NCBI GenBank assembly: GCA_012270555.1
Contig: JAAXIC010000046.1
Coordinates: 1-38,542 of the forward strand
Direction of reading: 5' to 3'
Source: Chloroflexota bacterium
GTDB taxonomy: Bacteria; Chloroflexota; UBA11872; VXOZ01
DNA length: 38,542 nucleotides
Under the pieces are notes generated by a model. It saw only the letters and a program-made list of their open reading frames with translations, was not told the DNA's origin and did no database searches. The position numbers were made by a program, and so were the translations under genes. This document shows, in pieces, positions 1 through 38,542 of this stretch; positions within the stretch are counted from its first letter, which is position 1, and each line of letters starts with the position of its first letter.

Positions 1-746
<746 letters not shown>

Positions 747-908
747 CGTATCCTTACCTCAAACTTACAACTGACTACTGTTCCGGAGTTTCTGTGTCGC
801 AAGAGCTCGGGTCCGATCCCTTCGCTGCGCGACGAATTCAGTACAGCGGCTGGCGCTCGCGGATTCGCCTTTGTGACCAGCCATCCGCTGGCTATGCCCT
901 GCCGCCGG

Positions 909-981
909 AGCCCACAACCGGGATTGAACCGGTGACCTCGATCTTACCAAGATCGCGCTCTACCGACTGAGCTATGTGGGC
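909..981 (-). tRNA. tRNA-Thr (anticodon GGT)
   Basis: On the minus strand this reads as a full cloverleaf. The acceptor stem is GCCCACA/TGTGGGC, the D-arm contains AGCTCAGTCGGTAGAGC, and the anticodon stem CGATC/GATCG encloses the loop TTGGTAA with anticodon GGT, which decodes ACC. The T-arm is CCGGTTCAATCCCGG. The discriminator base is T and CCA is not encoded (TCCG follows), so CCA would be added enzymatically. It lies directly upstream of tuf on the same strand and may be co-transcribed with it. Confidence 0.96.
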
Positions 982-1122
982 ACGTGTCTATTAGCCGACC
1001 TTGGATTCTTGCCTACTGTCCTCAACACTTGAAACTCTGCGGTAGTGTGCAGCGTGACCTCCATGGGACCGCTTATCGCTCTATCCGCTGTGTCTCGCAA
1101 TTGAGGACTTGAAGAAAGAGAA

Positions 1123-1146
1123 GGCACGGAAACAGTCACCCGTGCC
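1123..1146 (-). terminator. Possible intrinsic terminator or attenuator hairpin
   Basis: A perfect 7-bp stem GGCACGG/CCGTGCC with a 10-base loop is followed, on the minus strand, by the pyrimidine-rich tract TTCTCTTTCTTC. It could end transcripts arriving from the solute-binding protein gene or act in the leader of the tRNA-Thr/tuf unit. The tract is not a pure T-run, so this is tentative. Confidence 0.35.
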
Positions 1147-1520
1147 GTTTACCGCGACCACTACCTATGTAGTTCCCATCCGTTTGGATGGTACTTTGCT
1201 ACGAATCCCACACCTCTCTAAGCCTCGTACACTTTGCTGAGGCAAAATCAATGATAACAGAACTCTGCCTGCCTGTCACGCATTGCAGGGCGAAGAACGA
1301 CGCGATCTTGGCGAGCCGGACTGATGCGGCGCGGCCCGCCGTTACCATTAGAGCAGCACGCTGGAATCCGTCACTCCCGCGAAAGCTCGCCCCCGCAGGG
1401 GGCGCGGAGTCCATCTTCCCTCGTCCGCTAGGCGAGATCAAGATAGGCCGGAGCGAATACATCGCTCTTCGTCGCAATCAACCCTGACGCGCCACGCGCC
1501 TGTGAGAGGCAACAAACAAC

Positions 1521-1562
1521 GAACTCTCCTCACGCCATGGGATCGCAGCGCGAGGAGAGTTC
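1521..1562 (-). terminator. Hairpin downstream of the solute-binding protein gene, probable terminator
   Basis: Perfect 11-bp arms GAACTCTCCTC and GAGGAGAGTTC are extended inward by CGC/GCG across one A/C mismatch, with a 12-base loop. The hairpin starts 36 bases after the stop codon of the minus-strand gene ending at 1599. On that strand it is followed by GTTGTTTGTTG, a T-rich tail. Position and shape fit a rho-independent terminator. Confidence 0.5.
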
Positions 1563-1598
1563 TTGCGTATAGCCAAGCGAATTATCTAGAGTGGAATG

Positions 1599-2957
1599 CT
1601 ACCCCAATTCGCCGTCCACGATGGTGTCCATGGCGGTCGTCGCCTCCTCCACACTCATCTCGCCGGTCCAGATCTTGCCGAGATGCGTGCCGTACGCCGC
1701 GCCATAGATGGCAATCATGTTCGGGTTCTTGGGCAAGGCGCGCAGGTACGTGAGGAAGTTGAGCACGTTGTCAATGCCGTCAGGCTGCCCGTCGGCGTTG
1801 CGGTACTCGTTCTGCGCGACCGGCGTGTAGACCGGCACCGAAAGCGATACGCTGAGCATGGCGAGCGCCCCCGGACGACCCGTGACGTGCTTGAGCAGTC
1901 CCCAGGCAGCGTCCCTTGTGCTGCTTTCGCTATACATCGCTTGGGCATAACTACCGGCAAAGGTCGTCCTGCCGGTCGGCCCTGCCGGTATGCCGATCAC
2001 GTCCCACGCAAACGATACGCGGTCGCCGCGATAGCGGGACATGGCCGCGCCGGTGGTGACGATGAGCGGCGCTACCCCACCGCTGAAGAGATCGCCTTCC
2101 ACCTCACCGGGTTTCGGGGTTACCTGATGCTTGTGATAGAGGTCGGCGCGCCATTGCAGTCCTGCCCGCGTCTCGATGGACGACATGGTGGACTTGGTCG
2201 GGTTTTCTTCGTCGTCGTAGGTGCTGCCGCCCGCCATCCAGATCCACGGCGTATTGGGATTGAAGCCCCGTGGCACCGTGGCAACGCCGAATTGCTTCTG
2301 CGCGCCCGCGCCCGTCGTCAGCTTGCGTGCGAGCGCGAGAAAGTCGTCCCACGTCCACGAATCCACCGGTAATTCCTCACCAAGCGTGTTCATCAAGTCT
2401 TTGTTGTAGACGACGATGAGACTATTGACGTAGTGGGGTATGGCGACCAGGTTGCCCTGCAGGCGGTGCGCGTTGATCGCCAGATCGGCGTACTCTGTCA
2501 AGTCCACCTGGTCGCGGGCGATGAGACTATCGAGTTCCGCTGCTAGTCCGGCCGTGCCGATGTTCGCCAGCCAGATGGGGCTGCAGTTGAAGATGCCGAT
2601 GTCGCGCTCGCCGGCCGCCAAGCCGGTGCGCACCTTCTCGATGCAGGCCTGCTGGTTGCCGGGCACGATGACGTATTCGGCTTGGAGCGTAGCGTCCAGT
2701 TCGTTGAAGCTATCGACGAGCCCCTGCTGCACCGGGTCGAAGCTGCCGCCGCCATAGGATGCGGTGAACCACTTGGCCACCTGGACTTCAGGCTCTTGCG
2801 GTTCCTCCGCGGTAGGCGCGGCCTCTTCTTCCATCTCCTCTTCTTCAGCGGCGGGGGCTGTGACGGTGCCACAGGCTGCCAGAGGCAGCAAGGCAGCGGC
2901 GCCAGCCAGACCCGCGAGAATGCGCCGCCGGCTCAGGTTAACTTCTGTTGCTTTCAT
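1599..2957 (-). CDS. Tat-exported lipoprotein, ABC transporter solute-binding protein (sugar type)
   Basis: Extracytoplasmic binding protein of the family-1 sugar type, 452 aa. The N-terminus has a Tat motif SRRRIL (residues 9-14), a hydrophobic stretch and a lipobox LAAC with Cys29, followed by a Glu-rich linker. That fits export by the Tat system and lipid anchoring at the outer face of the membrane. The mature part has the usual binding-protein look (GLAAGERDIGIFNCSPIW; VPHY- and YNKDLMN-like segments). I chose ATG at 2955-2957: AAGGGG lies about 8 bases before it and only 2 bases before the alternative ATG at 2961-2963. No permease or ATPase gene is adjacent, so substrate and partner are unknown. 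Related in type, though not a close copy, to the gene at 6286-7659. Confidence 0.88.
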   Translation of the reverse strand: MKATEVNLSRRRILAGLAGAAALLPLAACGTVTAPAAEEEEMEEEAAPTAEEPQEPEVQVAKWFTASYGGGSFDPVQQGLVDSFNELDATLQAEYVIVPGNQQACIEKVRTGLAAGERDIGIFNCSPIWLANIGTAGLAAELDSLIARDQVDLTEYADLAINAHRLQGNLVAIPHYVNSLIVVYNKDLMNTLGEELPVDSWTWDDFLALARKLTTGAGAQKQFGVATVPRGFNPNTPWIWMAGGSTYDDEENPTKSTMSSIETRAGLQWRADLYHKHQVTPKPGEVEGDLFSGGVAPLIVTTGAAMSRYRGDRVSFAWDVIGIPAGPTGRTTFAGSYAQAMYSESSTRDAAWGLLKHVTGRPGALAMLSVSLSVPVYTPVAQNEYRNADGQPDGIDNVLNFLTYLRALPKNPNMIAIYGAAYGTHLGKIWTGEMSVEEATTAMDTIVDGELG

Positions 2958-3486
2958 GTGCATATCCCCTTCTGCGCTGCAGTAGCCCTCAAGAAAACGC
3001 CTGTGCTAGGAGCACTCGCATGGGCTGCGAGAGTGGGCAACCAGTTCAATGCGGCGAAACGCAGTCAAGATAGAATTGCAGGATTGGGGAACTTGTGGAA
3101 AGAGCGGGGCCGCTCGCGCTCTCCTACCCACCCATGCCGGACATGCGACGGTGCGTAGAGCGTAAGTTGTCGTGTACGCCTCCTTTCTGCAAGCATTCGG
3201 CATGGAACCGTTGTACTCACTAACACTGAGAGGCAATACTTTCGACTGTAGTCTACCGTGCACGTAAGGTTTTGTCTAGCCTTCTGCCGTTGATTCGGTA
3301 AGGAATCGCCTCCGGGTCGTAGGGCTCTTTGCGCTGTCTTGGGCTGAGTTCCCTGCGGACCGCAATGCTATCATGGCACCAAGCATGCTATGGACGGCGG
3401 GTGCGGTGTAGCCACTCTGACGGCGGTGTGTGTAGGACGCGGGGCAAGCTACGGCAAAGGACCTCGCGCATGAAGGGTACGGTAGT
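2958..3486. other. Non-coding gap between divergent genes
   Basis: 529 bases between the minus-strand solute-binding protein gene and the plus-strand DUF1643 gene. Promoters for both should be here, but no good -35/-10 pair stands out. The minus-strand frame at 3006-3263 has no family resemblance and odd composition, and I do not consider it a gene. An isolated AAAGGAGG on the minus strand near 3180-3190 has no start codon at a usable distance. Confidence 0.5.
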
Positions 3487-3984
3487 GTGAGCGGCATAGC
3501 GACGGGTGAGCATATGCAGAGCGGGGCCAGATTCTCTCCGTGCGGACAGTACCGCTATGCGCTCTGGCGGACGTGGAACGCTGCCTTGCCGCCGGTCATG
3601 TTCATCATGCTCAACCCCTCGACGGCGGACGCCACGCACAACGATCCCACCATCCGGCGCTGCATCGGCTTTGCCCGCGCTTGGGGATACGGCGGCGTGC
3701 GCGTGGGCAACCTGTTCGCCTGGCGTACGCCCTACCCGCGTGCATTGCGGGCGGCAGCCGAGCCCATCGGCATGGATAACGACCGCACGCTCTTGAAACT
3801 GGCCGAGGGCGCGGCGCTCGTGGTGGCGGCGTGGGGTGTGCATGGCGCGTGGCGGGACCGCGCGCAGGCGTTTCGCCAAGCTTTCTCCCACCCTCTGTAC
3901 GCTCTTGGCATTACAAAAGCAGGCGAACCGGCGCATCCGCTCCGCCTGCGGCGCACGTGCAGGCCATTTCCACTCGAGGGTTGA
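3487..3984 (+). CDS. DUF1643 domain protein
   Basis: A 165-aa protein of the DUF1643 family, a cytoplasmic family of unknown biochemical role. The diagnostic block is visible: MFIMLNPSTADATHNDPTIR, then GFARAWGYGGVRVGNLFAWR, and later AAWGVHG. Two starts are possible. GTG at 3487 has AAGGG about 9 bases upstream. ATG at 3514 has GGGTGAG about 5 bases upstream and would remove nine residues ahead of the conserved region. I keep the longer form without strong preference. It stands alone, divergent from the solute-binding protein gene and well upstream of murE. Confidence 0.82.
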   Translation: MSGIATGEHMQSGARFSPCGQYRYALWRTWNAALPPVMFIMLNPSTADATHNDPTIRRCIGFARAWGYGGVRVGNLFAWRTPYPRALRAAAEPIGMDNDRTLLKLAEGAALVVAAWGVHGAWRDRAQAFRQAFSHPLYALGITKAGEPAHPLRLRRTCRPFPLEG

Positions 3985-4168
3985 ATGTTATTGGGTTCAA
4001 TCTTCGCAGTGCACTACTCGTCGGCTCACCCTTCACTTTTCCCTAGCACGGGGCCGAGCAGCGCAGTGCAAAACTAATGCCCTGCTCGGCTACAATTACA
4101 CGATAGAGAGGACAATTTCATAGGTGAGAGGTGAAGAGTGATCCAAGAGTAACGAGCAGGACCAGGCC

Positions 4169-4204
4169 GTTCGTGCTGAGGGCTGCGCGAAGCCCCTGTC
4201 GAAG
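4169..4204. repeat. Dispersed repeat, family C (TTCGTGCTGAGGGC type), copy 1
   Basis: The 36 bases beginning GTTCGTGCTGAGGGCTGCGC and ending CCTGTCGAAG recur without change at 18818-18853, inside a MITE-like element. Shorter relatives lie at 8979-9000 and 18894-18940. The copy sits in the murE leader, 37 bases before the start codon. Confidence 0.75.
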
Positions 4205-4240
4205 CCTGAACGGACTCTCTAGCAGAACGGACAAACGTAG

Positions 4241-5740
4241 GTGCAACTCTCTGATCTTTTCACTGACGTGCAACGAGCGCAGGTGCTCACCGGCGCGCCA
4301 GATGTCCCCATTGCGCAGCTTTGCTACGATTCCCGCGAGGTGCGGGCAGGGGCGCTCTTTATCGCCTTGCAAGGGCTGCACCGCGACGGACACGACTACG
4401 CCGCCGCTGCTGTGGCGAACGGCGCCACCGCTGTGCTGGCCGCAAGACCCCTAGCACTGCCGGAGCATGTCACGCAGGTGCTCGTGCCGGACACGTGGCA
4501 GGCGCTGGGTCAGGTGGCGGCAGCGTTCTACGGCAATCCCTCTCGAAAACTCTGCGTTATCGGCGTCACCGGCACCGACGGCAAGAGCACTACTACGACC
4601 TTGATCGGTCATATCTTACGTGCCTGCGGTCAGCCGACGGGGGTCATCACCACCGTTGCTTTCCACGACAGCCGGCAGGAATTCCCTAACGAGACCCGCC
4701 TGACCACCCAGCACGCATCGGACTTGCAGCAAATGCTGCGCACGATTCGCGACCAAGGCGGCACGCACGCGGTCATCGAAGCCAGTTCACACGGGCTGGC
4801 GCTCCACAAGCTGGACGCAATTGAAATTGATGCCGCCGTGCTGACGAACCTCACCCACGAGCACCTGGATTTTCATAAGACGCTAGAAGCGTACCGCGAG
4901 GCGAAAGGGCGGCTCTTCGAGCGGGTTAAGGCCCGCGCGCAAAAGCCGTTTCCCCAGGTCAGCGTGCTCAACGCTGATGACGAACACTACCCGTACTTTG
5001 CCTCGCTAAAGTCCCCCGGCCTGCGCACGTTTGGCTTTGGGGAACAGGCTGACGTACGCGCCATAGACGTTACCCTCGGCGCGGACCGCACGGAATTCAC
5101 GGTGGTCGCGCCGGAAGGTCAAACGCAGATCCATTCCCCGCTGGTTTGCCGGTTCAACGTGGCGAACACCCTGGCGGCGCTGGCCGTCGTCACCGGGCTC
5201 GGCGTGCCGCTCGACGCGGCTGCAGCAGCGGTGAGCTCATTCCCTGGCGTGCCCGGCCGCATGCAGGTGATCGCAGCCGGGCAGCCGTTCGCGGTGATCG
5301 TGGATTACGCGCACACGCCCAACAGCCTGCGCCTCGTGCTCGATGCCCTGCGTGGCGTCACACCTGGGCGGCTGGTGGCCGTCTTTGGCAGCGCGGGCGA
5401 GCGCGACGTGGAGAAGCGCGCGCTCATGGGCGCAGTCGCCGCGGAACACGCCGACTACTTTGTGATTACGGGTGAGGACCCCCGCAGCGAAGACCCGGAC
5501 GTAATTTGCCGCCAGATCGAGGAAGGCGCACTCCAAACCGGCTGCGTCTACGGCCGTGACTACAGCATCAGCATCGACCGCACCCAAGCGTTTCGCATCG
5601 CCTTCAAGCAAGCGCGGCCCGGCGATACCGTGCTCCTGGCCGGCAAGGGCCATGAACACTCCATGATCTGGGGTGATGAGTCCCTGCCCTGGGACGAGGC
5701 ACGCATCGCCGCAGAAACGCTGGCGGAGATGTTCGCCTAG
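4241..5740 (+). CDS. murE: UDP-N-acetylmuramoyl-L-alanyl-D-glutamate ligase adding the third peptide residue (MurE)
   Basis: Cytoplasmic peptidoglycan enzyme that uses ATP to add the third amino acid to UDP-MurNAc-L-Ala-D-Glu. The 499 aa match the family length. Visible: the N-terminal UDP-binding domain with YDSREVRAGALFIAL, the P-loop GTDGKSTT (111-118), the TTQHASDL and EASSHGL blocks, the YREAKGRLF segment with the likely carbamylated Lys223, VDYAHTPNSL (355-364), and KGHE near the C-terminus. The DNPR motif that marks meso-diaminopimelate enzymes reads EDPR (413-416). Arg is kept but Asn is lost, so the added residue (meso-Dap, Lys or Orn) cannot be assigned. The start is GTG and has no clear ribosome site. 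It is unusually free-standing, with no murF, mraY, murD or other division genes beside it. Confidence 0.93.
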   Translation: MQLSDLFTDVQRAQVLTGAPDVPIAQLCYDSREVRAGALFIALQGLHRDGHDYAAAAVANGATAVLAARPLALPEHVTQVLVPDTWQALGQVAAAFYGNPSRKLCVIGVTGTDGKSTTTTLIGHILRACGQPTGVITTVAFHDSRQEFPNETRLTTQHASDLQQMLRTIRDQGGTHAVIEASSHGLALHKLDAIEIDAAVLTNLTHEHLDFHKTLEAYREAKGRLFERVKARAQKPFPQVSVLNADDEHYPYFASLKSPGLRTFGFGEQADVRAIDVTLGADRTEFTVVAPEGQTQIHSPLVCRFNVANTLAALAVVTGLGVPLDAAAAAVSSFPGVPGRMQVIAAGQPFAVIVDYAHTPNSLRLVLDALRGVTPGRLVAVFGSAGERDVEKRALMGAVAAEHADYFVITGEDPRSEDPDVICRQIEEGALQTGCVYGRDYSISIDRTQAFRIAFKQARPGDTVLLAGKGHEHSMIWGDESLPWDEARIAAETLAEMFA

Positions 5741-5804
5741 CGCCCGCTTTCGCACTCCCTATTTGGAGACCTTTGCCTAACTGGTCGGAGACGCAAGTAT
5801 GACT

Positions 5805-5838
5805 CCCTCTCCAACTGGGAGAGGGCCGGGGTGAGGGG
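5805..5838. repeat. Family B repeat (CCCTCTCC/GGGAGAGGG type)
   Basis: Inverted arms CCCTCTCC and GGGAGAGGG around a few variable bases, followed by CCGGGGTGAGGGG. The same design recurs at 5927-5963, 7777-7810, 14001-14035, 21342-21374, 24933-24968 and 25064-25096, always between genes and in both orientations. Confidence 0.8.
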
Positions 5839-6097
5839 TATCCTTGCTCTTCCCATTCCCATCTCATCTAAAACCCGTTCGTATCAGTGCCTAATCGCAA
5901 AAAGGTACCTGATCTCGGAGGATTCACCCTCACCCTAACCCTATCCCTCGACGCGAGAGGAGACACTTTCGCTCAGGTAAGGGTCATGTAATGGTCTCCT
6001 ATTGTGAGCACGCGCAGTGCGGGCCTTCCGCTGATAACAGCCGAAACGTGGGAATTGTCTGGCTTCATCCCTGCTGTTTCAATGTGCGGCAGTTTAC

Positions 6098-6127
6098 TTG
6101 AGAATGCTATTGCCAAGATTCCATAAT
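6098..6127 (+). promoter_or_regulatory. Sigma-70-like promoter for the solute-binding protein gene at 6286
   Basis: TTGAGA (6098-6103) and CATAAT (6122-6127) are separated by 18 bases. Each matches the consensus at five of six positions. The start codon is about 160 bases downstream, which would leave a leader of roughly 150 bases. Confidence 0.5.
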
Positions 6128-6285
6128 TCGAGTAGCATAGGCGGCAAGAGAGTGCTTAAGGTAGGAAAGGGGGAGTGTATCCGTGTAGGTGGCCGCCTCA
6201 GGTCATTTCTACCGAGCTTGATCGACGTAGAGGCTTTTCATTTGGGCGGAGTAGCGCAACGCTACGCCGCGAAGGAGAAGGGATC

Positions 6286-7659
6286 ATGCGTTCCGAGATC
6301 AGCAGACGGAGATTTCTGGCGGGTTCGGCAACCGCTTTCGGCGCGATTGCCCTGGCCGCGTGCGGTCAGGTACAGACGACGGGCGAGATGATGGAGGAGC
6401 AGGCAGCCGAGCCGGAGGCGGAAAAAGAAGCCGTCGAGGAGCCTGTAGCCGAGCAAGTGACGATCCAGTTCATGTGGCCGCCCTATTCGCCGGCCAAGGA
6501 GCGCTGGTACGAGCGCTTGGTGACCGCCTACGAGGAAAAGAATCCCAACGTAACGATCTCCACGATTCTCGATACGGCGCTCAACGACCGCATCGGCACA
6601 AATGCCGCCGCCGGTGGCGGCTTGCTTGACGTGACCTGGCATGGCTGGGGTTGGGCACGGTGGGGTGAAGAAGGTGTCTTCCTGCCGCTGGAGCCGTACG
6701 TCAAGGCGTCCGGCCTGAACCTGGATGATTATTACAAGGCCGCCATCGACGGGGTCACCTGGAAAGGCACGCTGCATGCGCTGCCGCTGGGCATTCTGAC
6801 GCCGGTGATGGCGCTCAACCTCGATATGTTCGCGACGGCGGGCATCGAGGTGCCGTCCGATGACTGGACCTTCGGGGACATGATCGATATTGGCGCCAAG
6901 CTCACTGATGCCGCCAACGGCAAGTGGGGCGTGTCGACGCGGTTCTGGTATTGGTCCACCTGGTACGTCTCCTATGGCCGCGATCAGGGCTCCATCAACA
7001 ATGAATGGCAGACAATGAGCTGGGACGCGCCGGTGCGCACCGAGCTGATTAGGACGCGGGGAGACCTGTTCCACAAGCACCAAGTCGAAGCCTACGGCGA
7101 CGATGCCGCGGAAGAGACAATCTTCGATCACTTCAAGAACCAGAAGGTCGCCATCTACTCGGGCTACAACTGGCTCGTGCCCAGCTTCCGTACGGACGCG
7201 CAGTTCAATTGGACGTTGCATCCCATCCCGTTCATCGACTTCGAGGGCGAGCCGACGCGCAACGGTGCGCTCTACACCGAGGAGATCGCCCTTGTGGAAG
7301 GCAGCAAGGTGCTCGACCACGGGTGGGACTTCACCGCGTGGATCTGCGGGCCGGAGCAACTGGATACGGCCGCCCGTAACGGCGATACGACGCCGACGAT
7401 TAAGGCGATCGCCGAAAGCGACGCGTTCATCAATCTGGACCTGCCGCCCGGAGAGAGAATCATCGAGTATCTGCGCGCGATGGAAACCGCCATTCCATTC
7501 TTGCTCCATCCAATTGGCGGCGATCTCGCAGGACCCCTGTGGAAGAACGCCGGTCAGGCGACGCAAGCGAATCCGACTCTGACGCCGGAGGAAGCTACGC
7601 GCACGGCCCAGGGCGAGGCTCAAGCCATCTTGGACGAGTACAACGCGAGCAGGCAATAG
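6286..7659 (+). CDS. Tat-exported lipoprotein, ABC transporter solute-binding protein (sugar type)
   Basis: 457-aa extracytoplasmic solute-binding protein. A Tat motif SRRRFL (residues 6-11), a hydrophobic stretch and a lipobox LAAC with Cys26 are followed by an acidic linker rich in Glu, then a binding domain starting VTIQFMWPPYSPAKERWYERL. The downstream WYERLVTAYEEKNPNVTIS stretch is typical of family-1 sugar binders. The ATG at 6286 is preceded by a strong AAGGAGAAGGG. An upstream in-frame GTG at 6175 would bury the Tat signal behind 37 residues and is rejected. No permease or ATPase gene lies next to it. A perfect 30-bp palindrome follows the stop codon. The substrate is unknown. Confidence 0.9.
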   Translation: MRSEISRRRFLAGSATAFGAIALAACGQVQTTGEMMEEQAAEPEAEKEAVEEPVAEQVTIQFMWPPYSPAKERWYERLVTAYEEKNPNVTISTILDTALNDRIGTNAAAGGGLLDVTWHGWGWARWGEEGVFLPLEPYVKASGLNLDDYYKAAIDGVTWKGTLHALPLGILTPVMALNLDMFATAGIEVPSDDWTFGDMIDIGAKLTDAANGKWGVSTRFWYWSTWYVSYGRDQGSINNEWQTMSWDAPVRTELIRTRGDLFHKHQVEAYGDDAAEETIFDHFKNQKVAIYSGYNWLVPSFRTDAQFNWTLHPIPFIDFEGEPTRNGALYTEEIALVEGSKVLDHGWDFTAWICGPEQLDTAARNGDTTPTIKAIAESDAFINLDLPPGERIIEYLRAMETAIPFLLHPIGGDLAGPLWKNAGQATQANPTLTPEEATRTAQGEAQAILDEYNASRQ

Positions 7660-7673
7660 GTAAGCCATTGCTA

Positions 7674-7703
7674 CGTAGGGGCACGATATATCGTGCCCCT
7701 ACG
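7674..7703 (+). terminator. Perfect 30-bp palindrome, probable terminator and dispersed repeat
   Basis: Two 15-base arms (CGTAGGGGCACGATA and its exact complement) meet without a loop, 15 bases after the stop codon of the binding-protein gene, and are followed by CGCGTTTTGCGG. An 18-bp core, GGCACGATATATCGTGCC, recurs at 30222-30239, so the element is a mobile or repeated palindrome as well as a possible terminator. Confidence 0.6.
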
Positions 7704-7776
7704 CGCGTTTTGCGGTAAGTTGGTGCTTGGCAATGCAGTTGGAGGGTCCTGTCAGGCAGTGAGACCCCTATCTTGT

Positions 7777-7810
7777 CCCCTCTCCCTCTGGGAGAGGGTT
7801 AGGGTGAGGG
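7777..7810. repeat. Family B repeat, full-length copy
   Basis: CCCCTCTCCCTCTGGGAGAG, then GGTTAGGGTGAGGG. One of the best-preserved copies. It lies 38 bases before the hydrolase gene at 7849. Confidence 0.8.
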
Positions 7811-7848
7811 TAAAAGACATGGCCATAGCAATCTGAAAGGCTCGTGGT

Positions 7849-8910
7849 ATGGGCGCACGTGGCGTATCTCCTGACGATGCGGAAGCCATTCGCCAAGAGC
7901 AAGTAGCGGAGATCGACGACTATTACTCCGCGCTGGTGTATGCGGCGGCGGAGACGCGCGAGCGCGCGTGGCAGCGGGATTTCAGTTCGCCGGACGCATA
8001 CCGCCGGTCGGTGGCAGCAAACCGTGAACGGTTTTGGCAACTCATGGGCGGCGTGCCGCGCGGTGCCGTGCCGCTGGAGCCGCGTCAGCAGGATCTGCCG
8101 GAGCGTCCTGGCATTGCGGCAAGGCGCGTCTGGATTCCGGTGGATGAAGGCGTCCACGTGTACGGTGTGCTGCTCGTGCCCACTGCCCCCCCAGGCCCGA
8201 AACCGGCCGTGATCGCGCAGCACGGCTTCTCCGGTTCGCCCGAAGCCACCTGCGGCTACTACGAGTTGGAAGAGACCGCCTACCTGCGCGACTTTGGCTT
8301 GCGTTTAGCGCAAAAAGGGTACGTAGTCTTTGCCCCGCTGGTGATGAACAACACGCCCGACCGCTCGCGTCCCAACCGCAAGGCCACACTTATCGCGCGC
8401 CAACTCATGGGCTTGGAAGTGGGCAAGATGATGCGCGTGGTGGACTATCTCCAGACCTTGCCGGAGGTGGATAACGACCGCATCGGCTACATGGGCATTT
8501 CCCAGGGCGGCATGATGGCGCTGTGGGCGGCGGCGGCTGACGAACGCATCGCCGCTTGCGTCTGCTCGGGCTACTTCACCAACCGCACACCCAAGATGAT
8601 CGATCTCTCGCCACACTACACGTCCTTCATCCAGACCGGCGATGACGATAAGTTCTTCTGGGGCCAGTTGAACGAATTCTCAGACTCTGACATCGCCGCG
8701 CTCATCTGTCCGCGCCCCTTCTTCGTGGAAGCCGGCACGGAAGACCGTGTCTTCTGGCTGGAGCACGTGAGGGAGGAATTCGCGCAACTCGAGTCAATTT
8801 ACACGCGGCTTGGCTTACCGGAGCGCGCTGAGCTCGGCATCTTTGAGGGGCCGCATGTGATCCACGGCGTAGAGTCGTTTGCCTTCCTTGACCGTTGGCT
8901 GCAGGTCTAG
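7849..8910 (+). CDS. Alpha/beta hydrolase (acetyl-xylan-esterase / dienelactone-hydrolase-like)
   Basis: 353-aa serine hydrolase. An N-terminal helical region of about 90 residues precedes an alpha/beta-hydrolase core: VWIPVDEGVHVYGVLLVP, the oxyanion-side QHGFSG (124-129), the nucleophile elbow GISQGG with Ser218, a likely acid residue in EAGTEDRVFW, and a likely catalytic His in GPHVIHG near the C-terminus. No signal peptide is visible, so it is probably cytoplasmic. The GAAAGG about 9 bases upstream supports the ATG. It likely hydrolyses an ester of a sugar or xenobiotic, but the substrate cannot be read from sequence. It is monocistronic. Confidence 0.85.
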   Translation: MGARGVSPDDAEAIRQEQVAEIDDYYSALVYAAAETRERAWQRDFSSPDAYRRSVAANRERFWQLMGGVPRGAVPLEPRQQDLPERPGIAARRVWIPVDEGVHVYGVLLVPTAPPGPKPAVIAQHGFSGSPEATCGYYELEETAYLRDFGLRLAQKGYVVFAPLVMNNTPDRSRPNRKATLIARQLMGLEVGKMMRVVDYLQTLPEVDNDRIGYMGISQGGMMALWAAAADERIAACVCSGYFTNRTPKMIDLSPHYTSFIQTGDDDKFFWGQLNEFSDSDIAALICPRPFFVEAGTEDRVFWLEHVREEFAQLESIYTRLGLPERAELGIFEGPHVIHGVESFAFLDRWLQV

Positions 8911-9310
8911 AGCACAGAGCCTCTTTGTTAATGAACCTTGAGTTCCATCTGCTCCCGTAAGCGCGGACAATTTTCACCGTTCGCCCTGAGCTTGTCGAAG
9001 GGCGTTGCTGGAGTGCCTAGGTAGCCTAGTTGAATTTCTTTACATTGCAGGAAGTACATCCTTTTGCACGTGATCTCCACCTGGCCAATTCTTCGGTAAC
9101 GGACGACCGGTCGGATGAGGAGGATGGATTGTGGCGACTAGGGCAATGGTCTTCTTGGTATCTGCGCCCTACTGGATTCCGGCTTTCGCCGGAATGACGG
9201 ATTTGGTCAGGGGACTCTAAACTTGAGAGGCACCACACGTATGAAGTTTGCAGAACTTGAGCTACCGGATACCTACACCCGGTCCGGATGAGGAATGTTA
9301 GGAATTGGAA
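8911..9310. other. Non-coding gap with two repeats
   Basis: 400 bases without a supportable gene. It contains a short relative of the family C repeat at 8979-9000 (GTTCGCCCTGAGCTTGTCGA) and a perfect palindromic family A repeat at 9176-9195, followed by GACGG. The ribosome site of the PhyH gene (AGGA, 9300-9303) closes it. Confidence 0.55.
9176..9195. repeat. Family A palindromic repeat (ATTCCGGCTTTCGCCGGAAT)
   Basis: Perfect 8-bp arms ATTCCGGC/GCCGGAAT with loop TTTC, followed by GACGG. Related copies are at 10401-10425, 10498-10521, 12113-12137, 21527-21551 and 36207-36226, plus longer copies in the PhyH intergenic region. This is a REP-like family. Confidence 0.8.
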
Positions 9311-10141
9311 TTGACGGCTCCATCCACAACACAAGGGACGGTTCTTAGCGACGACCAAGTCGCCTTCTACCACCGTCACGGCTACCTAATTCTTGAGAAC
9401 GTGCTAGCGGCGGGTGAGCTTCAAGAGTTGCAGGCAGCAACGGACGGCTTGCGCGAGGAGCGCGCCCGCATCGCGGGAGACGACAAGATCGCCGCCATCA
9501 TGGATTTTGCGCTGCTCGATGACGCCTTCATGCGCGCCGCGCACCATCCTGCTATGTTGGCTGCGGTGACACAGCTCATCGGCGCGAACTTGCGCCTGCA
9601 GCACTGCAAGCTCAACTGGAAGCCGCCCACCAAGGGCACTGGCGAGGTGGATTGGCACCAGGATTTTCCTTTCTTGCCCCACACCAACTATGATCTGCTG
9701 GCGTGCATGATCTTGATGGACGATTCTTCCTCGGAAAACGGCTGTATGCGCGTGATCCCCGGCAGCCACCTGCGCGGGCCGGTGGACCATTTCGCCGCGG
9801 ACGGGACGTTCATGAGGCATTGCACTAATCCCGCAGACTACGAGGACGATCTGGCGCGTGGCAACGTGGTCGACCTCATCGCGCCGGCCGGTTCGATCAC
9901 AATTCACCATAGCTGTATCGTGCATTCTTCTTACCCGAACAACAGCGACACGCCCCGGCGGGGCCTGATCTACCAGATCGCTGCCGGCGACAGCATCCAG
10001 CTCGGTGGCCAACTCTACAAGGTCTGGCCCATCTGGCTCCAAGGCGAGGACCCGCTCCGTGCCCGCATGGAGGACGGTACGGTCTATCGGCTCAGCAAAC
10101 CGCTAACCAACGTCGGCGGTCTGGAGCCAAGCGAGCGGTAG
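9311..10141 (+). CDS. Phytanoyl-CoA dioxygenase (PhyH) family protein, paralogue 1
   Basis: 276-aa non-haem Fe(II)/2-oxoglutarate dioxygenase, probably cytoplasmic. The metal facial triad is visible: WHQD with His116 and Asp118, and the distal His205 in IVHSSYPNNSD. Arg216/217 in TPRR is the likely 2-oxoglutarate anchor. GCMRVIPGSHL is the usual family block. I chose TTG at 9311 over TTG at 9305. AGGAA lies about 6 bases before 9311, and this start gives exactly the same N-terminal length (12 residues before SDDQVAFY) as the paralogue at 10659. The two proteins look about three-quarters identical by eye. Substrate unknown; the family hydroxylates many small molecules. Confidence 0.9.
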   Translation: MTAPSTTQGTVLSDDQVAFYHRHGYLILENVLAAGELQELQAATDGLREERARIAGDDKIAAIMDFALLDDAFMRAAHHPAMLAAVTQLIGANLRLQHCKLNWKPPTKGTGEVDWHQDFPFLPHTNYDLLACMILMDDSSSENGCMRVIPGSHLRGPVDHFAADGTFMRHCTNPADYEDDLARGNVVDLIAPAGSITIHHSCIVHSSYPNNSDTPRRGLIYQIAAGDSIQLGGQLYKVWPIWLQGEDPLRARMEDGTVYRLSKPLTNVGGLEPSER

Positions 10142-10150
10142 GAAAGTTAC

Positions 10151-10280
10151 CATCACTCCGGCGAAAGCCGGAGTCCAGAGTGGCTTCAAATCTCACTGGA
10201 AACGGTCGCACCGCTAGGACCAAAGATGAAGATGGATCCCGCGCCCCACGCGGGGGCGAGTCTTCACGGGAATGACAGAC
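10151..10280. repeat. Long repeat unit between the PhyH genes, copy 1
   Basis: Starts with a palindrome CACTCCGGCGAAAGCCGGAGT. It continues through GGAAACGGTCGCACCGCTAG and AAGATGAAGATGGAT to a second, diverged palindrome ending GGGAATGACAG. The same order of blocks is found at 10315-10428 with scattered differences. This copy is longer because its distal palindrome holds a GC-rich insertion. Confidence 0.8.
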
Positions 10281-10314
10281 TGAGAGAGGCTCTCCGGGTA
10301 GCGCGGGCGCCGAT

Positions 10315-10428
10315 CCGTCACTCCGGCGGAAGCCGGAGTCCAGGGTAGCTTCACGTCACTTTGGAAACGGTCGCACCGCTAGGACTAAGGATGAAGATGG
10401 ATTCCCGCTTTCGCGGGAATGACGGAAT
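10315..10428. repeat. Long repeat unit between the PhyH genes, copy 2
   Basis: Same block order as copy 1: palindrome GGCGGAAGCC, GGAAACGGTCGCACCGCTAG, AAGGATGAAGATGGATT, and a palindrome ATTCCCGCTTTCGCGGGAAT with GACGG. A further lone palindrome lies at 10498-10517. Together these fill almost all of the 517-base gap between the dioxygenase genes, in which I see no gene. Confidence 0.8.
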
Positions 10429-10658
10429 GCTCTTGCCGTAGCGCGGGTGCTTGTCCTCCGCTCTTGTGCGGTGTGCAGCAGGTTAGGATTCGGATGGACT
10501 CCCGCTTTCGCGGGAGTGACGAGCCGCCCAAATTCCCTTTCCCGTTCATGACGAAAGTGAGCGACCATGGAACGTGATACAGTACCTAGACAAGCCAACC
10601 ATGTGCGTGTAAGCAAAGCACGTGAAACCGTTTCATGAAGTCAAGGAGCAGATAACCA

Positions 10659-11513
10659 ATGGCCGCGTCTTCCGCAACCGAAAAGAAGGTCCTCAGCGAC
10701 GACCAGGTCGCCTTCTATCAGCGGCACGGCTACCTAATTCTGGAAAACGTGCTGTCGGCGGCTGAATTAAAGGGGTTGCAAGATGCCTCCGAACGGCTGC
10801 GTGACGAGCGCTCCCGCCTGGGCGGCGACGACAGCCTGGCCGTTATCCAAAACGTGGCGCTTTTCGACGACGCCTTCATGCAAGCCGCGCGCCATCCCGT
10901 GATGCTGGGGGCCGTTACCCAACTCATCGGCGAGAACCTGCGCCTGCAACACTGCAAGCTCAACTGGAAACCGCCCGCCAAGGGCAAAGGGGAAGTGGGT
11001 TGGCACCAGGATTTTCCCTTCTTCCCGCACACAAACTACGATTTGCTGGCGTGCATGTTCCTGCTGGATGACGCCGTGCCGGAAAACGGCTGCATGCGCA
11101 TGATCCCCGGCAGCCACCTACGCGGCCCGGTCGACCACTACGACGCCGAGAGCGGCAGGTTTACCGGCCGTTGCACCGAACCCCGCGAGTACGAACACGA
11201 CGTGGCGCGCGGCAACGTGGTCGATCTCGTCGTGCCCGCCGGCTCCATGACCATTCACCACTGCTGCATGCTGCACGCCTCCTATCCCAACCACAGCGAC
11301 ACGCCGCGTAGGGGTCTCGTGTACCAGATCGCCGCCGGCGATAGCATCCAACTCGGCGGCAACCTACATAAAGTGTGGCCCACCTGGCTGCAGGGTGAGA
11401 ACCCTTTACAGGCCCGCATTGGCGACCACACAGTGTATCGGCTCAGCCAGCAAATCACCAACGTCGGCGGCCTAGAACCTAGCGCCGATTGGCAGAAGGT
11501 CACGCAAGACTAA
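10659..11513 (+). CDS. Phytanoyl-CoA dioxygenase (PhyH) family protein, paralogue 2
   Basis: 284-aa Fe(II)/2-oxoglutarate dioxygenase closely related to the preceding gene. The triad is His116 and Asp118 in WHQD plus His206 in MLHASYPNHSD. Arg217/218 in TPRR likely binds 2-oxoglutarate. ENGCMRMIPGSHLRGPVDH matches the paralogue nearly residue for residue. The ATG is supported by AAGGAG about 11 bases upstream. The differences concentrate around residues 36-70 and 160-180, where substrate-covering loops could lie. That suggests duplication followed by change of substrate, which is inference. The two genes are separated by repeats and need not be co-transcribed. Confidence 0.92.
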   Translation: MAASSATEKKVLSDDQVAFYQRHGYLILENVLSAAELKGLQDASERLRDERSRLGGDDSLAVIQNVALFDDAFMQAARHPVMLGAVTQLIGENLRLQHCKLNWKPPAKGKGEVGWHQDFPFFPHTNYDLLACMFLLDDAVPENGCMRMIPGSHLRGPVDHYDAESGRFTGRCTEPREYEHDVARGNVVDLVVPAGSMTIHHCCMLHASYPNHSDTPRRGLVYQIAAGDSIQLGGNLHKVWPTWLQGENPLQARIGDHTVYRLSQQITNVGGLEPSADWQKVTQD

Positions 11514-11769
11514 ACACAAGGTCTACTGCAAGGGGACGCGGCAGTGGAAAGTGGCAATACTTACCGATATGTCATTCCGAGCGCAGCAAGGAATCTGGGG
11601 ACCGGACTTGACAAATTCAAGAACCGAGGGCGATTCCGAACGTCATCTCTTGGCCAGGGATGGAGAAGGTGTGCGTCAGATTGAAGCCGACGGCGACCAT
11701 CTCCGTGCATAGTCATGTCGGCTTGAAGCTGTCACATCCATTCAAGTAAGTCATGCGGGGCTCTGTCAG

Positions 11770-12072
11770 TCATTTTGGCGCTCCCGGTCCTGCTGCGGCT
11801 TGAAGCCTGAGTCCCAAAGCGCGCACCACCTTCAGCACGGTGGCGAACTCTGGGTTGCCGTCGGCTGACAGCGACTTGTACAGGCTCTCCCTACCCAATC
11901 CCGTTTCCTCCGCCACCACCGTCATTCTTCTAGCGCGGGCGATGTCTCCGAGGCTCGCCATGATTAGGCTCAGGTCACCCTCTTCCAGCGCAACATTCAG
12001 GTATGCCGCCATGTCTTCCTCGGTCTCCAGATGCTCCGCCGGGTCCCACGACCTTGTCTGCGTCTTTGCCAT
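11770..12072 (-). CDS. HigA-type addiction-module antidote protein (solitary)
   Basis: 100-aa protein of the putative addiction-module antidote family, normally partnered with a RelE/ParE-like (Gp49/HigB-like) toxin. AYLNVALEEGDLSLIMASLG precedes a helix-turn-helix region (DIARARRMTVVAEETGLGRE, then LYKSL), and GNPEFATVLKVVRALGLRL is the family's signature end. AGGAGG sits 5 bases before the ATG, so it is probably still translated. In this family the toxin gene usually precedes the antidote, but only 131 bases separate it from the oxidoreductase gene, and they contain a palindromic repeat. No toxin-like frame is visible on either side. Without toxin it may act as a stand-alone regulator or be a remnant. 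Confidence 0.87.
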   Translation of the reverse strand: MAKTQTRSWDPAEHLETEEDMAAYLNVALEEGDLSLIMASLGDIARARRMTVVAEETGLGRESLYKSLSADGNPEFATVLKVVRALGLRLQAAAGPGAPK

Positions 12073-12112
12073 AGCTGCCTCCTAGAGTCCTCTTGAGCCT
12101 GGCTAGCCCTAG

Positions 12113-12137
12113 ACTCCGGCTTCCACCGGAGTGACGG
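12113..12137. repeat. Family A palindromic repeat upstream of the solitary antitoxin
   Basis: ACTCCGGCTTCCACCGGAGT followed by GACGG. It lies exactly where a toxin gene would be expected. Confidence 0.75.
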
Positions 12138-12203
12138 AAAGAAATCCGCCTGGGGTCTAACTGTGACGAAAATGTCGCCGACTCGTTATTCCAGCAAGAG
12201 CAA

Positions 12204-13298
12204 TCACACGTGCACCGCTCTGCCATGATCCACAGACTCGTACGCCGCTTCCACCAACTCCAAGGCCCGCACGCCATCCTCCCAGTCGGGCTTCGCGGGC
12301 ACCCCGGTAACGATCCCCTCTAAGAAGGCGCGTAGCTGGATCTCAAACGGATCGCCCCCTTCCAGGGCCACCGGTTCCCAACCGGTCATGGGGTCGGCCT
12401 GGAGTTGGGTGGGATCGTAGCGGAAGCCGGGGGTATTGGCCTGGAGCTGCTGGTGCATGGCGTTGAAGCTGAAGATCAAGCTGCCGTCTTCACCGTCGAT
12501 CTCGAAATACGGCACCTCTTCGTGCTTGCGCCGCGCCCAGGAGACGAACACGTCGCCCAACGCGCCGTTCGCAAAGCGCATCTGCACCGTGGCCGCGTCT
12601 TCAACCTCCGCGCGAAAGCGTTCGCCTTCCGCAGTTTCCCGCTCTGAATAGACCGTTGTCATGTCACACGAGACACGCACGATGGGGCCGATCATCCAGC
12701 CGAGCAGATCGAAGAAGTGCGCCATCATGTCGTGTACGATGCCGCCGCCCGCCTCGGCTTTCTGGTAGAACCATGCCGGACGGTTCTCCACCCGCTGCGG
12801 CACGAAATAGCCGAACACCCCGCGCACGTGGAGAATGCGGCCGAGCGCGCCGGAGGCGATGATCTCCCTGGCTTTGGACGTCCCACCCTGAAAGCGCATG
12901 TTCTGCACAATGCCGTGATGTACGCCGGCCTGCCGCGCCGCCCGCAGGAGGTAGCGGCCTTCGGCAGCCGTATTTGTCAGCGGTTTATCGGTATAGACGT
13001 GCTTGCCGTTCTGGATTGCCCGCAAGAGCGGCGTGAAGTGCAGGCGGTTAACGAGGCAGTTATCGATTACGTTGACTGCCTGGTCGTCGATGAAGCTCTC
13101 TAGGTCGGTGCTCGTCTTGGCCGCGCCGCACGCCTCCGCCAGGGGCGCAACTTTCGCCGGATCGCGTCCGTAAATGGCTACCGCGACATTGTGGCGCTCG
13201 CCATCGATCACTAAGCCCTTCTCTTGAATCGACCGCAGCGCCGTGCTGTGCAGTTGCGCCATACGTCCGGTGCCGAGTACCCCGACAGTTAGGTCCAT
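12204..13298 (-). CDS. Gfo/Idh/MocA family NAD(P)-dependent oxidoreductase
   Basis: 364-aa cytoplasmic oxidoreductase. The N-terminal Rossmann motif GVLGTGRMA (6-14) binds NAD(P). The conserved EKP of the family appears as TDKP (103-106), with Asp replacing Glu. GGGIVHDMMAHFFDLLGW carries the expected catalytic-side His and Asp residues. These enzymes act on sugars, inositols or sugar derivatives, and the substrate here is unknown. GGAGGAAGT about 7 bases before the ATG supports the start. It is divergent from the small EamA transporter gene, which could share regulation. Confidence 0.92.
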   Translation of the reverse strand: MDLTVGVLGTGRMAQLHSTALRSIQEKGLVIDGERHNVAVAIYGRDPAKVAPLAEACGAAKTSTDLESFIDDQAVNVIDNCLVNRLHFTPLLRAIQNGKHVYTDKPLTNTAAEGRYLLRAARQAGVHHGIVQNMRFQGGTSKAREIIASGALGRILHVRGVFGYFVPQRVENRPAWFYQKAEAGGGIVHDMMAHFFDLLGWMIGPIVRVSCDMTTVYSERETAEGERFRAEVEDAATVQMRFANGALGDVFVSWARRKHEEVPYFEIDGEDGSLIFSFNAMHQQLQANTPGFRYDPTQLQADPMTGWEPVALEGGDPFEIQLRAFLEGIVTGVPAKPDWEDGVRALELVEAAYESVDHGRAVHV

Positions 13299-13419
13299 TG
13301 GTGTGACTTCCTCCAGACTCGAGTAGTGGTTGCCGTAATGTGCTCTTAAGTATAGCGAAGAGGCCGATCAATCGATTGCGCGCGAAGCTGAGACGAATTC
13401 CGCAGCGTGCAGGCAGGTT

Positions 13420-13428
13420 TGCTATAGT
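13420..13428 (+). promoter_or_regulatory. Possible extended -10 promoter for the small EamA gene
   Basis: TGCTATAGT has the TGn extension and TATAGT, five of six matches to TATAAT, about 95 bases before the GTG start. No good -35 hexamer is present at the usual distance. On the opposite strand TATACT at 13349-13354 could serve the divergent oxidoreductase gene. Confidence 0.35.
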
Positions 13429-13523
13429 TGCATGGAAAGCGTGCCGGGTGCTCTGCTGTGAGTCAGTTGCGAGCAGCGGCGCGTTGTACCAAGCAAATCT
13501 CGGGGCCGGAGGAGACAGAGAGC

Positions 13524-13952
13524 GTGGGAGCAGGCATGGCGCTGTGGTTTTGGATTGGCGTAGCCTTTGTGTCGTGGGGTCTGGCGTCGTTCTTCGGCAA
13601 GATGGTGGCGCCCTATTTTGGCGCGCCGTATCTGGTCTGGGTGCGGAGCATCATCACCGTTGTGCTCCTCTTGCCGCTGGTGTGGGCCCAACGTTCGCAG
13701 TCGATTTCGATTACGCCAACGTGGCAGACTTGGGCGCTGGTCTTCCTTGTCACCGCGTTCACGGCCAGCGCCGTCATCGGCTTCTACAACGGCTTGCGCC
13801 TCGGCGACGCCTCGCTCGTGACTCCCGCCAGCGGCACGTATCCCGTGCTGACGGCCATCCTCGCGGTAATCTTCCTGGGCGAACAGATCACGTTCACGCG
13901 GGCAATGGGCATCTTCTTCGCCGTGCTGGGTATCGTCTTCCTAACGCGTTAG
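13524..13952 (+). CDS. Single-domain EamA/DMT-type membrane transporter
   Basis: 142-aa inner-membrane protein with five predicted transmembrane helices (about residues 5-24, 32-52, 68-90, 98-119 and 122-141). That is one EamA unit rather than the usual ten-helix pair. The motif YNGLRLGDASLVTPASGTYP resembles the helix 3-4 junction of EamA proteins. I chose GTG at 13524 because GGAGGAGA ends 8 bases before it. ATG at 13536 is 20 bases from that site. Single-unit members are thought to work as dimers. The likely role is export or uptake of a small metabolite. The longer frame upstream is leader sequence. Confidence 0.83.
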   Translation: MGAGMALWFWIGVAFVSWGLASFFGKMVAPYFGAPYLVWVRSIITVVLLLPLVWAQRSQSISITPTWQTWALVFLVTAFTASAVIGFYNGLRLGDASLVTPASGTYPVLTAILAVIFLGEQITFTRAMGIFFAVLGIVFLTR

Positions 13953-14000
13953 CCACAATTTCCAAGCGGATTTGGGAGACACTTGGCCTCCGCTCCTGTT

Positions 14001-14035
14001 CCCTCTCCCTGAGGGAGAGGGTTAGGGTGAGGGGG
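14001..14035. repeat. Family B repeat, full-length copy
   Basis: CCCTCTCCCTGAGGGAGAGG followed by GTTAGGGTGAGGGGG, between the small EamA gene and the SDR gene. Confidence 0.8.
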
Positions 14036-14072
14036 AACAATGGCGCGGACTCGTGTGTAGCGCGGCGTCAAC

Positions 14073-14078
14073 TATAAT
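14073..14078 (+). promoter_or_regulatory. Consensus -10 box upstream of the SDR gene
   Basis: A perfect TATAAT 45 bases before the ATG at 14124. The -35 region has no TTGACA-like hexamer, so it may depend on an activator or not be used. Confidence 0.4.
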
Positions 14079-14123
14079 GATCTTCACAATTTCAATTTGC
14101 GTACGAAAAGGAACGCGTAGGTT

Positions 14124-14885
14124 ATGAAGCTGGCAGATAAAGTCGCGGTCATCACCGGCGCCGGGTCCGGCATTGGGTACGAAATGTCCACGCTCTTCGC
14201 CCGCGAAGGCGCCACCATCATGGGCGCCGACGTGGACGCGGACGGCCTCGCCAATACGGCAAAGGCGGTGGAGGAGATCGGCCGCCCCATGCGCACGTTC
14301 ATAGCCGACGTCACCGATCCCACCGCCGTGGAACACCTGATGGCCGAGACCATGGAAGCCTTCGGCAGCATCGACATCCTCTGCAACAACGCCGGCATCG
14401 GCCACGTGGGCAGCGTGCTGGAAGTCACCCCCGAGGAGTGGGACCGCGTGATGGCCGTGAACGTGCGCGGCGTCTGGCTGGGCTGCAAGTACGCCGTGCC
14501 CTACATGCTGGCCCAGGGCGGCGGCATCATCGTGAATACGGCGTCTGTGGCGGGACAGGTCGGCCTGCCCAAACGCGCCGTCTATAGCGCGTCCAAAGGC
14601 GCGGTGATCGCCCTCACGAAACAGGTCGCCATCGAGTACGTGGCCGACAACATCCGCGTGAACTGCGTCTGCCCGGGCACGGTGGAAACGCCCTGGGTCC
14701 AACGCCTCCTCGCCATCGAGGACGATCCCGCCGCCGCTATGGAAAACCTGCGCCTGCGCCAACCCATGGGCCGCCTCGGCCAACCCGACGAGGTCGCCAA
14801 AGCCGCCCTCTACCTCGCCTCCGACGCCGCGGAATTCATCACTGGCACGGAGCTAGTAATAGACGGCGGCCTAACGGCTCGGTAG
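14124..14885 (+). CDS. Short-chain dehydrogenase/reductase (SDR), NAD-type
   Basis: 253-aa classical SDR. The cofactor motif TGAGSGIG (11-18), Asp37 at the end of the second strand (which favours NAD over NADP), NNAG (88-91), and the catalytic Ser141, Tyr154 and Lys158 (YSASK) are all present. The C-terminus has the usual LASDAAEFITGTELVIDGG. It probably oxidises a sugar, polyol or hydroxy acid, or reduces a keto acid. The start is supported by position rather than by a strong ribosome site (AAGGA 11 bases away). It is monocistronic, with the restriction-modification genes convergent downstream. Confidence 0.93.
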   Translation: MKLADKVAVITGAGSGIGYEMSTLFAREGATIMGADVDADGLANTAKAVEEIGRPMRTFIADVTDPTAVEHLMAETMEAFGSIDILCNNAGIGHVGSVLEVTPEEWDRVMAVNVRGVWLGCKYAVPYMLAQGGGIIVNTASVAGQVGLPKRAVYSASKGAVIALTKQVAIEYVADNIRVNCVCPGTVETPWVQRLLAIEDDPAAAMENLRLRQPMGRLGQPDEVAKAALYLASDAAEFITGTELVIDGGLTAR

Positions 14886-14926
14886 CATTTACGTTGGGCA
14901 GTCCGCAGGCGTTGTTCGGAAGTCAC

Positions 14927-15763
14927 TTACGTAGCCAGGTCGAACGGCAAGTCGCTGATATCACGCAGTCTCCGACCATTAACGAGTGTCCTCAACAGAT
15001 CCGCGTCGGAATCATTGTCGGAGGCCGCCTCCATCAACTCCCTTAAGGCGAAGTGATAAACGCAGTCGATATCGCCTGTGCCATAGGCCAGCGACGCAAT
15101 GCGACTGGGCAGCGGTTCTCCCACAACGACGACTATGTGGGGCGTCTTGCCCTTTCGGTTGCGAACGAGGTTCAAGCCCTCAGTGCGCGCATTCTGCGAG
15201 CGATCGCTGCGAATCGTCCACTTACAGGAAACACTCGCGTGCATGATATCTGCTTGCGAATTCGCGTGCCGTAGAGGGGTATGGCTTGCCGTTCCTTCAT
15301 CGTTTACCAAGACTTCCTTCTTGTTGATCTCGGAGTCTGCCACCGGCTTTCTGCAAACCACTATGTCGGGTGTAACGATGTAGTCGCCGAAGATAATGCG
15401 TAGTTCCTCATGCGCTTCAACTACCTGTCGCACGTCAGACAGATGCAAGTATTGCTCGTAGTCCCGAATGTTCCCTCCCAACGAGAACTCCCATTCGCCG
15501 GGGCGCAGGTGGGACAAAAGCCCAAATGAATCACGCAAGAAGTCCCTTGTCGCCGCCTCGAACTGATGTCCCGCTGTTTGTCCTGCGAGCTTCTTCTTCC
15601 CTATCCGCATGCCTATGTTCTTGACAATTCCCTTGCCAAGCCTGACGCTTGCTTTGCTACTGCTATCGGCATTGTTGGGAGTGCCATCCGTCTTCTGTTG
15701 CAATACGTCACGGCAGATGCGACGATGGTAGTCTCGCCGAAGATCCTCAATTCTGCCAGGCAT
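14927..15763 (-). CDS. NgoMIV-family type II restriction endonuclease
   Basis: 278-aa protein resembling NgoMIV, a tetrameric endonuclease that cuts GCCGGC. The family's active site is PD...SCK...E. Here these are TPD with Asp133, SCK with Lys181, and Glu195 in NARTEGLNL, with 14 residues between Lys and Glu as in NgoMIV. HQFEAA with Glu69 may supply the additional acidic residue. The block SCKWTIRSDRSQNARTE and the later LPSRIASLAYGTGDIDCVYH are strongly family-like, and the residues used for DNA reading (RSDR) are kept. That suggests recognition of GCCGGC or a close variant, which is inference. The ATG overlaps the methyltransferase stop codon by one base (TAATG), so the two are translationally coupled. 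Confidence 0.9.
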   Translation of the reverse strand: MPGRIEDLRRDYHRRICRDVLQQKTDGTPNNADSSSKASVRLGKGIVKNIGMRIGKKKLAGQTAGHQFEAATRDFLRDSFGLLSHLRPGEWEFSLGGNIRDYEQYLHLSDVRQVVEAHEELRIIFGDYIVTPDIVVCRKPVADSEINKKEVLVNDEGTASHTPLRHANSQADIMHASVSCKWTIRSDRSQNARTEGLNLVRNRKGKTPHIVVVVGEPLPSRIASLAYGTGDIDCVYHFALRELMEAASDNDSDADLLRTLVNGRRLRDISDLPFDLAT

Positions 15764-17127
15764 TACGACTTCACCAAGCCAATGACGTATTCGTCATGCA
15801 TACGCGCCTCGATCTGCGAGCCTTGCTGATTGCCCCAACGCGCCGGCATCATGCGCCTATCTCGGTCGAGGCGGCGAATGCCAATACCCGCTAGGTCAAA
15901 GCCGGCGCTTTCGCCTATGGAAGCCAATCCCCTGTGCGTTTGTACGTCGATGCCTCTGAGGTTTGAGGTCGCGACGACGATTACTGCCGCACCGCCCCGC
16001 TTCAGGACCCGTTTCATTTCGGAGATTACGGTAGCCATCTCGCCAAAATAGCGGCGCAACGATTGCGCTTTCCTGGCATCGCGCTCTGCGAGGGTCGCAA
16101 TCGTCTCTTGGCACTGGTCGGGCAGGTTCTTGTACTCCATGTCGGACATTGCATCGTGTCCCAGGTACTGCGCCCGAATCTTGGAGAGTTCAGTGATTTT
16201 CCAACCAAACCATACCAAGGAGAACTTGTGTGCGCGCATGTAGTCGATCGCGTTGTTGGCGTATGGCGGCGAGGTTATGATCAAGTCAATACTCTCGGGC
16301 GGCAGGCCCGTATCGGCCGCACTGGCCGCGCGGACTTCGGCTTGACAGTGCCCCTCGCTCGAATCCATTGCGCCATTCACGCTCAAATAAGAGGTCTCTT
16401 CGGATTCAAGCGGCATCCCGTTGCCGATTGCAGCTATATTGCGCTTCAGCCGTTTGCCGAACTCTACAAATGCCGAACCTGGCTGCTTACCCATGTCCCT
16501 ATGGGGACGCGTATGTGCCAGGTCGCGTGCCAGGGAAACGCCGCCTGACTTGGCGATGATGGTCGAAGAAAATACCACGTTGAGAAAGTCACGTATACAG
16601 TCCTGTGGCAACGCCTCAATGCGTTGCAGAAGCGAGAACAACTCGATCTGGTGCTGTGGCAGAAACCAGTAGTCAATGAAGTCGGCAGTCTTTCCATCGA
16701 ATCGCAACTGGAAGTCCTGTCGCAGGCTTTGGCCGTCCTGCCAGTAGTCGCTCTGGGCCGCGCTCAGTACAGTCAGACCCGTTTCCATGGCCGCCGTCGG
16801 ATCGATGGGCGTCAGCTTTGCCCGCGCAATCATCTGAGCGAGCGGGTCTATATCGCAACCAATAGCTCGCCTGCCAAGCCGCACGGCTTCCACAAGCGTG
16901 GTTCCAGAGCCGAGCATTGGATCAAGAACTACATCACCCGGTTCCGACAGTTGCTCGATGAGGAATCGGGGCAATTGAGGTGGAAATTTCGCTGGAAAAG
17001 GATGCCAGGCATGGGGACCATAGCTCCCGTTGGTGCCGTGGAAATCCAAATCGGCACGCAAGGTCTCCCGTAAAGTGTCGAAGCAAGTACTAGCACTCAT
17101 ACTTGGTCTGCCGAGCATCCTTGCCAT
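15763..17127 (-). CDS. DNA methyltransferase of the NgoMIV-type restriction-modification system (amino-methylase type)
   Basis: 454-aa modification enzyme that should protect host sites from the adjacent endonuclease. Motif order is: AWHPFPAKFPP (motif X-like, near 41-51), LDPMLGSGTTLVEA (motif I, S-adenosylmethionine binding, about 69-82), then TSPPYANNAIDYM (motif IV, about 285-297). TSPPY marks amino-methyltransferases (N4-cytosine or N6-adenine), not C5-cytosine enzymes, which use PC. Given a GC-only target such as GCCGGC, N4-methylcytosine is expected. The start is uncertain. ATG codons lie at 17127, 17118 and 17100, none with a good ribosome site. A TTG at 17145 is unlikely. The gene lies upstream of the endonuclease and shares its promoter. 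Confidence 0.88.
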   Translation of the reverse strand: MARMLGRPSMSASTCFDTLRETLRADLDFHGTNGSYGPHAWHPFPAKFPPQLPRFLIEQLSEPGDVVLDPMLGSGTTLVEAVRLGRRAIGCDIDPLAQMIARAKLTPIDPTAAMETGLTVLSAAQSDYWQDGQSLRQDFQLRFDGKTADFIDYWFLPQHQIELFSLLQRIEALPQDCIRDFLNVVFSSTIIAKSGGVSLARDLAHTRPHRDMGKQPGSAFVEFGKRLKRNIAAIGNGMPLESEETSYLSVNGAMDSSEGHCQAEVRAASAADTGLPPESIDLIITSPPYANNAIDYMRAHKFSLVWFGWKITELSKIRAQYLGHDAMSDMEYKNLPDQCQETIATLAERDARKAQSLRRYFGEMATVISEMKRVLKRGGAAVIVVATSNLRGIDVQTHRGLASIGESAGFDLAGIGIRRLDRDRRMMPARWGNQQGSQIEARMHDEYVIGLVKS

Positions 17128-17445
17128 CCGAGAAGACGCGGGCAAAGTGTGAAACTGGCGTTAGTCAGCATAGTCCACTCCAACGAATGCAGACAACCCA
17201 TGTGTCTCTATTGAGAGGGTATGCGGCGAATGGTTGCGGAGGGAGTGAATGCGCCTTGGCCAAGGCTACCTGCCTGCTAGGGATTCTGCTTTATGCAAGA
17301 GTTCCCACAAGTTTGACCATTATGGCGTCTTCACTATAGAAAGGAATACAGCCGCCGGTCAAGTGCGGTTCGCCGCGCTACACTCCAACTTCTGCTAATC
17401 TCCACCCTCCCGTGAATCCGTCCTGACCGTCATGTCAGCGCCATT
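17128..17445. other. Gap carrying the restriction-modification promoter
   Basis: No gene of usable size, and no C-protein-like regulator frame. On the minus strand a frame of 34 codons runs into the ATG at 17100 with an ATGA overlap, but it has no ribosome site and I do not call it. The promoter pair at 17333-17362 is the one clear feature. Confidence 0.5.
17333..17362 (-). promoter_or_regulatory. Sigma-70-like promoter of the restriction-modification operon
   Basis: On the minus strand TTGACC (17362-17357) and TATAGT (17338-17333) are 18 bases apart. Each matches the consensus at five of six positions. The methyltransferase start is about 200 bases downstream, so the leader is long, and initiation near this site would place the methylase first. 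Confidence 0.5.
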
Positions 17446-18409
17446 TTAAGCCCTTCGCAAGAACACACCCCCGTTATGCCCTTTGCGGATCGCGTTCACG
17501 CGCCAGGCGAGGATGGGGTGGGTGGACATGAAGTTTACGATGGTCTGCCAGAAGCCGCCCTGCTCTACCGATTCCTCCACGTGCCCTGCCATGTCGGTCA
17601 CATGGTAGAGGTGCTTGCCGGCCGTAAGCATCAGCAGGCCTTTGCAGTCCAGGTCTTGGGCGATGGCGTGGCCCACCTTATCGCAGCCGTACTCTATGCG
17701 CCCGGCCCAGCGGCAGCCCGATAAGGTAGTTGACCGGAAAAGCGAATCTATAGAGAAACGTGAGCAAGATGTACCACCACGAGACGTGTCCCAGCCGGAT
17801 GTGACCGGCCTCGTGTCCCAGGATGAACTTCAGGCTGTCCCAGTCCTCGTTGCGCAGGCAGGCTTCGAGCAGGTCCGAGTAGATGGCGCTGAAATTCCGC
17901 GATCCTGGCACACAGGCCGCGAACGCGTTCAAGGCGCCATTGCCGTTGATGGTGTACAGGTCGGGAACCTCCTTAATCCCTACCCTGCGTGTCAAATCTT
18001 CCCACAGCGCGTAGACTTCCGGAAACTGCCGCGCCGTGATGCGCACGGCATTGGCGCGCAGGTTGCCGTACTCTCTGCCGAAGGACCACACCACCAGCAG
18101 CACAATGGCCGCCGGCACCAAGGGAATAATCCAAGGATAGAGATACTCCTCGATGAGTGCGATTGTCTCTCGTTCTTCCGCCGGCAAGAGTTCCATGACT
18201 TCATCGTCCGAGAGATTCGCCGCCTCCGGGTTGGCTTGGCGGTAGGTGGCCAGGGCGTCGTCTATATAAACTGAAATGAATTCATCCCTGGCAAACGAAA
18301 CCAGCAGAACGACAACGAACAGAGCGACGGACACCACGATGCAGAACCCCAGCAACCTCCGCTCCACCGGATGCCTGAGCTTTCCCACGTCTATCGGCTG
18401 TTGCGCCAT
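17446..18409 (-). pseudogene. M48-family zinc metalloprotease, split by a one-base frameshift
   Basis: The first frame (18409 to about 17699) gives 237 residues: two transmembrane segments (about 20-40 and 93-110) and the zinc motif HEAGH (199-203), reaching GLPLGRA. Reading then runs out of frame into TAA. Skipping one base at 17698-17700 restores IEYGCDKVGHAIAQDLDCKG, which contains the Glu of the family's third zinc ligand (EYxxD), and continues to the stop at 17446. A repaired protein would have about 320 residues, a normal M48 length. The ATG at 18409 has AAGGGAGAG about 8 bases upstream. Either the gene is recently inactivated or the base is a sequencing or assembly error. An intact enzyme would be a membrane-anchored peptidase. 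Confidence 0.85.
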
Positions 18410-18757
18410 GATCTGGCTCTCCCTTCTCTCGATAATGCCTACGCAGAAGCCGCTCTTCCAAGCGTGATATAACGGTCTGATTATACCCGAACTGCTGAGT
18501 ATCAATAGGTAAGACTATACTTGCCCTGAATCGACTAGCAGGAGAAGCAAAAGGTTCAATCGTCCTCTAAGTTGCGCCTTGCGGCAGTGCCAGAATCCTA
18601 GCGCGAGGCTGGAGCGCAAGAGACGCCACTATAGTCAGCCTACCAGACGAGATGCAATTGAAGGTTATCGCGTTTAGGTTAGTTCTCGACCTGAGATTGA
18701 GCCCTCGTTCCCGGACATGTCAGATCCCATCATGTGTGGAGCGGACGTGGCTCGTCG
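18410..18757. other. Upstream region of the broken protease gene
   Basis: No gene seen. A TATAAT on the minus strand (18485-18480), with TTGATA 14 bases further upstream (18505-18500), could be the protease promoter, although the spacing is short. Confidence 0.4.
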
Positions 18758-18982
18758 TCCTTAGAGCCTGTTTACGTTCTTTCGAGATGAAGTTTACGTA
18801 GCCAGCCAATAGAAGCCGTTCGTGCTGAGGGCTGCGCGAAGCCCCTGTCGAAGTACAAAACGGCGATTCGCCAACTTTTCACGGTCCCATTCACCCTTCG
18901 ACAAGCCTGTACTGAGCCTGTCGAAGTGCTCAGGGCGAACGTTACGCGCCCAGACAAGAAGATTGTAAACAGGCTCTGAGGA
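18758..18982. mobile_element. MITE-like element with 18-bp terminal inverted repeats
   Basis: The left end TCCTTAGAGCCTGTTTAC (18758-18775) and the complement of the right end (18965-18982) match at 17 of 18 bases. The 225-base interval has no coding frame. It contains an exact copy of the family C repeat (18818-18853) and a second inverted relative (18894-18940). This is the structure of a non-autonomous miniature transposable element. I see no obvious target-site duplication, so the insertion mechanism is unproven. Confidence 0.6.
18818..18853. repeat. Family C repeat (TTCGTGCTGAGGGC type), copy 2
   Basis: Identical over 36 bases to 4169-4204 in the murE leader. It lies inside the MITE-like element. 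Confidence 0.75.
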
Positions 18983-19024
18983 ATGACCGCCTCATCCCTT
19001 TCGCACTGCGGAAGTCCTTGCCAG

Positions 19025-21112
19025 TCAGAGCAATTCCCGCTTGAACGTCTCCACCCATCTGCGTTGGTGGTGGGGGAGGCCGTTGAGGCGGACGTCGAGG
19101 TCGAGGGCGACGTGGATGGCGTCCTCGGTGCTGCGGACGTTGGCGGAGGTGTCGATGTTGATCGTGCCGTCGGTGCGGGTGATGGTGCGGAAGTGTTGGC
19201 CGGTTGCGGTGATGTTGGCGGGATTGCGGTTGTCGGCCCAGACCTCCAGGCGCGACTCCGTCTTGACCTTCATGTCGGCGCTGGCCTTGACCTCGCCCAC
19301 GAGGTGGAGCCGCAGGCCCGTGCGGTCGCGCAGCACGTCGTGGGTGATCTCCCAGGGCACGACGCCGGGCGAGACCTCCGGATATTTGCGCGGCGCGGCG
19401 GACGGCTCGTATTCCATCTCGTCGGGCGGCAGTGCGCTGGCGGAGGCTTCCCGCGTGGGCACGACAGGCAGTTCGTCGGCGGCAACCTCTCGCGTAGGCA
19501 CCACCGGCAGTTCCAGGCGCGATTCACGCCCTTTGTCACGAAACACGCGGTTTGTTCCTGCGTAGGGCGTCGGCCACAGGTTGGGAAAGTCCGCGCTGCT
19601 GACGGAGAGCCGGATGCGGTGCCCGCGCGCGAAACGCCAGGCCGTGGCGTCCAGGTCCACGTGCAGCTCGTAGACCGCGCCCGGCTCTAAGGGCTCCGGG
19701 TCGGTGAGCGAATTGCGCCGCGTACCGTTCAGCACACCGATCGTCACCTGTGCGCTCGTGCCGTCCGGCGCCACGTCCGAGAGCCGCGCCACAAACGCCA
19801 TCACCGGCGCGGTAGAGCTGACGTGGAGCACCGCCTTGCCCATGCCGATGATCTCCAACGGCTCGTCCAAGGGCGCGGAGGTGTAGTTGGCGGCATAGAC
19901 CTCGTCCACGCGCTGGTCGCCGGGCAAGCCGAACGGCACGCCCGCGCTCCAAAGGCCGCCGGCGATGCCCACCGACGGTCTATACTCATATTCTTCGTAG
20001 CCGTCGTGGGTTATAGATGAACTATCCGGCGTGAGCTCCCCGCCAAGCGTCAGCCGCTGCGTATGCCCGCCAGGGATGGGATAGCTCGGCTCACAACGCC
20101 AGTAGCCGGTGGTGAGGGTGCGGGCGGGATCCGGGACATCGAAAGTCTGCATGTAGACGTTGATTGACGGCTCGTCCATAATCCCATTGTCAATGCCTTT
20201 GAGCCAGTAATCGCACCACTTTACGGTCAGATGCTCACGCGCCAGCGAGGGGCCGGGAGTTTCGCAGTCGGGGCCCGAGTGGTTCCAGGGGCCGATGAGC
20301 ACCTTGCTCGCCGCGGTCATGTGCTGTGAGGTCCGTAGCGGCGTGTTGCAGTAGCCGTCGCGCCAGCCGCCTATGAGCAGCGCCGAGGCCCGGATGTCGT
20401 GATAGCGGCCCCGGATGCTGCCGGGCCGCCAGTACTCCCCGTCAGTCTGGTTCGCCAGCCACGTGAGCAGATATGGAGAATTTTGCTCCAGGCGCTGCTC
20501 CCACAACTCCGCCCAGCGCGCGCCACTGTATTCGGGATACGGCGGCATGGCGTTCATGCCGATCATCGAGCAGCCGTACGAGCCGATGTCGTAGTAGCAG
20601 CGCCAAGCCCCGCCGCGGTAGTGGCAGTCGTCCGTGTAGCGGTCGTCGGTGTAGTTCCACGGGATGATCGTCGCCAGATGCGGTGGCGCCAGAGCCGCGA
20701 CCTGCACGCTGGTGAAGCCGCCGTACGAGCCGCCGGTCATCGCCACCTTGCCGTCGCACCAGTCCTGCGCGGCGATCCATTCCACCACGTCGTAGCCGTC
20801 GCGGATCTCCACAGGGCGGTACTCGTCGTCGTTCATGCCCTCGCTGGAGCCGGTGCCCCGGCAGTCCACGCGCGCGCCGACGTAGCCGTGCTGCGCCCAG
20901 TGGTGCTGCATGCCGGTGAGCGGCGCCTGGTCGTCCTTGCGGTACGGGATGTAGGTGAGGATTACCGGCCACGGGCCTTCACCGGCCGGCACGTGAATGT
21001 CCATGGCGAGCTTGGTCCCGTCACGGGTGGGCGCCATGATGTTCTTTACGAACCTGATGCCGGCCGCGTCGACCACCATGGGCCGGACGCCTGAGAAGGT
21101 ATTGTCAACCAA
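19025..21112 (-). CDS. CocE/NonD-family serine hydrolase (X-Pro dipeptidyl-peptidase-like)
   Basis: 695-aa hydrolase. The alpha/beta core starts near residue 20 (APTRDGTKLAMDIHVPAG). It holds the RVDCRGTGSSEG turn (81-92), the nucleophile elbow GGSYGG with Ser129 and a likely catalytic His in GPWNHSG. A jelly-roll domain (from about 430) ends the protein and holds ARGHRIRLSVSSADFP. Family members cleave esters, amides or proline peptides, and the substrate cannot be told here. I chose TTG at 21112: GGGAGGAT lies 7 bases before it. ATG at 21079 is an in-frame alternative without such a site. The frame further upstream has the composition of repeats. A linker near residue 560 contains ELPVVPTRE twice in tandem. 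No signal peptide. Confidence 0.9.
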   Translation of the reverse strand: MVDNTFSGVRPMVVDAAGIRFVKNIMAPTRDGTKLAMDIHVPAGEGPWPVILTYIPYRKDDQAPLTGMQHHWAQHGYVGARVDCRGTGSSEGMNDDEYRPVEIRDGYDVVEWIAAQDWCDGKVAMTGGSYGGFTSVQVAALAPPHLATIIPWNYTDDRYTDDCHYRGGAWRCYYDIGSYGCSMIGMNAMPPYPEYSGARWAELWEQRLEQNSPYLLTWLANQTDGEYWRPGSIRGRYHDIRASALLIGGWRDGYCNTPLRTSQHMTAASKVLIGPWNHSGPDCETPGPSLAREHLTVKWCDYWLKGIDNGIMDEPSINVYMQTFDVPDPARTLTTGYWRCEPSYPIPGGHTQRLTLGGELTPDSSSITHDGYEEYEYRPSVGIAGGLWSAGVPFGLPGDQRVDEVYAANYTSAPLDEPLEIIGMGKAVLHVSSTAPVMAFVARLSDVAPDGTSAQVTIGVLNGTRRNSLTDPEPLEPGAVYELHVDLDATAWRFARGHRIRLSVSSADFPNLWPTPYAGTNRVFRDKGRESRLELPVVPTREVAADELPVVPTREASASALPPDEMEYEPSAAPRKYPEVSPGVVPWEITHDVLRDRTGLRLHLVGEVKASADMKVKTESRLEVWADNRNPANITATGQHFRTITRTDGTINIDTSANVRSTEDAIHVALDLDVRLNGLPHHQRRWVETFKRELL

Positions 21113-21341
21113 GCCCGATCCTCCCGGGTTGAAGCTGTGCCTCTGCCAGCATAATCGGCCTGGAGCGCGTAGAACAAGCCCACGTATGCGTAGCGCACGC
21201 GCCCTATCGCTTGATTCAAGCCTCGGCGGGTCGGATAGAGTCGCGAAACCCCGCGTCCGGGTTCGGCTTAGACCTGTAGTCGGGGTGCTAAGTAAACCTC
21301 TCGAAGACCATTGCATAACCCGTGCCGGCAGGCGAGAAGAT

Positions 21342-21374
21342 CCCCTCACCCTAACCCTCTCCCCCAGGAGAGGG
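21342..21374. repeat. Family B repeat, inverted orientation
   Basis: CCCCTCACCCTAACCCTCTC followed by CCCCAGGAGAGGGA. Reverse-complement arrangement of the copies at 7777 and 14001. Confidence 0.75.
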
Positions 21375-21526
21375 AATCGGAGCCGCTCCGTGTTCACTTG
21401 GCACAACACCTAGCTTCCTCTCCCCAGGAGACCTATGCGAAACTCCTTCCCAATTGACGAGGGAAGGCTAGGACTGGGTGATAAAGTCATGACGTTAAGC
21501 ATTACGGGCTTTATACGCAGCTCTGG

Positions 21527-21551
21527 ATTCCGGCTTTCACCGGAATGACGG
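21527..21551. repeat. Family A palindromic repeat
   Basis: ATTCCGGCTTTCACCGGAAT followed by GACGG. One stem position is mismatched relative to the copy at 9176. Confidence 0.75.
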
Positions 21552-21700
21552 GCCATGCAAAGGTCTCCATGGACAAGAATCCACTACAAGCGATTTGGGC
21601 GCTCTGGCGCTCGCGTCTCAGCCCATCCCTGCGTTTTCCGTCTCGCCAATGGCCGCCGCGCCGTTTATTATGGTGACAAGCAAGCGAGCAGCGCTAAATT

Positions 21701-23446
21701 GTGAGGCTGAAGATCGCCCGCGAAAACGACTACATCCGCTACGAGCCGGACGCGCCGTGCCCGCCCCTGTTGTCGCTTGGGGTCGCGCTGCAGGGCGTCA
21801 TGCTGGCTTTGGCGAACACGGTCTTGTTTGTGACCGTGCTTGTTCGGGCGGGCGACCAGAGCGAAGACTATCTGTCGTGGGCCATATTTGCGGCGCTGGC
21901 CATCGGTGGAGCCATCACCATTCTCCAAGCGAGTCGCACCGGCTGGCTGGGAGCCGGACACGTGCTCATGACCGGCGCCGGACCCCATTTCATAGCGGTT
22001 GCCGTCCTGGCAGTTGCGGTGGGCGGGCTCCCCTTGTTGGCGAGCCTCATCTTCGTGTCGTCGCTCGTGCAGTTCGCGCTGGCCCAATGGCTGCCGCTGC
22101 TGCGGCGCGTCATCACGCCGGTCGTTTCCGGCACGGCGCTCATGCTGATTGCGGTCACGGTCATGGGTATCGCGATCGAGAGGCTAAGTGAGGTGCCCGA
22201 GGAAGTGCCGCCGGCCGCGGGTCCGGCTGTGGCTTTGGTTACGTTGGCCGTGGCTACGATGCTCTCCATGCGCGCAACCGGGATATGGCGGCTGTGGGCC
22301 CCGCTCATCGGCATCGTTTCAGGGTGCGTGGGCGCCGTTCTCTTTGGACTGTACGACCCGCAGCGAGTGTTGGAGGCACCCTGGTTCTACACACCGGACC
22401 TTGCGGCCTGGCCGGGACTTGATCTGAGGCCGGGCGTGGAGTTCTGGACGCTCTTGCCGGCGTTTCTCATCGTGAGTCTCGTCGTCGGTATCAAAATGAG
22501 CAGCGATGGCGTCGTTATCCAGCGGGTCTCCCGGGTTAGCCCGCCGGCGACCGACTTTCGCCTGGTCCAAGCCGCCGTCAACAGCAACGGGCTGGGTACG
22601 CTCCTGGCCGGGATTGCCGGCACACTGCCCACTATCGCCTATACGCCCTCCGTGGTGACGCTCATCACGCTCACCGGGGTCGCCGCCCGCAGGGTCGGGT
22701 ATGCCATCGGCATTATCTTGCTCGTACTGGCGGTCCTGCCCAAGGCGTCGGCTGTCCTGCTCACCATTCCCAGTCCCGTTATGGGTGCCTTCCTGTTGAT
22801 GATAATGGGCTTGCTCTTCGTGGAGGGCATGCGGTTGGTGGTCCAGGACGGACTTGATCAGCGCAAGGCCCTGGTGATAGGCGTGGCGCTCGCGATTGGC
22901 GTGAGCCTGGAGAGCCAGAGCATCCTCGCAGACCTGCTGGGCCAGACTTGGGGTGCATCACTCGGCAACGGCCTGACCGTCGGTATTTTGGCCGCGATCC
23001 TCATGACCCTGTTCATCGAACTGACCAGCGCACGGCATACCCGCCTGGAGACCACACTGCACATTTCCGCTCTGCCCAAGATCGACGCGTTTCTTAGCGA
23101 GCTTGCCGCCAAGATCGGCTGGAACGATGCGTCAGCGGAGCGGCTCCGCGCTGCCGGCGAGGAGACGTTGACGAGTCTCTTGCAGTCCGGCAGTGAATAC
23201 GATACCGAGAATCTGCCGCGCTTAATCATCGTGGCGCGCCCCGGCGAGGCAATAGAATTGGAATTCATGGCGGTCTTCGACGAGGAGAATATCGAAGACC
23301 GGCTGACGCATCTCAGCGAACAGGCGCAGGTGCCGGAGGAGCACGAGATTTCCTTCTGGCTGCTGCGGCACTATGCGTCTTCGGTGCGGCACCGCAAGTA
23401 TCACGGCATTGATGTCGTGACGGTGCAGGTAGAGGGCTCGCGATAA
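21701..23446 (+). CDS. NCS2 (xanthine/uracil-type) permease with fused ATPase-like C-terminal domain
   Basis: 581-aa membrane protein. Residues 20-440 carry a long series of hydrophobic helices typical of nucleobase/ascorbate transporters, including PPLLSLGVALQGVMLALANT at the first helix, MTGAGPHFIAVAV, and the NSNGLGTLLAGIAGTLPTIAY region found near the substrate site. The first-helix QH pair of many family members reads QG. Residues 455-581 form a soluble tail (LPKIDAFLSELAAKIGWNDA; RLRAAGEETLTSLL; VFDEENIEDRL). It resembles an RsbW/histidine-kinase-type ATPase fold with degraded N-box and G1 motifs. The GTG start fits the family N-terminus, but the ribosome site is weak. Cargo is unknown; a purine, pyrimidine or related compound is likely. 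Confidence 0.85.
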   Translation: MRLKIARENDYIRYEPDAPCPPLLSLGVALQGVMLALANTVLFVTVLVRAGDQSEDYLSWAIFAALAIGGAITILQASRTGWLGAGHVLMTGAGPHFIAVAVLAVAVGGLPLLASLIFVSSLVQFALAQWLPLLRRVITPVVSGTALMLIAVTVMGIAIERLSEVPEEVPPAAGPAVALVTLAVATMLSMRATGIWRLWAPLIGIVSGCVGAVLFGLYDPQRVLEAPWFYTPDLAAWPGLDLRPGVEFWTLLPAFLIVSLVVGIKMSSDGVVIQRVSRVSPPATDFRLVQAAVNSNGLGTLLAGIAGTLPTIAYTPSVVTLITLTGVAARRVGYAIGIILLVLAVLPKASAVLLTIPSPVMGAFLLMIMGLLFVEGMRLVVQDGLDQRKALVIGVALAIGVSLESQSILADLLGQTWGASLGNGLTVGILAAILMTLFIELTSARHTRLETTLHISALPKIDAFLSELAAKIGWNDASAERLRAAGEETLTSLLQSGSEYDTENLPRLIIVARPGEAIELEFMAVFDEENIEDRLTHLSEQAQVPEEHEISFWLLRHYASSVRHRKYHGIDVVTVQVEGSR

Positions 23447-23514
23447 CACGCTTCCGTGGTAATATCTAATCTGCATATGTCGTTCACGCTATAGATTGGA
23501 CAATGGAGGTTCAC

Positions 23515-23802
23515 ATGGCAGGCTACGCAATCATTCACAACGCAGTGTCGGACGAGTCCCTCTATGCTGAGTTTCGCGAGCAGGCCGCCGCGACAATTGA
23601 GCAATACGGCGGTAAGTATCTGGTGCGCGGCGGCGCTGCCGAGGCCGTGGATGGCGACTGGTCGCCCGACCGCATCGTGGTGGTGGAATTTGCTAGTGTC
23701 GCGCAAGCGAAGGCCTGGTTCAACTCTCCCGAATTCGCTGCAGCCAAGCAGGTCCGCGCAAAATGCGCCGACGCCATTGTGGTAATTGTCGAGGGCGTGT
23801 AG
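23515..23802 (+). CDS. DUF1330 family protein
   Basis: 95-aa small cytoplasmic protein with the DUF1330 (dimeric alpha/beta barrel) pattern: GYAIIHNAVSDESLYAEF, GGKYLVRGG, DRIVVVEFASVAQAKAWFNS, PEFAAAKQVRAKCADAIVVI. The function of the family is unknown. GGAGG lies 5 bases before ATG at 23515 and decides the start over the upstream ATG at 23503. It follows the permease gene by 68 bases and may share its transcript. Confidence 0.88.
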   Translation: MAGYAIIHNAVSDESLYAEFREQAAATIEQYGGKYLVRGGAAEAVDGDWSPDRIVVVEFASVAQAKAWFNSPEFAAAKQVRAKCADAIVVIVEGV

Positions 23803-23806
23803 CCGG

Positions 23807-24196
23807 TCAGCACCCGCACTCTTTGCCGGACTCTGTGCATACCTCCTCGCCATGGGTAGCGTAACCGTCACGCTTCCACCAATCGAGCCCTCCGATCAGT
23901 TCGCGCACCTGGAAGCCAAGCTCCAAGAGCTTCAGCGCCGTCTTAGTCGAGGCATTGCACCCAATACCGTCACAATAGCAGACATGGATGCTCGATCTGT
24001 CGAGAGCTTTCGTTGACTTGGCGCTAATCTCTCTGTGGGGGAGGCTGATAGCGCCGGGGATATGCTCTTGGGCATACGCGCTGGCGGAACGGCCATCCAC
24101 AACGACAATCTGATCGTTTCTTTTCAGGGCCTCGTAGAGGTCCGCAGAGTCCATCTCATAGGCGAGCTTGGCTTGGTAGTAGTCCTTTTGCGTCAT
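23807..24196 (-). CDS. Rhodanese-like domain protein
   Basis: 129-aa single-domain rhodanese. VVVDGRSASAYAQEHIPGAISLPHREI is the usual first half, and the active-site loop is CYCDGIGCNAST with the probable sulfur-carrying Cys75. LKLLELGFQVRELIGGLDWWKRDGY closes the fold. Extra cysteines lie in the loop (Cys73, Cys80) and at the C-terminus (Cys120, Cys127, Cys129), which is unusual and could serve sulfur relay or metal binding. The start ATG has only a weak ribosome site. The stop faces the DUF1330 gene with a gap of 4 bases (convergent). Confidence 0.9.
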   Translation of the reverse strand: MTQKDYYQAKLAYEMDSADLYEALKRNDQIVVVDGRSASAYAQEHIPGAISLPHREISAKSTKALDRSSIHVCYCDGIGCNASTKTALKLLELGFQVRELIGGLDWWKRDGYATHGEEVCTESGKECGC

Positions 24197-24233
24197 AGGC
24201 TACACGTTACCCTTAGCTGCATTCGCGCCCGTC

Positions 24234-24806
24234 TCACTTTGAGCTATCCTGCTCCTCTTCCGCTTGGCAGAGCGGGCAGAGGCCGGGGGCGCTAATATGA
24301 GTGCCGCATTGCTCGCAGCGGTCAGACTCCTGTTTTTCGCTTGCGGCCAGCCGGGCCAGCGCCTGCTCGCGCACGGTGGGGTTTTCGATGAGGTCGATGG
24401 CTTGGCGTAAACGCCGTTCGCGATCGGGGTCAGCGTCCGCAGCGGCCTTTTGGGGCGGAGCATCAGGTGTGGGCTGAGAGACACCTCCGCTCACGGCGCG
24501 GGAGGTTGACCGCCGTCCCCGTACGCGGAACTCGAGCTTGGTGACGAGCGGGCGGCCTAGCCTGGTATTCAGGTCACGTATAAGTTGGGGCGTACGCATG
24601 TGCAACTCGTGGACGGCGGCTGACGACGGGGACTCAACGACCAAGGTACCGTGTTGAAAGCGGCTGGGACGCGCAGCGCGGGCATGGGCAGGCAAGTCCG
24701 CCGCAAGAGCGCGCCACGCGGCAAACACGGCTGCCCGCTTGAGTTGCTCGGAGATGCCCAACTCTTCGATGGTGCCGGGCAGAATGTCTTTGAGCGACTT
24801 GAACAT
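24234..24806 (-). CDS. DUF721 / DciA-like protein with C-terminal zinc ribbon
   Basis: 190-aa protein. Residues 1-95 match DUF721 (FKSLKDILPGTIEELGISEQL; VFAAWRAL; ARPSRFQHGTLVVESPSSAAVHEL). This is the domain of DciA, which helps load the replicative helicase in bacteria lacking DnaC/DnaI. After a polar linker (100-130), residues 164-180 hold CEQC and CPLC, a four-cysteine zinc ribbon (Cys164, 167, 177, 180). It is on the same strand as recF, 470 bases downstream of it. A recF-DUF721 neighbourhood near the origin is common, which supports the replication role. The fused zinc ribbon is not part of the minimal DciA domain. Confidence 0.87.
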   Translation of the reverse strand: MFKSLKDILPGTIEELGISEQLKRAAVFAAWRALAADLPAHARAARPSRFQHGTLVVESPSSAAVHELHMRTPQLIRDLNTRLGRPLVTKLEFRVRGRRSTSRAVSGGVSQPTPDAPPQKAAADADPDRERRLRQAIDLIENPTVREQALARLAASEKQESDRCEQCGTHISAPGLCPLCQAEEEQDSSK

Positions 24807-25276
24807 CCGTATTCCTCTCTCCCCTACAAGCCTAGCATAGTCAATGGTGGCGCTTACCTAACCTTCACTTTGGAGATGAATAACCCTCTCCCCCAGGAGA
24901 CCTTTGCGTAACCCTCGTTCCAACGAGGCAGTCCCCTCTCCCTCGACGGGAGAGGGTTAGGGTGAGGGTGAAGGCGCCTCGAACACTAGCCGGTTCTTGA
25001 CCGTTTTGGTGCTTGTATGTATTGACCGTACATGTTATGCGATTAGTATGCAGTGCAAGAAGTCCCCTCACCCCGGCCCTCTCCCCGAGGAGAGGGTGAA
25101 ACTCCTTACCCTTGAGACCTCGTTATGCAAAGGTCTCGCAAGGAGAGGGGGTAATAGGGGTACATTCAGCTAATTCGCCTAGCACTTCGGCTAAGTAGAC
25201 AGGCTCACAGGGGACTCGGTCGAGCCAAATGGGCGTGTCAGGTGAAGGATGTGAGGGGTAAGTGCTCGAGGCCGTG
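24807..25276. repeat. Repeat block between recF and the DciA gene
   Basis: 470 bases with no gene. It holds family B repeats at 24933-24968 and, inverted, 25064-25096, and family D repeats at 24896-24912 (GGAGACCTTTGCGTAAC) and 25114-25137 (GAGACCT, then ATGCAAAGGTCTC). The two repeat families alternate as if they formed one composite element. Confidence 0.7.
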
Positions 25277-26527
25277 CTATTGTGCGCCTGAAACCGTATC
25301 GTTGCCGACATGGAGAACATGGGCCGCAGCCACGATGTCCTGGGAGAACTGCTGAAGGTCGGAGGTGGTAGCGAAGGCTTGGACGTTGGGCGCAAGGGAC
25401 GCGAGGACGTGTTGGCGGCGCTGGGCATCGAGTTCGGAGAGGAAATCGTCGAGGAGAATCACGGGCCACTCACCGGATTCGGCATGGAGCAGGGCTATTT
25501 CCGTGAGCTTCAGGGTGAGCGCCGCGAGCCGCTGCTCGCCGCGTGAACCGTAGGCGGCGAGGGGGTGGTCGCCGCGCAGGAAGGCGAGATCGTCACGGTG
25601 GGGCCCAACCACCGTTACCGCTTGGGCGCGCTCGCGGGGGGTATGCTCAGCGAGGGTGGCGGCAAAGGCTGCTTGAATGTCCGCTTGCCAGGTTTGCAGC
25701 AGCGCGTTGATGCGGAGTTCGTCGCAAGGCGGGGTCGGCGGCAGCGGCACGGTGGACTCGTAGCGCAGGCTTAACCCTGTGCTGCGCGGGCCTCGCTCTG
25801 CGTCTTGCCGGCTTTCTGCTGCGCCCTGCGAGTCCAATTCGCCGCTTTTACCCGTGAGCGAGGCGTAGCAAGCGGCGAGGGGTTCCGCCACGTGCGCTGT
25901 GTAGGCCGCGCGCAACGCGATGACCGGTGCGCCCAAGGCTGTGAGTTCACGATTCCAGGCTTCCAGTTGCCGCTGGTCGCGGGTTGTGCCTTCACGCAGG
26001 GCACGCAAAAGCGCATTGCGCTCCGCCATGACGTGCTCATAGCCCTGCAAGGCACGCAGGTAGTTGGGATCGATGCGGCTGAGGAGGTAGTCCAGGTAGC
26101 GGCGGCGGGTGCTCGGTGAGCCGTCTACCAGGGCAATGTCGTGGGGCGTGAAAAGCACCACGTGCAGGTGCTGCAGCAGGCTGGACGCGCGGCGGGGCGC
26201 GCCGCCGATGCGGATGCGCTTGCTAAACCCGGCGTCCTGGTCCTGTTCGGCGGCCCAGATCACTTCCAGCGTGGTCGTGTTTTCGCGGGCGGTCACGTCG
26301 CCTGCTACCCGTGTGTAGGGACGCGCCGGGTCGGGGGCAAAGCTGCGCAACTCCGCCTCGGAGCGGGCGCGGTAGGAGCGGCCGGTGGCCAGGCAGTGGA
26401 TGGCCTCGAGGATATTCGACTTCCCCGCGCCGTTCGGTCCGGTAAAGATCGTCAGTCCCTGCGCGAGTGGGAGTGCGACGGCGCGATAGTTGCGGAAGTT
26501 CGTAAGAGTGAGCGCGGTGAGATACAC
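25277..26527 (-). CDS. recF: DNA replication and repair protein RecF
   Basis: 416-aa SMC-like ATPase that binds gapped DNA and helps RecO/RecR load RecA. MYLTALTLTNFRNY is the family start, the Walker A is GPNGAGKS (30-37), the ABC-type signature is GSRGEQR, and the Walker B is ILLDDFLSELD. VVLFTPHDIALVDGSPSTRRRYLD is a RecF-specific block. The start is GTG with AAGGA about 7 bases upstream. It is longer than typical RecF (about 360-370) because of an insertion near residues 225-260 (GELDSQGAAESRQDAERGPR). Two parS sites lie upstream. dnaA and dnaN, its frequent neighbours, are not here. Confidence 0.95.
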   Translation of the reverse strand: MYLTALTLTNFRNYRAVALPLAQGLTIFTGPNGAGKSNILEAIHCLATGRSYRARSEAELRSFAPDPARPYTRVAGDVTARENTTTLEVIWAAEQDQDAGFSKRIRIGGAPRRASSLLQHLHVVLFTPHDIALVDGSPSTRRRYLDYLLSRIDPNYLRALQGYEHVMAERNALLRALREGTTRDQRQLEAWNRELTALGAPVIALRAAYTAHVAEPLAACYASLTGKSGELDSQGAAESRQDAERGPRSTGLSLRYESTVPLPPTPPCDELRINALLQTWQADIQAAFAATLAEHTPRERAQAVTVVGPHRDDLAFLRGDHPLAAYGSRGEQRLAALTLKLTEIALLHAESGEWPVILLDDFLSELDAQRRQHVLASLAPNVQAFATTSDLQQFSQDIVAAAHVLHVGNDTVSGAQ

Positions 26528-26566
26528 AGAGCGTCCTTTTGGCCGCTGCCCGGCGTACGGCGCGAT

Positions 26567-26582
26567 TGTTTCACGTGAAACA
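26567..26582. promoter_or_regulatory. parS site 1 (ParB binding)
   Basis: TGTTTCACGTGAAACA, a perfect 16-bp palindrome identical to the bacterial chromosomal parS consensus. It lies 40 bases upstream of the recF start. ParB would nucleate here for chromosome segregation. Confidence 0.92.
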
Positions 26583-26679
26583 CAAAGTGCGGCTGGCGTG
26601 ACAGTTACGAAACCGTATGAGTGACCGCGCAGTGAGATACTCGGTGTGCCTTTTGATCGCGGCCTGGTATGTGGCGTGA

Positions 26680-26695
26680 TGTTTCACGTGAAACA
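26680..26695. promoter_or_regulatory. parS site 2 (ParB binding)
   Basis: A second perfect TGTTTCACGTGAAACA, 113 bases from the first. The flanking sequence is also similar on both sides (CCTTTTG and CTGGCGTG blocks), so the two sites are halves of a duplicated cassette. Confidence 0.92.
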
Positions 26696-26733
26696 TGCAG
26701 TGTCGCTGGCGTGGCAGCGAATGGAGTGTCCGG

Positions 26734-27663
26734 CTACCCCTCACGCCACGGCGGCACGTCCCACGTATTCACCCACTCCCACTGCCATTCCACCCGCTTC
26801 TCCGGCAGCGTGACCGCGTATTCGATGCCGGCCGTAAACGGCAGCACCTGCGTCTGCGCGCCCACCTTTTCACGATAGTACTCGATGAATGCGCCCACGT
26901 CGCTGGCGTTCGGCGGCCAGTGCCCCTCCGGTACCGGGTCCGCTTTGCGATCGGTGCGGTAGTGCACCGGAATCAGCGCATAGGGCCGGATGTAGTCCAC
27001 GAAGTCCTCAAGCTCGGTATTTTGCTGTTCCGCATTCGTCGGCACGAGACCCAGCTTCATGTGAATGGCAAAGTCCACGCGCCCGCGCAGCGCCTGCATC
27101 GCCGGATAAGCGGCCCACGCGTCGCCAATGTGCAGGAACGAGACATTCAAGGCTTTGTGCGTCACGAGAAAGCCCAGGTTCGGCAGGTCGGGCCGCTGGT
27201 TTTCACCGCTTTCGATGGTCTCTACGAGCAGCGGGCCGAGGTCGAGCTCGTCCGGACCGGGAAACTCTCGCACGTGCACCGTGCCCGCCCACGGCCGGCC
27301 GCGCTGCAGTTCGTTCTGGTGCTTGGGATACATCACCTGGATCTTGTCGGCCGGCACGTGCTTGGTGATGGGCAAATCGCGGGAGAAGGCCGCATCGCCG
27401 TATTTCTCGTCAATAGGTTCGTCCGGCCACAGAGCGCCCGGCGGCACGAACATCTTCTTAAAGCGCTCACCCTGGCAGAGCTTGCGCAATGTCTTGGGAT
27501 GGCAATGGTCGAAGTGCTCGTGGCTGATGAAGATGTAATCGTAAATCGGCTCGGCGTTGTCCAGGTTCTTCCCAAAGAGATAGGGATCAAAGGCGATGTT
27601 CACGTCGCCAAAGCGCACGTCGAAAGCCCCGCACCCCCACCATCGCAGCCAAATACGATCCAT
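26734..27663 (-). CDS. MBL-fold metallo-hydrolase
   Basis: 309-aa cytoplasmic protein of the metallo-beta-lactamase superfamily. The dinuclear metal motif SHEHFDHCHP gives His48, His50, Asp52 and His53. Later ligand candidates are His in FLHIGDAW with its Asp and His in IPVHYRTD. WLRWWGCGAFDVRFGDVNIAFDPY at the start is like L-ascorbate-6-phosphate-lactonase-type and UlaG-like members, but the exact reaction cannot be assigned. The start ATG has AGGAAA about 6 bases upstream. The gene ends 39 bases from the nearer parS site. Confidence 0.88.
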   Translation of the reverse strand: MDRIWLRWWGCGAFDVRFGDVNIAFDPYLFGKNLDNAEPIYDYIFISHEHFDHCHPKTLRKLCQGERFKKMFVPPGALWPDEPIDEKYGDAAFSRDLPITKHVPADKIQVMYPKHQNELQRGRPWAGTVHVREFPGPDELDLGPLLVETIESGENQRPDLPNLGFLVTHKALNVSFLHIGDAWAAYPAMQALRGRVDFAIHMKLGLVPTNAEQQNTELEDFVDYIRPYALIPVHYRTDRKADPVPEGHWPPNASDVGAFIEYYREKVGAQTQVLPFTAGIEYAVTLPEKRVEWQWEWVNTWDVPPWREG

Positions 27664-27994
27664 GAGATTTCCTAATACCCTTGTCTACGCATAACTCCTA
27701 GATCTCTCAGCAGGCTTAAAAGCAGGAAACTGGGGCCTCGCACTGCGCTACCTCAACTGCATACAACTGATGAAAGATTGCACCCGCACACAGTCACACG
27801 CCATCAAATGGTGGCTTCAGCATAGCACAATGATTGGGGCAATTTGGTGCTGCTCCGGTCGGAGGCTATGCTTCGACTCTTGAGAGCGTTAGCGGCCAAC
27901 CGGCAGGGTCAATTGCTCGTCTGAGAGAGGGCTTACGCGGCCTGCACCAGGGATCCTTGGCGGGGGTTCTTGATGTAATTCGAAGGCGGAGTCG
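27664..27994. other. Non-coding gap
   Basis: 331 bases upstream of the MBL-fold gene and downstream of the lipoprotein gene. I see no gene, repeat or clear promoter. Open frames crossing 27834-28100 look like shadows of the lipoprotein gene and have no family resemblance. Confidence 0.5.
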
Positions 27995-28729
27995 TCATGA
28001 GGGCGCAGGTACGGTGCGGCGCAGGAGGATGGTGTTATCCACTTCCAGGTCGCTGCCCCAGATGAGGCGGGCGGAGTCGTGCCATTGGATCCGGTTGTAG
28101 CCGTCCCTGGGGCGCACGGCGCCTTCCGACCACTCGGTGGCGGTGTCCCATTGGCTCGCGTCAAAGTCTGCGCTCGTCCAGCCGGGAGGGGCTTCTGACT
28201 TCTCAAAGCGGCAGGCGGTAGCGGGATTTGACGCATTCTCGCACTCGGGGTTCAGGGGAGCGCGGTGAATCACCAGCACCTGCCACGCGCTGTTGGTTAC
28301 GGCCACGACGTTGCCGGTGCTCAGGTCGGTGATCTGGGCGATGATGCCGCCGTCGCCCATCTGCTGGTTGCGCTCCCCGATATACTCGAGCCCGGAATCG
28401 GTCTCCTTGAAGTCCTTGGCCTCGATGGCGAGGGTCAGAGGATACGTGGCGGTGAAGGTGATAGTCTCGGCGTTGAAGGAGCGCTCCGTTGTGATCGGCA
28501 CCGAGTCCTCGCCGACCAATGCCCCGTTGACGTAGAGCGCGAACCAATTATCTGCCCACACCTCGGCCTTGAATTCCGACGTATTGCTTTGAACCGCAGA
28601 CTCTCCCGGAACGTCACCCTTCGGCGTCGCAGCATTTGTAGCGCTGCCGCTATCGCCGGCACCGCAGCCAACGGCCAGCCAGACTATCAGCAGCAGCGCT
28701 AGCGATCTCATCGCGCAGGCTTTGGTCAT
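27995..28729 (-). CDS. Predicted lipoprotein of unknown function
   Basis: 244-aa protein with a short signal peptide and lipobox LAVGC (Cys22), then a low-complexity linker (GSATNAATPKGDVPG). The mature part is rich in beta-strand and aromatic residues (EVWADNWFALYVNGALVGED; SFNAETITFTATYPLTLAIEAKDF; WTSADFDASQWDTATEW). It resembles galactose-binding-like beta-sandwich modules of carbohydrate enzymes, without catalytic features. It is probably anchored outside the cytoplasmic membrane. The ATG at 28729 has GAGGT about 8 bases upstream. ATG at 28711 is a possible internal start. I do not recognise a named family. Confidence 0.75.
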   Translation of the reverse strand: MTKACAMRSLALLLIVWLAVGCGAGDSGSATNAATPKGDVPGESAVQSNTSEFKAEVWADNWFALYVNGALVGEDSVPITTERSFNAETITFTATYPLTLAIEAKDFKETDSGLEYIGERNQQMGDGGIIAQITDLSTGNVVAVTNSAWQVLVIHRAPLNPECENASNPATACRFEKSEAPPGWTSADFDASQWDTATEWSEGAVRPRDGYNRIQWHDSARLIWGSDLEVDNTILLRRTVPAPS

Positions 28730-29092
28730 TAATCTACCTCAGTTCACGCGGATTTGGACTGGAACGTGCATCCCAATTCGACTGCCTGCGACAGTCAGGC
28801 AATTGCTCTGCCGTCTGATTGCGACTAGCATCGTCTCCGCTGGGAGCATGCGGCCAACATTGAGGAAAGCCGTGCATCCAGTGCTTGGTACGAACCTTAG
28901 CATACACCGCACATTCCAAGAGAATGTGAAGATCGCCCAAAGTGGCGATCCCGCGCTTGCGGCTGCGACAAGAGGCAACGCGCTGTCATCCCGATGACAG
29001 GATGACCACCATTGCTCGCCGATTAGGTCTCCACGACAGCACGGCTTCAGGGATTGGATTGAGATGTATCTAAGAGTGTTGCCTTTGAGCCA
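28730..29092. other. Non-coding gap with two small hairpins
   Basis: No gene supported. There are perfect 7-bp stems at 28931-28950 (GATCGCC/GGCGATC) and 28983-29000 (CTGTCAT/ATGACAG). They may be terminators or leader structures for the lipoprotein gene, but neither has a T-run. Confidence 0.4.
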
Positions 29093-30073
29093 CTACAGAA
29101 CCGAGTGGTAGATGGAGTCTACAAGCTCCATGGTCTTCGTCGCATCGGTGAAGTTTGTGTCGGGCTGGCGGCCGGTCTTGATGCAATCGATGAAGTGGCG
29201 GTTTTCGCCAAAGAACCCATAGGCGTGGTAACGCGCGTCGTTGCCGGCTGACGTGTTGACGTCCAGCACCGACGGCTCGCCGTTGCCGTCCGTATAGACC
29301 CTGGCCGTATCGTCCGGGTCGATGTAAGCGGTAATGCCCTTGCCGTGAATCTCGAAGATGTGCCGCCGCGTCCCGGCCACCCAGTTGGCTTGCAAGTAGC
29401 CGGCGCAACCGTTATCAAACTTAATGAGCGCGTTGAAGACGTTGGGATAATCGGCATACACCTCGCGCACGTCGCTGGCCACCGCCGACACCTCACCGCC
29501 GCCGAGCCAGCGGCATACGTCCACCGCGTGGACCGCGTCACAACTGAGAATGTCCGTCGCGCCGCCGTAGTAGGGAAGATCACCAGGTGTCGTGAATTGG
29601 TGCTTGAGGAAGACCGACTGGAACTGGATGATCGGCCCGCGCGCCTCCACCTGAGCGCGTATTTCGCGCATAAGGGGAATGAAGCGGCGGTTGAACGCCG
29701 TCATGGTGAGCGCACCGTACTTGGCGGCGGTCTTGGCCATGCTGCTGGTCTGGAAGGCGTTGAGTCCCGGCGGCTTCTCCACGAAGAGGTGGTGCCCGCG
29801 CTGCAGGACGTTTATCGAGATGTCGTAGAGGTGGTGCGGCGGCATGAGGCAGTAAACGCCGTCCGGCTTCTCTTTATCGAGCATCTCGCGATAGTCAGAA
29901 TAGGTGTTGGCGATGTTGAAACGGGCGGCAGTGTTTTGCAGCCGCTCGGCGTCCAGATCGCACGTGGCGGCTATTTCCACGTCATCCATCTCGGTCAGCG
30001 ACGGGTAGTGCATGGCATTGGCAAGACTGCCCGCGCCGATCATGCAGATTTTGACTTTATCTGGGCCTGGCAT
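29093..30073 (-). CDS. Gfo/Idh/MocA family oxidoreductase
   Basis: 326-aa NAD(P)-dependent oxidoreductase. The Rossmann motif is GAGSLA (13-18), CDLDAERL ends the second strand, and the canonical EKPPG (99-103) is present. The substrate-side block DILSCDAVHAVDVCRWLGG holds the expected Asp and His. GGAGGA lies 4 bases before the ATG. It differs from the oxidoreductase at 12204 in length and in keeping EKP, so the two are separate subfamilies. A sugar or sugar-derivative substrate is likely but unassigned. Confidence 0.92.
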   Translation of the reverse strand: MPGPDKVKICMIGAGSLANAMHYPSLTEMDDVEIAATCDLDAERLQNTAARFNIANTYSDYREMLDKEKPDGVYCLMPPHHLYDISINVLQRGHHLFVEKPPGLNAFQTSSMAKTAAKYGALTMTAFNRRFIPLMREIRAQVEARGPIIQFQSVFLKHQFTTPGDLPYYGGATDILSCDAVHAVDVCRWLGGGEVSAVASDVREVYADYPNVFNALIKFDNGCAGYLQANWVAGTRRHIFEIHGKGITAYIDPDDTARVYTDGNGEPSVLDVNTSAGNDARYHAYGFFGENRHFIDCIKTGRQPDTNFTDATKTMELVDSIYHSVL

Positions 30074-30221
30074 GGGTTCCTCCGTTTTGGGTCGTGTACG
30101 TCAGTTGCTACTTTCGCCCCATGATAGAAGCCGTACGGACGAAAGACAAGCAAGAGTAGATGCGGCATCGGTACGCCATGGAGGTGCCGCGTGGCGAATT
30201 GCATTTTATTCCGCCTGTTCG

Positions 30222-30239
30222 GGCACGATATATCGTGCC
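30222..30239. repeat. Palindromic repeat core (second copy of the 7674 element)
   Basis: GGCACGATATATCGTGCC, perfect over 18 bases and shared with the 30-bp palindrome at 7674-7703. It lies in a 308-base gap that holds nothing else I can support, apart from the ribosome site GAGGAGA (30364-30370) of the next gene. Confidence 0.7.
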
Positions 30240-30381
30240 TCTACGGACTACGGACGGAACAGTTGTCTGAAACGAGCATGACTGGGTGAGTGGGCGTTCG
30301 CCAGCGCGGGCGTTAAAGGACTATCATCAAGAGTAGCCAGATCATCTTGAACGACAGAGCATATGAGGAGAAAGACCAAAA

Positions 30382-31260
30382 TTGAATACGACGCCGGAAC
30401 TCTTGGTAGACCAACACGCGCTCGTAGGCGAGGGGCCGCTATGGGACGAGGAACAGCAGGTCCTCTATTGGGTGGACATACTCAGCTCCAAACTCTTCAT
30501 CTACGATCCGGCCACGGGCGAGAACCGCTCGATAGACGTGGGTCAGCACGTGGGCACGGTGGTAACGCGCGCTTCCGGCGGCTTGATGCTGGCGGTCCCG
30601 GACGGCTTCGCGTCATTTGACCTGGAAAGCCAGGAGCTTACGCTGGTAGCCACTCCGGAGGCCCACATTCCCGGCAATCGCTTTAACGACGGCAAATGCG
30701 ATCCGGGGGGCCGTTTCTGGGCGGGCAGTATGGCGTACGAGAATCCCACGGACTCCGGCAGCCTCTACCGTCTCGATACCGACATGAGCGTCCACAAGAT
30801 GTTCGGCGGTGTGGCCATCTCGAACGGCATCATCTGGAGTCTTGATCACACCACCATGTACTACATCGATACCCTGCGCAAGAATGTGCGCGCCTACGAC
30901 TACGCTAACGCGACGGGTGACATCAGCAACGAGCGGGTGATAATCGACTGGCCGGAAGATGCCGGGTTGCCGGACGGAATGGCCATCGATAGCGACGGCA
31001 TGCTCTGGGTGGCCCATTACGGCGGCTCGTGCGTCAGCCGCTGGGATCCGAACGGCGGCGCGCTCTTGGAGAAAATCGAACTCCCCGTTACCCAGGTAAC
31101 CGCCTGCGCCTTCGGCGGGCCGGATTTGAATGTATTATTCATTACCTCGGCCGCCCAAGAAATGGATGCGGAGGCGCTGGAGCGAGAACCGCACGCCGGC
31201 GGGCTCTTTTCCATCAAGACGCCGTACCAAGGCGTGCCGTCATTCCGCTTTGGGGGTTAG
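30382..31260 (+). CDS. SMP-30/gluconolactonase-family protein
   Basis: 292-aa six-bladed beta-propeller enzyme that hydrolyses sugar lactones in family members. Metal and catalytic candidates are Glu17 (VGEGPLWD), Asn102 (NRFNDGK), Asn148 (ISNGIIW) and Asp198 (LPDGMAID), matching the Glu/Asn/Asp metal set. The start is TTG with GAGGAGA about 11 bases upstream, a little far but the only site in reach. It is followed 82 bases later by the aminotransferase gene and probably starts a three-gene operon. A different substrate from the paralogue at 37517 is likely. Confidence 0.9.
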   Translation: MNTTPELLVDQHALVGEGPLWDEEQQVLYWVDILSSKLFIYDPATGENRSIDVGQHVGTVVTRASGGLMLAVPDGFASFDLESQELTLVATPEAHIPGNRFNDGKCDPGGRFWAGSMAYENPTDSGSLYRLDTDMSVHKMFGGVAISNGIIWSLDHTTMYYIDTLRKNVRAYDYANATGDISNERVIIDWPEDAGLPDGMAIDSDGMLWVAHYGGSCVSRWDPNGGALLEKIELPVTQVTACAFGGPDLNVLFITSAAQEMDAEALEREPHAGGLFSIKTPYQGVPSFRFGG

Positions 31261-31342
31261 CAGTCGACGCTTACTTGCGAGCATTAAACCGAGAACTTTA
31301 GCCCCCGTCACTGTCAATGAAGCCAAAGGAAGAGACTCATAT

Positions 31343-32470
31343 ATGGATTCACTCGCGCCAAGGCATGACTTCATCGGCGTGGAAGATGCCACGTATCTCT
31401 ATACCGGCGCGGAGTCGGCGCCGCTGAAATCGCAGACCGAGGCGCTAGAGCGCTATGTGCGCGAGCGCCCACGCGCGGAGGCCGGGCGGGCGGAGCACAT
31501 AGCCACCGAACAGCGGTGCAAGCAGCGGCTAGCGGCACTCATGAATTGCATGGGGGATGATATCGGCCTGGTGGGCAGCGCGTCGGAAGCCATCATTCTG
31601 ATTGCCAGCGGCATTGACTTCAAGCCCGGCGACAACATCGTGACCAACGACCTGGAGTTTCCCAGTACCGTACTGCCGTGGATCCAGATGAAAGAGCACG
31701 GCATCGAGGTGCGTTTGGTGCGCAGCCGCAACTGGCAATTCACGCCCGAGGAAGTGACCGCGCAGATCGATGAGCGCACGCGATTGGTAGCGGTGAGCCA
31801 CGTGAGCTACCTTTCGGGACTGCGGCTCGACCTCGCTCCCCTTGCCGAGGCTGCCCACGCCCACGGCGCCCTGCTGCTGGCGGACGTGACCCAATCGCTC
31901 GGCGTGGTGCCGGTGGATGTGAGTGAATTCGACTTTGCCGTGGCAAGTACGTACAAGTGGCTACTCGGTACTCACGGCGCTGGCGTCCTCTACTGGAACC
32001 GTGGGCGTCTCCCGGACTTCGCGCCGGGGGCGGTGGGCTGGTTCTCCGTGAGTGATTTCCTCAGTGACGATCGCTTTAAGAGGATTGACTGGAAGCCGAC
32101 CGCCGAACGTTTCGAGCTTGGCATGCCGTCGTATGCGGCGATCTACGCCCTGGAGAACGGCGTGCGCTACCTACAGCAGTTCGGCACCGACCGCATTGGC
32201 GCGCATGTGGAGGCTCTGGGTGACGAACTCATCGAGGGGCTGCAGGGTCAGGGCTGGACGGTGATGACGCCGGTGGAGCGGCCGCGCCGGGCGGGCAACG
32301 TTTCTATCGCTTGCGAGGATTCCGAAGACGTGCGCGATGCCCTCATTGAGAAAGACGTACACACGTGGGGTGGCGACGGGCGCGTTCGCGCGTCAATCCA
32401 CTTGTATAACAACAGCGCGGATGTTGCTTCCTACCTCGACGCACTGCGCTCATTTGCGCCGGGCCGCTGA
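31343..32470 (+). CDS. Class V aminotransferase (cysteine-desulfurase-like fold)
   Basis: 375-aa PLP enzyme. ADVTQSLG gives Asp181 and Gln184, which hold the cofactor ring, and STYKWLLGTHGAGVLYW gives the Schiff-base Lys205. VTNDLEFPST and SHVSYLSGLRLDL are the usual neighbours. There is no active-site cysteine loop of the IscS/SufS type near the C-terminus (the only cysteine there is in NVSIACEDSED), so a desulfurase role is doubtful. An isopenicillin-epimerase-like or kynureninase-like role is as possible. ATG at 31343 follows AAAGGAAGAG at about 8 bases. Frames open further upstream overlap the lactonase gene and are rejected. The stop overlaps the next start (TGATG). Confidence 0.9.
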   Translation: MDSLAPRHDFIGVEDATYLYTGAESAPLKSQTEALERYVRERPRAEAGRAEHIATEQRCKQRLAALMNCMGDDIGLVGSASEAIILIASGIDFKPGDNIVTNDLEFPSTVLPWIQMKEHGIEVRLVRSRNWQFTPEEVTAQIDERTRLVAVSHVSYLSGLRLDLAPLAEAAHAHGALLLADVTQSLGVVPVDVSEFDFAVASTYKWLLGTHGAGVLYWNRGRLPDFAPGAVGWFSVSDFLSDDRFKRIDWKPTAERFELGMPSYAAIYALENGVRYLQQFGTDRIGAHVEALGDELIEGLQGQGWTVMTPVERPRRAGNVSIACEDSEDVRDALIEKDVHTWGGDGRVRASIHLYNNSADVASYLDALRSFAPGR

Positions 32471-32907
32471 TGGCATTTAAGCACGAATTCACGCTTGCCG
32501 CGCCGCAAGAGAAGGTGTCCCACTTCCACCGTAGACGACAGAGCCTCGTCGAGATCACGCCGCCGCCCATGATCGTGCGGATTCAGGACGGGCCGGAGAT
32601 ACTCTCGTCCGGTGACGAACTCCGCTTTACGCTCTGGCTCGGCCCCTTTCCCATCCGCTGGCACGCCGTCATCGATGGGGTGAGCGAGGCAGGCTTTGCC
32701 GACAGGCAAATCAGCGGCCCGTTCACGCACTGGGACCACCGGCATGCATTCATAGAGAGGGGGGACAGCCTCACCACCGTGCGCGACGAGATCGAATACA
32801 CCTACAAGCGCCATCTCTTCTGGGGCGTAGTGGGACGGCTCTTCGTGCTGGGTCTGCCGGTGCTCTTTGCCTATCGGGCTTGGCGGACAAAGCGGCTGTT
32901 GTGCTAG
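32470..32907 (+). CDS. SRPBCC-fold protein with C-terminal transmembrane segment
   Basis: 145-aa protein with the START/SRPBCC ligand-binding look: FKHEFTLAAPQEKVSHFHRR, LVEITPPPMIVRI, GPFTHWDHRHAFIERGDSLTTVRDEIEY. The tail GVVGRLFVLGLPVLFAYRAW is a predicted membrane helix followed by basic residues. That helix is common in the family's IgrH-like cyclase/coenzyme group. The ATG overlaps the aminotransferase stop codon by one base, so the two are translationally coupled. The ligand is unknown. Confidence 0.85.
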   Translation: MAFKHEFTLAAPQEKVSHFHRRRQSLVEITPPPMIVRIQDGPEILSSGDELRFTLWLGPFPIRWHAVIDGVSEAGFADRQISGPFTHWDHRHAFIERGDSLTTVRDEIEYTYKRHLFWGVVGRLFVLGLPVLFAYRAWRTKRLLC

Positions 32908-32941
32908 AGCGCAGGGCAAGCGGAGACAATGAACGGAGCGT

Positions 32942-32995
32942 TAAATAAGACGCTGTTGGATGCGTTTTATTAAGGAAAGTGCCGCTTTTCTTTAA
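32942..32995. terminator. Two AT-rich hairpins between convergent genes
   Basis: The first hairpin pairs AATAAGACGC with GCGTTTTATT (32944-32971). The second pairs TTAAGGAAAG with CTTTTCTTTAA (32970-32995), with a GU pair and a small bulge. They lie between the plus-strand SRPBCC gene and the minus-strand sulfatase-like gene and could terminate from both sides. Confidence 0.5.
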
Positions 32996-33066
32996 TAAGT
33001 CGACTGTTCCCGAGCGTCATGTATGCTTCGCTTAACTATGACCGCTTTGACAACCAGCACAATTGG

Positions 33067-34461
33067 TCACTCATTGCGTGCGCGTGCCGCGTTGAAGTCC
33101 ATGAGCGGATACGCGCTGCCTGGATGCTGGCCGGGGAGGCGGGCCGGGAGGGGTTCGCCCAAGAAGCCTTCCAGGCGGGCGCGTTGCAGTGCGACCACCC
33201 CAGGGTTCTCAGCGGCAACGTCGTCATAGTTGTCGCGGTCTTGGTCGATGCGGTAAAGCTTCCACTGCGGGTCAGCTTCCTGGATGTTCACCACCGCGTT
33301 CCAGGTGTGGTCCCGGACGCTGGCCTCGTAGCCCCAAACGGTGAGCGACCAATCGCGCAAGATATCACCTTCACCGGTAGCCAGCGGCCACATATTTTCG
33401 CCGTCCAGGCGGTCGTGGGGCACGCCAAGCCAGTTGAGGACCGTGGGCGCCACGTCGATGTGCTGCACAAAGGGCGTGATTACGGTGTCTCGCGGGCCTG
33501 CCGGATGCCGCACGAGCATGTTCACGCGGGTGTTGTAGGCATTCATGTGGCGTTGACTCTTGCCGAATTCACCGTGCTCGTTCATCTGCGTGCCGTGATC
33601 GGACGTAAAGACAATGATGGTTTCGTCCAGCAGGCCGGTATCCGCCAGGTGGTTGAGCAACACGCCCATCCACTTGTCGATGAACGTAAGCGAGCCGTAG
33701 TAGAGCGCCTTGACGCGCTCCTCTTCCGCCGCGTTCAGCGGCTCGCCGCGGGGGTTGATTGGTTCGATGCCCTGCCAAGGCGCCTCCATATAGGCGTCGG
33801 CGTATTCGAAGGGCGGGTGCCAGGGCTCGTGAGCTTCGAACGAGTCGACCCACAGAAAGAACGGATGGTGGTCGCGGCTGTCCTCGATGAACTGAATGGC
33901 GCGGCGCATGCACTTGGCAAACGTAAAATCCTCTTCCGTGTGGCGGTCCTTTACGTTCCAAAGCCACTGGCGAAATCCGAACGGCACCTTGTCTGGTGCG
34001 TGGGTATACCGCTCGGCCTGGAGCTCCTCTTCGGTGCCTAAACGGTATGGATCGGCCTCCTGCCCGCGAAAGAACTCCCAATTCATGAAGCCGCGGGTGA
34101 AGTTCATTGTCGGCTTGAAGAGGTGATAAGTATCGGCCACGAGGCCCGTCGCATAGCCCGCGCGGGAGAGCCGCTCGGCCAGCGTCTGCTGGTGCGGCGG
34201 CACGCCGTGCCAGCCCGGCATGCCCGGCGCGCCCGGCGAGGAGCCGGTGGTGTCAATCGTCCAGCGCCACGGAAAGCCGCGAATGCCGGTAAAGAGCGAG
34301 CGCCGCGCGGGCACGGTCGGCAGCGCCTCGGCAAACGCGTTCTCGAACCAGACCCCGTCCCGCGCCATGGCGTCGAGGGTGGGTGTCTCCATGTGTGGCG
34401 CGCCCAAGTGCCGGATGCAGTCGGCGCGAAATGTGTCGAGACAGATGACAATGCAGTTCAC
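33067..34461 (-). CDS. Sulfatase-like hydrolase (alkaline-phosphatase superfamily) with Thr at the formylglycine position
   Basis: 464-aa enzyme of the sulfatase fold. VICLDTFRAD supplies the first metal Asp, TPTLDAMARDGVWFENAFAEA is the usual second block, and the active-site stretch is PTVPARRSLFTG (48-59). Sulfatases carry Cys or Ser (converted to formylglycine) in CxPSR. Here Thr49 occupies that place with the Pro and Arg retained. FTSDHGTQMNEHGEFGKS gives the late metal Asp and His. Thr is used as nucleophile in phosphodiesterase-type members, so the enzyme may act on phosphate or phosphonate esters, or bind sulfate differently. No signal peptide is seen. The start is GTG with AAGGA about 10 bases upstream. 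Confidence 0.88.
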   Translation of the reverse strand: MNCIVICLDTFRADCIRHLGAPHMETPTLDAMARDGVWFENAFAEALPTVPARRSLFTGIRGFPWRWTIDTTGSSPGAPGMPGWHGVPPHQQTLAERLSRAGYATGLVADTYHLFKPTMNFTRGFMNWEFFRGQEADPYRLGTEEELQAERYTHAPDKVPFGFRQWLWNVKDRHTEEDFTFAKCMRRAIQFIEDSRDHHPFFLWVDSFEAHEPWHPPFEYADAYMEAPWQGIEPINPRGEPLNAAEEERVKALYYGSLTFIDKWMGVLLNHLADTGLLDETIIVFTSDHGTQMNEHGEFGKSQRHMNAYNTRVNMLVRHPAGPRDTVITPFVQHIDVAPTVLNWLGVPHDRLDGENMWPLATGEGDILRDWSLTVWGYEASVRDHTWNAVVNIQEADPQWKLYRIDQDRDNYDDVAAENPGVVALQRARLEGFLGEPLPARLPGQHPGSAYPLMDFNAARARNE

Positions 34462-34691
34462 GAGGAGATTTCCTTATGCGGGATGAACTTGAGGTGTGCC
34501 GAGCCTTCTCTTGGTGACTGTAAGTATACCTGCTCGTAGCAGTGGCAGAGAAGCATGGGATTTGAGGGGCAATTGGGCTATTGCATGGACTTTGGTCGGC
34601 TAAACGCTCCCTGTCATTCCTCGCTTGGCCTGCCAATGTCCTTTGGCCTGTCGGCAGCGCCTTCTATCCGAGATACGCGTTGATATATCTC

Positions 34692-34832
34692 TTACATGTG
34701 ATTCCGCATTTCGCGATTATCTTCCCGGATGGCGTTCTCGCCCTGCCTGATAAAGATTATGATTGCAACTCCGACACCAAAAGCGGACACAACGGTGGCA
34801 ACAACAGAAATCCAAAGCTCGTAGGTTTCCAA
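34692..34832 (-). CDS. 46-residue single-span membrane microprotein
   Basis: A small frame begins TTG at 34830-34832 with GGAGGGAG placed 4-7 bases upstream, inside the 14-base gap after the stop codon of the GIY-YIG gene. The product has an N-terminal METYELW, a hydrophobic helix of about 20 residues (ISVVATVVSAFGVGVAIIIF) and a charged tail (RQGENAIREDNREMRNHM). This is the shape of an inner-membrane microprotein with one span. The strong ribosome site and tight spacing argue for a real gene co-transcribed with the nuclease-fold gene. No family recognised. Confidence 0.6.
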   Translation of the reverse strand: METYELWISVVATVVSAFGVGVAIIIFIRQGENAIREDNREMRNHM

Positions 34833-34846
34833 TTTGCTCCCTCCGA

Positions 34847-35176
34847 CTAACTCTGTTTATTCGCGGGAGGAAGAAGTGCTTCTATCAGGTCACGTTCCTC
34901 CAAATACCTGTTTACTGAGCTGCCATTCACGTGGGCCAAGACATGCGTTGGTGCAAAGCGCATAATCTCCTGATTACTTCTGTGCGCACTTAACCTGCTC
35001 TTAAAGTTATCGGTCTCACCAACATAGACTATTGCCCAACCTGAAGGCTCACCAAGTTTTGCAAAGACGTAATTACCTGGCTCACTGCTGCCTACCCAAT
35101 CAATGGGGAATACCCAATAGGTGTACGCCACGCCAGACGACCCAGCCAAGCTTACCGTCGGCCGCAAGTCAACCAT
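34847..35176 (-). CDS. GIY-YIG domain protein (putative nuclease)
   Basis: 109-aa protein with a GIY-YIG-like core. NYVFAKL and WAIVYVGET stand for the two namesake strands, Arg61 in RLSAHR is the likely catalytic Arg, Glu94 (LEERDLIEALLPP) the metal ligand, and Asn106 (PPANKQ) a conserved end residue. There is no additional DNA-binding domain. The ATG has AAGGAC about 4 bases upstream, and a -10-like TATACT lies at 35221-35226. Members of this compact kind occur alone or in mobile and defence contexts. Partner in a two-gene operon with the 46-residue membrane protein downstream. Confidence 0.78.
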   Translation of the reverse strand: MVDLRPTVSLAGSSGVAYTYWVFPIDWVGSSEPGNYVFAKLGEPSGWAIVYVGETDNFKSRLSAHRSNQEIMRFAPTHVLAHVNGSSVNRYLEERDLIEALLPPANKQS

Positions 35177-35264
35177 TTATGTCCTTTACTCGTTGCTACT
35201 GGGTAAGCGCGTCTGGCTTTAGTATACAACAGGGTTTATTCCGATGAGTCGATCTATTCGCTTG

Positions 35265-36134
35265 TCATGCCCGCCTCTGTGTGCGCAGAGCGAGGTAGAT
35301 GCCCAGAAGGACCAAACCCCCGCCTGCGGCTTGGAGCAGCGTCAAATGTTCGTCCAGAATGAAGTAGGCCAGGATACTCGCGCCCACCGGCTCGCCCAGG
35401 ATTGCCACGGCGACGACGGCTGCGGACACGTAGCGCAGAGTCCAGTTGTAGGCGGTGTGGCCGAGCAGTTGGGGTCCCAGCGCTAGCAGCACCATGGACA
35501 GGTAGGTTGCGGGAGCATAGCCGGTGAAAGACTCTTGCGTCACCACCGCCGCAGCCAGTACCAGCAGCGCCGCCATGCCGTAGACCACGGTGATATATGG
35601 CAGGAGATCGAGCCGTCGCCGCAACCGCTGTCCCAGCAGCAAGTAGCCGGAGTGAAACACCGCCCCCAGCAACGCCAGTGCGTCGCCGAACAGTGCCTGT
35701 CCTTCCACCTGAAAGTCGCTGTAGCCGATGAGGATGCCGCCGGTAACCGAGAGCGCGATGCCCCACACCAGCAGCGGGTGGAGCCGTTCACGAAAGATGA
35801 TCACCATGCCCAGGCCCACGAAAATAGGATTGATCGTAACGAGCACAACGGAACTGGCGACGGACGTATACTCCAGCGAGGCGATCCAGGCGATGAAGTG
35901 CAGGCCTAAGAAGCTGCCCGCCACCGCCGCCACCAGCCAGTCGCGGCGGCTCAGCGCTTTGAGGTGCTGTCTGCGCAACGTGAGCGTGAGCGGCGCCAGC
36001 ACAAGCGCGGCGATGCCGAGCCGATAGGCGGCGATAATGAGCACCGGCGCGTCGGCGAGCTTGATGAGGATCGAGGCGCTGCTGATGATTGCCACGGAGG
36101 CACACAGCGCGAGAATGACGCGGAAGTACGGCAT
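35265..36134 (-). CDS. EamA/DMT-family membrane transporter (two-domain)
   Basis: 289-aa inner-membrane protein with about ten transmembrane helices in two EamA repeats. AYRLGIAALVLAPLTL, ASLEYTSVASSVVLVTINPIFVGL and RYVSAAVVAVAILGEPVGASILAYFILDE are typical. It probably exports an amino acid or related metabolite. The ATG at 36134 is set by AGGAG 5 bases upstream, and a longer upstream reading runs through a family A repeat. Full-size counterpart of the half-size EamA at 13524. Confidence 0.92.
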   Translation of the reverse strand: MPYFRVILALCASVAIISSASILIKLADAPVLIIAAYRLGIAALVLAPLTLTLRRQHLKALSRRDWLVAAVAGSFLGLHFIAWIASLEYTSVASSVVLVTINPIFVGLGMVIIFRERLHPLLVWGIALSVTGGILIGYSDFQVEGQALFGDALALLGAVFHSGYLLLGQRLRRRLDLLPYITVVYGMAALLVLAAAVVTQESFTGYAPATYLSMVLLALGPQLLGHTAYNWTLRYVSAAVVAVAILGEPVGASILAYFILDEHLTLLQAAGGGLVLLGIYLALRTQRRA

Positions 36135-36571
36135 GGTAGCTCCTGTGTAGACCACTGTTGCAGAATAGTCGTCCGCGCGCATAGACGGCAAGCGATTTTC
36201 TACGTCATTCCGGCGCACGCTGGAATCCAGATTGAGGCTGAACTCTTGTGGCTCACGTTTCCTGAAGAAAGTGCGTTCGCACTTCAGCCCGATATGTCTA
36301 TTTGGCAAGCAAGGTGCCGCTGGACGGTCGAGCGCCTCGCGTATTTCCTAAATGACGAATGTCCTCTGTCACTATGCGGGTAGACAAATCGCCGCCCATT
36401 TGTTCAAATAGGTACAGCCGTAGCATTCATTTAGACAAACAGGCTACCTCAATTCCGGCAGACGCCTCGCGGCCCCAACGCTAATGGATGAAAACGCCTG
36501 GCGACTTGCGGCTTTGCTAGAAACCCCGTAGACTCCGCTCGAAATCGTCCGCTGGAGGACCCTAACGCACC
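36135..36571. other. Gap between divergent transporter and SDR genes
   Basis: 437 bases without a gene. It contains a family A-type palindrome (36207-36226, ATTCCGGCGCACGCTGGAAT). No clear promoter stands out. Confidence 0.5.
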
Positions 36572-37450
36572 ATGCGCTTGCAGGATCAAACAGCCATCGT
36601 CACCGGCGCCGCCAACAACATCGGCCGCGCGATCGCGCGCTGCTTTGCGGCGGAGGGGGCGAACGTCCTCATCGCTGACATCCAGGACGAGGCGGGCGAA
36701 GCGGTGGCGGCGTCTATTCGCAGTGACGGCGGCGAGGCGTCGTTCTTCCATGCGGATGTCGGCACGGATGCCGGCAATCGCGAGATGGTAGCGGCGGGGG
36801 TGGAACGCTACGGCGGCGTGACCATCCTGGTAAACAACGCGCACTGGGAGCGGCGGGGTTCGATTGAAGAGCTGAGCGAAGAGGATTGGGACGCGAGCTT
36901 TGACGTGCTGCTCAAAGCGCCGTTTCTTGCCAGCAAGTACGCCGTGCCCCACATGCGCGCGGCGGGCGGCGGCGCGATCCTCAACCTCACCTCGGTGCAC
37001 GGCTTCCAGGTAAGCCCCGGCTACCCCACGTACGAGACGGCGAAGGCTGCGCTCATTCAGCTTACTAAGCAAATGGCGCTTGATCTGGGCGGTGACGGCA
37101 TCCGCGTCAACGCCATTGCGCCGGGGGCTATTCCGTCTGATGAAATGCGAGCAGAAAACGCCGACGATCCCATATGGCACGAGCGCAACATCCTCTGGAA
37201 TGTCCTTCCTACCGTCGGCCGCGCTGAGGACATCGCCCAGGGGGCACTGTACCTCTGTTCTGCGGAGGCGCGTTTCGTAACCGGGCACACTTTATTGATT
37301 GATGGCGGTTTCCTGCTCGGCTTCAAGGGCCTGGGCGGAACGCGTGTGCAGGAGTTTCTGCAGCGCCATCCGGAGCTTTTGGAATATGATCTCTCGCGTC
37401 CGCTGGGACCGGCGGCGCACATTCGCGGTAAAGACGCTGCAGAGCAGTAG
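36572..37450 (+). CDS. Short-chain dehydrogenase/reductase with atypical motifs
   Basis: 292-aa SDR. The cofactor loop is TGAANNIG (11-18), with Asn replacing a Gly, and Asp36 ends the second strand (NAD type). The NNAG motif reads NNAH (88-91). Catalytic Ser141, Tyr154 and Lys158 (YETAK) are present. An extended C-terminus of about 35 residues (FLQRHPELLEYDLSRPLGPA) goes beyond the classical SDR end. It is followed 66 bases later by an SMP-30 lactonase gene, a pairing that fits sugar to lactone to aldonic acid oxidation. That pairing suggests the substrate is an aldose. Confidence 0.9.
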   Translation: MRLQDQTAIVTGAANNIGRAIARCFAAEGANVLIADIQDEAGEAVAASIRSDGGEASFFHADVGTDAGNREMVAAGVERYGGVTILVNNAHWERRGSIEELSEEDWDASFDVLLKAPFLASKYAVPHMRAAGGGAILNLTSVHGFQVSPGYPTYETAKAALIQLTKQMALDLGGDGIRVNAIAPGAIPSDEMRAENADDPIWHERNILWNVLPTVGRAEDIAQGALYLCSAEARFVTGHTLLIDGGFLLGFKGLGGTRVQEFLQRHPELLEYDLSRPLGPAAHIRGKDAAEQ

Positions 37451-37516
37451 CACTCAATCATCCCATGCCAGCGCGGAAATCTGCGCAACGTCACCTTGGA
37501 GAAAGGATGCTTTCGC

Positions 37517-38341
37517 ATGAAGACCGATGCGCCTCCCATACTGGTTGCCGAAGGCTTTAACTTTCCTGAGGGCCCTTCATTCGACCGCGAAGGCAGTCTC
37601 TACGTCATGGAGTGCGATGCCGGACGCATCAGCAAGGTGACGCAGGACGGGCACGTGGAGATCTTTGCGGAGACGGGCGGCGTCCCGTGCGGTTCACGCC
37701 TGCACCGGAGCGGCCACCTGATCGTGGCGGAGAACGGCTTGGCGCAGATACTCGACTTTGCGCCCGATGGATCGTGGACGGTGGTGGCGGAGACGTTCAA
37801 CAATAAGCCGTTCCGGGGCCCCAACGACCTCATTCTCGATCGGGAGGGCAATTGCTACTTTACCGATCCCAAAGGGTCGACACTGGAAGAGCCGGTGGGA
37901 CGCGTATTCCGCGTGGGGACCGACGGGGCGATCTCTGTCTTTGCCGTGGGTCTGGCGTTCCCGAACGGGATTTGCCTTTCTGCCGACGAGGAGACGCTCT
38001 ACGTGGCAGAGACGTTTACGCGCCGCATACACGCTTTTACGCTGAACCCCGACGGCAGCGCCAACAACCGCAGCCTGTACGCGCAGATGGAAGGCGGCGT
38101 CGGGCCGGACGGCATGGACTTTGGCGCGGACGGCAACCTCTACGTCGCGCATTACGGCAAAGGCGCGGTGGCCGTGATTGCTCCCGACGGCGAGGTGATT
38201 GAAGAATTGCCGATGCCGGGCAAGAATCCCACGAACGTGGCCTTCAGGGAAGACTCGCTCTACGTCACGGAAACCGAGACCGGGGCAGTGTACCGCCTGG
38301 AAATTGGCGTGGAAGGCCAGCCGCTCTTCGGCATGCGGTAA
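37517..38341 (+). CDS. SMP-30/gluconolactonase-family lactonase
   Basis: 274-aa beta-propeller lactonase. Glu18 in FPEGPSF, Asn in GPNDLILD, Asn in FPNGICLS and Asp in GPDGMDFG form the expected metal set. Repeated blade patterns such as DGNLYVAHYG are clear. The ATG at 37517 has AAGGA about 9 bases upstream, and the in-frame TTG at 37496 is not needed. With the preceding SDR it forms a likely two-gene operon for oxidative sugar catabolism: the dehydrogenase would make a lactone, which this enzyme would open. Confidence 0.9.
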   Translation: MKTDAPPILVAEGFNFPEGPSFDREGSLYVMECDAGRISKVTQDGHVEIFAETGGVPCGSRLHRSGHLIVAENGLAQILDFAPDGSWTVVAETFNNKPFRGPNDLILDREGNCYFTDPKGSTLEEPVGRVFRVGTDGAISVFAVGLAFPNGICLSADEETLYVAETFTRRIHAFTLNPDGSANNRSLYAQMEGGVGPDGMDFGADGNLYVAHYGKGAVAVIAPDGEVIEELPMPGKNPTNVAFREDSLYVTETETGAVYRLEIGVEGQPLFGMR

Positions 38342-38542
38342 GTATCTTGTGTGGCCAAATGTCGCAGTTCTCGGCTTTGCGAGCGGGACTGAGAGAAAAA
38401 CCTGGCGACTTGCCATCGAAACGCGGAGGGGAGCGCCAGTTCTCTCCATGTAGCGCGGGGGCTTGTCCCCAATGTTGTCGCATTAACATTCTTGGCAAGG
38501 AACATGGCACTCTCATTGCCTTACATTTCCGGTAGCGCAGGT

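Follow-up and report, generated by a model that had tools for sequence, protein, structure and literature searches.

A parS pair beside recF in a Chloroflexota genome: a putative centromere within tandem repeats containing recF start copies

Chromosomal parS sites almost always lie in the origin domain, and one parS is sufficient for segregation in the species studied (PMC7022226). ParB proteins that bind parS show the RxxG pattern at their specificity positions (R173 and G201 in Caulobacter numbering), and Noc proteins show QKKR (PMC7383237). Spreading of ParB is CTP-dependent (PMC8367383, PMC7053999). In Caulobacter the recF-gyrB region is a hot spot that tolerates inserted parS (PMC5815017). 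In the literature we found nothing relevant on tandem duplication of parS and no paper on Chloroflexota oriC with GC skew.

The parS pair and its repeat units

The window analysed here is the entire contig C18 (38.5 kb) of a 3.18-Mb Chloroflexota assembly. The palindrome TGTTTCACGTGAAACA is present twice, with a start-to-start spacing of 113 bp. Both copies lie within a 206-bp gap that has recF on one side and a metallo-beta-lactamase-fold hydrolase gene on the other. The sites and the neighbouring genes are as follows.

24234-24806, minus strand: gene for DciA (DUF721), helicase-loader family, downstream of recF (PF05258, E=1.3e-13)
25277-26527, minus strand: recF, 416 aa, GTG start (TIGR00611, 286 bits; cut-off 172)
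26567-26582, no strand assigned: parS1, perfect 16-bp palindrome, 39 bp before the recF start codon
26680-26695, no strand assigned: parS2, also a perfect 16-bp palindrome; the stop codon of the upstream hydrolase gene is 38 bp away
26734-27663, minus strand: metallo-beta-lactamase-fold hydrolase gene (PF13483, E=6e-11; synteny)

The sequence-only reading had described two perfect parS sites adjoining recF. This was borne out, as both copies are exact and recF is confirmed by TIGR00611. The Noc-binding site (NBS, TATTTCCCGGGAAATA) was considered as an identity for the palindromes and rejected, the sequence being different. Elsewhere in the window (14927-17145, minus strand) a gene for an NgoMIV-family restriction endonuclease (PF09015, E=4e-103) adjoins an N6/N4 DNA methyltransferase gene; the two apparently form a complete type II restriction-modification pair.

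With up to three mismatches to parS allowed, the window contains two matches, compared to 0.08 expected from shuffled sequences. In the whole assembly (3,181,364 bases in 56 contigs) the pair are the sole matches within two mismatches. The search for further copies that the earlier reading had called for thus returned none, and parS is not evenly scattered over the genome, the only two sites being clustered 113 bp apart. At three mismatches the genome has five parS-like sites and the reversed-pattern control ten, and the three extra sites are considered background since the total is below that control.

Self-alignment showed that the two sites belong to a larger tandem repeat with a unit size of about 111 bp, as listed below.

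26472-26582, minus strand: repeat unit A, with recF codons 1 to ~18, the leader and parS1 (self-alignment with unit B)
26586-26695, minus strand: repeat unit B, with parS2 and a degenerate copy of the leader and of the recF 5' end (self-alignment with unit A)
26586-26640, minus strand: vestigial recF 5' coding end within unit B, GTG start changed to GAG (alignment)
26696-26721, minus strand: partial third unit, upstream of parS2 (self-alignment extension; 38-nt repeat family D1)

Outside parS, 70 of 93 aligned positions are identical between units A and B (p <= 0.001 by shuffling), and the unit flank without parS gives an alignment score of 76 (at most 34 in 1000 shuffles). The first ~18 codons of recF are inside the unit, so a broken recF start is found between parS1 and parS2; with an alignment score of 55, this vestigial start exceeds the best shuffle (30). 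It had been proposed that roughly 75 bases were duplicated at a 113-base period. The spacing of 113 bp holds, but the duplicated segment is larger, about 111 bp including recF coding sequence. The similar flanking blocks noted on either side (CCTTTTG and GCTGGCGTG) are indeed both repeated and are parts of this longer unit.

Conservation in the genus and a putative cognate ParB

In four of four well-assembled congeners parS is found between recF and the hydrolase gene, which forms the far border of the gap in each, and the number of sites varies from one to three. In congener G001 there are two sites, both exact, with a spacing of 110 bp. In G002 an exact site is accompanied by one with a single mismatch, 113 bp away, and a third, decayed unit adjoins recF. 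Two exact sites and a single-mismatch one are present in G003, where ~1.2 kb separates two of the units. G004 has one intact site and a four-mismatch relic; a gene for an SDH-type ClpP-like serine protease (L007 6558-7499) lies between its surviving parS and recF. In G005, a congener assembly that is 69% complete, no parS was found within two mismatches. The leaders diverge by about one quarter to one third between species while the intact parS cores are identical, and this retention of parS amid diverging flanking DNA argues for selection on the site. It is virtually inconceivable that the palindromes arose by chance matching or as an artefact of assembly. Errors do occur when tandem repeats are assembled, but the same layout is present in separate assemblies of other species whose flanks have diverged, and the count in the window is far above that in shuffles; with the arrangement conserved among congeners, this explanation is already refuted.

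A profile built on the leader and the 5' end of recF detected decayed copies among the sites in five of five genomes (the present one, G000, and G001 to G004). It scored 20.2 bits in this genome, 10.5 in G004 and 6.5 to 8.9 in the others, where the best of 1000 shuffled leaders reached 8.2; the decayed copies are individually weak in G001, G002 and G004. A recent duplication alone was rejected as an account of the pair because the congeners carry decayed units. The picture is that of an old tandem array, its units gained and lost over time and its parS core kept.

One ParB gene was found in the genome, on contig C12 (positions 6573-7406), with ParA encoded adjacent to it. The protein has ParB_N, HTH_ParB and ParB_C domains and carries a GERRWRA box. 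Its best alignment among solved structures is to Thermus Spo0J (1vz0, an entry that we take to be the Thermus protein). A manual mapping based on the spacing of the motifs gives R, T, N and G at the four specificity positions, which is the RxxG pattern; a Noc identity was rejected, Noc having Q, K, K and R. The genome encodes ParA together with a ParB with the CTP box and parS-specific residues.

Contig C12, which carries parAB, has no parS, and no parS was found near parAB in this genus. The arrangement in other genera is different. At 11 parS loci from other genera parB adjoins parS, mostly with the site within ~60 bp of the parB end, and the ParB proteins of these genera are 41 to 53% identical to that of the present genus. 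Among 25 recF loci taken from other genera, none has a parS near recF. Since parS directly follows parB in many genera of the class, the site probably moved in the lineage of this genus, the direction of the move being judged from the distribution of sites.

The number of sites also varies in the wider group. In family f3, most genomes of genus g5 (G017, G019, G023, G027, G030-G032, G034, G035, G039 and G040) carry 7 to 23 parS-like sites with at most one mismatch, compared to one to three in the genus of the window. In family f2, none of nine genomes (G006, G008, G010, G012, G014, G018, G022, G024 and G026; each 77 to 94% complete) has parS within one mismatch, and this family may use a diverged site.

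Position relative to the origin

The lack of parA, parB, dnaA and dnaN in the window had been taken to suggest a dispersed origin region. Such absence by itself is little proof, the window being a whole contig of 38.5 kb. Gene placement in the assembly supports the suggestion: dnaA is on contig C8, dnaN on C7, gyrB on C9 and parAB on C12, each apart from the recF contig. The parS pair is thus away from parAB and from all origin genes except recF. In G001, C2 holds dnaA, dnaN and gyrB, C8 has parB at its end, and recF-parS is on C9.

The claim that the site marks a segregation domain near the origin was not supported. GC skew was derived from sampled stretches of three relatives, with contig order unknown. 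On C9 of G001 there is no clear skew switch at parS, and the skew is negative along the sampled length. No DnaA-box clusters were found at recF/parS, dnaA or dnaN in this genus, and the directions of the ribosomal operons in G001 point elsewhere. On C2 of this congener the skew switches from plus to minus at ~0.5 to 0.6 Mb. The str/S10 ribosomal operon is at ~265 kb on the minus strand, and the rRNA operon (inferred from a tRNA-Ile/tRNA-Ala pair) is at ~711 kb on the plus strand, so that the two diverge around dnaN (457 kb) and the switch. The sampled skew and the operon directions in G001, whose contigs are unordered, disagree on the origin. If the origin is at the C2 switch, the skew polarity would be reversed and parS would, however the contigs are ordered, be at least ~0.54 Mb from it. 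With normal polarity, the parS end of C9 would be origin-proximal, but the ribosomal operons would then oppose the forks.

The pair might be a centromere that is uncoupled from the origin, lying at least ~0.5 Mb from an oriC near dnaN. The divergence of the G001 ribosomal operons around dnaN and the ~0.5 to 0.6 Mb switch, together with the single skew sign held throughout the parS-bearing contig, is consistent with this arrangement. We nevertheless consider it unlikely: it requires a reversed GC-skew polarity, the contig order is unknown and the genome only partly sampled, and parS is nearly always in the origin domain elsewhere (PMC7022226). It is equally doubtful that the centromere became detached from parAB as well as from the origin and settled anew by recF, possibly in the half of the chromosome nearer the terminus, with its copy number kept by birth and death of recF-derived repeats.

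Paired DnaA boxes ~39 to 42 kb from dnaA, one pair per genome in six of six genus members, were examined as an oriC candidate and rejected, since they precede an mraZ-like gene. This gene encodes 143 to 167 aa and is followed by an rsmH-sized gene (MraZ was recognised by eye). Rather than an origin, the paired repeats probably form an MraZ operator; as conserved DnaA-box-like repeats (G000 C8 218871-218897 and five congeners) they are easily taken for one. The best dif-like site in the sampled stretches matched 21 of 28 positions, near background.

Other genomes show a variety of layouts. Three exact DnaA boxes beside dnaA were found only in G009. In this genome (C1 799424-799473) and in G007 (C4 ~8390-8420) DnaA boxes lie between dnaA and parAB-parS, the classical origin layout. 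In G009, parS, dnaA, the three boxes and parB are found together near the sampled skew maximum, where a terminus is expected. G045, a single-contig genome of another family, has parS at C1 475608 and 476298, 690 bp apart and ~6 kb from dnaN; its parS and dnaN are close to a normal sampled skew minimum and far from dnaA and parAB. A similar parS pair, 699 bp apart, is found in G057 of the same genus.

Predicted function and comparison with known systems

Judged from sequence and gene content, the parS pair is very probably the working centromere of the chromosome and the only ParB-loading site of the genome. A dimer of ParB, whose gene lies elsewhere with that of ParA, would bind to each palindrome, form a closed clamp with bound CTP and slide into the flanking DNA. 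It would then recruit SMC, and ParA would move the complex; the predicted loading and the hand-over to ParA and SMC follow general ParABS biology (PMC7022226). With the sole pair beside recF, segregation probably starts away from the usual neighbours of parS. The number of sites may shift by tandem duplication or loss of the ~111-bp unit including the recF start, with the parS core retained and the surplus recF starts left to decay.

The pair had also been thought to give ParB a tight double nucleation site. This is plausible, but a double site is not obligatory, as G004 lives with one intact parS. Since one site is enough in the species studied (PMC7022226), what the doublet contributes is probably strength or robustness.

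Could the main role of the sites be that of an operator in the recF leader under ParB control, with segregation using other, diverged sites? Both sites are in that leader, parS1 being only 39 bp before the start codon, and the recF-proximal position is kept in this genome, G001 and G003. However, the recF-proximal copy has decayed in G002, and in G004 a distance of ~1.6 kb, with another gene in it, separates the sole intact site from recF. It is the parS core that is conserved and not how far it lies from recF. The sites are not overlapped by any sigma-70-type promoter match, and no second parS-like group was found above control. An operator role of this kind appears quite improbable, and a centromere is the preferred reading.

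The position of parS is generally regarded as closely bound to that of the origin. In this genus parS stays between one pair of genes and the usual origin genes are scattered, which makes it a natural test of what holds a centromere near oriC. The repeat units also show a simple way for the number of parS sites to rise or fall, namely tandem duplication in which selection retains the 16-bp core.

The Caulobacter parS cluster near ori likewise has several sites close together, from which a single ParB complex is expected; it differs in lying ~8 kb from a known origin. The parB-linked parS loci of the same class and phylum share the 16-bp site and a homologous ParB, but there (11 genomes) the site is beside parAB and here none is near parAB. 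In common with canonical chromosomal ParABS, the locus has the exact consensus TGTTTCAC-GTGAAACA (PMC7383237), a small cluster of sites and a canonical ParA and ParB pair. It differs in that the only sites are in the recF leader, away from parAB, dnaA, dnaN and gyrB, and within tandem units in which the recF start is also copied. It was concluded that the locus is, as far as its sequence indicates, a real and conserved centromere in an unusual place, apparently built by tandem duplication, and that its molecular part appears ordinary.
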